Of a stretch of DNA of 46,579 bases, positions 1 through 46,579 are shown piece after piece. The notes beneath the pieces are model-generated. The model was given only the letters and a program-made list of their open reading frames with translations. It had not been told where the DNA came from and ran no database searches. The position numbers and the translations under genes are program-made. The stretch is from Muribaculaceae bacterium (GTDB taxonomy: Bacteria > Bacteroidota > Bacteroidia > Bacteroidales > Muribaculaceae). The stretch is from the NCBI GenBank assembly GCA_017619355.1, contig JAFZSO010000011.1, forward strand, positions 1 through 46,579. Reading direction: 5' to 3'. How positions within the stretch are numbered: position 1 is the first letter of the stretch; every line of letters starts with the position of its first letter.

Positions 1-120
1 AGAAATCTTCACATCGACATGCTTGCCCTTGTATGAGGCAAGTTTCTGTCGGATGCTCTGCTTGTCAGTGCCTGACCACCAGTCGCCGATGTAGTCGTCA
101 ATAATAAGTTGATAGTCCAT
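1..120 (-). CDS. ClpP-like prophage head-maturation protease, N-terminal fragment
   Basis: The minus strand opens with ATG at 120 and reads 40 codons before the window edge, beginning MDYQLIIDDYIGDWWSG and continuing with a TDK-SIRQKL stretch and YKGKHVDVKIS. This is the start pattern of ClpP-fold prohead (capsid maturation) proteases of Bacteroidales prophages, where the DWW-G-TDK segment precedes the first beta strand. The catalytic Ser and His lie beyond the edge and cannot be checked. A TAATTTTG -7-type box lies at 145..138, so the gene may have its own late promoter; no convincing -33 box was seen. It is the main evidence that the left part of the window enters phage structural genes. 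Confidence 0.7.
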   Translation of the reverse strand, partial: MDYQLIIDDYIGDWWSGTDKQSIRQKLASYKGKHVDVKIS

Positions 121-164
121 TGTAAGATAATTTGTTGCAAAATTACCCCCTCAATGTTTTCTGT

Positions 165-202
165 AAAAAGACAAGCCCCAAGCGTTGAATGCTTGAGGCT
201 TG
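165..202 (-). terminator. Intrinsic terminator after the 97-residue phage gene
   Basis: On minus, a two-step stem (CAAGCC with GGCTTG and CAAGC with GCTTG, one mismatch between them, 7-nt loop) runs from 202 to 172 and is followed at once by TCTTTTT. It sits 18 bases after the stop of the gene at 221..514, so it should separate that small operon from the protease gene. Confidence 0.8.
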
Positions 203-220
203 AGCAATATGTGTTGTTAT

Positions 221-514
221 TTATTCGTCAGCGATGGGCTGCATGAGCCATTCGGGGAACGACTGGTTAGCACCGCCCAGAGAGTAGCCGTTGAGCACCA
301 TGAGGCGTGACACATCGTTCACGCTCACTTCGACGATGTCGCACAGCAGCGAGCGTATGTCGTTGCTCGACTTGTTGCATGCACTCATGTCGTCGGTGCC
401 GGGCATATAGTTGCGCAGCCACATGGCCACGGGGATAATCTCGTCGCCGAAGCCCACGCTTTCGGGCTCATGGATGAAGGTTTCGAGGTTGTCGAGATAG
501 TCTTGCTTGCTCAT
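221..514 (-). CDS. Small acidic prophage protein of unknown function (97 aa)
   Basis: An acidic soluble protein starting MSKQDYLDNLETFIHEPE. No signal peptide, membrane segment or known motif was seen, and I do not recognise the family. Its ATG overlaps the TGA of the upstream membrane-protein gene by four bases (ATGA at 514..511), so the two are translationally coupled and form a two-gene operon. The operon ends at the terminator at 165-202. Its position just before a head protease suggests a late or morphogenesis-related accessory role, but that is inference only. Confidence 0.7.
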   Translation of the reverse strand: MSKQDYLDNLETFIHEPESVGFGDEIIPVAMWLRNYMPGTDDMSACNKSSNDIRSLLCDIVEVSVNDVSRLMVLNGYSLGGANQSFPEWLMQPIADE

Positions 515-771
515 AGCTCACCTCCTTCCTTGCAGATGTCGATGGAGGAGAGGACTGCGAAGTGCAGTGCCCAGCCCAGGGTGAGGGCCGCCATCAGCAC
601 GGAGTGCTTGCCGGTGGTGTGGTAGAGCATGACGGCAAGGAACGCCATCACGCCCAGCACACAGCTGAGGCGCATCGAGGTTAACAACTCTGCCGCTTTC
701 GTGGCAAGCGGCTTGGCCAGGTCTGCGAGTCGCGGCAGGGCGGCTCTCGGGGTCAATGAAACTGTTTTCAT
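511..771 (-). CDS. Small two-helix membrane protein under a structured leader (86 aa)
   Basis: The protein begins MKTVSLTPRAALPRLADLAK, has a positively charged N-terminal part, then two hydrophobic segments at roughly residues 34-51 and 56-75 and a short charged tail. Size and topology resemble holin-like or other small phage membrane proteins, but no specific family is recognised. I chose the ATG at 771; a GTG two codons upstream (777) is possible but falls inside the 13-nt repeat described for the leader. The gene is first in a coupled pair with the 97-residue gene. Its mRNA should start near 975, giving a leader of about 200 nt with alternative pairings, so its expression is probably controlled after transcription starts. 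Confidence 0.7.
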   Translation of the reverse strand: MKTVSLTPRAALPRLADLAKPLATKAAELLTSMRLSCVLGVMAFLAVMLYHTTGKHSVLMAALTLGWALHFAVLSSIDICKEGGEL

Positions 772-774
772 TAT

Positions 775-976
775 CACGTAGTTTGACAGTTATGGGCAGA
801 AAAACGGCTGCCGTTATCCCGTCGTCAAACTACGTGAATCTACCCCGAAGAGCATATATCACTGGATAAGGCAGCCGTATGGATTTGGCTGGTTTGGGCT
901 ATAAAAAAAGCCCACCGCAATGTAACGTGAGCAATATCCGATGCTCGACGGGTGGATTCAATCCACGTAGTTTGAC
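775..976 (-). promoter_or_regulatory. Structured 5' leader with mutually exclusive pairings (candidate attenuator or riboswitch)
   Basis: Read on minus, the element GTCAAACTACGTG occurs at 976..964 and again at 787..775, four bases before the ATG at 771. Its exact complement lies between them at 836..824. The middle copy can therefore pair with the first or with the last copy, not both. The first pairing extends to about 22 bp (976..950 with 846..824, one 4-nt bulge) and would close a domain holding three hairpins: 946..942/933..929, 913..909/900..896 and 891..887/876..872. Downstream, 815..811 and 807..803 form a small stem followed by T residues at 802..800, a weak terminator. A second competing pair, 878..870 with 812..804 (9 bp), would break that stem. 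The predicted TSS coincides with the first copy. No folding program was run. Confidence 0.6.
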
Positions 977-981
977 GGGGA

Positions 982-1012
982 CAAAAGTATAACAAAGTTT
1001 TGACATGGCAAA
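982..1012 (-). promoter_or_regulatory. Minus-strand promoter for the leader and small membrane-protein operon
   Basis: TTTG at 1012..1009, 19 bases, then TACTTTTG at 989..982 matches the Bacteroidales TTTG/TAnnTTTG consensus. Expected transcription start is about 975, the first base of the structured leader. It lies 15 bases from the divergent plus-strand promoter. Confidence 0.75.
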
Positions 1013-1027
1013 ATATTTTCAGCATTA

Positions 1028-1058
1028 TTTGCTGTTTGACAACAAAAGAGTAACTTTG
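1028..1058 (+). promoter_or_regulatory. Plus-strand promoter for the tandem structured RNA
   Basis: TTTG at 1028-1031, 19 bases, then TAACTTTG at 1051-1058 is a full Bacteroidales consensus promoter. No plausible open reading frame follows; the transcript from about 1065 enters the tandem RNA and stops at the terminator at 1454-1480. Confidence 0.8.
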
Positions 1059-1159
1059 CAGCGTCAGACGGTTCCGGAGAGGTGGGCATACCGCCACCGG
1101 ATTTCGGCCTTTAAGTAGGTACGGGCTGACCGTGGGAGAGTGGTATGCCCATGTCTCTC

Positions 1160-1472
1160 AAGGTAATGGAAGTCTATTGGGATTGGGCGACCACGCCTAC
1201 CCGACTTCGCCAGTTTTTTATGCTGGGGCTTCCACATCGACGGCAGGTGAGTCCTGGCCATCACTCTCAAGGTAATGGAAAGTCAACGAGTGGGGCGACC
1301 ACGCCTGTTCGTATTCGTCTGTTTTTACAGAGGCTTTCCACATCGACGGCAGGTGAGTCCTGGCCATCACTCATAAGGTAATGGAAGTCTGTTGGTAGGG
1401 GCGACCACGCCTGATTGACTTCGCCTATCTTTGTATAGGGGCTTCCACATCGACGGCAGGTGAGTCCTGGCC
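1160..1472 (+). repeat. Three tandem RNA units
   Basis: Units span 1160-1259, 1269-1365 and 1375-1472. Each begins AAGGTAATGGA and ends with CACATCGACGGCAGGTGAGT followed by CCTGGCC. The joints, ATCACTCTC and ATCACTCAT, are almost the same, and the sequence before unit 1 (GCCCATGTCTCTC) looks like a diverged joint. The middle of each unit varies in sequence but keeps its stems. Confidence 0.9.
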
Positions 1473-1480
1473 GTTTTTTT
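1454..1480 (+). terminator. Intrinsic terminator formed by the last repeat unit
   Basis: CGGCAGG (1454-1460), loop TGAGT, CCTGGCCG (1466-1473) with one bulged G, then seven T (1474-1480). The same hairpin ends units 1 and 2, but those copies are followed by ATCAC and should not terminate. The T run overlaps the stop codon of the convergent gene at 1479. Confidence 0.9.
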
Positions 1481-2021
1481 ATAAGTTTCTTCTATGTATA
1501 TTGCCACTCTTGCCTACAACAATGACATGTTTAATTCTTGCTCTAGCACGTGCAGGAGATTTTTCTATAAATTTTCCAACTTGTTGATCAACATATTCTC
1601 TTGTCATTGCTTTAGTTTTTTGAATAAGCACAACAGTTTCAACCCCTTGTTTTGATGCTTTTTCCATAGCAGTTTTAATTGTATTGTTTCCTGCTTTGCC
1701 TATAGATTTCATATCCATGGGTGATTTATAAAGCCTACCATCTTTTGTTTTACCTCCGCTTATGGTGCTTTTTTCACTATCTAGATACACCTTATATCCC
1801 TTTTGTGCAAGCTTTTTCCCTGCAGATAATTCATCTTTATTAATGTTGTGTTGATTATGAACCACCATAAATCCTCCGCTCTTGTCAAAATAGGAATTCT
1901 TGCGATCGTAATCTCCTGCCCCCATCAGTTTGTCATATTCAGATCTACGGTTGCCTAGTGTCCCTGGCTGCTTCGCATAGTTACGAGTACCACCGCTCGT
2001 TTTATCTCCATTACCGCTCAT
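1479..2021 (-). CDS. Small CdiA_C-like nuclease-toxin candidate in prophage (180 aa)
   Basis: The first 55 residues are polar and Gly/Asn/Lys rich. From about residue 56 the pattern (NINKDELSAGKKLAQKGY, then DGRLYKSPMDMKSIG, NTIKTAMEKASKQGVETVVL, and a final IKHVIVVGKSGNI) resembles the CdiA C-terminal tRNA-nuclease fold, in which an E-helix, a D...(D/E)-x-K strand and a terminal IxxVIVV strand form a PDDEXK-like core. Here D-M-K fills the D/E-x-K position. In phages such domains are often fused to Mu gpF-type minor head proteins; here it stands alone. The start at 2021 overlaps the upstream DUF4417 gene by 11 bases, so they are co-expressed. No obvious immunity gene follows; instead the tandem RNA converges on its 3' end. 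Function is inferred from pattern, not shown. Confidence 0.5.
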   Translation of the reverse strand: MSGNGDKTSGGTRNYAKQPGTLGNRRSEYDKLMGAGDYDRKNSYFDKSGGFMVVHNQHNINKDELSAGKKLAQKGYKVYLDSEKSTISGGKTKDGRLYKSPMDMKSIGKAGNNTIKTAMEKASKQGVETVVLIQKTKAMTREYVDQQVGKFIEKSPARARARIKHVIVVGKSGNIHRRNL

Positions 2022-2610
2022 CTTTCTTGGCTGTCATGTAGTCGTGGATATATAGAAGCGATTTAGAGCAACAGAACTCATGGACAGCTTTGCCACCGCC
2101 ATACACAATGAGGTTCGGCGAGTCCAGTCCTGAAATCTGTTGTGCAATCTCATACTTTGCTTTAACAAGATCAAGTCCTCCAAGAGAGCCTCGAGTGGCA
2201 AAAGCGTTATAGCCATTGGGTATTCCCATGCGATTGTAATCAAAGAACTTGCTGCTCACGTTCAAATCGGCATAGATTAAGATGCCGTTTTCTTGCCAGA
2301 ATCTGGCGATCCAACGCTTTTGATATATCAGTTGCAGTCCAAAAGCAAGCGGTGTTGTGTCAAACAGCGAGTAGTTGGGCTCGACCGCAGCAATAATTTC
2401 GTCGCCAAGTATTTTTGCAGGATTTCGCCATAACGCTGAAAACCGGTAATCATCCACATAGAAATGCAGCGTAGCCGCACAACGATTCTTTCGGCCTGTG
2501 CCGTATGGTGCGAACGGCAACACGAGATGGCCTGGCTGCATGTCAAGACGCAAACAGGGAATATCATAGATGTTGTCAGATGGATATAGACAGTCAGGAA
2601 TGGTCATCAC
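2011..2610 (-). CDS. DUF4417-family phage protein (199 aa)
   Basis: The sequence carries the hallmarks of DUF4417: a HFYVDDYRFSALWRNP block near residues 49-64, an E-P-N-YSLFDTTPLA block (predicted D/S-rich strand), K-RWIARFWQENGI, and a C-terminal NLIVYGGG turn. DUF4417 proteins are found mainly in phages and plasmids of Firmicutes and Bacteroidota and have no known activity. The start overlaps the previous gene by four bases (ATGA at 2610..2607), and its end overlaps the nuclease candidate by 11 bases, so three genes are tightly coupled. Confidence 0.7.
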   Translation of the reverse strand: MMTIPDCLYPSDNIYDIPCLRLDMQPGHLVLPFAPYGTGRKNRCAATLHFYVDDYRFSALWRNPAKILGDEIIAAVEPNYSLFDTTPLAFGLQLIYQKRWIARFWQENGILIYADLNVSSKFFDYNRMGIPNGYNAFATRGSLGGLDLVKAKYEIAQQISGLDSPNLIVYGGGKAVHEFCCSKSLLYIHDYMTAKKDER

Positions 2611-3023
2611 CCCATAATCTTAAGGATATTCAGCGGTGTCTGCCAAGAAACAGTAATCTTTTTGCCACTTGGTGAAGTAGGTTTATCGGGGAAATCGTTA
2701 GCCACGGTTGTGACCGGGTAAGGTTGTTCGGTTGTGCCGATCAGGTACTGGTCACCTTCGACGGTAGTCACACGCCATGCGAGCCGTCTGTGGTTAACAT
2801 CGAAGTCGCTTGTTGTGCGAGCTGTGAGTCTGACAGTAGTCAGACAGCTGCCGTTATCAATGGCTTGGCTTATCTCAATGTCAGCAAGCCCGACGAGACA
2901 AAGCTCATTGAAGTTGCGCCAATATTGCAGCGTAACCTCGGAGTTGGAAAGCAGCATGATGTTGCTCAGGTAACGAGTCTCAATAAACTCGACGCGGTTG
3001 ATGTTCTGTAGTAGTTGTGTCAT
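2607..3023 (-). CDS. Prophage protein of unknown function (138 aa)
   Basis: A soluble protein beginning MTQLLQNINRVEFIETRYLS, predicted mainly beta, with a Pro/Ser/Gly-rich segment near residue 115. No known motif was recognised. It starts a coupled cluster with DUF4417 and the nuclease candidate. Its 60-base upstream gap carries four decamer repeats (3031-3070). Start at 3023 is supported by the ATGA overlap pattern downstream and by the gap to the preceding stop at 3084. Confidence 0.65.
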   Translation of the reverse strand: MTQLLQNINRVEFIETRYLSNIMLLSNSEVTLQYWRNFNELCLVGLADIEISQAIDNGSCLTTVRLTARTTSDFDVNHRRLAWRVTTVEGDQYLIGTTEQPYPVTTVANDFPDKPTSPSGKKITVSWQTPLNILKIMG

Positions 3024-3030
3024 ATTGTTG

Positions 3031-3070
3031 AACTTTGTGCAGGTTTGTGCGGAGTTGTGCAGGTTTGTTC
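3031..3070 (-). repeat. Four 10-bp repeats before the 138-aa gene
   Basis: TTGTGC (plus-strand reading) begins at 3035, 3045 and 3055, with TTGTTC at 3065, exactly 10 bases apart. The two full 20-base periods share TTGTGCAGGTTTGT. They lie between the stop of the upstream gene and the start codon, so they are part of the intergenic mRNA and also one face of the helix. Confidence 0.8.
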
Positions 3071-3083
3071 ACATTTCCGAAAT

Positions 3084-3572
3084 TCAGCCATCATTGTCGG
3101 AATTATTTCGGGTGAAATTTTGCAGATTGATGCCTCGCTTTTTATAAGCTTCACGGATGCGGTAGTATTTTTGGCGCACTGTCTCCACTCTGTCGAGACC
3201 GATGCCGTGCATTTCGCACCAGGCAGCAATGCGAGTGTTCACTCCTATGTTGATATTATCAATCGGTCGCAGCTCATTCCATAAGTTGCGAGTGAACAAA
3301 TCCATGATTGCTTCGCGCACCGCTTTCTTGCCACTATCTGTCATGTAGTTGTAGCTTTCGGGCGGTTTGGCCTTGCTGTCGGGTATGTATATAGGTGTAG
3401 CATCGTCGGGAGTTTTCTCTGGTGTCTCGTCTTCGGGAGTCTTTTGGATGAAGGAGCGTATCACAGCGTTCTCATTAGAGCCATTCGGGAAGCGCACAGG
3501 ACAGCCCAGGGAGTGGGTTAGCCACTCACTGAGATACTTTTCCAGCTTAATATAGATGACGAATTGGCTCAT
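3084..3572 (-). CDS. Prophage protein of unknown function with a C-terminal helical domain (162 aa)
   Basis: I place the start at the ATG at 3572 (MSQFVIYIKLEKYLSEWLTH); the longer frame to 3683 runs through an evident promoter. Residues 1-40 form a beta/alpha unit, residues 45-85 are a Pro/Thr/Asp-rich linker, and residues 86-150 form a helical domain (SGKKAVREAIMDLFTRNLW ... VETVRQKYYRIREAYKKRGI), which could bind nucleic acid. Similar unknown proteins occur in Bacteroidales prophages. It is first in a minus-strand cluster that runs down to the nuclease candidate, and is driven from the box at 3588..3581 just below the TGTAG field. Confidence 0.65.
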   Translation of the reverse strand: MSQFVIYIKLEKYLSEWLTHSLGCPVRFPNGSNENAVIRSFIQKTPEDETPEKTPDDATPIYIPDSKAKPPESYNYMTDSGKKAVREAIMDLFTRNLWNELRPIDNINIGVNTRIAAWCEMHGIGLDRVETVRQKYYRIREAYKKRGINLQNFTRNNSDNDG

Positions 3573-3580
3573 AGACAATG

Positions 3581-3588
3581 CAAAGGTA
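3581..3588 (-). promoter_or_regulatory. -7 box of the late-cluster promoter
   Basis: TACCTTTG on minus, nine bases before the ATG at 3572, matches TAnnTTTG. I found no matching -33 TTTG at 19-21 bases, which would fit a promoter that needs an activator bound at the upstream TGTAG sites. The mRNA would be almost leaderless. Confidence 0.55.
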
Positions 3589-3658
3589 CAAATTTTATTG
3601 GTTTCGGCATTAAATAAGAGAAAACAAAAATATATTTTTGGAACACGTATTTCGAGCG

Positions 3659-3882
3659 CTACATGAGCTACAATTGACAACAAAGTTATAAAGCATTGAA
3701 ATATAGTGTAATAACGAAACTACAATTTAATTTGAGTGTGCTACATTTGTAGTATTTGTATATGATATGTAGTAAAATCTAAATCATGTAGTAAAATGTA
3801 GCCTTTTGTAGCGCGTTGTAGCTGGCTTGTAGTTTGCTTAAATCGTTGTGTTTCTGCATTGTAGCCTTTGTAGTTCATGTAG
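3659..3882. repeat. Field of helically phased TGTAG/CTACA sites
   Basis: TGTAG on plus begins at 3748, 3768, 3787, 3797, 3807, 3817, 3828, 3860, 3869 and 3878. The reverse form CTACA begins at 3659, 3668, 3720 and 3741. Most steps are 9-11 bases or small multiples, so the sites fall on one face of the helix. This is the whole gene-free stretch between the 162-aa gene and hicB apart from the terminator at 3930-3961. It could be an operator for cooperative binding, or an iteron-type replication origin, as it is AT-rich and near the primase gene. Confidence 0.75.
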
Positions 3883-3929
3883 CGGACAAAACCACCTCAA
3901 AAAAATAAAGTGTTTTGCTCTCGGCAGAC

Positions 3930-3961
3930 AAAAAGCCCCACGGTCACAATGGCCGTGGGGC
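3930..3961 (-). terminator. Terminator after hicAB
   Basis: On minus, GCCCCACGG (3961..3953), a 9-nt loop, CCGTGGGGC (3943..3935) and then TTTTT (3934..3930). It lies 32 bases after the hicB stop and ends the toxin-antitoxin operon. Confidence 0.9.
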
Positions 3962-3993
3962 GCAAGTCTGCAAATGGTCGTAAGTGTGTCAAA

Positions 3994-4392
3994 TCAAACG
4001 AGTCGCAGACTTGAAAATTCTTGACCCAGTTGGTGAATGCCAGCCTCTATTTTGCCGAGTTGTGCCTCGCTGATGTATGTGCCACCGCGCTTGTATTGAC
4101 GCAAAAGGCTATCGTTGATGCCAACCATCTTGGCGAAAGCACTCACATTAATCACGCTGTAATATTCAAAGAGAGAGCTCACGTCGAAGTAGAACTCAGG
4201 TTGTTCTGTCAGTTCAACAGGCACGGGTTGAGCATCCTCTTTGTATGACTCAATGATTTCCTCGATGGAATTCATGAAGTCTGTCTTAGCTTCGGCAACA
4301 GTGTCACCGGTGCCGATGAGCTGCACCATGTCGCCAGTCGTATTGTAGGCGATATATGTGCCATCGCTTTGTTTCTCAATTTGAACTTTCAT
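3994..4392 (-). CDS. hicB: HicB-type antitoxin with C-terminal HTH
   Basis: The N-terminal 60 residues are the HicB partial RNase H-like fold (MKVQIEKQSDGTYIAYNTTG, then a GTGDTVAEAKTDFMNSIEE helix). The C-terminal part is a DNA-binding HTH (INVSAFAKMVGINDSLLRQY, followed by a helix with IHQLGQEF). HicB binds and neutralises the HicA mRNA interferase and represses the operon. It lies 64 bases downstream of hicA, the usual toxin-first order. The same HTH module appears in the chromosomal DUF2442 protein at 16724-17131. Autoregulation at the hicA promoter is expected. Confidence 0.9.
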   Translation of the reverse strand: MKVQIEKQSDGTYIAYNTTGDMVQLIGTGDTVAEAKTDFMNSIEEIIESYKEDAQPVPVELTEQPEFYFDVSSLFEYYSVINVSAFAKMVGINDSLLRQYKRGGTYISEAQLGKIEAGIHQLGQEFSSLRLV

Positions 4393-4431
4393 CTGTCTAT
4401 AATTGTTAGGTTAATAATTCATTTTAATGAA

Positions 4432-4458
4432 GGGGGAGGGTTGCTCCCCCTTTCTTTT
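4432..4458. other. Hairpin between hicA and hicB
   Basis: GGGGGAG (4432-4438), a 5-nt loop, CTCCCCC (4444-4450), followed on plus by TTTCTTTT. On minus, the sense of the operon, it is a GC-rich stem without a T run and so is more likely an mRNA stability or attenuation element that separates toxin from antitoxin output. A plus-strand terminator is the other reading. Confidence 0.6.
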
Positions 4459-4639
4459 AGAACCCGATGACTTGTTTCAGTCGCTTCATCAATCCAGGTC
4501 TCACCTCTTGGCTCCAGTGTCGCTCTATTTGGATTCTTGCACCTGTCGTTGGGTTGACGTATTCATCATGTTTCTTGCCATGCTTCTTGAAAACGAAGCC
4601 ATGTTCAACGGCAATTTTCTTAAGTTCTGACCATTTCAT
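4457..4639 (-). CDS. hicA: HicA-type mRNA interferase toxin (60 aa)
   Basis: The short dsRBD-like HicA fold is clear: MKWSELKKIAVEHGFVFKKH, then a GKKHDEYVNP turn and GARIQIERH. HicA usually has one catalytic His in the first beta strands; here the candidate is the His in the KKHDEY segment. I chose the ATG at 4639, which matches family length (about 60 residues); a longer in-frame extension crosses the promoter. Toxin-first order with hicB is typical. As part of the mobile element it may stabilise the prophage. Confidence 0.88.
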   Translation of the reverse strand: MKWSELKKIAVEHGFVFKKHGKKHDEYVNPTTGARIQIERHWSQEVRPGLMKRLKQVIGF

Positions 4640-4666
4640 ATTAGTTGTTCGTTTGATTTGACATTG

Positions 4667-4697
4667 CAAAGGTATAACAAATTTGTGATATAACAAA
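4667..4697 (-). promoter_or_regulatory. hicA promoter
   Basis: TTTG at 4697..4694, 19 bases, TACCTTTG at 4674..4667. Transcription would start near 4660, about 20 bases before the hicA ATG. Confidence 0.75.
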
Positions 4698-4749
4698 ATT
4701 ATTAGATAATTTTTTTCAAAAAAAGTGCGTTTTATTGAAGAGACTTGGT

Positions 4750-7700
4750 TTAGTACGGAATTTCCTGCTGTTTTGGTTCTGGTCTCGGCTCCTCGAGGTC
4801 ATCTTCCACACTGCTTGTCACTATTTCAAGATTGATGCCATAGTTATCTCGCACCATTTCATAGTCAAAGCAGTATGCGCGGTCAACGCTATCGGTATTT
4901 TTAACCTTGTCATTACCGAACTCGTCTTTTTCGACTGTGACCTCATGTCTGCCATCAATGATATTCTTGAAGCGCACGGAGCGTTTAAGACCGATATATT
5001 CTTTTGAGTTCTCAAGGTAGTATGCAAGCGTTTCGGCTGGCAAAACAGTGTCGCCAACCAATTTGCCGAATCGTTTGTAGAGCATGAAGATGCGATTCTT
5101 ACGAAGCAGCAGCACCGGTCGTGCCCTGGTCCATTCGATAACATTGGTTGTGTCGCATTTGAAACGAGAAACATATCTGATTTTGAAGTCGCTGTCCTGG
5201 TATATTTGCCCATCTTGCTGCAGGAATGCCACCATGTTCCAGAAGTTGGCGAGTTCATTGCTTGATTTGCACTCGCTGTTCTGCATCAGCACATGATCAA
5301 CGCAAATCTTCAGCAGTTCACTGTACTCCAGCGGCAGGTCAAGCACACCGCTGAGTGTGCGGAAAGCTGCCAATGGTACGCACCAGTTGCGAAGAATACG
5401 GTCTTGAATGTCCTCGTTGCGAGTATTCTCCACGAGGTCGCTAAGCGCTGTGTTGTAATTGCCAACAAACTCAGCCTCGAACTTGGCTCGATGTCTAAGA
5501 ATTTGCAGCGTCAAGTGTGACAGACCTCGTTTCCGGATCTCTTTCAGTTCCTCAAACTTGCGCTTCGCTTCCTCGCTGAAAACGCTTTGGTTGAATGTGA
5601 GGAATATCACACGAGTGAACAATGCGATATCAGCGGTTGGCATTTCCTGGCCGCTCAGAATAACACCGCAGTCAACTGATGTAATTTCGCGCTTCCTTTC
5701 CTCCCAGTTCATACGGCTGCGACCGCTGCCGTCCCACAAACCTTTCAGAAACTCTATCTTCAAATAGTCGATGCTATTTTTGTATTCATCAATATGCACC
5801 AGGGCATTGGCGCATTGAGCTACGATTTCGCCCATTGCCGGAACGGTAGAGTTTTGAATGTTAGGCGGTGTGTTGTCGATGATAAAGAAGCTCATCAGCG
5901 AATGGCCTAATTCACTCTTACCTGAGCCAACAGGACCAAAGAGGTTGAGAATAGGGAATGCTTTGGTGAAGCCAGCCACCACGTCGCGGAACAATGTGGC
6001 GAGTAAAAAGCAAATACCGACTTTGGCATTATCGCCAAACACGTCAATGAGCTTTGTGGTATAGTCTTGTAGGGATATACCATTCAAGGCCAGATGAACG
6101 AACTGCCTCTCAAAGGCGAAATACTTTTGGTTGTCTCGATAGATTTTGCTGTTCGACGGCAAGTAGTAGTTGCCAAGCTCGTCGCCTAATCTCACAATGC
6201 CATAGTCATCGGTTGTGTACCAATTACCGTTATAGAAACAACCATTACCAAAGGCAAAGAATCCTTTACTTTGCCACCCAAGCTGTGTAATCTCCACAGC
6301 GGTTTCTGTCTTCTCGTATAAGTACATTTTCAATTTTGTTAAGTGTTCCTCCTTGGCTAACCAAATGAAGTTGCCAAGGCCCTCTATTCTTTGTTTGAAC
6401 TTGCTAAGAGAGGAAAGTTCCTCTTGTTTAAGTTCTATGATTTCAGTAAGACCTCTATAATTGGTGATACGGTAGAGTCGTTTAGGCAGCAGTGGGTCTT
6501 TGATATGGAACATTGGTTCCATTATGAAGTTGCTCCACTGGTACTCGCCATCCTTTCCGATTGACCAGTAGCAGAGGCCACTTTCGTAGAACCCATATTT
6601 AGCAAGCAGCTCCTTGTTGAGCATCTGCGCCTTGTCAGCCGAAACTTTTTCTTCTTTGTTCGCCTTACGAGCAGCCGAGAGTGCCGACTTCCACAATGCT
6701 TTGTCGGGATATAATTTTTGCAGTTGCTTCAAAAGCATCTGCACCTTTACATTGTCAAGAATGAGTGCTAACAGGTTTGTCAGCTCATTCACTACGGCAC
6801 TCTTAGCTTCTACAGTTTCGCAAGGCTCAAAAAGAATCTCTGCATACCAAACTATAAAGTCTTTTTCCTCGATGGATGATAGTACAGCGCCGCTGGTGAT
6901 GTAGCTGTCTGGGTCACGTTTCTCGTCCGGATCTGCAGGAATCTCTTTTACCGTGACACCCAACCCAGCTTTCAGTGCAATCATACCATTGGCGCACACG
7001 AACTTCTTCCCTGCACCCATCTTCTCGCCGTTCTTTGGCGGGTCTGCGTCAGGAATGAAGCAAACCCTGTTGGCGTGTTTGTGCAGCTGCTCGAAATGCG
7101 CTGCGCTCCATGCGCCGCCAAGAGATGCTACCGTGTTGGTTATGCCTATGCTTTGAAGCTTGATAACATCAGGCGCACCTTCAACAAGGTAAAATCTATC
7201 TTCTTTGCGTGCTGTGGTTATGGCGTTGTCGATGCCGAAGATAGTTTCTTTCTTCTCATAGATAACGCTTGTTGGGCTGTTTATATACTTCGCCTTACTT
7301 TCACCCAATGCGCGAGCGGTAAAGCCGATGATTCGCCTAAACCGGTCACGGATGGGTATCATCAGGCGGTCACGGTAGAAATCATAGATCTCATCGTGAT
7401 CACCTTTGCGAAGTAAACCGAGCTCTATCATCAATTCAATGGGCTGACCGGCCTTTTTCGCTGCCTGGTAGAGCGAGTCACGCACTCCATCAGCGTAGCC
7501 AATGCCATTCTCGGCAACATATTCAGCGCCCCAACCACGACTTTCGACGGCATAGTTAAGTGCAAACTTGGCTTTGTCGTTGTCTTCTGTGATAGCGTTG
7601 ACGTAGAATTGGCCAGCCCATTGGTTAATGGCAAGCATCGCTTCACGCTTTAGCTGCGCCTGTATTTCTTCTGCTGTGCGAACATCGCGTGTTTCTTCAA

Positions 7701-7986
7701 TCTTGATGCCGTAGAGTTGCGCAAGGTCTTTGACTGCTTCGGGAAAGGAGATGTGTTTATACTTCATCACGAAGTTAATCACGTCACCGCCGTTGTCCCC
7801 CTGGGGACACCCCCCGAAACAATGCCAAGTCTGCGTGCGCGGGTTGACATGGAATGATGGTGTGCGCTCGTTATGGAAGGGGCAGCACGCCTTGTGGCCC
7901 CGTCCAAGCGCACCCATATTCCGCTCAACCACATCTACTATATCAGCGCGGTTCAGCACCTGTTCTATATCTCTCTCGTTGATCAT
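4750..7986 (-). CDS. Prophage DNA primase-helicase fusion (1078 aa)
   Basis: N-terminal CHC2 zinc-binding domain: residues 1-80 include MINERDIEQVLNRADIVDVV, C-C-PFHNE-TPSF and WHCFGGCPQGDNGGDVINF. A TOPRIM-type catalytic domain follows (GFTARALGESKAKYINSP, LVEGAPDVIKLQS, then FIPDADPP with the metal-binding D-x-D). The C-terminal half is an AAA-type helicase: Walker A GPVGSGKS and Walker B ALVHIDEYKN. This is the DnaG-plus-helicase plan of phage and plasmid replication proteins. The start MINERDIEQ at 7986 matches the canonical DnaG start; an in-frame start at 8025 would overlap the upstream gene. Four bases separate it from that gene's stop, so it is in the early operon. Confidence 0.88.
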   Translation of the reverse strand: MINERDIEQVLNRADIVDVVERNMGALGRGHKACCPFHNERTPSFHVNPRTQTWHCFGGCPQGDNGGDVINFVMKYKHISFPEAVKDLAQLYGIKIEETRDVRTAEEIQAQLKREAMLAINQWAGQFYVNAITEDNDKAKFALNYAVESRGWGAEYVAENGIGYADGVRDSLYQAAKKAGQPIELMIELGLLRKGDHDEIYDFYRDRLMIPIRDRFRRIIGFTARALGESKAKYINSPTSVIYEKKETIFGIDNAITTARKEDRFYLVEGAPDVIKLQSIGITNTVASLGGAWSAAHFEQLHKHANRVCFIPDADPPKNGEKMGAGKKFVCANGMIALKAGLGVTVKEIPADPDEKRDPDSYITSGAVLSSIEEKDFIVWYAEILFEPCETVEAKSAVVNELTNLLALILDNVKVQMLLKQLQKLYPDKALWKSALSAARKANKEEKVSADKAQMLNKELLAKYGFYESGLCYWSIGKDGEYQWSNFIMEPMFHIKDPLLPKRLYRITNYRGLTEIIELKQEELSSLSKFKQRIEGLGNFIWLAKEEHLTKLKMYLYEKTETAVEITQLGWQSKGFFAFGNGCFYNGNWYTTDDYGIVRLGDELGNYYLPSNSKIYRDNQKYFAFERQFVHLALNGISLQDYTTKLIDVFGDNAKVGICFLLATLFRDVVAGFTKAFPILNLFGPVGSGKSELGHSLMSFFIIDNTPPNIQNSTVPAMGEIVAQCANALVHIDEYKNSIDYLKIEFLKGLWDGSGRSRMNWEERKREITSVDCGVILSGQEMPTADIALFTRVIFLTFNQSVFSEEAKRKFEELKEIRKRGLSHLTLQILRHRAKFEAEFVGNYNTALSDLVENTRNEDIQDRILRNWCVPLAAFRTLSGVLDLPLEYSELLKICVDHVLMQNSECKSSNELANFWNMVAFLQQDGQIYQDSDFKIRYVSRFKCDTTNVIEWTRARPVLLLRKNRIFMLYKRFGKLVGDTVLPAETLAYYLENSKEYIGLKRSVRFKNIIDGRHEVTVEKDEFGNDKVKNTDSVDRAYCFDYEMVRDNYGINLEIVTSSVEDDLEEPRPEPKQQEIPY

Positions 7987-7990
7987 GGAC

Positions 7991-8263
7991 TCATAGACTG
8001 ATATTAAAGTTATACAAATCGCCATTGGATGTGCCGTTGGCGTTCATGCACACGCCGAAACAATTCCACCTCACACGGCGCTTGCGCTTGCGGAACTCGC
8101 CGCGCACCTTGTGCTTGGTTGGCTGCATAATAGTGCCGATGACAACATTAACCCAACCGTCCTCGAGGTAGATTTCTTCAAATTCAATATCATCTCGTTT
8201 TCTGATGGCTTTTTCCCAATCAGCGATTTTATGTCCTATATATCCCATATCAGTCTTGGTCAT
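7991..8263 (-). CDS. Small basic prophage protein (about 90 aa)
   Basis: Contains MGYIGHKIADWEKAIRKRDD, a strongly basic KHKVRGEFRKRKRRVRW stretch near the C-terminal third, and ends DLYNFNISL. The basic block suggests nucleic-acid binding. I start it at ATG 8263, overlapping the upstream stop by 14 bases; ATG 8248 is also possible. No family recognised. It lies directly before the primase and likely works with it. Confidence 0.6.
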   Translation of the reverse strand: MTKTDMGYIGHKIADWEKAIRKRDDIEFEEIYLEDGWVNVVIGTIMQPTKHKVRGEFRKRKRRVRWNCFGVCMNANGTSNGDLYNFNISL

Positions 8264-8798
8264 TAAAGTGAGCAATAATTTGGTTTGTGTGTTTGAAATG
8301 TAGTCGAGCTTTGATGTTCGCAACATGGCGAGAGACGGTGTAAACCGAAATCATAAGTTCGTTAGCGACTTCGAGTTTGTCATAACCTTTACCAAGCAGT
8401 ACAGCCACCTCACGCTCGCGAGGTGAGAGTGTGGACTGCAATTTAGGTCTGCATACGCAGCCCTCCAGTCTGCATTCGCCTCGAAGCGGACATTTAACTT
8501 CCTCGATGTGTAGTCCGCCTATTGCGTCAATGTCCGCATGGAGTGCATCATACTCACCGAAGTTGCAGCGGATGAATCTGTGCACGATGCGATATTCATA
8601 ATATGAGCGGTTGCGCTCACTGGTAGAGTAGAGCTCGCTCAATGCTCTGAAAGCATCGGGGTAGAGTTCTTTGATGGTGACGATCATCTCCTCAATGAGC
8701 GGTCGGCATGACTCATCGAGGATAAACATTGGTTTGCCCTCGGGCTTACAGCACACAGAGCCGTCTGGTGTGTTGTAAAATTCAATCTTCTCTATCAT
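8250..8798 (-). CDS. LuxR-type HTH regulator with a Cys-rich segment (182 aa)
   Basis: The C-terminal 55 residues are a LuxR/GerE HTH: TLSPREREVAVLLGKGYDKL, then ANELMISVYTVSRHVANI. Just before it, at about residues 103-116, CPLRGECRLEGCVC holds four Cys spaced like a small zinc site. The N-terminal part is helical with no receiver domain, so it is not a classical response regulator. In a prophage early operon it may be the activator of later genes; the TGTAG field is a candidate target. That link is inference. Confidence 0.75.
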   Translation of the reverse strand: MIEKIEFYNTPDGSVCCKPEGKPMFILDESCRPLIEEMIVTIKELYPDAFRALSELYSTSERNRSYYEYRIVHRFIRCNFGEYDALHADIDAIGGLHIEEVKCPLRGECRLEGCVCRPKLQSTLSPREREVAVLLGKGYDKLEVANELMISVYTVSRHVANIKARLHFKHTNQIIAHFNDQD

Positions 8799-8976
8799 TG
8801 TCTTTACATTTTTGAATATAGTTCATAATGGCTTCTTCTTCCAGTTTTTTGAAGGCGTTGTTCTTCATCTTTTGGAAAAAGGTAGAGTAGGCGATGCCAG
8901 TGATTTCAATAACATCTTTAATAAAGCGCCCTTTGCCTTTTTGGTCGAGCTGATTGTAGTAGTCAATTATAACCAT
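8782..8976 (-). CDS. Small prophage early protein, HTH-like (64 aa)
   Basis: MVIIDYYNQLDQKGKGRFIK, then VIEITGIAYSTFFQKMKNN. The ITGIAYSTFFQKM segment has the shape of a helix-turn-helix recognition helix. First gene of the early operon, directly under the operator shared with the XRE repressor, so it is in the Cro-like position. Start chosen at 8976; an in-frame extension to 9039 runs into the promoter. It overlaps the LuxR-type gene by 17 bases. Confidence 0.6.
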   Translation of the reverse strand: MVIIDYYNQLDQKGKGRFIKDVIEITGIAYSTFFQKMKNNAFKKLEEEAIMNYIQKCKDNDRED

Positions 8977-9036
8977 AGTCGTTAATTTATTAATAAATTT
9001 TTGGTCAGTACAAAAAATAGAATTAATTTTGGAGTG

Positions 9037-9115
9037 CAAATTTAATTAGATTTGCGAAAACCAACAAAATATTATTGGTTTTATTAAAGTTAAATTATAC
9101 TAAAATTATTGGTTT
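9037..9115. promoter_or_regulatory. Divergent early/repressor promoters and operator
   Basis: On minus, TTTG (9068..9065), 20 bases, TAAATTTG (9044..9037) drives the early operon. On plus, TAGATTTG (9047-9054) is a -7 match for the repressor gene, without a good -33. ATTATTGGTTT occurs at 9071-9081 and 9105-9115 (34 bp apart), and an inverted half AAAACCAA at 9057-9064 pairs with TTGGTTTT at 9075-9082. The inverted pair flanks the minus -33 box, as expected for a repressor operator. Confidence 0.65.
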
Positions 9116-9117
9116 CT

Positions 9118-9480
9118 ATGTACAATGGTCAAGTTATTAATGTGTTGCTGAAAGAGCGCGGAATGAAAGCCAAAGATTTATTGGAGTATCTTCAGCTCCA
9201 AACCAACGGTTCAATATCTACACTCGTGCGTGGCAACCCTACTGCGGAGAGGCTTGAGAAAATTGCTGATTTTTTTGATGTACCCATCGATGCTTTGTTT
9301 AAGAGAAGTAAAAGTTATGGCTATAATGTGGTAGGCAATTCCAACAATATAGCCAATATCACTATTGGTGAATTGCGTGGAAAAGCGAAGTCCTTGGAGC
9401 AAATCATTGATGAAAAGGACAAGCGGATTGCCCTGCTCGAGGATATGGTTGAACTACTCAAAAAGCAGCAAAATCCATAG
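9118..9480 (+). CDS. XRE-family prophage repressor (120 aa)
   Basis: N-terminal Cro/CI-type HTH at residues 1-65 (GQVINVLLKERGMKAKDLLE, with IADFFDVPIDALF as the end helix of the domain), a linker with YNVVGNSNNIANI, and a C-terminal coiled coil (LEQIIDEKDKRIALLEDMVE) for dimerisation. No protease or metal site is present. Start at ATG 9118; a TTG at 9109 also opens the frame. It faces the early operon across the shared operator and is the likely immunity repressor of the element. It is the outermost element gene on this side. Confidence 0.85.
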   Translation: MYNGQVINVLLKERGMKAKDLLEYLQLQTNGSISTLVRGNPTAERLEKIADFFDVPIDALFKRSKSYGYNVVGNSNNIANITIGELRGKAKSLEQIIDEKDKRIALLEDMVELLKKQQNP

Positions 9481-9596
9481 ACGCGTTATGGACGGAGAAT
9501 TCGAAAAAAGTATCAATCTGAAAAATGCAAATGGTTGATGGTCAACCAGCGGTTGGGCAACGAAACCAAAAAAATATTCTTGTCCTCTCCGCCAAT

Positions 9597-9905
9597 CAAG
9601 AACGAAACGGTCTCGACGAATGTTGAGGCCGTTTTCTGTTTTGCCCTCATGGCAAGCTTGCTTGGCAATGAGGATAAGACAGAAAGCGAGGTGCGCCTAT
9701 TGGCGCAGGTTCGTTCTTGATTGAACAGCCTCCCCCAACTCAAGATGCACGAGCGTCAGCGAGTGAATCTTGTCCTTTGGCTTCCGTTTCACTCTGCATT
9801 GGCAGCGGCCCGCTGGAGCGTCTCAAGATGCACGAGCGAATGCGAGTGAATCTTGTAATCCATGCCCATGGCAAGCTTGCTTGACAATGAGGGAAAGACA
9901 GAAAG
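9597..9905. repeat. Hairpin-forming direct repeats at the probable element border
   Basis: This 400-bp gap between the repressor and guaD has no gene. A unit with CATGGCAAGCTTGCTTG, an AATGAGG side and AGACAGAAAG lies at 9644-9686 and 9865-9905. A second unit, CTCAAGATGCACGAGCG plus CGAGTGAATCTTG, lies at 9739-9773 and 9822-9856. Both units fold into hairpins with one mismatch inside an outer 5-6 bp stem. A 13-bp inverted pair, 9597-9609 with 9710-9722, and TGCGCC/GGCGCA at 9692-9707 add to this. These look like extragenic palindromic repeats, and one copy could mark the attachment region. Confidence 0.7.
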
Positions 9906-9906
9906 G

Positions 9907-11181
9907 TTAGTTGTGGAGGCGGGGCTCGGGGATTTCCTGGCCGCGGCAGAAGCGGACGGCGATGTTGCGGTCATCGCCCAAATAGATGAAGCGCTCGAGG
10001 CGGTGGAGCAGCGAGTAGTTGTCATGGTTGAGGTCGGCGTCGTCGATGACGAGGGCGTCGAACTCATAGCCAGGCTCAAAGCTACCTACATGGCCAAAGA
10101 AACTACCTGCCGACTTGGTGGCAAGCCAGAATGCCTCGGAGAGCGTGAGGAAGTGCTTGCTCTTGTCGCGACAGTAGCACATCTTGCTCACCTGAATGGC
10201 GTAGACCATCATGCGCATGATGCTCAGGTCGTGGCCACCACTGATGTCGCTGCCCAAGCCCACCTTCACACCGCGGTCAAGGAACGTACGAATGGGTGCC
10301 ATGCCGCTGCTCACGTTCAGGTTCGACGTGGGGCAATGTGCCACCATCACGTTGCGGCGGGTCATCAGTTCCAACTCGTCGCCAGCCGTGTGGACGCAGT
10401 GCGCCATGATGGTAGGCGTCTGGCCAAAGAGGCCATAGCGGTCGTAGGCGTCGCCATAGTTGCGGCTCTCGGGCTCCAGTTCCTTCACCCATGCGATTTC
10501 GCTCGCATTCTCTGACAGGTGCGACTGCACAGGCAACTGGTACTTCTGGGCCAACTTGCCGCAGGCTCGAAGCATGGCGGGAGAGCACGAGGGCACAAAG
10601 CGGGGTGTGATGATGGGACGCACAAGGCTGTCGGGGGCGTTCCACTCAGCAATGAGCGCCTCGTTCTTGGCTACGGCTTCGTCGATGCTCTCATGGAGTG
10701 CATCGATGGCGTTGCGGTCCATGTCGACCTTACCCACCAGGGCACCCATGCCGGCATCGCGGAACAACTGCATGAGCAGACGCGTGCTCTCGAGGTGAAT
10801 GGTGGCGAACACCACGGAGCGCATGGTACCGAAGCGCCACAGGTCGTGCACAAAGCGGCTATACATGCGTGCGGCGTAGCGGGGGTCGCTGAATTTCGCT
10901 TCCTCGGGGAAGGTGTAGTTCATGAGCCACGGCAGCAGTTCCAGATCCATGGAGATGGCCTGGTTGCGGTATTGCGGCGCATGCACGTGCATGTCGTTCA
11001 TGGCAGGGATGAGCAGCTTATCGCCGTAGTCGATCACATCTTCCACCTCTTTGCCAAAGGCATCGGCACTGGCGGCCACGCCCACGACGCGCCCGTTGTC
11101 CACGCCCACATAGCCTTGCTCCACAATCTCAAATTGGTCTTTCTCGCGAGTGAAAATAATGTTAGCCTTGTATAGTTTCAT
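9907..11181 (-). CDS. guaD: Guanine deaminase
   Basis: Amidohydrolase that turns guanine into xanthine plus ammonia in purine salvage, cytosolic and zinc-dependent. The metal-site motifs are present: HVHAPQ at residues 65-70, QSHLSEN and MAHCVH for the metal His residues, and VGLGSDISGG with the catalytic Asp. The HVHAPQ form is specific to guanine deaminase. Length (424) is normal. It is a single gene with its own promoter at 11254..11224. Confidence 0.93.
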   Translation of the reverse strand: MKLYKANIIFTREKDQFEIVEQGYVGVDNGRVVGVAASADAFGKEVEDVIDYGDKLLIPAMNDMHVHAPQYRNQAISMDLELLPWLMNYTFPEEAKFSDPRYAARMYSRFVHDLWRFGTMRSVVFATIHLESTRLLMQLFRDAGMGALVGKVDMDRNAIDALHESIDEAVAKNEALIAEWNAPDSLVRPIITPRFVPSCSPAMLRACGKLAQKYQLPVQSHLSENASEIAWVKELEPESRNYGDAYDRYGLFGQTPTIMAHCVHTAGDELELMTRRNVMVAHCPTSNLNVSSGMAPIRTFLDRGVKVGLGSDISGGHDLSIMRMMVYAIQVSKMCYCRDKSKHFLTLSEAFWLATKSAGSFFGHVGSFEPGYEFDALVIDDADLNHDNYSLLHRLERFIYLGDDRNIAVRFCRGQEIPEPRLHN

Positions 11182-11223
11182 GAGTAAGATTTATATCGTT
11201 TTACAAAGAATCAATTCTATATG

Positions 11224-11254
11224 CAAAGATACTAAATTCAAGTCAAAAAAGCAA
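11224..11254 (-). promoter_or_regulatory. guaD promoter
   Basis: TTG at 11254..11252, 20 bases, TATCTTTG at 11231..11224. Leader of about 35 bases to the ATG. Confidence 0.75.
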
Positions 11255-11265
11255 TAATCGGGAGG

Positions 11266-11316
11266 CAATAAAAATTTCTGCCGCGGGCGCTCAGCGAGTG
11301 AACGACTCACGACAGA
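11266..11316 (-). terminator. Probable terminator after the DUF4923 gene
   Basis: On minus, TTTCTG near 11316 and CAGAAA near 11272 form the base of a long stem that includes TGAGT/ACTC, followed by TTTTTATT. A smaller hairpin AGTCTG/CAGACT lies at 11333-11348 closer to the stop codon. Confidence 0.55.
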
Positions 11317-11358
11317 AATAATGCGTCCAGAGAGTCTGTAGTCAGACTGTCACGGTTG

Positions 11359-11970
11359 TTACTTGACGAGCTCGAAGCCCACGCGAGCACCATCGGTGCT
11401 CTTAGCGAGATTCTTAACAGCATCGATGGCTGTAGCATTGGTGACTTGTCCCACATTCTGGAGCATGCTCACCATCTGGTTGGCATCGAACATCAGTCCG
11501 ATGCCGTTGGCCGTCTTGGTGACATTGCCCTTGATGGTTTGAGTACCTGTCTTGAGAGCGATTTCACCATTCTTCTCGTTGTAAGTGTAGGTTCCTGTGA
11601 AAGGAATACCGCCGACTTTAGCGTTGAAAGTGTTGTTGGCGCCGAAAGAGAAGCCGGTATTGTTCTTGTTGATACCCATGTTCTGGTAAGAGGGAGCCAA
11701 TGAAGAAACGAGGCTGCTGGTAGCAGCGGCACCACCGGCCTTTGTGAGAGCCTTCTCAGAGGTGAAGGCTGCACTTGGAGCGTTGTAGCTCCAGTTACCC
11801 TGAAGGTCGTTAGAGGTGAAGCCGAGGCCAAGCACATTGCCGAGCACCGCACCTAACACATTGCCAAGAAGGCCACCTGTGCTAGAAGTACTGCTGCCTC
11901 CAAGTCCTGAGAGGCAACTTGTAGAAAGAATTGCTAAGGCAGATAAAACTGCAATAAAAGATTTTTTCAT
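11359..11970 (-). CDS. DUF4923-family lipoprotein (lipocalin-like)
   Basis: Signal peptide with lipobox (MKKSFIAVLSALAILSTSCL, Cys at residue 19), then a Ser/Gly-rich segment and a beta-rich domain (LQGNWSY, TFNAKVGGIPFTGTY, GIGLMFDANQMVSML). This is the pattern of DUF4923, a Bacteroidales lipocalin-like family that is probably periplasmic or outer-membrane anchored; the ligand is unknown. A TATATTTG -7 box lies at 12019..12012. Monocistronic. Confidence 0.85.
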   Translation of the reverse strand: MKKSFIAVLSALAILSTSCLSGLGGSSTSSTGGLLGNVLGAVLGNVLGLGFTSNDLQGNWSYNAPSAAFTSEKALTKAGGAAATSSLVSSLAPSYQNMGINKNNTGFSFGANNTFNAKVGGIPFTGTYTYNEKNGEIALKTGTQTIKGNVTKTANGIGLMFDANQMVSMLQNVGQVTNATAIDAVKNLAKSTDGARVGFELVK

Positions 11971-12109
11971 AGTTGTGGTTATTTAATTAATGTATATAAA
12001 AAGTTTTGGTGCAAATATAAGATATTTTCTAAAAAAAACTACACAAACACGAAAAAAAAACATCGAATGGGCATTATTTTTATCAAAATGACGGTAAAAA
12101 CGCTTTTTT

Positions 12110-13636
12110 TCAGAACTTTATTACATCAGTCTTGCGGGGGCTGAAGTTGTCGTTGACCGACACGGTGTGGGCATCGAAATCGATGGTAACAGTGCGGGAA
12201 CTTATCCAGTTAGTGTAATAGACCGTCATCGTGAGCACCGATGGCGAGGTCCAGGCATAGTTACCGGCGCACACAAAGTCGGGCTCAATGCCATCGAAAC
12301 GGCTGCGTGCCGTGATGGTGTAGAGCGGCAGCGTGTGGATGGACTCCACTTCCCACTGGCCAAAGGCGAGGCGGGCATGGCTGATGTTGTGGTTGCCGTA
12401 ATGCCAGTCGAGGGTGAGATGCTTGTCGTCGGTCAGGGTGATGGTAAGAGGCTCACAACCGTCGGGAGCAATGGTGATGATGCCATTGTTGGCCATCTGA
12501 CGCAAGAGTTTTGAGGTGGACTTGCCCTTCGTTACAGGCTGAGTGAAAGCGAGGCATTTCTTGCTCAGGCGTGTAGCCGCCTTGTTTTGCGCAGGCAGCG
12601 GTTCTTCGCTCACAATGGCGGGAATCAGGTTGTTCCAGATGCATCCCAGCAGGTCATGGCCATGGTAGCTGATGCTGTTGATGACCACCACCAGGTCGAA
12701 CTGTGGTACGCACACCACATATTGCGCCAAGGCTCCATCGGCACGGAAGGAACCCGGATACTTGCTGCGCCAAATCTGGTAGCAGTAGCCCTGGTTGCCG
12801 TCGGTGGGCGGAGTGTTGGTGGCGGCGCACTCAATCTGCTTGGAGGTGGCCTCGTCGATCCACTCGGCACTCACCAGCTGCTGGCCGTTCCAGTTGCCAC
12901 GATTCAGCAGCAGGATGCCCAGTTTGGCGAGCGACTCGGCCTGCACATGCAGTCCCCAACCACCCGTGTTGTAGCCCTGAGGGCACTGCTCCCACTGCGC
13001 CTGGGTGATGTGCATGGGGGTGAAGAATTTTTCCTGAAGATACTGGAGCAGCGTCTTGCCAGTGACGCGCTGCACGATGGCACTGAGCATATAGCTGCAC
13101 ATGGAGTCGTAGTAGAAGTGTGTGCCCGGCTCATGCTTGGGCGGGGTGGCGAGGAAAGCGCGAATCCAGTCGTCGTTGTTGGCGCGCAATGCTGAATAAC
13201 TGACTTCCAGCCCTGAGCCCATGATGAGCAGGTCGCGCACCGTCATCTGCGCGAGATAAGCCGGTATGCTGTCGGGCATCTTCTCGGGGAAGAAGGTTGC
13301 CACACGGTCGGTGAGACGCAGGCGGTTGTCGTCGATAGCGGCACCCACGCCCAGGGCCACGAAGGTCTTGGAGGCGCTATACTCGGTATGTCCATACTCG
13401 GGGCTGAAAGGGGCGGGATGCGCCTCGGCCACCACATTGCCATGACGCAGCACCATCACATGATGCAGGTGCGTTTCGGGCACGGCAAAGAGCGAGTCAA
13501 TGAATCGCTCCACACCGGCACTGCTCATGCCCTGCTGCTCGGGAGCGGTGCGGGGCAGATCGCCCACCTGTGCCAGCGCCAGCAGGCTGAACATTGCCAG
13601 CAGACTAACGACAAGAAATCTCGAAAATCGGTTCAT
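12110..13636 (-). CDS. Secreted serine hydrolase, beta-lactamase class C fold
   Basis: Signal peptide (MNRFSRFLVVSLLAMFSLLALAQ minus its last residues by eye, cleavage near residue 22), then the class C beta-lactamase / esterase fold: SASK (S-x-x-K nucleophile motif) at about residue 87, a YDSMCSYML segment with the Tyr-x-Ser/Asn second motif, and a C-terminal lipocalin-like DUF of about 120 residues. Such enzymes act as periplasmic peptidases, esterases or penicillin-binding-related hydrolases; a true beta-lactamase role is less likely. It lies 37 bases after ettA with no clear own promoter, so it may be read through from ettA. Confidence 0.85.
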   Translation of the reverse strand: MNRFSRFLVVSLLAMFSLLALAQVGDLPRTAPEQQGMSSAGVERFIDSLFAVPETHLHHVMVLRHGNVVAEAHPAPFSPEYGHTEYSASKTFVALGVGAAIDDNRLRLTDRVATFFPEKMPDSIPAYLAQMTVRDLLIMGSGLEVSYSALRANNDDWIRAFLATPPKHEPGTHFYYDSMCSYMLSAIVQRVTGKTLLQYLQEKFFTPMHITQAQWEQCPQGYNTGGWGLHVQAESLAKLGILLLNRGNWNGQQLVSAEWIDEATSKQIECAATNTPPTDGNQGYCYQIWRSKYPGSFRADGALAQYVVCVPQFDLVVVINSISYHGHDLLGCIWNNLIPAIVSEEPLPAQNKAATRLSKKCLAFTQPVTKGKSTSKLLRQMANNGIITIAPDGCEPLTITLTDDKHLTLDWHYGNHNISHARLAFGQWEVESIHTLPLYTITARSRFDGIEPDFVCAGNYAWTSPSVLTMTVYYTNWISSRTVTIDFDAHTVSVNDNFSPRKTDVIKF

Positions 13637-13673
13637 AGTTATATGTTTTTATAAATGTGTTACCTGAAAATTA

Positions 13674-15371
13674 TCAATCGGCGGTGAGTTTACGGTAGCG
13701 GATGCGTGTAGGTTCTTCCTTGCCCAGGCGCTTGAGCTTGTTCTCCTCATAGTCGGAGTATGACCCTTCGAAGAAGAACACATTCGAATCGCCCTCGAAA
13801 GCGAGGATGTGGGTGCAGATGCGGTCGAGGAACCAGCGGTCGTGACTGATGACCACGGCGCATCCCGCAAAGTCGTCGAGACCTTCCTCGAGGGCGCGCA
13901 GGGTGTTTACATCGATGTCGTTGGTCGGCTCGTCGAGCAAGAGCACATTGCCCTCCTCCTTGAGCGCCAGCGCCAGTTGCAGGCGGTTGCGTTCACCGCC
14001 CGAGAGCACACCGCACTTCTTCTGCTGGTCAACGCCCGTGAAATTGAAGCGCGACAAGTAGGCGCGGGCATTCACATCGCGGCCGCCCATGCGCAGCAGT
14101 TCCACACCGCCCGAAATCACCTCATAGACGGTCTTGTCGGGGTCGATGCTGGTGTGCTGCTGGTCCACATACACCGCCTTGACGGTCTCCCCTACCTCAA
14201 AGGTACCACCGTCGGGCTGCTCCAGGCCCATGATGAGGCGGAACAGCGTGGTCTTGCCAGCACCGTTAGGACCAATCACGCCCACAATGCCGTTAGGCGG
14301 AAGCATGAAGTTGAGGTCGTCGAAAAGCAGTTTGTCGCCAAAGGCCTTCGCCACATGGTGCGCCTCAATCACCTTGTTGCCCAGTCGTGGACCGTTGGGG
14401 ATGAATATCTCGAGTTTCTCTTCCTTTTCCTTCACCGTCTCGTTGAGCAGGCGGTCGTAGCTGTTGAGCCTTGCCTTGCCCTTGGCCTGACGGGCCTTGG
14501 GGGCCATGCGCACCCACTCGAGCTCTCGCTGCAGGGTCTTCTGCCGCTTGCTCTCGGTCTTCTCCTCCTGTGCCAGTCGCTGCGTCTTCTGCTCAAGCCA
14601 ACTGCTGTAGTTGCCGCGCCAGGGGATTCCCTCGCCACGGTCGAGCTCCAGAATCCAGCCTGCCACATGGTCGAGGAAGTAGCGGTCGTGCGTGACGGCA
14701 ATGACAGTGCCCTCATATTGCTGCAGATGCTGCTCGAGCCAGTCAATGGACTCGGCATCGAGGTGGTTGGTTGGCTCGTCGAGCAGCAGCACATCGGGTT
14801 TCTGGAGTAGCAATCGGCACAATGCCACACGGCGACGCTCGCCACCGCTCAGGTGCTCGGTGAGCTGGTCGGGATCAGGGCAACGCAGGGCATCCATCGC
14901 GCGCTCGAGACGGCTGTCGAGGTTCCAGGCATCGGTAGCATCGATGATATCCTGCAGTTCGCCTTGACGGGCAAATAGCTCGTTCATTTTGTCAGGGTCC
15001 TCGTAGTACTCGGGCAAACCGAACTTCTGGTTGATTTCCTCATATTCCTTGAGGGCATCTACCACTTGCTGCACACCTTCCTGCACCACCTCGCGCACCG
15101 TCTTGGTGGGGTCGAGCTGAGGGTCCTGGGGCAGATAACCCACCGTGTAGCCGGGTGCGAACACCACCTCGCCCTGATAGCGGGTCTCAATGCCGGCAAT
15201 GATTTTCATAAGCGTGGATTTACCGGAACCGTTCAGACCGATAATGCCTATTTTCGCACCATAGAAGAAGGAGAGATAGATGTTCTTGAGCACCTGTTTC
15301 TGATTCTGCTCGATGATTTTGCTCACACCCACCATCGAGAAGATGATTTTTTTGTCGTCGACTGTAGCCAT
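13674..15371 (-). CDS. ettA: Energy-dependent translational throttle protein EttA (ABC-F)
   Basis: Two ATPase domains on one chain with no membrane part. First: Walker A GLNGSGKS (residues 45-52), signature LSGGE (174-178), Walker B LLLDEPTNHLD (195-205). Second: GPNGAGKT, LSGGERNR and LLLDEPTNDID. The linker between them (ELEWVRMAPKARQAKGKARL) is the arm motif that defines EttA among ABC-F factors. EttA binds the ribosomal E site and gates the first elongation step by ATP/ADP ratio. Length (565) is normal. The promoter at 15441..15411 is clear. Confidence 0.95.
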   Translation of the reverse strand: MATVDDKKIIFSMVGVSKIIEQNQKQVLKNIYLSFFYGAKIGIIGLNGSGKSTLMKIIAGIETRYQGEVVFAPGYTVGYLPQDPQLDPTKTVREVVQEGVQQVVDALKEYEEINQKFGLPEYYEDPDKMNELFARQGELQDIIDATDAWNLDSRLERAMDALRCPDPDQLTEHLSGGERRRVALCRLLLQKPDVLLLDEPTNHLDAESIDWLEQHLQQYEGTVIAVTHDRYFLDHVAGWILELDRGEGIPWRGNYSSWLEQKTQRLAQEEKTESKRQKTLQRELEWVRMAPKARQAKGKARLNSYDRLLNETVKEKEEKLEIFIPNGPRLGNKVIEAHHVAKAFGDKLLFDDLNFMLPPNGIVGVIGPNGAGKTTLFRLIMGLEQPDGGTFEVGETVKAVYVDQQHTSIDPDKTVYEVISGGVELLRMGGRDVNARAYLSRFNFTGVDQQKKCGVLSGGERNRLQLALALKEEGNVLLLDEPTNDIDVNTLRALEEGLDDFAGCAVVISHDRWFLDRICTHILAFEGDSNVFFFEGSYSDYEENKLKRLGKEEPTRIRYRKLTAD

Positions 15372-15410
15372 ATTTGAAAAAAGTATTAGTCAGTTAAAAA
15401 AGCGAATTCA

Positions 15411-15441
15411 CAAAGTTAATCAAAAAACGGGAAATATGCAA
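15411..15441 (-). promoter_or_regulatory. ettA promoter
   Basis: TTG at 15441..15439, 20 bases, TAACTTTG at 15418..15411, about 35 bases before the start codon. Confidence 0.75.
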
Positions 15442-15548
15442 GCGCGGGAGGTATCGGTTGCGTGGCAAAAGACAAAAAAACAGAGCTAAATAGCTCCAAC
15501 TCAAAAATTATCCTTACCTTTGTGTTCTAATCATCAATAAAACACATT

Positions 15549-16634
15549 ATGAAGCAATTCAAACATTATTTTATATGCTTAATGGTTGCCTGTGCGTTCA
15601 ATGGCTATGCACAGACAATTCGAGTGATTGATGCCGATGGCGATCCCGTGCCTTATGTAGCAGTGACCACTGAGCAGGGCAAATTGGTTGGGACTACTGA
15701 CATCAATGGCGTTTTTGAGAACACAACGGAGAACACGGTCTTGTGCCTGTCACAAGTGGCTTATAAACCGCTCACCATAAATCTTGCCGAAGTGGTTGAT
15801 GGTGTGGTTACCATGGAAGATGCTGATTATGTTCTTCCCGATGTGGTTGTCAAGCCCAAAGAACTGCTATATGTGCAGACCTACTATCGTGTGACCTACA
15901 TCGATGAGGAAGGTCCCATCTACTACAGGGCTGGAATTATTGACAACACCTACGAGTTCGCTAAGGAAAAAATAGACATCAAAGAAAAAAGCATCTCGGC
16001 AGCCCAAAGCGGTTTGCTTAAATTCACTCTCAATTCACTTGCAGGACACCTGATAAAAAACCGATGCAAGTTGCACAAACAATCTGTTTACCAGCTTGTT
16101 AATAGTAATGACGGGAAATGGGCCAAAGTGAATGTTGCCACCGATTCTACAGGCCGGCAAGTAATCAGCGACTCCGTATCGGTATTGGGATATATCGATG
16201 AGGAAAACGGTACACGCACTGTATCGTTCAACGAATGGCTGTTTCACAAGCATCTTGATATAGCCAACGAGCAGAAAGAGAAGAAGAAAGAGAAAAAGCA
16301 AGCCGAGCTTGATGCCCAGGAGCAAAATAGTGAGCATAGTTATTTTGAAGTCTACCGCATAGACGAAAACGGCAAATCGACGATAGGCGATTTCGTGATG
16401 CAGCAGTCGCTCGACATAGGTGTATTCAAACGCACAAAGAAGAGATACATCCTTATCATCGAATCGTTTGCCACCGAAACGGCTTATATCGACAAGAAGG
16501 AGTTTAAGCAGACCCGCAAAGACAACGATGTGGATAAGAGCTATGACGACCTGCTGCGCTATGAGAAGAATCACAACATTCCACCGCTTGCTCCACACTT
16601 GAAAGCGCAAATTGACAAATTGTTCGTGAAATAA
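15549..16634 (+). CDS. Secreted protein with carboxypeptidase regulatory-like domain (361 aa)
   Basis: Signal peptide (MKQFKHYFICLMVACAFNGY, cleavage near AQ at 21-22), then a CarboxypepD_reg-like beta-sandwich (IRVIDADGDPVPYVAVTTEQ, GTTDINGVFEN, LCLSQVAYKPLTI). The rest is a mixed domain without a recognised family, with a Lys/Glu-rich helix near residue 245. Such proteins sit in the periplasm or at the outer membrane of Bacteroidota and have no enzyme site of their own. A TACCTTTG -7 box lies at 15515-15522. Monocistronic. Confidence 0.75.
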   Translation: MKQFKHYFICLMVACAFNGYAQTIRVIDADGDPVPYVAVTTEQGKLVGTTDINGVFENTTENTVLCLSQVAYKPLTINLAEVVDGVVTMEDADYVLPDVVVKPKELLYVQTYYRVTYIDEEGPIYYRAGIIDNTYEFAKEKIDIKEKSISAAQSGLLKFTLNSLAGHLIKNRCKLHKQSVYQLVNSNDGKWAKVNVATDSTGRQVISDSVSVLGYIDEENGTRTVSFNEWLFHKHLDIANEQKEKKKEKKQAELDAQEQNSEHSYFEVYRIDENGKSTIGDFVMQQSLDIGVFKRTKKRYILIIESFATETAYIDKKEFKQTRKDNDVDKSYDDLLRYEKNHNIPPLAPHLKAQIDKLFVK

Positions 16635-16723
16635 TAATCATCATGCCGGCGGCACCTCACCAATGCTCATAAATATTGCATTGAATTCGGTTTGCACAAT
16701 GGTTCGCTTCGCTCGGTTAGGAA

Positions 16724-17131
16724 ATGAAGATTACAGAAATATGGTTTGATGCCGATTATATTTACGGCAAAGACGAGACGGGAGCAGTCCTTCGCCAGTC
16801 ATTGCTATGGTACCCACGATTGCGTGCAGCAACTGACGAACAGCGCAATGATTATCGCATCGGATTGGGCGGCATACATTGGCGCAACATTGATGAGGAC
16901 ATCAGTTTTGAGAGTTTCAAATATGATGATGCTGAACCGTCGGCGTTGCAGAGGTTTTTCCTTACTCACAAGGAAATTAATGTCGCAGAGTTTGCACGGT
17001 CATTAGGCATGAACGCCACCTTACTCAGAAATTATATAAATGGCTTCAAAAAGCCTTCAGCAGAACGAGAGCAAACAATCCTTGCCCATATTCATAAATT
17101 AGGCAAGGAAATGGTCGCTGCAGTTTTCTGA
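16724..17131 (+). CDS. DUF2442 protein with C-terminal HTH (135 aa)
   Basis: Residues 1-65 match DUF2442 (MKITEIWFDADYIYGKDETG, SLLWYPRLRAATDEQRNDY, IHWRNIDEDISFESF). Residues 70-130 are an HTH (INVAEFARSLGMNATLLRNY, IHKLGKEM). DUF2442 is usually paired with a DUF4160 protein in a toxin-antitoxin-like unit; no intact DUF4160 is present upstream, where only 89 bases separate it from the previous stop. It could be an orphan antitoxin. The HTH is close to that of HicB at 3994-4392. Confidence 0.8.
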   Translation: MKITEIWFDADYIYGKDETGAVLRQSLLWYPRLRAATDEQRNDYRIGLGGIHWRNIDEDISFESFKYDDAEPSALQRFFLTHKEINVAEFARSLGMNATLLRNYINGFKKPSAEREQTILAHIHKLGKEMVAAVF

Positions 17132-17259
17132 ATCCTATCCAATCGGGCAAGATGCTCTGTTTATTTTTTTTCGTTTAAAAGTCACTTGGAAGCGAAACAA
17201 AACATTTAGAAATATATCGCATTTTTGCACTGAACTGTACAGTTAAATTAATCATGATT

Positions 17260-17889
17260 ATGAAAAAGAGTATAATCTCCGCAATATTGATAATTCTGCT
17301 TTTTTCATGTAACCGAGCAGTTAAAGAAGCTCCATCAACAACTGCCACATCGGATAATGCTGCCCAAACGGAAATCGTATCCGTTTTTTACGACACCATT
17401 AGATTCCCAGATGAGGCTTCGTATGTTGTTAAATATGAACAAATAGGAGACAAAAGCGTCTCAAAAGGAGTGATTGTCAAGTATCTTGATAACGATGGCA
17501 ACGAAATATCCCAAGATGATCCTCGTTGTAATACAACTCATAAACAAGGTGGATATGGTTATGTTGTCAAAGATGGCGATTCCATTTTCTATGATGCAGA
17601 AACTCTTCCAATATATCCAGGTGGCAAAAACGAAATGGAATCCTTTATCAAAAGAAACATTGTTTATCCCTATGATGAGAAACACAACCATCCTACTGGA
17701 AGGGTCGTGATACAATGTCAGATAAAAAAGGACGGCTCAATCGGTATCGTGAGAGTATGCCGCTCAATTGACCCTAAACTGGATGCTGAGGCAATCAGGA
17801 TCGTAAAGTCTTTACCGCGTTTCACACCCGCAACAATACAAGGTAAAAATGTGGGTTGTTGGTTAACTTTAGTGGTGCCGTTCCAATAA
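17260..17889 (+). CDS. Lipoprotein with TonB C-terminal domain (209 aa)
   Basis: Signal peptide with lipobox (MKKSIISAILIILLFSCN, Cys at residue 17). The C-terminal 95 residues are a TonB_C fold: YPGGKNEMESFIKRNIVYP, GRVVIQCQIKKDGSIGIVRV and AEAIRIVKSLPRFTPA. It lacks the TonB membrane helix and Pro-rich arm, so it is not a true energiser; such lipidated TonB_C proteins are common in Bacteroidales and of unknown role. The start at 17260 gives a normal lipoprotein signal; ATG 17254 adds two residues. Confidence 0.78.
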   Translation: MKKSIISAILIILLFSCNRAVKEAPSTTATSDNAAQTEIVSVFYDTIRFPDEASYVVKYEQIGDKSVSKGVIVKYLDNDGNEISQDDPRCNTTHKQGGYGYVVKDGDSIFYDAETLPIYPGGKNEMESFIKRNIVYPYDEKHNHPTGRVVIQCQIKKDGSIGIVRVCRSIDPKLDAEAIRIVKSLPRFTPATIQGKNVGCWLTLVVPFQ

Positions 17890-17970
17890 TTGATGGTGTC
17901 TTTTAACTGCACAAGCAGTGCTCTTTAAAATTTAATTCCAGCATAAATAAAGGGATTATAAGCAACAGTA

Positions 17971-18002
17971 TTTGTTTTTTTGTGAAGAAAAGTTTATCTT
18001 TG
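17971..18002 (+). promoter_or_regulatory. Promoter of the Sel1/propeller pair
   Basis: TTTG at 17971-17974, 20 bases, TATCTTTG at 17995-18002, about 34 bases before the start at 18043. Confidence 0.75.
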
Positions 18003-18042
18003 AGCACTATTAATGAATCATTGAATCAATAACTATCCCATT

Positions 18043-18942
18043 ATGAAACACCTCATTATTTTTGCAACAATCCTCATCAGCATTTTTACTGCTCAAGCTC
18101 AGACGGCCGAGGACATTCAGCAGATTCAGATTGAAGCCCAAAGTGGCGATAATGTTGCCCTCATGAAATTAGGAATGCTCTATCAATTGGGGCGTGGCGT
18201 TGAGCAGAATATGGAGAAAGGATTCGAATACATCAAGCAAGCCGCTGAACAAGGCAATCCCGATGCCTTCAGTTTGCTGTCGATGTGCTATTTCAATGGC
18301 TGGGGAACTAAAAAAGACACCTCTAAAGCTGTTCAAGTGCTAAACACGCTGAAAGAGGGTATGCCACCATCTATTCAACAAGAGATTGATAACACCATAG
18401 CCACTATCAACGAAGGCGACACGCTAAACGCCTATGAATTTCAATTCCGCCTCTTGCCCATCCGCCTGAAAGAATACGAGCTGGGCACCATAGATGCTGA
18501 GGAACTGATTGATATGACAATGATTCGGTTCGAACTTGGTTCGCTTTATATCAGCCACTATGAGTGCGACATCGATTCGGTTTCAATCAGGACCCATCAT
18601 GTGAACGACACCCTCGATGTGCATGTGATTCGCATGCCTGACCCCAGCAGACCTCCCTTGTGCAAGTTTGCTGCTTTTGCCATCGATACCAAAAACAACA
18701 AAGGTCAATACTTCACGCTCGAAAAAACATTCCAAATGTTCAGTTCTCAACCCTGGGAATATATTTTGGGAGGCATAGGAATATCTGATGATGAAAAGAA
18801 TGATGATGCCACACTGACCACAGATTCAGATTCAGAATCTGACCCCTTTGTCCATTACAACTACGGGTGGTTTACTGAATCTCCGACCGAACAAAACTTT
18901 GTGAAGTCCATCACAAAATTCATGTCACCAAACGGTCTTTAA
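18043..18942 (+). CDS. Secreted Sel1-repeat protein (299 aa)
   Basis: Signal peptide (MKHLIIFATILISIFTAQAQ). Residues 35-110 hold two Sel1-type helical repeats (ALMKLGMLYQLGRGVEQNME, DAFSLLSMCYFNGWGTKKD), which form a scaffold for protein contacts. The C-terminal 170 residues are beta-rich and unassigned, with an acidic DSDSESD patch near residue 263. The next gene starts 11 bases after the stop, so the two secreted proteins are co-transcribed. Confidence 0.78.
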   Translation: MKHLIIFATILISIFTAQAQTAEDIQQIQIEAQSGDNVALMKLGMLYQLGRGVEQNMEKGFEYIKQAAEQGNPDAFSLLSMCYFNGWGTKKDTSKAVQVLNTLKEGMPPSIQQEIDNTIATINEGDTLNAYEFQFRLLPIRLKEYELGTIDAEELIDMTMIRFELGSLYISHYECDIDSVSIRTHHVNDTLDVHVIRMPDPSRPPLCKFAAFAIDTKNNKGQYFTLEKTFQMFSSQPWEYILGGIGISDDEKNDDATLTTDSDSESDPFVHYNYGWFTESPTEQNFVKSITKFMSPNGL

Positions 18943-18953
18943 AAAACCTTAGC

Positions 18954-21017
18954 ATGAAGCGAACTATTTTTACTACTCTCCTGTGCCTTACTGTGCTTAG
19001 CGTTTACGCTCAGCTTAGTGACTGGCAGAACCTGACGAACAAGGACCGTGTGTGGCGCATTATCCATGACGAGAGTTTTCTATATGTTGGCACTATAGGC
19101 GGAGGCATCGTCAAGATTGACAAAGAGAGTGGCGAACAGACCGTTCTTTCCCGGGCCGACCGCAGCATGACGGACAACTCGATAAGCGATATGGCCCTGC
19201 ACAATGAGGAATTATGGGTTGGCACGGAGTACTATGGGCTGGCAAAGCTTGCCGACGGCAACATCGAGAAGTTTGACATGAGAAATGCGGGTTTTCTCAA
19301 TAACCAGCATCTCAGCGGTTTCTATTTTGAAAACGATGACAGCATGCTAATGGGAGGAATAGGATACTTGTATGAATTTGACGGGAAACAAGTTACAGCT
19401 GTTTATGATATCAACATACTTAGTCCCTATGCTTATGTGAACAGCATCAAGGCCGATTCAAAAGGTCGTATTTGGGTGGGATGCTATGATGCAATGAACA
19501 GGGCAACGCTTTGTATCTTCACCTCCGAAGGATTAGTGCCTGTCACCCACCCATACAGAAGCATCAATCGGATAGAAATTGGTGCTGACGACTGCTTGTG
19601 GATGGCATCAGAAAGGGGACTCATCAAATACGACGGCACCAACTTTACCGCTTACACGCCCGACAATTCTGACCTGCCCGAATCAATCCTTTATGATGTA
19701 ATGGCCGATGATGAGGGCAATTTGTGGATGGTGAGCAACAACTACCTGACGAAGTTCGACGGCACCCATTTCGTAAGCTATCGTTACCCGTCGCACTCTG
19801 ATATAGACTTCCTGCTGTGTGTGGATGTTGACGGAAACGATGTGTATGTGGGTTCGCGCACTCAAGGCCTGTTCCGTCTGACAGCCGACGGGCTGATGAA
19901 TATTCCTCTTATTGACAACAAACTCATCGACAACTCGTTTACGCTGTCCACTGGCAGTCTCGACCGCGACGGCATCTTCTACGGAGCCACAATAAATGGC
20001 TTGCAGACCTACAACATGGAGACAGGCGAGGCCACCTTGACGCCCATGCCGCAGACGGCACAGACTGAGACCGATGGCGACGGCGATGTCTGGGTCAGAT
20101 GGCACTGGTTCTCACCCGACACCTGCCTGATGGAAATCACGCCAACCGCGACGAATGTCTATCTGAAGAGTGATTACCCCTTCAGTGACATCGATATGAC
20201 TCAAATCAAGTTTGACCAGCACAACCGTTTGTGGCTGGCCACCAACAAGGGCATCTACTGCCGAGACGGGCAGACTTGGACCGCTTATAACAAGGACAAT
20301 TCCGGCTTGTCGTTCAACTATGTCACTTGCCTTGCCTTTGACAGCAACGACCGCGTGTGGTGCGGCACCCACGGCGGCGGGCTCTTCCTTTTCGATGGCA
20401 ACTACTGGACGCAATACACCACCAAGAACTCCCCGCTGCCCTCTGATTATGTGGGTTTCGTGGCCGTGGATAACGACAACATTCTATGGATGAACTGCCG
20501 TGACCCGCGATACCCCGATGATTATGGACTGGAATACGGTTTCGGGCTCACACGCTACGATGGAACGAACTGGACCACCTACAACCGCAGTAACTCTCCA
20601 ATTCCCAGCAATTGCCTGTATGAAATCAAAATCGATGCCCGCAACAACAAATGGCTGGCCACCGCAGGCGATGTGGGCCTCGTCAGCTTCAACGGCAGCG
20701 ACTGGCACACCTACAATGTTGACAACTCCGGCATTGCCCTCAACGAAGTCATCAGAATCTCCCTGGATGACAAGCGCGACCTCATCTGGCTCACTCATTA
20801 CACTGGCAGCGGTCTCTCTGTAGCCAAGTTAAACTGCCTGCTTTCTGGAGATGTGAACGGTGATGGCCGTGTGAATGTGAGCGATGTGACCGCCCTTGTC
20901 AACATGATTTTAGGCGTCACCACCATGAATAAGGAGCGTGCCGATGTGAACGGCGACAACAAAGTGAATGTAAGTGATGTCACTGCCCTCATCAACATCA
21001 TCCTCGGCATCATTTAA
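18954..21017 (+). CDS. Secreted two-component-type beta-propeller with C-terminal dockerin (687 aa)
   Basis: Signal peptide (MKRTIFTTLLCLTVLSVYAQ). Many Reg_prop-type blades follow (W-G-T--GL pattern, as in LWVGTEYYGLAKL, LWMASERGLIKYDG, VWCGTHGGGLFLFDG), with FDG-T-YT/N-SPLPS loops repeated. The last 65 residues are a dockerin type I pair: GDVNGDGRVNVSDVTALVNM and ADVNGDNKVNVSDVTALINI, both with intact Ca2+ loop Asp/Asn residues. Unlike hybrid two-component systems there is no membrane helix, kinase or regulator. Extracellular or surface location is likely. Dockerin-like tails in Bacteroidales often occur without cellulosomes. Confidence 0.85.
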   Translation: MKRTIFTTLLCLTVLSVYAQLSDWQNLTNKDRVWRIIHDESFLYVGTIGGGIVKIDKESGEQTVLSRADRSMTDNSISDMALHNEELWVGTEYYGLAKLADGNIEKFDMRNAGFLNNQHLSGFYFENDDSMLMGGIGYLYEFDGKQVTAVYDINILSPYAYVNSIKADSKGRIWVGCYDAMNRATLCIFTSEGLVPVTHPYRSINRIEIGADDCLWMASERGLIKYDGTNFTAYTPDNSDLPESILYDVMADDEGNLWMVSNNYLTKFDGTHFVSYRYPSHSDIDFLLCVDVDGNDVYVGSRTQGLFRLTADGLMNIPLIDNKLIDNSFTLSTGSLDRDGIFYGATINGLQTYNMETGEATLTPMPQTAQTETDGDGDVWVRWHWFSPDTCLMEITPTATNVYLKSDYPFSDIDMTQIKFDQHNRLWLATNKGIYCRDGQTWTAYNKDNSGLSFNYVTCLAFDSNDRVWCGTHGGGLFLFDGNYWTQYTTKNSPLPSDYVGFVAVDNDNILWMNCRDPRYPDDYGLEYGFGLTRYDGTNWTTYNRSNSPIPSNCLYEIKIDARNNKWLATAGDVGLVSFNGSDWHTYNVDNSGIALNEVIRISLDDKRDLIWLTHYTGSGLSVAKLNCLLSGDVNGDGRVNVSDVTALVNMILGVTTMNKERADVNGDNKVNVSDVTALINIILGII

Positions 21018-21176
21018 ACACTGCACGGCTTTTGGGGGAGGAAAGAATGTGCGAAAAAGCGAAAAAAAGGCACTATTGAGATTTTTTAAATAAAAGATAG
21101 AATAGAATAAGGGATTTATGTTTATATTTGTAGTTTGAATTAAAATAACGCACAAGAAACGAGGCAAAAGAAGGCA

Positions 21177-21953
21177 ATGAAATCAGACAGTTTGATCATT
21201 ATCCCGACCTATAACGAGAAGGAGAATATCAGCAACATCATCCATGTGATCCTGGGCATCGAGGAGCACCAGTTTGATGTGCTGGTGATAGACGACAACA
21301 GCCCCGACGGCACGGGTGCCATTGTAGATGGCATCATCGCCGAGGAACCTGAGCGGGTGCACATCATCAAGCGCAGCGGCAAGCTGGGCCTGGGCACTGC
21401 CTACATTGAGGGTTTCAAGTGGGCACTGGCGCATGACTATGCCTATATTATAGAGATGGATGCCGACTTCTCACACCGCCCAGAAGACCTGATTCCGCTG
21501 CAGCGCGCCTGTGGCGAAGAGGGTGCCGATGTGAGCATCGGTTCGCGTTACCTGACAGGGCTGAATGTGGTGAATTGGCCACTGGGGCGCATCCTGATGA
21601 GCTACTTTGCCTCGAAATATGTGCGGTTCATCACGCGCATGAAAATCAACGACACCACAGCCGGTTTTGTGTGCTACAAGCGTGAAGTGCTCGATGCCAT
21701 GCACTTTGATATGATCAAGTTCAAGGGCTATGCCTTCCAGATAGAGATGAAATTCACCGCCTACAAGATGGGCTTCAAACTCGTGGAAGTGCCCATCGTG
21801 TTTGTGAACCGAGAGTTAGGCACGAGCAAGATGAGCGGCGGCATCTTCAGCGAGGCACTGTTTGGTGTGATTAAGCTGAAGTGGAGTTCGTGGTTCAACA
21901 AAAAGAAATTCACACGCCGCACATCCAGCGAAACATCAACTGAACAGGCATGA
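21177..21953 (+). CDS. Polyprenol-phosphate mannosyltransferase-like GT2 enzyme
   Basis: GT2 family glycosyltransferase of the DPM1 branch: IIIPTYNEKENISNII at residues 7-22, the nucleotide site DDNSPDGTG at about 40-48, and the metal/catalytic DADFSH near residue 98. It lacks the C-terminal membrane domain of some relatives, as in short bacterial forms. It would move mannose or a similar sugar from GDP-sugar to a polyprenyl phosphate for envelope glycans. The stop overlaps the next ATG by four bases, so pyrC is coupled to it. A TATATTTG -7 box lies at 21123-21130. Confidence 0.88.
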   Translation: MKSDSLIIIPTYNEKENISNIIHVILGIEEHQFDVLVIDDNSPDGTGAIVDGIIAEEPERVHIIKRSGKLGLGTAYIEGFKWALAHDYAYIIEMDADFSHRPEDLIPLQRACGEEGADVSIGSRYLTGLNVVNWPLGRILMSYFASKYVRFITRMKINDTTAGFVCYKREVLDAMHFDMIKFKGYAFQIEMKFTAYKMGFKLVEVPIVFVNRELGTSKMSGGIFSEALFGVIKLKWSSWFNKKKFTRRTSSETSTEQA

Positions 21954-23293
21954 AAGTCGTCTACAACGGAGACATTGTGAATGAAGGCCAGCGCTTTCAG
22001 GGTTATGTGGTGACCGAAGGCGAGGTGATTGATGCGGTGTACCACGGCATACCCCCTGCCGAGCTGCTCGTCAGGGCCCAAGAGACCATAGATGCCGAGG
22101 GCGGGCTGATTGTGCCCGGCGTGATCGACGACCATGTGCACTTTCGCGACCCTGGACTCACACACAAAGCCGATATGGCGAGCGAGAGCCGCGCTGCAGT
22201 GGCCGGTGGTGTGACCTCGTTTATGGACATGCCCAACACCGTTCCCAACACGACGACACTGGAGACACTGGAGGCCAAATATGCCCATGCCGCTCAAGTG
22301 AGCGCCGCCAACTACAGCTTCTACATAGGCGCTACCAACGACAACCTTGCCACCCTTCAGGCGGTGGACTACCGCCGCGTGTGCGGTGTGAAGGCATTCC
22401 TGGGTTCATCGACAGGCGGCATGCTGCTGAGCGACCCCAATGCCATGCGCCGCGTGTTCAGCATGCCCAACACACTCATTGCCATTCACAGTGAAGACGA
22501 AGACATCATACGCGCCAACCGAGCCCGCTATGTGGCGGCACACGGCGAGAATCTGTCGCTGCGCTACCACGAACTGATACGCAATCGCGAAGCCTGCTAT
22601 GCCTGCACCGAACGGGCTGTGCACCTGGCTCAGGAATGCGGCACCCGCCTGCACATACTGCATGTGAGCACTGCCGACGAACTGGCCTTGCTCAAGCATG
22701 CTCCGCTGGGCGAGAAACGCATCACCGCCGAAGCCTGTGTGGCTCACCTGACTTTCAACAACGGCGACTATGAACGGCTGGGCAACCGCATCAAGTGCAA
22801 CCCCGCAGTGAAAAGCAGTGGCGACCAGCAAGCACTGCAGCGTGCCGTGCAAGAGAATCTGATTGATGTGATAGGCACCGACCATGCCCCTCATCTGCTG
22901 AGTGAGAAGCTTGGAGGATGCCTGCAGGCCGCTTCGGGCATGCCGCTGGTTCAGTTCTCGCTGGTAGTGATGCTGGAACATGCACGCCGAGGCATTTTCA
23001 AGACCGAAACGGTGATTGAGAAGATGTGCCACGCCCCTGCCCTGCTCTACGGGATTGAGCGGCGAGGCTATCTGCGACGAGGCTATCAGGCCGACATTGC
23101 CGTGATTGTACCCAATCGAAGCGGTCACACGATTACCGATGGCGATGTGCTATCGAAATGTGGCTGGACACCGCTCGAGGGCTTCACGGTGCACCATCAT
23201 GTGAAAGCCACGCTGGTGAACGGGCACACCGCCTACCTGAATGGCCGCCTGAACGACCGCACCCACGGGCAACGACTAACCTTTAGACGCTGA
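21950..23293 (+). CDS. pyrC: Dihydroorotase
   Basis: Cyclises carbamoyl-aspartate to dihydroorotate in pyrimidine synthesis. The amidohydrolase metal site is complete: DHVHFRDPG (residues 61-69), the KAFLGSSTG segment with the expected carboxylated Lys near 148, HILHVSTA and GTDHAPH. Length (447) and DHVHFRDPG match the type I dihydroorotases of Bacteroidales. It is coupled to the GT2 gene upstream and followed after one base by the Ca2+ ATPase gene, so three unrelated housekeeping functions share one mRNA. Confidence 0.93.
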   Translation: MKVVYNGDIVNEGQRFQGYVVTEGEVIDAVYHGIPPAELLVRAQETIDAEGGLIVPGVIDDHVHFRDPGLTHKADMASESRAAVAGGVTSFMDMPNTVPNTTTLETLEAKYAHAAQVSAANYSFYIGATNDNLATLQAVDYRRVCGVKAFLGSSTGGMLLSDPNAMRRVFSMPNTLIAIHSEDEDIIRANRARYVAAHGENLSLRYHELIRNREACYACTERAVHLAQECGTRLHILHVSTADELALLKHAPLGEKRITAEACVAHLTFNNGDYERLGNRIKCNPAVKSSGDQQALQRAVQENLIDVIGTDHAPHLLSEKLGGCLQAASGMPLVQFSLVVMLEHARRGIFKTETVIEKMCHAPALLYGIERRGYLRRGYQADIAVIVPNRSGHTITDGDVLSKCGWTPLEGFTVHHHVKATLVNGHTAYLNGRLNDRTHGQRLTFRR

Positions 23294-23294
23294 C

Positions 23295-25976
23295 ATGAAA
23301 GAAACATTCAAGATAAAAGGACTTACCGAACAGCAAGTGGCTGAAAGCCGCGCCAAATATGGGCCAAATGTGCTGACGCCGCCCAAGAAGCGGTCGTTAT
23401 GGCTGCAGTTCCTCGACTGCTTCAACGATCCGCTCATCAAGATACTGCTGGTGGCCTTCGCGCTATCGGTGGGAATAGCCACCTACGAATACTTTGGAAC
23501 CGGAAAATCGGCCGAGGTGCTCTTCGAACCCGTGGGCATCTTCATAGCCATTTTGCTTGCCACTCTGGTGGGATTTCTGGTGGAGGTGAACGCCAACAAG
23601 AAATTCGAGATACTGAACAAACTGAACGACGATGTGCTGGTGAAGGTGACCCGCGACGGCAAAGTGACGCAGATAGCCCGACGCGATGTGGTGGTGGGCG
23701 ATGTGGTGATGCTCGACGCGGGCGAGAATGTGCCCGCCGATGGCGAGTTGCTGCACAGCGTGTCGATGAGCGTCGACGAGAGTTCGTTCACCGGCGAACC
23801 CCTTGCTCACAAGTCGCACAGACCCGAAGACAAGAAAGACGATGCCACCTACCCCACCAACCAAGTGCTGCGTGGCTCGAATGTGGCCGACGGACATGGT
23901 GTGATGCGAGTGACCGAAGTGGGTGACCGCACCGAGTATGGCAAGGTGTTTACCGAGGCACAGATAGAGAATGACCTGGAAACCCCGCTCATGAAACAGT
24001 TTGACCAACTGGGCAAGTGGATAGCGCGGGGCAGCTACATTGTGGGAGCTTGCATTGTGGTGGGCCGCATGCTCATGCTTGCCATCGACGGCATGCCCCA
24101 CGACACGCTCGACATCATTCAATATGCCATCGAGACCATCATGCTTGCCGTGACCCTCATTGTGGTGAGCGTGCCCGAAGGACTGCCCATGAGCGTGACG
24201 CTGAGCATGGCACTGAGCATGCGACGCATGCTGGCCTCGAACAACCTGGTGCGCAAGATGCACGCCTGCGAAACCATGGGCGCCGCCACCATCATCTGCA
24301 CCGACAAGACCGGCACACTCACGCAGAACCAGATGCATGTGCAGGAAGCCTATTTTCCCGAGATTACCGACTGCCGCATGCTGGGCGATGACCCCATGAG
24401 CCAGATGATAGCCTTGAACATTGCCTGCAACTCCACCGCCTTTATCGACAATAGCGACGAGCAGCGAGTGAAAGCCATAGGCAACCCCACTGAGGGAGCC
24501 TTGCTGTTGTGGCTGCACGAGTCGGGAATCAACTATGCAGCATTGCGTGAAAACAATGAACTGGAGGCGCAACTGCCCTTCTCGACCGAGAACAAATATA
24601 TGGCGAGCATCATTCGCACGGCCGACGGCCGACGACTGCTGCTGGTGAAGGGTGCCTCTGAAATCATCATACGCCACTGCAGCCAAATTTCCGGTGGCAT
24701 CACTTTCAAGGAAATCAGCGAGCACCTGCTGCAATATCAGTCGCAGGCCATGCGCACCTTAGGCTTTGCCTACAAGGAACTGGCCGATGACGAGATGAAT
24801 CCCATTGCGCACTACCGGCTTGAAGTGGAAGGTATGACCTTCATGGGCGTGGTGGGCATCAGCGACCCCGTGCGCAGTGATGTGCCAGGCGCCATCAGCG
24901 AGTGCGTGGATGCCGGCATCCAGGTGAAGATTGTGACCGGCGACACTCCTGTGACAGCACGCGAAGTTGGGCGACAAGTGAACATCTGGAATGCTGAAGA
25001 TGACGATGACACGCTTATCACCGGTGAGGAATTTGCCCGCTTGAGCGACGAGGAAGCCGCCGAACGAAGCAAGCACATCAAAATCATGTCGCGCGCACGG
25101 CCTGCCGACAAGGCCCGACTGGTGAACCTGCTGCAACAGAGCGGCGAGGTGGTGGCGGTGACCGGCGACGGCACCAACGATGCTCCCGCATTGAATGCGG
25201 CCCAGGTGGGACTCTCGATGGGCGACGGCACTGCCGTGGCCAAGCAGGCGAGCGACATCACCATCATGGACAACAGCTTCACGAGCATTGGCAAGGCTGT
25301 GCTGTGGGGACGCTCACTCTACAAGAACATTCAGCGTTTCATCCTGTTCCAGCTCACCGTGAACCTTGCCGCCTGCATTGTGGTGGGCGTGGGAGCGTTC
25401 ATCAGCGAACAGCCTGCCCTAACGGTGACACAGATGCTGTGGATCAACCTGATCATGGACACCTTCGCCGCCCTTGCCCTTGCCTCGCTGCCTCCTAACG
25501 AGAAGGTGATGCACGACAAGCCCCGACGCGACGGTGACTCGATCATCACCAAGAAGATGTTGAAATTCATTGGGGGATCAGGCATAGTGTTTGCCGTACT
25601 GATGCTGGGCATGTTCTGTTACATGCTGTTCATGCACCACTCTCCCGATGAGGGGCGCAGTCTCATCTCGAGCCACATCATGCCCGACGAGATGGCCATC
25701 TACTTCACCACTTTCGTGTTCCTGCAGTTCTGGAACATGTTTAACGCCAAGGCCTTCGACAGCGGTCACTCGGCCTTCCACAACATCAGGGAGAGCAAGG
25801 TGTTCTTCAGCATCGCCGCCATCATCCTGATTGGTCAGATTTTGATTGTGCAGGTAGGCTACAAGATGTTCCAGATCGAGCCGCTCACCTTGAAACAATG
25901 GCTGCTCATCTTCGTGGGCACATCACCCGTGATGCTCATAGGCGAATTCATCAGATATTTCAAGAAAAAAGCATAA
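23295..25976 (+). CDS. Calcium-translocating P-type ATPase, PMCA type
   Basis: P-type IIB ATPase in the inner membrane that exports Ca2+. Actuator loop FTGEP at 165-169 (the common form is TGES), M4 ion site PEGLP at 294-298, phosphorylation motif DKTGTLT at 337-343, hinge GDGTNDAPAL, and M6 segment NLIMDTFAALALA with the Asn and Asp of the Ca2+ site. About ten membrane segments and 893 residues fit the family. The next gene starts with a one-base stop/start overlap at 25976 or at 25982. Confidence 0.92.
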   Translation: MKETFKIKGLTEQQVAESRAKYGPNVLTPPKKRSLWLQFLDCFNDPLIKILLVAFALSVGIATYEYFGTGKSAEVLFEPVGIFIAILLATLVGFLVEVNANKKFEILNKLNDDVLVKVTRDGKVTQIARRDVVVGDVVMLDAGENVPADGELLHSVSMSVDESSFTGEPLAHKSHRPEDKKDDATYPTNQVLRGSNVADGHGVMRVTEVGDRTEYGKVFTEAQIENDLETPLMKQFDQLGKWIARGSYIVGACIVVGRMLMLAIDGMPHDTLDIIQYAIETIMLAVTLIVVSVPEGLPMSVTLSMALSMRRMLASNNLVRKMHACETMGAATIICTDKTGTLTQNQMHVQEAYFPEITDCRMLGDDPMSQMIALNIACNSTAFIDNSDEQRVKAIGNPTEGALLLWLHESGINYAALRENNELEAQLPFSTENKYMASIIRTADGRRLLLVKGASEIIIRHCSQISGGITFKEISEHLLQYQSQAMRTLGFAYKELADDEMNPIAHYRLEVEGMTFMGVVGISDPVRSDVPGAISECVDAGIQVKIVTGDTPVTAREVGRQVNIWNAEDDDDTLITGEEFARLSDEEAAERSKHIKIMSRARPADKARLVNLLQQSGEVVAVTGDGTNDAPALNAAQVGLSMGDGTAVAKQASDITIMDNSFTSIGKAVLWGRSLYKNIQRFILFQLTVNLAACIVVGVGAFISEQPALTVTQMLWINLIMDTFAALALASLPPNEKVMHDKPRRDGDSIITKKMLKFIGGSGIVFAVLMLGMFCYMLFMHHSPDEGRSLISSHIMPDEMAIYFTTFVFLQFWNMFNAKAFDSGHSAFHNIRESKVFFSIAAIILIGQILIVQVGYKMFQIEPLTLKQWLLIFVGTSPVMLIGEFIRYFKKKA

Positions 25977-25981
25977 TGATT

Positions 25982-27487
25982 ATGAAAATCCGTATCGTTA
26001 CAATCATGATGGTGCTGCTGCCGCTCTTGGCAAGTGCAGCCGATGTGCCTCCCGTGGTTCACTCCAAGATAGGTGCCACCGCCAGTGCGCCCGACAATGC
26101 CGTGACGCTCAAAGTGGTGGGCAAGAAGCAGAACTTCGACTGGTCGGCCGCCGCGGCAGCGACTCGCGACAGCGATGTGTGCTCGCCCAAGTCGGTGAAT
26201 TTCTCGCCCGACGGCAAGAAGTTCTATGTCAACTCATTAGAAGGTGGCATGACAGTGGTGTATGATGCCAAGACCAACGAGAAAATCAAAGTCATCAAGC
26301 ACCGCTTCGACGACAGTCACGCCGCTCTGTGGGCCAAGCCCAGCGGACTGTTCCCGTTCACGCACTACAGCAAGAACCTGAACACCTTCTACGGCCGCCC
26401 TGTGGAGAGTGCCTTCTCGCACAAGGGTCGCTACCTGTGGGTGCCCTACTACCGCCGCAGCTATGACTTGAATGCCCAAGACCCGTCGGCAGTGGCCATC
26501 ATCGATACGCAGACCGACAGCATCATCAAGCTGATGGAAACAGGACCGCTGCCCAAGATGGTGGCATGTTCGCACGATGGCCGGCACATGGCCATCTCGC
26601 ACTGGGGCAACAACACGGTTGGTCTCATTGACATCTCGAGCAAGAACCCCGCCGACTGGCACTATGTGGCTTGCGTGACCATCGACTACAAGCTGAACCT
26701 GAACTATAGCCTCACCGCCAAGGTGGACCGTGACAACGGCAGCGGCTACATGCTGCGTGGCACGGTGTATACGCCCGATGACCGCTATCTGCTGGTGGGC
26801 TGCATGGGTGGTGCCGGCGGCATCGGCGTAGTGGATATGAAGAACTACAGCTATGTGGGACGCATCACGGGCATCAACAATGCACGACACCTGGTGATGA
26901 CCGACGACTACCTGTTTGCCAGCCGCAACTCAGCCGGCATCGTGCAAAAGATTCCGCTCGACTCGGTGCTCAACTGCATCCACAAGATGGAGCAGCAGGG
27001 AGTGAAGACGGCACCCATGACGGGCTGGATTACTTGCCAGGTGGGAACCGGCACACGCACCATCGAACTCTCGCCCAGCGGCAACTTTGCCTTTGCCGCG
27101 TGCAACTCGGCGAGCAAACTGTGTGTGATTGACACTCGCACCATGAAGATGATCACGAGCATCGACATTGACTCCTATCCCGTGGGACTCGACATCTCGC
27201 GCGACGGCAGCAAGGTGATTGTCACCTCGCAGGGCCGTAAGGGATTCGGCGGCAATGCCGTGAACATCGTGGAGGTGACCTACGCCACTCCCGAACCCGA
27301 CATTACCGAAAAACCCGTCTCCGAGAATGAAGAGGCTGTGGCCGAAGCATCATCTGAGACCTCGGGGAAAACCGACAGCAGCATGGATATGAAGAAGATT
27401 GGCTATATTGCCCTTGGGGCCTTTGCCCTTATTGCATTGGGACTGATAGCCACGCTGATGATGCGCAAACGACGCAAAAAACAATGA
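25982..27487 (+). CDS. Membrane-anchored YVTN-type beta-propeller protein (501 aa)
   Basis: Signal peptide (MKIRIVTIMMVLLPLLASAA), a seven-bladed YVTN-like propeller (KSVNFSPDGKKFYVNS, KMVACSHDGRHMAISHW, TIELSPSGNFAFAACNSASK, GLDISRDGSKVIVTSQG), a Glu/Ser-rich linker near residue 455, and a C-terminal transmembrane helix followed by MRKRRKKQ. It is thus held in the membrane with the propeller in the periplasm. Function unknown; such propellers can bind metals or proteins. I chose ATG 25982 because it gives a normal signal peptide. It belongs to the pyrC/ATPase transcript. Confidence 0.8.
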   Translation: MKIRIVTIMMVLLPLLASAADVPPVVHSKIGATASAPDNAVTLKVVGKKQNFDWSAAAAATRDSDVCSPKSVNFSPDGKKFYVNSLEGGMTVVYDAKTNEKIKVIKHRFDDSHAALWAKPSGLFPFTHYSKNLNTFYGRPVESAFSHKGRYLWVPYYRRSYDLNAQDPSAVAIIDTQTDSIIKLMETGPLPKMVACSHDGRHMAISHWGNNTVGLIDISSKNPADWHYVACVTIDYKLNLNYSLTAKVDRDNGSGYMLRGTVYTPDDRYLLVGCMGGAGGIGVVDMKNYSYVGRITGINNARHLVMTDDYLFASRNSAGIVQKIPLDSVLNCIHKMEQQGVKTAPMTGWITCQVGTGTRTIELSPSGNFAFAACNSASKLCVIDTRTMKMITSIDIDSYPVGLDISRDGSKVIVTSQGRKGFGGNAVNIVEVTYATPEPDITEKPVSENEEAVAEASSETSGKTDSSMDMKKIGYIALGAFALIALGLIATLMMRKRRKKQ

Positions 27488-27544
27488 TGAGGCAATAAAA
27501 CACATAATTCCTCGTTATAGGATTATAAAACCCTCAAAAAAACG

Positions 27545-28951
27545 ATGAAAAAGATACTTATTGCAATCCTTTCGATATTGACCCTGGGTGTGGTGATGAC
27601 AAGCTGCATCGAAGACGATTTTACCACCAGCAGCAGCGATGTGCTGGCCTTCTCGTGCGACACCGTGGCATTCGACACGATCATCACCCTGCAGGGCTCG
27701 GCCACACAGCAGTTTGTGGTGTATAACAATAGCAAGAAGCAAATCAACATCTCGTCCATCAAGGTGGCAGGCATCAGCGATGCCAAGTTCTACCTGAATG
27801 TGGACGGCACCAAGGGGTCGGAATTCCACGACATTGAGATTCGCGGCAACGACAGCATCTACATCTTCGTTGAAGGCTATCTCGACGAGAACGGGAATAA
27901 TGATCCTATAGAAATCATTGACCGCATCGACTTCGAGACCAATGGTGTGCAGCAGCATGTGACCGTGAGTGCCTGGGGCCAGGATGTGACCAGACTCAAG
28001 GACTTTACCGTGACCAAGAACACCACACTGCATGCCGGCAAGCCCTATGTGGTCTATGACACGCTCACCGTGATGCCTGGCGTGACGCTCACCATCGACC
28101 CTGGCGTGCAACTGCTGTTCCACGACAAGGCGTGGATGAAGGTGGGAGGACGGCTCAAGGCCATAGGCACGCCCGACAAACCTATTGTGATGCGCGGCGA
28201 CCGTCTTGACCATGTGGTGGGCCAGTATAGCTTCGACATCATGTCGGGGCAATGGGACGGCATCGCCATCTATGGCGGCAGCACCGGCAACGAGATGCAA
28301 TATGTGGATATGCACAGCTCTACTTGGGGCTTGCAGGTGGGAGGTGTGGACCAGAACCAGGTGGCTCTGCACATGCTCAACTGCGTGCTGCACAACTCGG
28401 CCGAGTATGTGCTGCTCACCGCCAATGCGTGGGTGGAGGCTGAAGGATGCGAATTCAGTGATGCGCCCTATGGTGTGGTGGCATTCATAGGTGGCAAAAT
28501 CAGGATGACGCAATGCACCTTTGCCAACTACTACCTGTTCTCAACTATCGAGGGCCCGAACATCACCTGGGTGATTCAAGACGACGACAAGATGTTCAGC
28601 CCGCTCGACTGCATCATCGACAACAGCATCAGCTACGGTATGGGCTATGATGTGAACATCGGCGACAACAAGGACAACAACATCTATATGCGCAACTGCC
28701 TGCTCAAGTCAGACGGTGAGGACGATGCACACTTCATTAACTGCGTGTGGAAGGGCGACCCGAAATTCTACACTTCACGCGAGGACTACATCTTCGACTA
28801 CCGCCTGCGCAACGAGAGCGACGCCATTGCCCGCGGCAACCGCAGTTACTGCCCTGAGAAGGCCCGCTATGACCGCTACGGCAACGACCGCTTCGCACGG
28901 CCAGGCGTCGACATCGGTGCCTATGTCTGGATCGAGTCGCACGACGAGTAG
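27545..28951 (+). CDS. Lipoprotein with right-handed parallel beta-helix (468 aa)
   Basis: Lipoprotein signal with lipobox (VVMTSC, Cys near residue 20). An Ig-like sandwich domain at about 40-140 (QQFVVYNNSKKQINISSIKV) is followed by a right-handed beta-helix (VMPGVTLTIDPGVQLLFHDK, GRLKAIGTPDKPIVMRGDR, MLNCVLHNSAEYVLL, CTFANYY). It ends in a GVDIGAYVW motif typical of this Bacteroidales choice-of-anchor family. Likely on the outer membrane; a substrate is not evident, although beta-helices often bind polysaccharide. It follows the propeller gene by 57 bases. Confidence 0.82.
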   Translation: MKKILIAILSILTLGVVMTSCIEDDFTTSSSDVLAFSCDTVAFDTIITLQGSATQQFVVYNNSKKQINISSIKVAGISDAKFYLNVDGTKGSEFHDIEIRGNDSIYIFVEGYLDENGNNDPIEIIDRIDFETNGVQQHVTVSAWGQDVTRLKDFTVTKNTTLHAGKPYVVYDTLTVMPGVTLTIDPGVQLLFHDKAWMKVGGRLKAIGTPDKPIVMRGDRLDHVVGQYSFDIMSGQWDGIAIYGGSTGNEMQYVDMHSSTWGLQVGGVDQNQVALHMLNCVLHNSAEYVLLTANAWVEAEGCEFSDAPYGVVAFIGGKIRMTQCTFANYYLFSTIEGPNITWVIQDDDKMFSPLDCIIDNSISYGMGYDVNIGDNKDNNIYMRNCLLKSDGEDDAHFINCVWKGDPKFYTSREDYIFDYRLRNESDAIARGNRSYCPEKARYDRYGNDRFARPGVDIGAYVWIESHDE

Positions 28952-29013
28952 CAGTAAAATATATCAGTGTGCCCACTGAATGTGTTGATAACCATATGCC
29001 CAGAACAAGCACT

Positions 29014-30090
29014 ATGACACCCGAGTTTGATTCTATTGTTAGTGACCCGAGTCAGTTAGACTATGGTGTTATTTATGTTTTCTCTAACCTTTACACGCCT
29101 CAAAGTCTTTTAGATGACTATGTGCGTGTGATGGGGCGTGTTACGGGGCAGTCAGAAGTGCTTGACCGCTTTGACAAACAGGTTTTATATGTAGACCATG
29201 CCCCCATTCTCGTGGCGCGCCGCTTCAATGCCGGCAACATTGGCCGCGCCTCATTGCTCACATGCCCGGTGTGTGGCGACATGAGCATCGACGAACAGCT
29301 GGTGGAATTGTTTGTTCGCCATTTGTTCGACTTCGGCAATCTTGACACGGGCGACGAGTCAATTGACATCAAGAAAATGCTCACGCGCAGCGAACTTGCG
29401 CGAATGAAGGATAGCCTCGACAATCCCGACCTTGGCCAGAAAATGGAGAATGCCCGTGCGCGCGCCCTTAGTGAAGCGGAGCCCGCCCGAACCGACGATT
29501 TGCTCGATGACGAAGGCAAAGCCCTGGCTTCGGCCGAGAAGCAGCGGGCGCAGTATCTCGCCATCATTGGCCAACTGGTGCTCAACTATGTGTCGCTGAC
29601 CCACTCCGACCCACATGCCTTGCTGGGCAACTCGCTCGTGAGTGCGTCGCCACTCATTTTTGCTCAGCAGGAACTCAGTCAGTTGGTAATCGATAGAGAC
29701 CTTCGTTTGTTCTTGCCTCAATACCAGAATGCTGAAATCCGTCTGCATCCGCTCAGCAAGGCGCTCTACATCCTGTTTCTGCGCCACCCCGAGGGAATTG
29801 AGTTGCGCAACATCGACAATTATCGCGACGAGCTGGAGCAAATCTATGATATCGTGATGCCCAATCGTGACATCGACTCGGGACAAGACATCATTAATAA
29901 TGTGGTGAATCCGTTGACCGGAACCTTGCTTCAGAACCTGTCGCGCATCAAGCGATTTGTGAAGACAATCATCATGGACGACGAACTTGCTGCCCACTAT
30001 TACATCAGTGGCAAGCGCGGTGAACCCTACCTGATATCATTGCCCAGGCATTTGGTGACCATGCCACGTGTGTTTAGCGAAATGGACTAA
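29014..30090 (+). CDS. Conserved Bacteroidales protein of unknown function (about 358 aa)
   Basis: Soluble, helix-rich, no signal peptide. Notable segments: a CPVCGD pair of Cys near residue 84, a charged helical part with AEPARTDDLLDDEGKALASA, and HPLSKALYILFLRHPEGIEL near residue 245, followed by RIKRFVKTIIMDDELAAHYY. It resembles a family of Bacteroidales proteins with no assigned role. Starts at 28996 (ATG) and 28969 (GTG) are also possible; I prefer ATG 29014, as the N-terminal residues before it look unstructured. Confidence 0.65.
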   Translation: MTPEFDSIVSDPSQLDYGVIYVFSNLYTPQSLLDDYVRVMGRVTGQSEVLDRFDKQVLYVDHAPILVARRFNAGNIGRASLLTCPVCGDMSIDEQLVELFVRHLFDFGNLDTGDESIDIKKMLTRSELARMKDSLDNPDLGQKMENARARALSEAEPARTDDLLDDEGKALASAEKQRAQYLAIIGQLVLNYVSLTHSDPHALLGNSLVSASPLIFAQQELSQLVIDRDLRLFLPQYQNAEIRLHPLSKALYILFLRHPEGIELRNIDNYRDELEQIYDIVMPNRDIDSGQDIINNVVNPLTGTLLQNLSRIKRFVKTIIMDDELAAHYYISGKRGEPYLISLPRHLVTMPRVFSEMD

Positions 30091-30223
30091 TAATCAGTGA
30101 ATTATTTTTTGCAATGTTGCAAAAATCGATACTTGTATATATATATGGGTAACTTTGCCATGTCAAAACGCAATTACCCGTGTGTAAAGACCGATTGTTT
30201 AACAATTAAAAAAAGTATCGATT

Positions 30224-30658
30224 ATGAATTACGGAATGAATGATTTGCTCCACGGAGCACAAGTGATGGCAAACAGTGTTTTTGGACGACGCAACGAGTA
30301 TCACCTGCAGTTCAATCACGAGGAAGATGGCAAGTGGTATGTCAACTTTCCAGGCTGGCCTTTCGACCACCACAACCTGATGATGGTGGCAGGTGCCGAC
30401 GAACTGTGTGACTTCTTGAGCGATGACGATGCGTTTGCCTATGTAGATGTGGTGCCGAGCAAAAGGAAGATTGATAAGCCTGGCTATGCTTGCCTGGTGC
30501 GTGGAGAACACTCGCTCGTGGGTGGCTCGACCTACACCGCAACCGGCTTACCCGGTTTTGAGCGCGACATTTGGCTCTGCCCCGTCACCCTCTTTGTGCT
30601 GGGCCAGTATCCCAAGTACATCTACATCAAGAAAGGCCATCGCCAGCAAGCATCATAA
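30224..30658 (+). CDS. Conserved Bacteroidales protein of unknown function (144 aa)
   Basis: A compact soluble protein: NEYHLQFNHEEDGKWYVNFP, GWPFDHHNLMMVAGADELCD, and C-terminal ERDIWLCPVTLFVLGQYPKY. Rich in Trp, Tyr and Phe; no membrane segment. It resembles a family often labelled DUF6717, but I am not sure of the number. A TAACTTTG -7 box at 30150-30157 suggests its own promoter, and the terminator at 30720-30749 closes the unit. Confidence 0.7.
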   Translation: MNYGMNDLLHGAQVMANSVFGRRNEYHLQFNHEEDGKWYVNFPGWPFDHHNLMMVAGADELCDFLSDDDAFAYVDVVPSKRKIDKPGYACLVRGEHSLVGGSTYTATGLPGFERDIWLCPVTLFVLGQYPKYIYIKKGHRQQAS

Positions 30659-30719
30659 TATCCCCCCTCTCTGCGGCGAGTGACACAATAAGCATACTCG
30701 CAGAGTAGTGCATAAAAAG

Positions 30720-30749
30720 GGCGGCACATTTATTGTGACCGCCTTTTTT
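30720..30749 (+). terminator. Intrinsic terminator after the 144-aa gene
   Basis: GGCGGCACA (30720-30728), TTATT loop, TGTGACCGCC (30734-30743) with one bulge, then six T. An extra hairpin CTCTGCG/CGCAGAG at 30669-30705 lies just before it. The T run touches the end of the DUF1016 remnant on minus. Confidence 0.85.
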
Positions 30750-31528
30750 AATGGGATGAGGGACTGGCCAGGCCTTTGTGCAAGTGGTGCTCATTATGCT
30801 CTTGTGGCAAATTGAGGAAGTCAACAATTGCTTTGTCTTTGAGCATAAACTCCGAGTGAGGATATTCAGCCAGCAATTTGCGCGATATCATTTTTTCGTT
30901 ATCCATTAGCGATGAAAATGTCTGATTGACAATGCAACGACGCAATTCCTCGGTTTTCAACCCTTGATGACGGGCATATAGAAGATACGTTCCTCATCGT
31001 TATGACAACGATTCATGATTTCCACATGATTGCTAAACGTGGTAACCGCCAATATTGTGGGTAATGGCTGAATGATGGCAGGTTCTAATTGTGCAGTCGT
31101 CAACTGCACAATTGCGTCATTTTGAATTTGTGCAGATGCATCTGCACAATTGGGCTGTTTTGTAATTGTGTAATTCTCGATTGTACAAATTCGGGTAATT
31201 GTAAATTGTTTGCTGTCTTTAGAAATGCCTCGGCACTATATGTGTCGTAGAACTTTACCATATTGTACAGGTTCCGCTTGCTAAACCCTCTTCGATTGGG
31301 ATTGATTCGTTTCAGGTAATCCGCCAAATCACCCACAACTTTTGCGCCCCAACGAGCTGATTTCAACTGCATTGAAATGTATTGGCCTATTTCCCAACTC
31401 ATCTGCAAAGCCGCAGTATTTACTATGGCTATGGCTGATGAACGATACCTATCAATTAACGAGTTGACAAATGCGAATTGAGTCTCCAACTCTGCTTGGT
31501 TTGGAACAATTGTGATGTTTTCTTCCAT
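30748..31528 (-). pseudogene. Decayed DUF1016 (YhcG / PDDEXK) nuclease gene
   Basis: Three pieces in order match one DUF1016 protein. Codons from 31528 give the DUF1016_N start (QAELETQFAFVNSLIDRYRS, GKVVGDLADYLK-like block, FSKRNLYNMVKFYDTY). The frame then breaks in a T4 run at 31120-31123; a one-base gain there restores IVQLTTAQLEPA and FSNHVEIMNRCHNDEERIFY. It breaks again at the TATAT at 30976-30980, after which ARHQGLKTEELRRCIVNQTF continues. It stops after DFLNLPQEH, so the C-terminal PDDEXK catalytic part is missing and the remnant ends at a terminator. The promoter box TAACTTTG (31556..31549) survives. In other genomes this protein is often linked to restriction loci or acts alone. 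Confidence 0.85.
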
Positions 31529-31669
31529 AATACATTGTTTCTTTGTTGCAAAGTTACTAATAATAAATTAGGTGAGCAGAGATTAAAAAATATTTTCCTC
31601 CGTTTCTTTCGGCGTTTTTCGTATTTTTGCGTCTTATACTATGGAACGCCGCATGAGCGTTTTGAGATT

Positions 31670-32155
31670 ATGTTTGGCAACAGACGCAGAAATATTGAGG
31701 AAGTGATAGAGGCGAACCTTGACGCATTGGTGAGGTTTGCGTACTACCGCATCGGCAACCAAGAGGAAGCCGAGGACATCGTTTATGAGGCTGTGTTGCG
31801 ACTGCTTGAAAACCGAAACAAGGCAAATGACGCTAAGTGTTATCTGTTCCGCATTGTTTATAACCTATGCCAAGATAAGTTCAGGCGCGGTCAGGTATCA
31901 GCAATTCCACTTGAGACGATAGATTTACCCGACAAAACGGATGACCGGCTTGACCAAGAAGACATAGAGCGCATCAACCACTTGCTTGACGAATTGCCGC
32001 CCAATGAGGCGGAGATTGTGAGAATGAATGTTGTTGACGAGCTCTCGTTTGTGGAAATCAGCCACATCCTCAACCTACCGCAATCCACCGCAAAATCGCG
32101 GTTCTATTCGGGAATGAAGAAAATGAGACAAAAATATTTCACCAATAATCAATGA
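31670..32155 (+). CDS. ECF-type RNA polymerase sigma factor (161 aa)
   Basis: Sigma region 2 at residues 10-75 (NLDALVRFAYYRIGNQEEAEDIVYE in part, AKCYLFRIVYNLCQDKFRR) and region 4 at 105-155 (LPPNEAEIVRMNVVDELSF, ILNLPQSTAKSRFYSGM). No regions 1.1 or 3, so group IV (ECF). Start ATG 31670 gives the usual length; a longer frame upstream crosses a TATTTTTG -7 box at 31622-31629. The stop overlaps the anti-sigma-like gene by four bases, and the operon continues to a TonB-dependent receptor. Confidence 0.9.
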   Translation: MFGNRRRNIEEVIEANLDALVRFAYYRIGNQEEAEDIVYEAVLRLLENRNKANDAKCYLFRIVYNLCQDKFRRGQVSAIPLETIDLPDKTDDRLDQEDIERINHLLDELPPNEAEIVRMNVVDELSFVEISHILNLPQSTAKSRFYSGMKKMRQKYFTNNQ

Positions 32156-32559
32156 CTGCAATGGACGAATATCAAGATATAAAAGAACTATTAAAGCCGC
32201 AACGCAATATTGGTGCTTCGGCGCAGTTGCGTCAGCGCATCAGTGACGCATCGGCACAAAAACGCAGACTCGCCATCAACACAAAGTTGCGGTGGAGTGC
32301 AGCAGCTGCCGCTTGCCTGGCACTGATTTTAGGCGTGACTATACTTTTCAACAACAAATTTTCCGTCACACCATCTGCCAACAATAGCTATTGCATCGTG
32401 TATGTCGCAGGTCAAAAGGCGAACGGAGACGAAGCTCAAGCGATTGCCGAGGCTGATGTCGCCAAGATGGAACAGTTTATGCTGACTGTCGCACGACAAA
32501 ACGCAGTCGAGGAAGAAAAAGTCAATCAATTCATGCAACATAAATCCTTACAGAAATGA
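32152..32559 (+). CDS. Probable anti-sigma factor, single-pass membrane protein (135 aa)
   Basis: A charged cytoplasmic N-terminal part of about 48 residues (DEYQDIKELLKPQRNIG, QLRQRISDASAQKRR), one transmembrane helix at about 49-67, and a periplasmic tail. It has no canonical zinc-anti-sigma HxxxCxxC motif. The position directly after the ECF gene with translational overlap (32152-32155) and the topology argue for an anti-sigma role; sequence alone does not prove it. Its stop overlaps the next gene by four bases. Confidence 0.7.
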   Translation: MTAMDEYQDIKELLKPQRNIGASAQLRQRISDASAQKRRLAINTKLRWSAAAAACLALILGVTILFNNKFSVTPSANNSYCIVYVAGQKANGDEAQAIAEADVAKMEQFMLTVARQNAVEEEKVNQFMQHKSLQK

Positions 32560-32939
32560 AACGTCTAATCATCATCATAACATGCATTATTGCTGCATTA
32601 GCGGCCTATGCTAACCCGCCTAAGTTGAATGTTGAAAGCCTATTTGACGGCAGATATAACGGCAACGAGTGTGTGACCATCTCCATCTACAAGAACAACG
32701 GCAACTATTATCGTGGACTGACAGTAAAGAACAACCCAGGCATCATCAAGAAAATCGCCGAGGCAATCTCGAAAGATGCACCAAGGGCAAAAGAATACTC
32801 CGACTACAGTGGGGCTGACGGTCAATACACCTCGCTCCAGATTGTCAACAACGGCGAGATTATCTACATCGGCCTGCAACGCGACAAACATGGCGGAGCA
32901 TTCTTCTTCATACAAGGCAAAGAGAAGGCATTCAAATAA
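32556..32939 (+). CDS. Small secreted protein of a sigma-factor operon (127 aa)
   Basis: Signal peptide (MKRLIIIITCIIAALAAYAN), then an alpha/beta domain (VESLFDGRYNGNECVTISIY, YYRGLTVKNNPGIIKKIAEA, TSLQIVNNGEIIYIGLQRD). It resembles a Bacteroidales family often labelled DUF6108, which I cannot verify. Coupled by ATGA overlap with the anti-sigma gene. A periplasmic part of the same signalling unit is plausible. Confidence 0.72.
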   Translation: MKRLIIIITCIIAALAAYANPPKLNVESLFDGRYNGNECVTISIYKNNGNYYRGLTVKNNPGIIKKIAEAISKDAPRAKEYSDYSGADGQYTSLQIVNNGEIIYIGLQRDKHGGAFFFIQGKEKAFK

Positions 32940-32956
32940 CTAATTAATAAATCATT

Positions 32957-35107
32957 ATGGACAAATTTTATAAAGCCATCTTATTGATGGTTCTACTCCC
33001 TGTGTCCCTTTTTGCACAGGAAAACAATGACTCGGTGAGCATTGATTCCATCGCTGACTATTGGGACAAAGTGCTCGAACTGAACGAAATCGTGGTGGTC
33101 GGACATCGAACGGTGCTCAAACAAGAACCCGACCGCATCGTTTATCTCACCAAGAATGATGCTTTTATCAAAGGGATGAACGGCATAGAGGTGCTTGACC
33201 GCATTCCTCGCGTAACCGTCGAGGGCGATGCCGTAACCGTTGCCGGAAAGTCGTCAGTGCGCTACATCGTCGATGGTCGTCTGTTGGAGATGCCTGACGA
33301 TGCCATTGCCATGCAGCTGAAGAACCTTCAAGCATCAAGAATCGAGAAAATCGAAGTGCTCACCACTCCACCTGCTAAATATGCCGCTGGAACCAATGTG
33401 GCATTCATCAGTATCACCACACACAACGAATCGCTCGGCACAAAGGGAAATGTGTGGGGGCGAGGCATCGCCCGTGAGGATTTCAGCTACATACTGGGCG
33501 GCAATCTGTCGCACACCACTCGTAAAGTGGAACTCTCGGCTGATGCCAGTTGGAGCAACAACAAAGGCATCAACGACCTTGACCGCACTTTCACCTTCAG
33601 CGACCATGAAAAGACATCGAACCGAAACACACATTTTACCAACCGAGATTTTGGTGTGAACGGACTTTTCAAGTACAAGTTCACCGAACGCCTTTGTGCT
33701 GGTATCATCGCCAATTATAGTTCCACTCGGTTAAACAGTAAGCTGAATGACATTACCAATGACAATGGCAACATCTTCAGCTCCTACAATCATTCGCCGT
33801 CTCGCCCGAACAATGCGCTCACATTGACGACATTTGCCGATTGGCGACTCGATGACATGGGAAAGATGTTGAGCATTACCTACAACTGGTTCAACAAATC
33901 AACCAAGTCGTTCTCCGATGTTACCACGACATGGAATAACGGCTCATCGCACTTGACCAATGACGGGCATAACAAATACCACATTCACTCCGTCAAATTG
34001 GATGCCACATTGCCGTTCAAGGTGTTCAAGATGGAAACAGGAGTGGCTTACACCAACATTGGCAACAAAACGGCATTGACTGCCGGAACTTACGATGCCA
34101 CACAGTGGATTTTCGACCCTTCTCAAAGCAACGCCTTTGACTATGACGAGAATACCACAGCCGTCTATGTCAGTGCCGAAAAGAGTTTCAGCAACTCTAT
34201 GTTTGGCAAGATTGGACTGCGTTACGAGCATACCGATGTGAAAGGTCTTCAGTCAATCGGTGACGAAAAACATAATAACAGTTACGGCTATTTGTTCCCT
34301 TCATTGAATTTGAGTTGGAACAATCAAAGTGTAGGACATTTTTCCTTGTCCTATTCAATGGGGATAACCCGACCCAACTTTGGCGACCTTAATCCGTTTC
34401 GTTACTTTACCACCACGAGCGACTATGTGTCGGGAAATCCCGACCTCAAACCGAGCATTGCCCACAATGCCGAACTCAGTTACAGTTTCAAAGGCATCTA
34501 TGCCGTACTGTATAACTCCTACAACCGCAACGCTATTGGCTATGTAACACGATTCAATGCAGACGGCTCTCAATTTTCAATACCGGAGAATTGCATCGAC
34601 AACAACAAAGTGGGCCTCTACGCCTCTTATTACCGCTCAATCTTTGACTGGTGGAATGTGAACATAGGAAGCGAGGTTTTCAACACTTATGCCAAATCGA
34701 AGATTCCCGATTTCAAGGAACATGACGACAGCAGTTGGAGCGGCAAACTGGAACTCAGCACCTCGTGGATGCTCAACCGACCCAAGACACTTATCTTCAA
34801 TGTGCGTTTCAGTCATTATTTCCCTTATCATGAGCGTATGGTTCGTTACGAGGCGATGTCGCTGATAGGTTTTGAATTGCGATATACGTTCCTCAACAAC
34901 CGCCTGACGCTTTCTGCGACAGTGAGCGACCCATTCGGATGGAATATCACAAAATCAAAGGCTTTGTATAACGATTACAGTGTCTATACCCGCAACAACA
35001 TCCACAGCCACGCTGTTTCACTTCGCATCTCATACGCCTTCGGAGGCAGAATTGTGAACAATGTCTATCGCGACACCAAAGAGCGGGAATCCAACCGCAC
35101 CTATTGA
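32957..35107 (+). CDS. TonB-dependent receptor-like outer-membrane beta-barrel (716 aa)
   Basis: Signal peptide (MDKFYKAILLMVLLPVSLFA), a plug domain (VVVGHRTVLKQEPDRIVYLT, LDRIPRVTVEGDAVTVAGKS, IEKIEVLTTPPAKYAAGTNV) and an outer-membrane barrel of the OMP_b-brl_3 type to the C-terminus, ending in a beta strand SLRISYAFGGRIV. It lacks the N-terminal carboxypeptidase-like domain found in many relatives and has no SusD partner. Last gene of the ECF operon, 17 bases after the previous stop, so it is probably the target or sensor of the sigma system. Confidence 0.88.
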   Translation: MDKFYKAILLMVLLPVSLFAQENNDSVSIDSIADYWDKVLELNEIVVVGHRTVLKQEPDRIVYLTKNDAFIKGMNGIEVLDRIPRVTVEGDAVTVAGKSSVRYIVDGRLLEMPDDAIAMQLKNLQASRIEKIEVLTTPPAKYAAGTNVAFISITTHNESLGTKGNVWGRGIAREDFSYILGGNLSHTTRKVELSADASWSNNKGINDLDRTFTFSDHEKTSNRNTHFTNRDFGVNGLFKYKFTERLCAGIIANYSSTRLNSKLNDITNDNGNIFSSYNHSPSRPNNALTLTTFADWRLDDMGKMLSITYNWFNKSTKSFSDVTTTWNNGSSHLTNDGHNKYHIHSVKLDATLPFKVFKMETGVAYTNIGNKTALTAGTYDATQWIFDPSQSNAFDYDENTTAVYVSAEKSFSNSMFGKIGLRYEHTDVKGLQSIGDEKHNNSYGYLFPSLNLSWNNQSVGHFSLSYSMGITRPNFGDLNPFRYFTTTSDYVSGNPDLKPSIAHNAELSYSFKGIYAVLYNSYNRNAIGYVTRFNADGSQFSIPENCIDNNKVGLYASYYRSIFDWWNVNIGSEVFNTYAKSKIPDFKEHDDSSWSGKLELSTSWMLNRPKTLIFNVRFSHYFPYHERMVRYEAMSLIGFELRYTFLNNRLTLSATVSDPFGWNITKSKALYNDYSVYTRNNIHSHAVSLRISYAFGGRIVNNVYRDTKERESNRTY

Positions 35108-35131
35108 ACCTGCTTCATTCATCAATAGCTT

Positions 35132-35166
35132 GCAAGGGGTGAACATGGGAATAGTTTGCCCCTTGC
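35132..35166. terminator. Bidirectional terminator between the TonB-receptor and RluA genes
   Basis: GCAAGGGG (35132-35139) pairs with CCCCTTGC (35159-35166), loop of 19 bases, followed on plus by TCTTCTT. Lies between two convergent genes. Confidence 0.7.
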
Positions 35167-35211
35167 GTCTTCTTAAAACACACCACAATATTTATTGAAT
35201 GCCAGTCGATT

Positions 35212-36846
35212 CTAATAGGGAGCGGGGGCGGTGATGGTGAGGAGGTGGAGGGTGATGGGGTGTGTGAACGAGAGTTGCTCGGCATGAAGCATGAGTCGCC
35301 CATCGGTGCCGTTGCCGTAGAGGGCATCGCCCACAATGGGAGCATTCAGGCCACGACTGTGGGCTGCATGCACACGTAGCTGGTGAGTGCGGCCTGTGAA
35401 TGGATAGAAGCGCACCTTGGTCTGCCCCTCCTTACGCTCCAACACCTCATAGCGGGTGACAGCCTCCTTGCCATGCACTTCATCAACAAGCTGGAAGGGG
35501 CGATGGTTGAGGTCGGGGCGCAACGGCAGACTGATAGTACCACAATCTTGTTTCACATTGCCCTCGAGCCATGCCACATAGCATTTCTTGACTCTGCGGG
35601 CGGCAAAAAGTTGCTGCAAGGTTGTGCACATTTCCATGGATTTGGCCAGCAACAGCACGCCCGAAGTGGCCATATCGAGGCGATGCACCACATGAAGCAG
35701 CATGCCCGGCCGCTCACGCATGAGCAGTTGCGGCAGCGAATCAACATCGAGTTTTCCAGGAGCAGAGAGCACACCTGCGGGCTTGTTGACCGCCAAGAGC
35801 CACTCGTCTTCATAGAGTACCTCGATGGGTACATCAGGAGATTCCTCAAGCGGATTAGGTTCCACATCGAGCCCCTGCAACATAAAGCTGAGAATGGGCT
35901 TGCACTTACTGCTGCAGGCGGGATAGTAGTGGCCATGATGGCGCACCTCACCCACGGGCGAATCGCCATACCAGAACTCTGCCATGCACAAAGGCTTCAA
36001 ACCTTGCATATAGGCATATTGCAGCAGTCGAGGCGCACAGCACTCCCCTGCCCCCGACGGCGGCAACACAGCTTCGTCATAATAGCGGTTAAACACCTCC
36101 ATCAGGTCGAGCCGTTCGCCACGGGCATTCTGCACCACAAAGAGCCTGAAAATACGCTCCTGCAGTGCCTCGCTCATGGCCTTGCGCTTTTGCTTGAGTT
36201 CATTGATGTGGCATAGCCTGTCATCAAGTTTTTGTTGAATATCCAGTATCTCTGCCTCCCACCGGCGGCGCATGCGCTTGAGTTCGGCCTTCTGGAACTG
36301 GCTCTCGGCAATGAGACGCTGCTGCTCTGCCGGAGCAAGTGTGCCATGCTGTCGTGCGTCATCGCGCTTTTGCTTATCACGAGCCATTACTTCACGATAT
36401 GCAGCAAGTTCGGCATCGCGCTGGCGCTCCTCCTGCTGCAGGCAAGAATGCAGATGATGCAACTGCTCGTTAGCTTCCAGGGCGGCAATTTCATGATTGA
36501 TAGCCGTAATCTCGGCCTCGCCGCGCTTGAACTCGCCATCGGGCTGCAGCAGGTCATAGACCGGTGGCACGAAATAGCTGTGCTGCACGGCTCCCGCCAG
36601 ATTGCCCGAAAAAGCCGCGAGAAAACCCAATTCGCCTGCAGTATCCCGCACCACCAGCACACCCAGCATCTTGCCCTGACGCAGTTCGGGCTGCCATTCG
36701 GCACGGACATCAACATATTGCAACACCTGTGCAGCAGCAGCCTCGCAAAGCGGGTGCGGCACATAGTGGAACGGATAAGTGAAACGCTCAGGCAAACTGA
36801 TGCCCGACACAACGGCAGCAAATCTATGTAACTTCTCACATGCCAT
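35212..36846 (-). CDS. RluA-family pseudouridine synthase with long N-terminal extension (544 aa)
   Basis: The C-terminal 210 residues are the RluA catalytic domain: YEDEWLLAVNKPAGVLSAPG, VHRLDMATSGVLLLAKS (R-L-D with catalytic Asp), TGRTHQLRVHAAH and IVGDALYG. The first 330 residues are a Bacteroidales-specific extension with a coiled coil (about 110-220) and a Cys-bearing segment YYPACSSKCKPIL near 305-317. It modifies uridines in rRNA or tRNA; the target site cannot be told. A TAATTTTG box at 36863..36856 would give an almost leaderless mRNA. Confidence 0.9.
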   Translation of the reverse strand: MACEKLHRFAAVVSGISLPERFTYPFHYVPHPLCEAAAAQVLQYVDVRAEWQPELRQGKMLGVLVVRDTAGELGFLAAFSGNLAGAVQHSYFVPPVYDLLQPDGEFKRGEAEITAINHEIAALEANEQLHHLHSCLQQEERQRDAELAAYREVMARDKQKRDDARQHGTLAPAEQQRLIAESQFQKAELKRMRRRWEAEILDIQQKLDDRLCHINELKQKRKAMSEALQERIFRLFVVQNARGERLDLMEVFNRYYDEAVLPPSGAGECCAPRLLQYAYMQGLKPLCMAEFWYGDSPVGEVRHHGHYYPACSSKCKPILSFMLQGLDVEPNPLEESPDVPIEVLYEDEWLLAVNKPAGVLSAPGKLDVDSLPQLLMRERPGMLLHVVHRLDMATSGVLLLAKSMEMCTTLQQLFAARRVKKCYVAWLEGNVKQDCGTISLPLRPDLNHRPFQLVDEVHGKEAVTRYEVLERKEGQTKVRFYPFTGRTHQLRVHAAHSRGLNAPIVGDALYGNGTDGRLMLHAEQLSFTHPITLHLLTITAPAPY

Positions 36847-36889
36847 ATCTTATCACAAAATTAGTGGTTGTGAAACAAAAAATCAAGAA

Positions 36890-36920
36890 TTTGCGAAGAG
36901 AAAAATAATTATTATCTTTG
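36890..36920 (+). promoter_or_regulatory. Promoter of the 136-aa membrane protein and xth
   Basis: TTTG at 36890-36893, 19 bases, TATCTTTG at 36913-36920, about 65 bases before the ATG at 36985. Confidence 0.75.
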
Positions 36921-36984
36921 CAAATCGGTAACACCCTGAGTGGTATCCTAACTTTTGACTATCAATCAACAAAATAGAACTACT

Positions 36985-37395
36985 ATGAACAACGATTACA
37001 AGAAATTGAGAAAACGCGCGCTGATGTGCGACATCATCAGCCTTGTGGTGGCACTGACGGTGCTCTTCTTCGGCTCTCGCGACGAGCTCCAGGAATGGGT
37101 GCTCATCGTTGGCCTTATTGTGGCAGTGATTTTCCTGCTTGCCGCTGTGGTGCTCTCGATCAAGGCCCGCAAACTGGAACGCAAGGCATTTGCCGCCGAG
37201 AACCGCCGTCTTGAGGAACTTGCAGCACGCGGCATGACCCAAGACGAGGTAGAAGACTTCGGCGAGCCCGAAGAACTTGCTGAAAATGCAGCCGAAGAAT
37301 TGGAAGCCGCCGCCGAGCCTGAAGAACCCAGCGAGGAAGAACCTGCCGAGATCAAGACCGAGGAAGAGTCCACTCCCGACGAAAAAGCCGAATAA
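36985..37395 (+). CDS. Two-helix membrane protein with acidic C-terminal tail (136 aa)
   Basis: Two hydrophobic segments at about 15-30 and 38-60, joined by a short charged turn (SRDELQEW), then a coiled coil (ARKLERKAFAAENRRLEEL) and a long Glu/Pro/Ala-rich acidic tail. N- and C-termini are likely cytoplasmic. No family recognised. Start at 36985 (MNNDYKKLRKRALMC); an upstream in-frame ATG at 36955 is less likely. xth starts five bases after its stop, so they are co-transcribed. Confidence 0.7.
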   Translation: MNNDYKKLRKRALMCDIISLVVALTVLFFGSRDELQEWVLIVGLIVAVIFLLAAVVLSIKARKLERKAFAAENRRLEELAARGMTQDEVEDFGEPEELAENAAEELEAAAEPEEPSEEEPAEIKTEEESTPDEKAE

Positions 37396-37400
37396 CCATC

Positions 37401-38162
37401 ATGGCACTAAAATTCATTTCTTGGAATGTGAATGGCCTGCGCGCAGTGGCAGGCAAAGGTTTCAAGGAAATCTTCGAGCAACTTGATGCCGACTTCTTCA
37501 GTCTGCAAGAGACCAAGATGCAGGAGGGGCAGATTGATATGGAGTTCCCCGGCTACCAGTCGTTCTGGAACTATGCCGACAAGAAGGGCTATAGCGGCAC
37601 GGCCGTCTTCACCCGCCACACGCCCCTGAATGTGACTTACGGCATGGGCATCGATGAGCACGACCACGAGGGCCGCATCATCACGCTCGAAATGGAGAAG
37701 TTCTATCTCGTCACCGTCTATACACCCAACAGTCAGGACGGTCTGCGCCGCCTCGACTACCGCATGAAGTGGGAGGACGATTTCCGTGCCTATCTGCTGA
37801 AACTCGATGAAAGCAAGCCTGTGATTGTGTGCGGCGACCTGAATGTGGCGCACGAAGAGATTGACCTGAAGAATCCCAAGACCAACCGAAAGAACGCCGG
37901 CTTTACCGACGAGGAGCGTGCCAAGATGACTACGCTGCTCAATGCGGGGTTCACCGACACCTTCCGCCACTTCTACCCCGACATGGAGGGCATCTACTCG
38001 TGGTGGAGCTACCGCTTCAAGGCGCGCGAGAAGAACGCCGGCTGGCGCATCGACTATTACCTGACCTCGAAAACCATCGACGCAAACCTCATCGACGCAA
38101 AAATCCACACCGAAATCTACGGCAGCGACCACTGCCCCGTAGAACTCACCCTTGACATCTAG
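37401..38162 (+). CDS. xth: Exodeoxyribonuclease III
   Basis: Exonuclease/AP endonuclease of base excision repair. All EEP-fold motifs are present: FISWNVNGLRAV near the start, LQETKMQ with the metal Glu, GDLNVAHEEIDLKNPK with the Asp/Asn pair, NAGFTDEER, YSWWSYR and a final GSDHCPVEL with the catalytic Asp-His. Length (253) is normal. Co-transcribed with the small membrane protein upstream; the perfect stem-loop at 38208-38242 ends the unit. Confidence 0.95.
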   Translation: MALKFISWNVNGLRAVAGKGFKEIFEQLDADFFSLQETKMQEGQIDMEFPGYQSFWNYADKKGYSGTAVFTRHTPLNVTYGMGIDEHDHEGRIITLEMEKFYLVTVYTPNSQDGLRRLDYRMKWEDDFRAYLLKLDESKPVIVCGDLNVAHEEIDLKNPKTNRKNAGFTDEERAKMTTLLNAGFTDTFRHFYPDMEGIYSWWSYRFKAREKNAGWRIDYYLTSKTIDANLIDAKIHTEIYGSDHCPVELTLDI

Positions 38163-38207
38163 AATAACAATCTAAGATTTCCCCACTAAACTCTAAACCA
38201 TAAACCT

Positions 38208-38242
38208 CAAGCATCTAAAGTTCCCAAAACTTTAGATGCTTG
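38208..38242. terminator. Perfect 15-bp stem terminator between xth and the GNAT gene
   Basis: CAAGCATCTAAAGTT (38208-38222), 5-nt loop, AACTTTAGATGCTTG (38228-38242). It lies between convergent genes and overlaps the GNAT stop region, so it can serve both strands, though T runs are short. Confidence 0.8.
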
Positions 38243-38243
38243 A

Positions 38244-38774
38244 CTATAATATGTGCTCGAAAGCGATGCGGGGGCCATCGGGGAGCACCACATTGCCACA
38301 GCGCGTGAAGCCCAGTTTGGGCAGAATGTGCAGCATCTGCACATTGTCGTTATTGGTGTCGATGCGCATGCTCTCGCATCCGTCATCGCGCGACTCCTCC
38401 ATGAGCAACTGCAAGAAGCGCGAGGCCATGCCTCGATTGGCGAAGTCGGGGTCGATGCCTATGCGGTGCACCACCGAGTAGCGGCAATGCGCCGAGTCGC
38501 TGCCGGTGAGCCACGCGCCCTCGATAGTGTCGTAGCACGGCTCGCCTGAATAGATGAGGGCACAATAGCCCACCACCCTTCCGTCGAGCACCAGCACGCG
38601 CCCTATTTCCTGCTGCACATCAGCGGCAATCACCGCGGGGTTAGGATAGCCCTGTTGCCACTGGTTGCGGCCCTGCTGGCGCATGAGTTCCTGCTGGCGG
38701 CTGATGATGCTCCACACCACCTCCTTGTCGGCAGCTGTAGCCATGCGGCTGAGCAGTTGTCGGTCATTCATCAT
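38244..38774 (-). CDS. GNAT-family N-acetyltransferase (176 aa)
   Basis: GNAT fold: VLVLDGRVVGYCALIYSGEP (beta4), HRIGIDPDFANRGMASRFL with the acetyl-CoA loop R-G-x-A/G, and SMRIDTNNDNVQMLHILPKL with a G-F-TRCG end. Acceptor unknown. The upstream DUF2007 gene stops ten bases before its start, so the two form an operon. Confidence 0.88.
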   Translation of the reverse strand: MMNDRQLLSRMATAADKEVVWSIISRQQELMRQQGRNQWQQGYPNPAVIAADVQQEIGRVLVLDGRVVGYCALIYSGEPCYDTIEGAWLTGSDSAHCRYSVVHRIGIDPDFANRGMASRFLQLLMEESRDDGCESMRIDTNNDNVQMLHILPKLGFTRCGNVVLPDGPRIAFEHIL

Positions 38775-38784
38775 TCTTGAAGTA

Positions 38785-39078
38785 TTAAAATGAGAGATCG
38801 TCGGTCATGACATCTTTGATGATGTCAGGGTCGATATCCTCGTCAACCACTTCAGTGGGAGGCATCGTGTCGAGAATCTCCCGGGCCTTTTCCAGATCGC
38901 AGTGGCGCACCACCACCTGCATTTGCCCCTGCTTGAATCCTTGCAGCAGGCAGTTGGCGGTACTGTCGCCCATCACCGAGGCGGTAATGCCATAGGCCTC
39001 AAGGGCACCTGCCACCACATTGGCCTCGAAGGCGCTATCGTAAGAAGCCAGCACGGCCACGTCGTTTTCGTTTGCCAT
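38785..39078 (-). CDS. DUF2007-family putative signal-transducing protein (97 aa)
   Basis: DUF2007 pattern: VAVLASYDSAFEANVVAGAL, ITASVMGDSTANCL, and QVVVRHCDLEKAREILDTM, a ferredoxin-like fold. Function of the family is unknown. Start at ATG 39078 (MANENDV); a longer frame to 39171 crosses the -7 box TATATTTG at 39115..39108. First gene of a two-gene unit with the GNAT. Confidence 0.85.
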   Translation of the reverse strand: MANENDVAVLASYDSAFEANVVAGALEAYGITASVMGDSTANCLLQGFKQGQMQVVVRHCDLEKAREILDTMPPTEVVDEDIDPDIIKDVMTDDLSF

Positions 39079-39181
39079 AGTCGTATGAGTTAAATTGATT
39101 TCCAATGCAAATATAGTGCAAACCGAGAGCAGAACAAAATGAGAAACGAAGTTTTTCATTTTTTTAGACAATAAACAAAAT

Positions 39182-39205
39182 CACCCGCCACAAATGCGGC
39201 GGGTG
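39182..39205 (-). terminator. Terminator after the small lipoprotein gene
   Basis: CACCCGCC and GGCGGGTG with an 8-nt loop; on minus it is followed by ATTTTGTTT. Confidence 0.8.
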
Positions 39206-39233
39206 ACTATGTTGAAAAAAATGGAGTCAAAAA

Positions 39234-39560
39234 TTATTCGGGCATGATGTTCTTCATCACTTCTTCCTGAACTTTCTCCAATTCAGCCTTCAGCTCAGCG
39301 TCGTTCTCGAGAGCATCGTTGAATTTCTTCAGCTCTTCTTCGCCTTTAGCTTTGTAGAAGTCTTCATATTCTTTCTGAACAGCCTTGAATTCTTCTTCAG
39401 CTTTCTTCAGGTCGTCCAAGCTCTTCACATTCTTCATGATCGAAATCACTTTCTCACCAGCAGCCTTAGCATCCTTGGCAACATCGCCAGTGGGGCCACT
39501 TGAACAAGCAGCTAAGCACATGCAGAAAGCTGCAACAGTCATCAACATAAATTTCTTCAT
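39234..39560 (-). CDS. Small helical lipoprotein (108 aa)
   Basis: Lipoprotein signal (MKKFMLMTVAAFCMCLAACS, Cys at residue 19), then an all-helical, Lys/Glu-rich mature part (KSLDDLKKAEEEFKAVQKEY, KFNDALENDAELKAELEKV) likely to form a coiled coil. It resembles small abundant Bacteroidales lipoproteins of unknown role. Own promoter at 39632..39601 and own terminator. Confidence 0.8.
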   Translation of the reverse strand: MKKFMLMTVAAFCMCLAACSSGPTGDVAKDAKAAGEKVISIMKNVKSLDDLKKAEEEFKAVQKEYEDFYKAKGEEELKKFNDALENDAELKAELEKVQEEVMKNIMPE

Positions 39561-39600
39561 AGTTGTAAAAATATTAAAGGGTTAATAAAAATATTTTTTG

Positions 39601-39632
39601 CAAATATAGTGCTTTTCTTCAAAAAAGACAAA
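39601..39632 (-). promoter_or_regulatory. Promoter of the small lipoprotein
   Basis: TTTG at 39632..39629, 20 bases, TATATTTG at 39608..39601. Confidence 0.75.
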
Positions 39633-39690
39633 AAAACTTGAAAAAATGTGCCTTCTTAACCATTTTTGAGATTCGGACACATCAAAATTG

Positions 39691-40734
39691 TCACTTGATG
39701 TTGCGAGCATTGAGGGCGTCCTGGTAGCGGTGTGCATTGGCCAGATGCTCGTCGTAGCTGGTGGTGAAGTTGTGGTAGCCCGAGAAGTCCTCCTTGGCGC
39801 ACATATAGGTATAATTATGTGGGGTGGAGTTCAAGATGGCATCGATGGTGGCCTTCTCCGGCAGGCGGATGGGGCCTGGGGGCAGCCCGTTCACGCGGTA
39901 GGTGTTCCACTCCGAGTTCACCTGCAGCATGTCGTGCGTGAGGCGCTTGATGGAGAAATCGCCCAAGGCATACTTCACGGTGGGGTCGGCCTGCAGACGC
40001 ATGCCGCTCTTGAAGCGGTTGATGTAGAGCCGGCCCACCTTGCCGCGCTCGTCGGCCTTGCTGGTCTCCTCCTCGGTGATGCTGGCAATGATTTCCACCT
40101 GATCGGGGGTGAGGCCCAGCTTCTCGGCCTTGGCCTTGCGCCCCTCGCTGTCCCAGAACTTCTCGTGATAGTCATACATGGTAGCGAGCAGTTTCTCGGG
40201 GCTCACATCCCAGTAGAACTCGTAGCTGTCGGGCATGAGAATGCCCACGATGTTGTTGGGGTTCTTGCCGAACTTGGCGCACAGCTTCGGATCGTTCAGA
40301 GCGCTCCAGATGCTGTCATAGCCCATCATGTAGAGCTTGCCCGCGCGCTCGGCAAATTCCTTCTTGGTGCGCACATTGTTGAAGGTGAACTTGATGCCGC
40401 TCTGGGCTCCGCTGCGCAGGCGGCGGGCTGCCTTCAGCGGCGAGTCGCCCTTGGAGATGCGGAACGCACCATGGCGATTCTCTATCTCGGCACCCGTGAG
40501 GTTGAGCAGAGTCATCACCTTGCCGGCATAGCCCTCGCCAAGTTTGGCGGTGAGCGAATCCTTGAGTGCCTCGGTAGTAGTGCCCTTGCGCAGGTAGATC
40601 ATTGCCTCCTTGTCGGCACCCGTCATCACATAGGGCATTGCCACAATGCCCAGAATCAAGGCCACTGCTGCCACTATGAGCAGCGCAACGCGGCCCTTCG
40701 ATATCTTCTTTTTGTTTTTTTTCTTCTTAGCCAT
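39691..40734 (-). CDS. mltG: Endolytic murein transglycosylase MltG
   Basis: Short cytoplasmic Lys-rich start (MAKKKKNKKKISKGR), one transmembrane helix at about 15-35, then the YceG/MltG domain. The catalytic region ASITEEETSKADERGKVG carries the Glu of the lytic transglycosylase site, followed by VGRLYINRF and MRLQADPTVKYALG. MltG cuts nascent glycan strands and sets their length. Length (347) fits. Monocistronic. Confidence 0.93.
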   Translation of the reverse strand: MAKKKKNKKKISKGRVALLIVAAVALILGIVAMPYVMTGADKEAMIYLRKGTTTEALKDSLTAKLGEGYAGKVMTLLNLTGAEIENRHGAFRISKGDSPLKAARRLRSGAQSGIKFTFNNVRTKKEFAERAGKLYMMGYDSIWSALNDPKLCAKFGKNPNNIVGILMPDSYEFYWDVSPEKLLATMYDYHEKFWDSEGRKAKAEKLGLTPDQVEIIASITEEETSKADERGKVGRLYINRFKSGMRLQADPTVKYALGDFSIKRLTHDMLQVNSEWNTYRVNGLPPGPIRLPEKATIDAILNSTPHNYTYMCAKEDFSGYHNFTTSYDEHLANAHRYQDALNARNIK

Positions 40735-40804
40735 AAATCATTGTATAAATTGTCAGGCAAATTTACACCGAAATCCACGATTTCCCAAATTCTCCCCTAT
40801 TTAA

Positions 40805-41896
40805 TTAATCCACCAGGATGTAGTTTGTACTCCGGCCACCTTCACTTGCTTTTCTTAATATTCCCTTTGAAACAAGGTCATTTATATCATTAAGAGCAGT
40901 GTCGGAGGAGCATTTCGCTATTTTTGACCACTTGCCGCTGGTCAGTTTGCCGAAGAAACCATCGAACTGCATATTCAACAGTTTCCGTTGCCTTTCGTTG
41001 AACGAGACATCGCGGTAGCGTTCCCAGAACTCGGCTTTACGCATTACCGACGATAATGTGTCGTCGGTTGAATCCAATGCTTTCTCAAAGCAGCCCAAGA
41101 ACCACAAAAGCCATTCGGTGATGTCGCCATCTCCGTGTTGTGTGCGTTCCAGCACTTCGTAATACTCCTTTTGCAATGCCTTTATCTCGGCCGATATGCT
41201 ATAAAACCTCTTGTTGCAATTCTCCGAGCGGGCCAGGAGCATATCGGTCAATGCTCTCGTTATTCTGCCATTGCCGTCATCAAACGGGTGTATCGACACA
41301 AACCACAAGTGAGCGATTGCCGCCTTCAACACGGCATCATCATCTTCGCTGTCATTCACCCAGGCAATAAAGCGTTCCATCTCGGCAGGCACGCGTTCGG
41401 CCGCCGGTGCCTGATAATGCACTTTTTCCCTGCCCATGGCACCCGAAACCACTTGCATATCGCCCATACGATACTTGCCCACATCTATGCGATATAACCC
41501 ACTCATCCCTGTTGGGAACAGCACATTATGCCAACCGAAAAGCCGGTCGTGAGTGAGTGGCTTGTCGTAGTTTTGAGTCGCATCCAGCTGCATTTCCACC
41601 ACACCGTCCACATAGCGGGAAACCGGTACAAGGCCAGCTGTTTCAATACCCAATCGGCGAGCGATCGAGGAGCGGACCTCATCAAGATTCAATCTCTCGC
41701 CCTCAATCTCTGACGAACGGACAAGTTCCAGCGACATGTTTGAAAGAACCGCCTCATCTTGGGAACCGAATCCCAACGATAACATTCTCCCCAAAACCTG
41801 CCCTTGCTTGGCACGCACGCGACCTAATTCGTTCATTATTTGTTGGCTGTCATAACGAAACAGCCACCAATTCTCGTAATCGTGTATATATCGCAT
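40805..41896 (-). CDS. Fic-family AMP-transferase with DUF4172 and HTH (363 aa)
   Basis: N-terminal DUF4172 (YIHDYENWWLFRYDSQQIMN), an inhibitory helix of the S/T-xxx-E-G type (RSSEIEGE, near residue 60), the Fic core with the full active site HPFDDGNGRITRAL near residue 202-215, and a C-terminal winged HTH (KWSKIAKCSSDTALNDINDL). Class II Fic layout: activity should be held off by the inhibitory Glu. It transfers AMP to a protein target, unknown here. Expressed from the promoter at 41945..41914, which lies at the edge of a 33-bp tandem repeat array, so the HTH may bind its own control region. Confidence 0.92.
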   Translation of the reverse strand: MRYIHDYENWWLFRYDSQQIMNELGRVRAKQGQVLGRMLSLGFGSQDEAVLSNMSLELVRSSEIEGERLNLDEVRSSIARRLGIETAGLVPVSRYVDGVVEMQLDATQNYDKPLTHDRLFGWHNVLFPTGMSGLYRIDVGKYRMGDMQVVSGAMGREKVHYQAPAAERVPAEMERFIAWVNDSEDDDAVLKAAIAHLWFVSIHPFDDGNGRITRALTDMLLARSENCNKRFYSISAEIKALQKEYYEVLERTQHGDGDITEWLLWFLGCFEKALDSTDDTLSSVMRKAEFWERYRDVSFNERQRKLLNMQFDGFFGKLTSGKWSKIAKCSSDTALNDINDLVSKGILRKASEGGRSTNYILVD

Positions 41897-41913
41897 AACT
41901 GTTGATTTTGGGG

Positions 41914-41945
41914 CAAAATTAGACTATTTTCGGCGATTAAACAAA
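41914..41945 (-). promoter_or_regulatory. fic promoter
   Basis: TTTG at 41945..41942, 20 bases, TAATTTTG at 41921..41914. The -33 box lies inside the first 33-bp repeat; the transcript leader is about 10-15 bases. Confidence 0.78.
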
Positions 41946-42025
41946 TTATTCGCCGATTTTTTTCGGGGAATAGGCGATTTATTCGCCGAAAATTTTCGGG
42001 GATTAGGCACACTAATCACCGAATC
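41927..42025. repeat. Three tandem 33-bp repeats upstream of fic
   Basis: Units start at 41927, 41960 and 41993, each with TTTTCGGCGATTA or TTTTCGGGGA(A/T)TA, and a reverse half TTATTCGCCGA at 41946 and 41979, with the variant CTAATCACCGA at 42012. Period is exactly 33 bp, about three helical turns. Each unit is an inverted half-site pair, so a dimer could bind each. Confidence 0.85.
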
Positions 42026-42097
42026 ACACACTTTAGATTCTTGTCAATTCTTTGAACATTTGAACGATTCACAGTCAAAAATTTCACCTGTTGCCAC

Positions 42098-43438
42098 TTA
42101 CTCCTGTTCTCTCATCCATCGCTTGAGCAGGAAAGTAAGGAAATAAGGGAAAGTATAAAAATGACCATTAAACCCAATGTTTGCAGCACATAATTTGATG
42201 CCATATTTGATGTCTTTGCTATATTTCTGGTTCGTTGAATCTGTGAGTTTATTAAGAGAAGCAGAAGCTCGATTGTTTGCTTTTACTTCCATGGGCCACA
42301 GGTAATTGGCACTTCTGACGAAAAAATCCATTTCAAATGAAGGTTTGTCTTTATGATAGTAATAGAGATCATATCCTTGCTTCACTAGCATGTCGGCAAC
42401 AATATTCTCATATATCGCACCTTTATAGGTGGCAAAATTTTTGTTCTTTCTCAAATCTTCTTGAGCTTCATTATCAAGAGAGGAGATGAGCAGACCCGTG
42501 TCGCTATAGTACACTTTATAAAGTTTGGGGTTATAGTTACCTTTAAGCGGTAAGGACAATTCGTGCAGGCAGTAGCACACATTAATGATGCCGGCGTTTT
42601 CAAGCCATTCGACAGCGCCAATGTACTGCCGGTTGCGAGCGGTATTGGAGAGTTTAGTCACTTGAAAACGTTTGTTCTCTTGAGCAAGGAAGGTAGAAAT
42701 GTGCCGGTACACAGCCAAAACTTTGGCTTTTTCCATACCGACAGCATATTTAGTAATATCTTCTTCATAGTCTTGCAGCAATTGTTGTTGCAGTGATAAG
42801 ACACCACTGAAATTGCCTTGGCTAACATAGGTGTTAACCACCTCAGGCATGCCTCCAAGCACCATATAGTCACGGAATAGGTCGGTCATTCTTTGCATCA
42901 TGAGCCGAGATAGTGGTTTCAACTCAAACATGTGACTGAAGAGATCTTCAATCAGCGTGTTGTCATAGCCGCAGGCCCATAGGAATTCCTCAAAATCCAT
43001 TGAATGCATCACGATGTCCTCCTTGTAGCCTACGCTATTTGACTCAATCTGTTGATAATAAACGCCCATGAGCGACCCCGAACAAATCACATCATAACGC
43101 CCATCAAGTTTAAACGACTTCAGACTGGTGGCACAACTAGGGCAAGCCTGGAGTTCATCAAAAAATATGAGCGTCTCACCTGGCACAAACTTCAAGGACG
43201 GATTGAGCAAAGTGATGTTCTTGATGATGTTATCTACCTCAAATCCGTAATTAAATATGCCACAGTACTGGTTTTGAAGAGCAAAATTGACCTCAACGAC
43301 ATACTTGTAATTATTCTCGGCAAAGTGGCGGATTGACATAGTTTTTCCAATCTGGCGAGCCCCTTTGATGATGAGCGGTTTCTTGTTCTCTCTCTTCTTC
43401 CACTCAATCAGCACATTATCTATTTTACGCTTTAACAT
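42098..43438 (-). CDS. DUF4143-type AAA ATPase (446 aa)
   Basis: AAA_14 domain at the N-terminus: Walker A KGARQIGKT near residue 26-34, Walker B LIFFDELQACP, sensor-like ICSGSLMGV. The DUF4143 C-terminal part (LSNTARNRQYIGAVEWLENA, KLYKVYYSDTGLLISSL) ends with a nuclease-like fold (KPSFEMDFFVRSANYLWPME, VKANN, a D...E-x-K pattern). Common accessory ATPases in Bacteroidales and archaea with no established role. I start it at ATG 43438 (MLKRKIDNVLIEWKKR); the longer frame to 43546 only translates the upstream DNA repeats. Confidence 0.88.
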   Translation of the reverse strand: MLKRKIDNVLIEWKKRENKKPLIIKGARQIGKTMSIRHFAENNYKYVVEVNFALQNQYCGIFNYGFEVDNIIKNITLLNPSLKFVPGETLIFFDELQACPSCATSLKSFKLDGRYDVICSGSLMGVYYQQIESNSVGYKEDIVMHSMDFEEFLWACGYDNTLIEDLFSHMFELKPLSRLMMQRMTDLFRDYMVLGGMPEVVNTYVSQGNFSGVLSLQQQLLQDYEEDITKYAVGMEKAKVLAVYRHISTFLAQENKRFQVTKLSNTARNRQYIGAVEWLENAGIINVCYCLHELSLPLKGNYNPKLYKVYYSDTGLLISSLDNEAQEDLRKNKNFATYKGAIYENIVADMLVKQGYDLYYYHKDKPSFEMDFFVRSANYLWPMEVKANNRASASLNKLTDSTNQKYSKDIKYGIKLCAANIGFNGHFYTFPYFLTFLLKRWMREQE

Positions 43439-43452
43439 AACAGTGACATTTT

Positions 43453-43562
43453 TCACATAATTCGGCACAAAAATAAGAAAAAAATCACATAATCCGATAT
43501 TTTTTGAGTCAAAAAAATCACATAATCCAGCATTTTTTATGCTCAAAAATCACATTTCTCCT
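43453..43562. repeat. Four direct repeats at 32-33 bp period upstream of the AAA ATPase gene
   Basis: TCACATAATTCGG at 43453, TCACATAATCCGA at 43485, TCACATAATCCAG at 43518 and the decayed TCACATTTCTCC at 43550. Steps are 32, 33 and 32. Each is followed by an A/T-rich segment with GTC/GCTCAAAAA. A TATTTTTG -7-like box for the gene lies at 43475..43468, inside the array. Confidence 0.82.
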
Positions 43563-43701
43563 GATTTATGCTCCGCCAGACCTATTCGTAAAAAAAACGC
43601 TCATCAACAAGCGACTTTACGTGCCATTTACTTTATGTAAAAATTAAGGTGCTACAGCGGCTGCAATAATCCGAGTTTGTCCCGTAGGTGATGGGGGTGG
43701 A

Positions 43702-43733
43702 TTTGGGGGAGAGGGAGTTTTTGATTATCTTTG
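43702..43733 (+). promoter_or_regulatory. lpxB promoter
   Basis: TTTG at 43702-43705, 20 bases, TATCTTTG at 43726-43733. Expected start of transcription is at or beside the ATG at 43739, so the mRNA should be leaderless or nearly so. Confidence 0.8.
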
Positions 43734-43738
43734 CAAGC

Positions 43739-44878
43739 ATGAAGTACTTTTTGATAGCCGGGGAGGCAAGCGGCGACATACATGCCTCACAACTGATCAG
43801 GGCGCTGAAGGCGCACGACAGCGAAGCGGAGTTCGCCTTTCTGGGAGGCGACCTGATGGCCGATGCGGCGGGAGTAGAACCTCTGATTCACTACCGCGAC
43901 ATGGCGTTCATGGGATTCATCGAGGTGCTGAAGCACCTGAAGAGCATCATGGGCTTCATGAAGACGGCAAAGCAAAAAATCGCCACCGACCGGCCCGATG
44001 CGCTGATTCTGGTTGACTACCCGTCGTTCAACCTGAAGATGGCGAAATATGCCCACAAGCAGGGCATTCCGGTGATGTACTTCATCTCGCCCAAGGTGTG
44101 GGCATGGAAGGAATACCGCGTGAAGAGCATCAAGAAATATGTGGACCGGATGTTCTCGATACTGCCGTTTGAAACGGCGTTCTATGCCAAGCACGAGTAT
44201 GCCGTGACCTATGTAGGCAACCCCACGGTGAAGGAGATTCAGGAGCAGCGCGAGAAGTTCCGCACGCGTGAGGAGTTCGGCAAGAAGAATATGCTCGACG
44301 AGCGACCCATCATTGCGCTGGTGCCGGGTTCACGCCGCAAGGAGATACGCGACAACCTGCCCTCGATGATAACGGCAGCCAGCAGGCACAAAGGCTATCA
44401 GCTGGTGATAGCCGCCGCTCCGAACATCGACGAGAGCCTGTACCGCGAGGTGATGCAGCCGCTGGGCGTGAATGTGAAGCTGGTGCACAACCAGTCGTTC
44501 GAACTCATCCACCACGCACAGGCGGCGCTGGTGACCAGTGGCACTGCCACGCTGGAGACCGCCATTCTGGGCACTCCGCAAGTGGCGTGCTACCGCATGA
44601 ACGGCAGCAAGTGGGTGTATAAGTTCTACAGCAAGCTGATTCACGGCAAATATGTGACGCTGCCCAACCTGATTGCCGACGACGCCATCATCCCGGAACT
44701 GCTGCTGCACCTGTGCACGCCCGACACCATTGACGCGCACCTGACTCCCCTACTCTCGGAAACCACCGAGCGGCAGGCTATGCTCGCAGGCTACGAGCGG
44801 ATGCAAGCGATACTCACCACACAGGACTGCACCGAGAACACCGCGCGAGAGATTGTGGCAGCATTGAAAACTGAATAG
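43739..44878 (+). CDS. lpxB: Lipid-A-disaccharide synthase
   Basis: GT19 enzyme joining UDP-diacyl-glucosamine and lipid X in lipid A synthesis, peripheral on the inner membrane. Family motifs: YFLIAGEASGDIHASQLI at the start, FLGGDLMADAG-like segment, LVDYPSFNLKMAKYA, YFISPKVWAWKEYRV, ILPFETAFY, YVGNPTVKE, ALVPGSRRKEI and SGTATLETAILGTPQV. Length (379) is normal. I start at ATG 43739 (MKYFLIAGEAS); the frame is open to 43688 but that would lie before the promoter start site. The HD gene follows after 15 bases. Confidence 0.94.
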   Translation: MKYFLIAGEASGDIHASQLIRALKAHDSEAEFAFLGGDLMADAAGVEPLIHYRDMAFMGFIEVLKHLKSIMGFMKTAKQKIATDRPDALILVDYPSFNLKMAKYAHKQGIPVMYFISPKVWAWKEYRVKSIKKYVDRMFSILPFETAFYAKHEYAVTYVGNPTVKEIQEQREKFRTREEFGKKNMLDERPIIALVPGSRRKEIRDNLPSMITAASRHKGYQLVIAAAPNIDESLYREVMQPLGVNVKLVHNQSFELIHHAQAALVTSGTATLETAILGTPQVACYRMNGSKWVYKFYSKLIHGKYVTLPNLIADDAIIPELLLHLCTPDTIDAHLTPLLSETTERQAMLAGYERMQAILTTQDCTENTAREIVAALKTE

Positions 44879-44893
44879 AACAGAGCGAAAAAG

Positions 44894-45577
44894 ATGCCAA
44901 TTGAAATCAAGATGGAACTGATCGAGGCGTTTGCCGCCGAGAGTGACCGCAACCAGGAGCTGACGCACTTCCTGCTGAACGAGATTGTGCCGCGCTACGA
45001 CGCGTTTGACGCGGGACATGACCGCCACCACGCACTCTATGTGATGACGCAAAGCCTGCATCTGGCGCAGTTCTACCCCGAGGTGTACCGCCCGATGGTG
45101 CTCACCGCCGCTGCCTACCACGACCTGGGACTGGTGAACGGCCGAGAACAGCACCATGCCGACAGCGCCAAAATCATCAGGAGCGACGAGCGGCTGCAGC
45201 AATGGTTCACCTCTGACGAAGTGGAGGTGATAGCGCAGGCCGCCTATGACCACCGCGCCTCGGCCAAGACGGCACCCGCCAGCATCTATGGCCGCATTGT
45301 GGCTGAGGCCGACCGCCAGATAGAGGTGGAGACCGTGATCAGGCGCACCATCCAGTTTGGCATGAAGCAATATCCGCAACTCTCGAAGGAGGAGAGCCAC
45401 GAGCGCACGGCAGAGCACCTGCGCGAGAAATATGGCGAGGGTGGCTACCTGAAACTTTGGATACCGGAAAGTGACAACGCCCAGCGCCTGGCAGAACTGC
45501 GTGCCATCATCGCCGACGAACCCCAGCTCCGCACCCTCATCACCCGCCTCTACCACTTCCTCAGGGCAGATAGTTGA
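44894..45577 (+). CDS. HD-domain phosphohydrolase (227 aa)
   Basis: HD superfamily metal site: DRHHALYVMTQS with the first His, AAAYHDLGLVNGREQHH with the His-Asp pair, and YDHRASAKTAPASIYGR with further His and Arg, then IVAEADRQIEVET with the final Asp. Likely a nucleotide or phosphoester hydrolase; substrate unknown. It is co-transcribed with lpxB. No signal peptide; cytoplasmic. Confidence 0.88.
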   Translation: MPIEIKMELIEAFAAESDRNQELTHFLLNEIVPRYDAFDAGHDRHHALYVMTQSLHLAQFYPEVYRPMVLTAAAYHDLGLVNGREQHHADSAKIIRSDERLQQWFTSDEVEVIAQAAYDHRASAKTAPASIYGRIVAEADRQIEVETVIRRTIQFGMKQYPQLSKEESHERTAEHLREKYGEGGYLKLWIPESDNAQRLAELRAIIADEPQLRTLITRLYHFLRADS

Positions 45578-46440
45578 TGCCCCACCAGCACATCTGCAAG
45601 AAGACAAAACCCACAAAGCCGTGCTAACGCACGATTATATTAATATGAGTGGCCTGCGGCCAGAAATCATACAAATTTAAGATAAACCAAACAAATTTAT
45701 TTGTACGAGACTGACGTCTCGCAATACATTGACATTTTTTGCGGGGACAGAATGATAATCGAAAAGCTGCGCCTACCGGCGACAAAAAACTTCAAAAAGC
45801 CGCGCGATGCGCGGGGAAATTTTTGGGGATGCGTGGGAAGCGTGAAACGTATGGGAATTTTGGGAAAATGGGGAAATTTGCGGATTTTGATGTCGGACAA
45901 GGCACGCCTTGTCCCTACAATTGGCGATATACATGCCTGAAGAACAGCTATGTATGGGGCGGTCACCATGGATGATGACCGTACAGGGTGGCCATAATCT
46001 TTGTACCGCATCCGTGGTGAATCATACTGCATCCGTTGATGCATTGTGTACTTCCGTGGCTTTTTGTGTACTTTCGTGGATCGTGAATATCGTGTTCCTC
46101 GTCGAGGAACAGGTTCCCATGGTGGCCTTCTCTCCCCACCATTCGCCTGACGGCATCATGGTGGGGTTGGCTGATTGGTGATCTCCTTCGGAGATTTGCT
46201 TGGAGGTCTCAGAGGGCTCAGGGTTCGGGGAGGAGCTAGCCGGGCTAGCATGACTAGCCGTTCTAGATGACCTAGCCGGGGCTAGATGGACAACGATGTG
46301 AGGAAGGTATCTGATTGATACGGATTTCAACGACGAGGACAGGATAATAATCAAAAAGCCACGAGCTGCGCTCGTCGAAAAGCTGCGAAAAGCCTGCTTC
46401 GCTGGAAATATGTCCTTTTTTGTGGGTGGATGAGAAGACT
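45578..46440. other. Gene-free stretch with many short perfect palindromes
   Basis: No credible gene was seen. It holds a series of near-perfect palindromes with 1-3 base loops: CCGCGC/GCGCGG (45800-45814), GGACAAGGC/GCCTTGTCC (about 45895-45914), GTTCCTCG/CGAGGAAC (46094-46110), ATCTCC/GGAGAT (46191-46205) and ACGAGC/GCTCGT (46361-46375), plus a cluster of CTAGCC/GGCTAG words around 46235-46285. A GACAG-AT-ATAATC-AAAAGC word occurs at about 45747 and 46338, so larger repeat modules are present. Confidence 0.65.
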
Positions 46441-46460
46441 GTATCGTCCTGAAAAAAGTT

Positions 46461-46571
46461 GACTCGGGAAAAGTTAATAATATGTTAATTCAAAAAAAGA
46501 TTACGGGTAATAGGTCCCGAGTCCTTGTTGTTTGCATAAAATGGTGTGGGGTTCAATGCCCCACCCATTTT
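46461..46571. other. Two nested inverted repeats at the right edge
   Basis: GACTCGGG (46461-46468) pairs with CCCGAGTC (46516-46523). Downstream, AAAATGG plus GTGGGG (46538-46551, one extra T) pairs with CCCCAC plus CCATTTT (46559-46571), a 13-bp stem with a 7-nt loop. These may be a terminator or leader of a gene beyond the window, or ends of a mobile repeat. Confidence 0.55.
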
Positions 46572-46579
46572 AGGTCGGA

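What the first reader, a model, noticed from the sequence alone, without database searches (positions are those of the whole stretch)
1028..1480. Unrecognised noncoding RNA made of three tandem structured units
Seen: a full promoter, no plausible coding frame, three units of about 107 nt and an intrinsic terminator. The variable hairpin changes both arms together in all three units (CCAG/CTGG, TCTGT/ACAGA, CCTAT/ATAGG) and the outer stem lengthens on both sides in unit 2. That is internal compensatory change, which strongly favours RNA structure. The invariant parts (the ACCA-loop hairpin and the TGAGT-loop hairpin) look like repeated protein or RNA binding sites, so the array could act as a multivalent scaffold or sponge. 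I cannot match it to a named phage RNA.
Basis: partly seen in the sequence, partly recalled or inferred. Interest (0 to 1): 0.88.

Follow-up and report, generated by a model that had tools for sequence, protein, structure and literature searches.

The report
Phage array of swappable small RNAs
The window holds what looks like a real non-coding RNA gene of a Bacteroidales phage, built of one leader RNA and three copies of a second folded RNA, and both parts also occur singly in related phages, where one fixed promoter slot carries different small RNAs from phage to phage.

Summary
Each unit folds as a three-way junction plus a 3' hairpin. Across 8 distinct units, 98.8% of cells pair and 9 of 33 pairs change on both sides; slid controls give 0-1. 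Rfam has nothing. (1) The unit is an independent sRNA: single copies with their own promoter and terminator lie in two other phages or prophages. (2) The 'leader' is another sRNA that stands alone in a third phage. So the window gene is a concatenation whose inner terminators are lost. (3) Both RNAs occur in one promoter slot, divergent from a PLD-like gene. Of 47 close relatives held, 32 carry an insert there, in 15 sequence clusters (one codes for protein) with at most short similarities between clusters, although the PLD genes are up to 97% identical. This looks like a pool of exchangeable phage RNAs. I infer a trans-acting role by structure, most likely counter-defence or host takeover; that is not shown. 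No target was found: no convincing antisense match, no verified CRISPR-repeat match, no neighbouring toxin common to all loci.

The parts
1028..1058 (+). promoter of the RNA array (TTTG-N19-TAACTTTG)
   Evidence: pattern match, 12 in window against 0.69 expected; a -7-like box also precedes the homologues
1061..1158 (+). leader module, C-type sRNA, here without its terminator
   Evidence: standalone homologue in the slot of L084 (73% identity over 98 nt; G078 copy 95% to L084); fold z -3.94
1159..1259 (+). A-type unit 1 (three-way junction + 3' hairpin without T run)
   Evidence: CM R1 74.4 bits; pair counts
1269..1365 (+). A-type unit 2 (subtype shared with the single-copy loci; used to build R1)
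   Evidence: CM R1 115.9 bits, by construction; 91% identical to the L006 unit
1375..1480 (+). A-type unit 3 including the terminator
   Evidence: CM R1 74.3 bits
1454..1480 (+). 3' hairpin of unit 3 (loop UGAGU) + T7 = intrinsic terminator; units 1-2 have the same hairpin without the T run
   Evidence: sequence, folds
982..1012 (-). divergent promoter of a second putative small RNA
   Evidence: pattern match
903..976 (-). putative second small RNA (ends approximate), ending in hairpin + T7
   Evidence: sequence; fold of 899-985 z -2.6; no homologue in the loci held
1479..2021 (-). convergent CdiA_C-like gene (180 aa); neighbour, not part of the RNA
   Evidence: PF18451 E 2.3e-5, 24.9 bits, below the 26.6-bit cut-off

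Best explanation
The region is a phage cargo gene for trans-acting structured small RNA. One housekeeping-type promoter drives a ~416-nt transcript made of four RNA modules: one C-type leader and three A-type three-way-junction units. The first three modules have no working terminator, so only the last one stops transcription. The modules belong to a pool of exchangeable phage sRNAs that otherwise sit one at a time behind a fixed promoter, in a slot opposite the late genes. Shown by sequence: modularity, single-copy relatives, conserved pairing with changing helix sequence and constant loops, unrelated inserts in the same slot of close relatives. Inferred: expression, including in the lysogen; action through shape and invariant loops on a protein or RNA rather than by long antisense pairing; and purpose, most likely neutralising a host or competitor-phage defence factor or otherwise reprogramming the host, with the tandem copies giving dose or several variants at once.
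For: Single A units with own promoter and terminator in L006 and L043; fused arrays in window and G078 with unit subtypes in different order and a swapped P3 hairpin; C module alone in L084. Covariation. Slot: 32 of 47 loci with a PLD-like protein >=81.8% identical carry an insert, 29 of 32 with the -7 box at the same offset from the PLD start (script index 13); in 8 of the 15 without insert the two genes are directly adjacent, with room for a stop codon only. 15 clusters, one coding (L164, 123 aa). Slot RNAs of L095, L097, L100 are no more alike than shuffles although their PLD genes are 97% identical in DNA. 13 of 16 slot RNAs folded have z <= -2. A second, E-like RNA in L043 keeps a hairpin through CCGAA/UUCGG -> CCGAU/AUCGG. 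R1 finds no relative outside the known loci in 101 genus, 397 family and 374 order genomes, with filters that lose weak matches.
Against: No transcript data. No target found. Three of 16 slot RNAs do not fold clearly better than shuffles (B_L083 z 0.41, C_L084 0.21, E_L087 -0.70), although the C-type in the window does (-3.94). One slot holds a protein ORF (L164), and one I-type insert (L094) has a 76-aa ORF that 0 of 100 shuffles reach, though its relatives L093 and L099 do not (34 and 17 of 100). Five of 45 cross-type pairs share short stretches above at least 99 of 100 shuffles, so clusters are not wholly independent. One covariation measure of five does not exceed shuffles. The counter-defence purpose rests only on analogy with variable phage cargo loci. 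The A family is rare (3 of 101 genus genomes plus one virus contig).
Confidence: 0.55

Rival explanations
1. RNA anti-CRISPR (Racr-like): the modules mimic, or pair with, CRISPR repeats, and the slot varies because hosts carry different CRISPR types.
For: Known Racrs are phage-borne, often follow a promoter and stand alone (passages of PMC10651486).
Against: No Rfam match and none inside a slot (that Rfam holds CRISPR-repeat families is recalled); the recalled repeat was not found in the library's texts; the matches to u1, u3 and L095 are antisense; no CRISPR-like array in held loci other than the RNA array itself; R1 finds nothing else in 101 genus genomes. Host repeats themselves were not available.
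Confidence: 0.12
2. RNA antitoxin for the adjacent CdiA_C-like gene (type III-like toxin-antitoxin pair).
For: In the window and twice in G016 an sRNA lies convergent to the 3' end of a CdiA_C-like gene.
Against: G078 and the slot phages have the RNA without such a gene beside it; an A and an E-like RNA sit beside different CdiA_C genes of one prophage; the candidate RNA beside the CdiA_C-like gene of L033 does not fold better than shuffles (z 0.31). In type III systems the RNA precedes the toxin in one operon (recalled); here it is convergent.
Confidence: 0.1
3. Antisense regulator or superinfection-immunity RNA acting on the phage's own transcripts (P4 CI-like, recalled).
For: Immunity specificity would explain sequence turnover in one slot. 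Two RNAs exceed their shuffle maximum: L084 (12 nt against 10) and L095 (13 against 12; the match lies in the convergent phage gene).
Against: For the other 37 of 39 RNAs tested the longest perfect complementarity to the held parts of the same phage is within the range of 20 shuffles. Only parts of most phage genomes were tested. Covarying helices argue for shape.
Confidence: 0.1
4. Host-directed base-pairing sRNA like Bacteroides FopS/GibS.
For: The FopS sequence has been reported in a Caudovirales phage (passage of PMC11697453); same host order.
Against: FopS is a single-stranded 5' stretch with a seed plus terminator and was deposited in Rfam; the window RNA does not match Rfam and has little single-stranded sequence.
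Confidence: 0.13

Closest known systems
Racr / solitary repeat units (RNA anti-CRISPRs)
   Same: phage-encoded short structured RNA behind its own promoter
   Different: no repeat identity shown; 14 non-coding sequence clusters in one slot; three-way junction longer than a CRISPR repeat (recalled length)
FopS/GibS sRNAs of Bacteroides
   Same: Bacteroidales-type promoter, intrinsic terminator, multicopy family, one phage occurrence reported
   Different: no single-stranded seed stretch; structured junction; no Rfam match
ToxI and other type III antitoxin RNAs (recalled)
   Same: tandem structured RNA units ending in a terminator
   Different: no toxin gene downstream in the same operon; units ~107 nt, single-copy forms exist
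Variable cargo hotspots of P2/P4 phages (title and abstract start of PMC9122126 seen)
   Same: variable cargo at set places of related phages
   Different: here the cargo is in 14 of 15 clusters RNA-like, not protein-coding

Membership tests
Any Rfam 15 family | covariance-model match at gathering score | tested here: not met
   Searches (window; 18 slot loci): 0 matches; 900-1600 at E <= 5: 0; 14 slot loci at E <= 1: 3 matches, all below gathering score and outside the slots
Racr (RNA anti-CRISPR) | similarity to the host's CRISPR repeats | tested here: inconclusive
   only two recalled repeats compared; host repeats not available; recalled repeat not found in texts
Racr (RNA anti-CRISPR) | stand-alone phage RNA behind a promoter | tested here: met
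   (promoters by sequence only)
Racr (RNA anti-CRISPR) | inhibits CRISPR interference | not testable with these tools
   needs an infection assay
Type III toxin-antitoxin | tandem RNA repeats upstream of a ToxN/CptN/TenpN-type toxin in one operon | tested here: not met
   next gene is convergent and CdiA_C-like; no such toxin among the 10 window proteins scanned
FopS/GibS sRNA | single-stranded 5' stretch with conserved seed, then terminator (Rfam family) | tested here: not met
   no Rfam match; fold; definition from passages of PMC11697453
P4 CI-type immunity RNA | complementarity to a leader of the same phage | tested here: inconclusive
   2 of 39 RNAs exceed their shuffle maximum, in partial genomes

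The most novel reading that the evidence does not exclude
Bacteroidales temperate phages keep a dedicated promoter slot for interchangeable, structured, protein-free RNA effectors: an RNA counterpart of the protein anti-defence locus, with many unrelated RNA folds. Some phages fuse several into one multi-module transcript, as in this window.
Probability: 0.35. Interest if true: 0.92.

Novelty: new variant of a known kind. Interest (0 to 1): 0.78.

Why it matters
RNA effectors of phages are known from few cases (recalled). A fixed slot that swaps unrelated structured RNAs among otherwise very similar phages gives a ready-made collection (14 non-coding clusters here) for finding RNA inhibitors of bacterial defence or host functions, and a simple rule for finding more: look opposite the PLD-like gene. 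It also explains the window's tandem array as a fusion of members of that pool.

Tried and rejected
Coding reading: rejected; unit spacing is 106-109 nt and no ORF is kept at full length in G078. tRNA/tmRNA: none in the window. Annotated phages and plasmids: no DNA match; PLD-like protein: no match in annotated phages. Exact-pattern scans: one search gave L006; one search gave 5 genome loci, of which 2 are the known relatives and 3 look like chance by eye. Looser scans found no new A member (0, 14 and 28 loci; only L006 real; R1, best E 0.66). CdiA_C protein in virus contigs: none. L033 candidate RNA beside a CdiA_C-like gene: rejected, z 0.31. I-type slot RNA (L093) in 101 genus genomes: none. 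C type: 2 of 101 (the window and G078). E type: 2 of 101, one a 25-nt match at a contig edge. Antisense to own phage: 2 of 39 above shuffles. CRISPR mimicry: not established. Search for more slots by the other flanking gene: 9 loci, all on contigs already held. R1 was built from unit 2 and three homologues, so their scores are by construction; window units 1 and 3 and G078 units 2 and 3 are independent. Slot counts: 3 of 110 loci were dropped for a missing gene start or edge; the 60 loci below 81.8% identity were not classified, although some gave promoter-pattern hits and one of them (L186) shows a similar promoter and hairpin. The script's expression missed the promoter of L093 and L099 and took a wrong box in L103; I counted all three as carriers (looser expression and eye). 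The 32 carriers were listed by hand. Clusters were joined at blastn E <= 1e-3 and >= 35 nt. The 32 inserts contain 27 distinct sequences, so some loci may be one phage sampled twice.

Full report
What is there. The window's left part is phage-like (primase, DUF4417); the contigs of its two closest relatives at this locus are titled uncultured Prevotellaceae and Porphyromonadaceae. At 1028-1058 a Bacteroidales-type promoter (consensus recalled) reads right; 12 such sites occur in the window against 0.69 expected. The predicted transcript runs through a structured leader (1061-1158, z -3.94) and three units spaced 106-109 nt, and ends at a hairpin followed by T7. The whole 417 nt folds better than all 100 shuffles (z -3.32); the single units only moderately (z -1.70 to -2.34). 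Rfam has no match.

Structure. Each unit has an outer stem P1 closing a three-way junction: P2 with an invariant GGGCG-ACCA-CGCC top, a UUCG-containing linker, and a variable hairpin P3. A 3' hairpin P4 (loop UGAGU) follows. On 8 distinct units of four loci, 98.8% of 260 cells pair; 9 of 33 pairs and 23 cells change on both sides (0 of 500 shuffles reach 23 cells, 3 of 500 reach 9 pairs), while slid controls give 0-1 pairs and 39-51% pairing. One measure, further pair types, does not exceed its shuffles (18 against a mean of 19.0; 447 of 500 at least as high). P2 top and P4 never vary and so say nothing for or against pairing there. The alignment was fitted to the model. RNAalifold on the unfitted MAFFT alignment gave 8 compensatory pairs in P1 and P2 but no P3, because P3 is misaligned there.

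Single-copy relatives. The unit exists alone, with a promoter box directly before it and a terminator behind, in virus contig IMGVR_UViG_3300026549_002532 (L006 about 6774-6887) and in genome G016 (L043 about 1765-1651, minus). G078 has the same leader + three-unit array (80% identical), but with the unit subtypes in order B-A-C instead of A-B-C, and with the third unit carrying the P3 of another subtype. The match between the two arrays starts in the promoter and ends at the T run; the flanks differ. In G078 the array abuts a DUF4417 gene matched only to residue 53. Searches with the covariance model R1 found 3 of 101 genus genomes, 3 of 397 family genomes and, in 374 order genomes, only the window's own; these used stricter filters.

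The leader is another sRNA. Relatives of the gene beside the single unit in L006, a 172-aa PLD-like protein (weak Tyr-DNA phosphodiesterase match, E 0.026; HKD-type motif recalled), gave the best 80 of 155 virus loci and matches at E <= 1e-20 in 76 of 397 family genomes. In L084 the place of the unit is taken by a standalone copy of the leader (95% identical to G078's, 73% to the window's). So the window gene is one C-type and three A-type modules in a row. The first three modules lack the T run that ends the single-copy forms (sequence).

The slot. Of 110 PLD-bearing loci held, 3 were dropped for edges. Of 107, 47 have a PLD protein >=81.8% identical to that of L006. Of these 47, 32 carry an insert opposite the late genes; in 29 of 32 the script finds the -7 box at the same offset from the PLD start. 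Of the 15 without, 8 have the two convergent genes directly adjacent, with room for a stop codon only, and 7 have 46-94 nt there. The 32 inserts (27 distinct) form 15 clusters at the cut-off used. One cluster (L164) is a 123-aa ORF; among the 26 other distinct inserts only L094 has an ORF (76 aa) that no shuffle reaches, and it is not kept in the related L093 and L099. L095, L097 and L100 have 97% identical PLD genes but slot RNAs no more alike than shuffles; over 45 pairs of ten types, 5 pairs score above at least 99 of 100 shuffles. One of these is an 18-nt identical stretch of E and K types. Of 16 slot RNAs folded, 13 have z <= -2; B_L083, C_L084 and E_L087 do not. Within clusters of two or more distinct sequences, the I, G, D and J alignments contain 10, 4, 1 and 2 compensatory pairs, while B, K, M and N have none; I, G and K also have 13, 5 and 2 pairs with a break. 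None of 18 slot loci has an Rfam match. G016 carries a second RNA-like stretch whose first 42 nt match the E type (86%), with a compensatory CCGAA/UUCGG to CCGAU/AUCGG change.

How it most likely works. Shown: discrete, movable, structured RNA modules behind promoter boxes, found in these searches in phage or prophage-like contexts, and unrelated inserts at one site of close relatives. Inferred: the promoter is of the housekeeping type and points against the late genes, so the RNA is probably made in the lysogen. The mix of changing helices and constant loops suggests recognition by shape and loops, most simply by a protein, rather than long antisense pairing; a search for complementarity in the held parts of the same phages gave two short excesses in 39 RNAs. 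Replacement of unrelated effectors at one site is how phages are known to carry anti-defence and host-takeover cargo (recalled). I therefore favour a counter-defence or host-takeover RNA (about 0.4 for counter-defence itself; about 0.9 that this is a trans-acting RNA cargo gene). The tandem form would supply several variants or more dose.

Rivals. An antitoxin for the neighbouring CdiA_C-like gene is suggested by three convergent pairs (window, two in G016), but the RNAs occur without such genes elsewhere. Antisense immunity and FopS-like regulation are weaker.

Known or new. Papers were searched for phage or prophage small RNAs of this kind; the listings showed nothing describing it. Passages of PMC11697453 and PMC10651486 were seen, not the whole papers. 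The library lacks most subscription papers, so absence is not proof. I rate it a new variant of a known kind: a phage cargo locus, but with RNA cargo.

Noticed in passing
window 903-1012 (minus): A second promoter back to back with the first and a ~75-nt RNA-like stretch ending in hairpin + T7; it contains CGTGGATTGAA, like the end of type I-C CRISPR repeats (recalled).
   Followed up: partly
window 774-787, 823-839, 961-977: Three copies of CACGTAGTTTGAC in both orientations, up to 17 nt, flanking 36- and 121-bp stretches; possible inversion or operator sites.
   Followed up: no
L043 1109-1651 and 2978-3487: Two CdiA_C-like genes in one prophage (the first 81% identical to the window's; the second by Pfam), each with an RNA-like gene convergent at its 3' end.
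   Followed up: partly
L164 1091-1462 (minus), slot: The promoter slot holds a 123-aa ORF, membrane-like by eye, instead of an RNA.
   Followed up: partly
L083, L162, L163, slot: B-type RNA has GUCAAAA/UUUUUGAC and CGUAGC/GCUACG in the order of an H-type pseudoknot (by eye).
   Followed up: no
L093, L097, L099, slot: I-type slot RNAs of 240-310 nt are themselves multi-domain, with two similar hairpin domains in L093 (fold).
   Followed up: partly
L095 and L170, slot: J-type RNAs share an identical 3' half including the terminator but have a different 5' hairpin; 13 nt of the L095 RNA are complementary to the convergent phage gene.
   Followed up: partly
L042 10346-10717: A PemK/MazF-like toxin gene lies about 1.5 kb from the RNA array of G078.
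   Followed up: no
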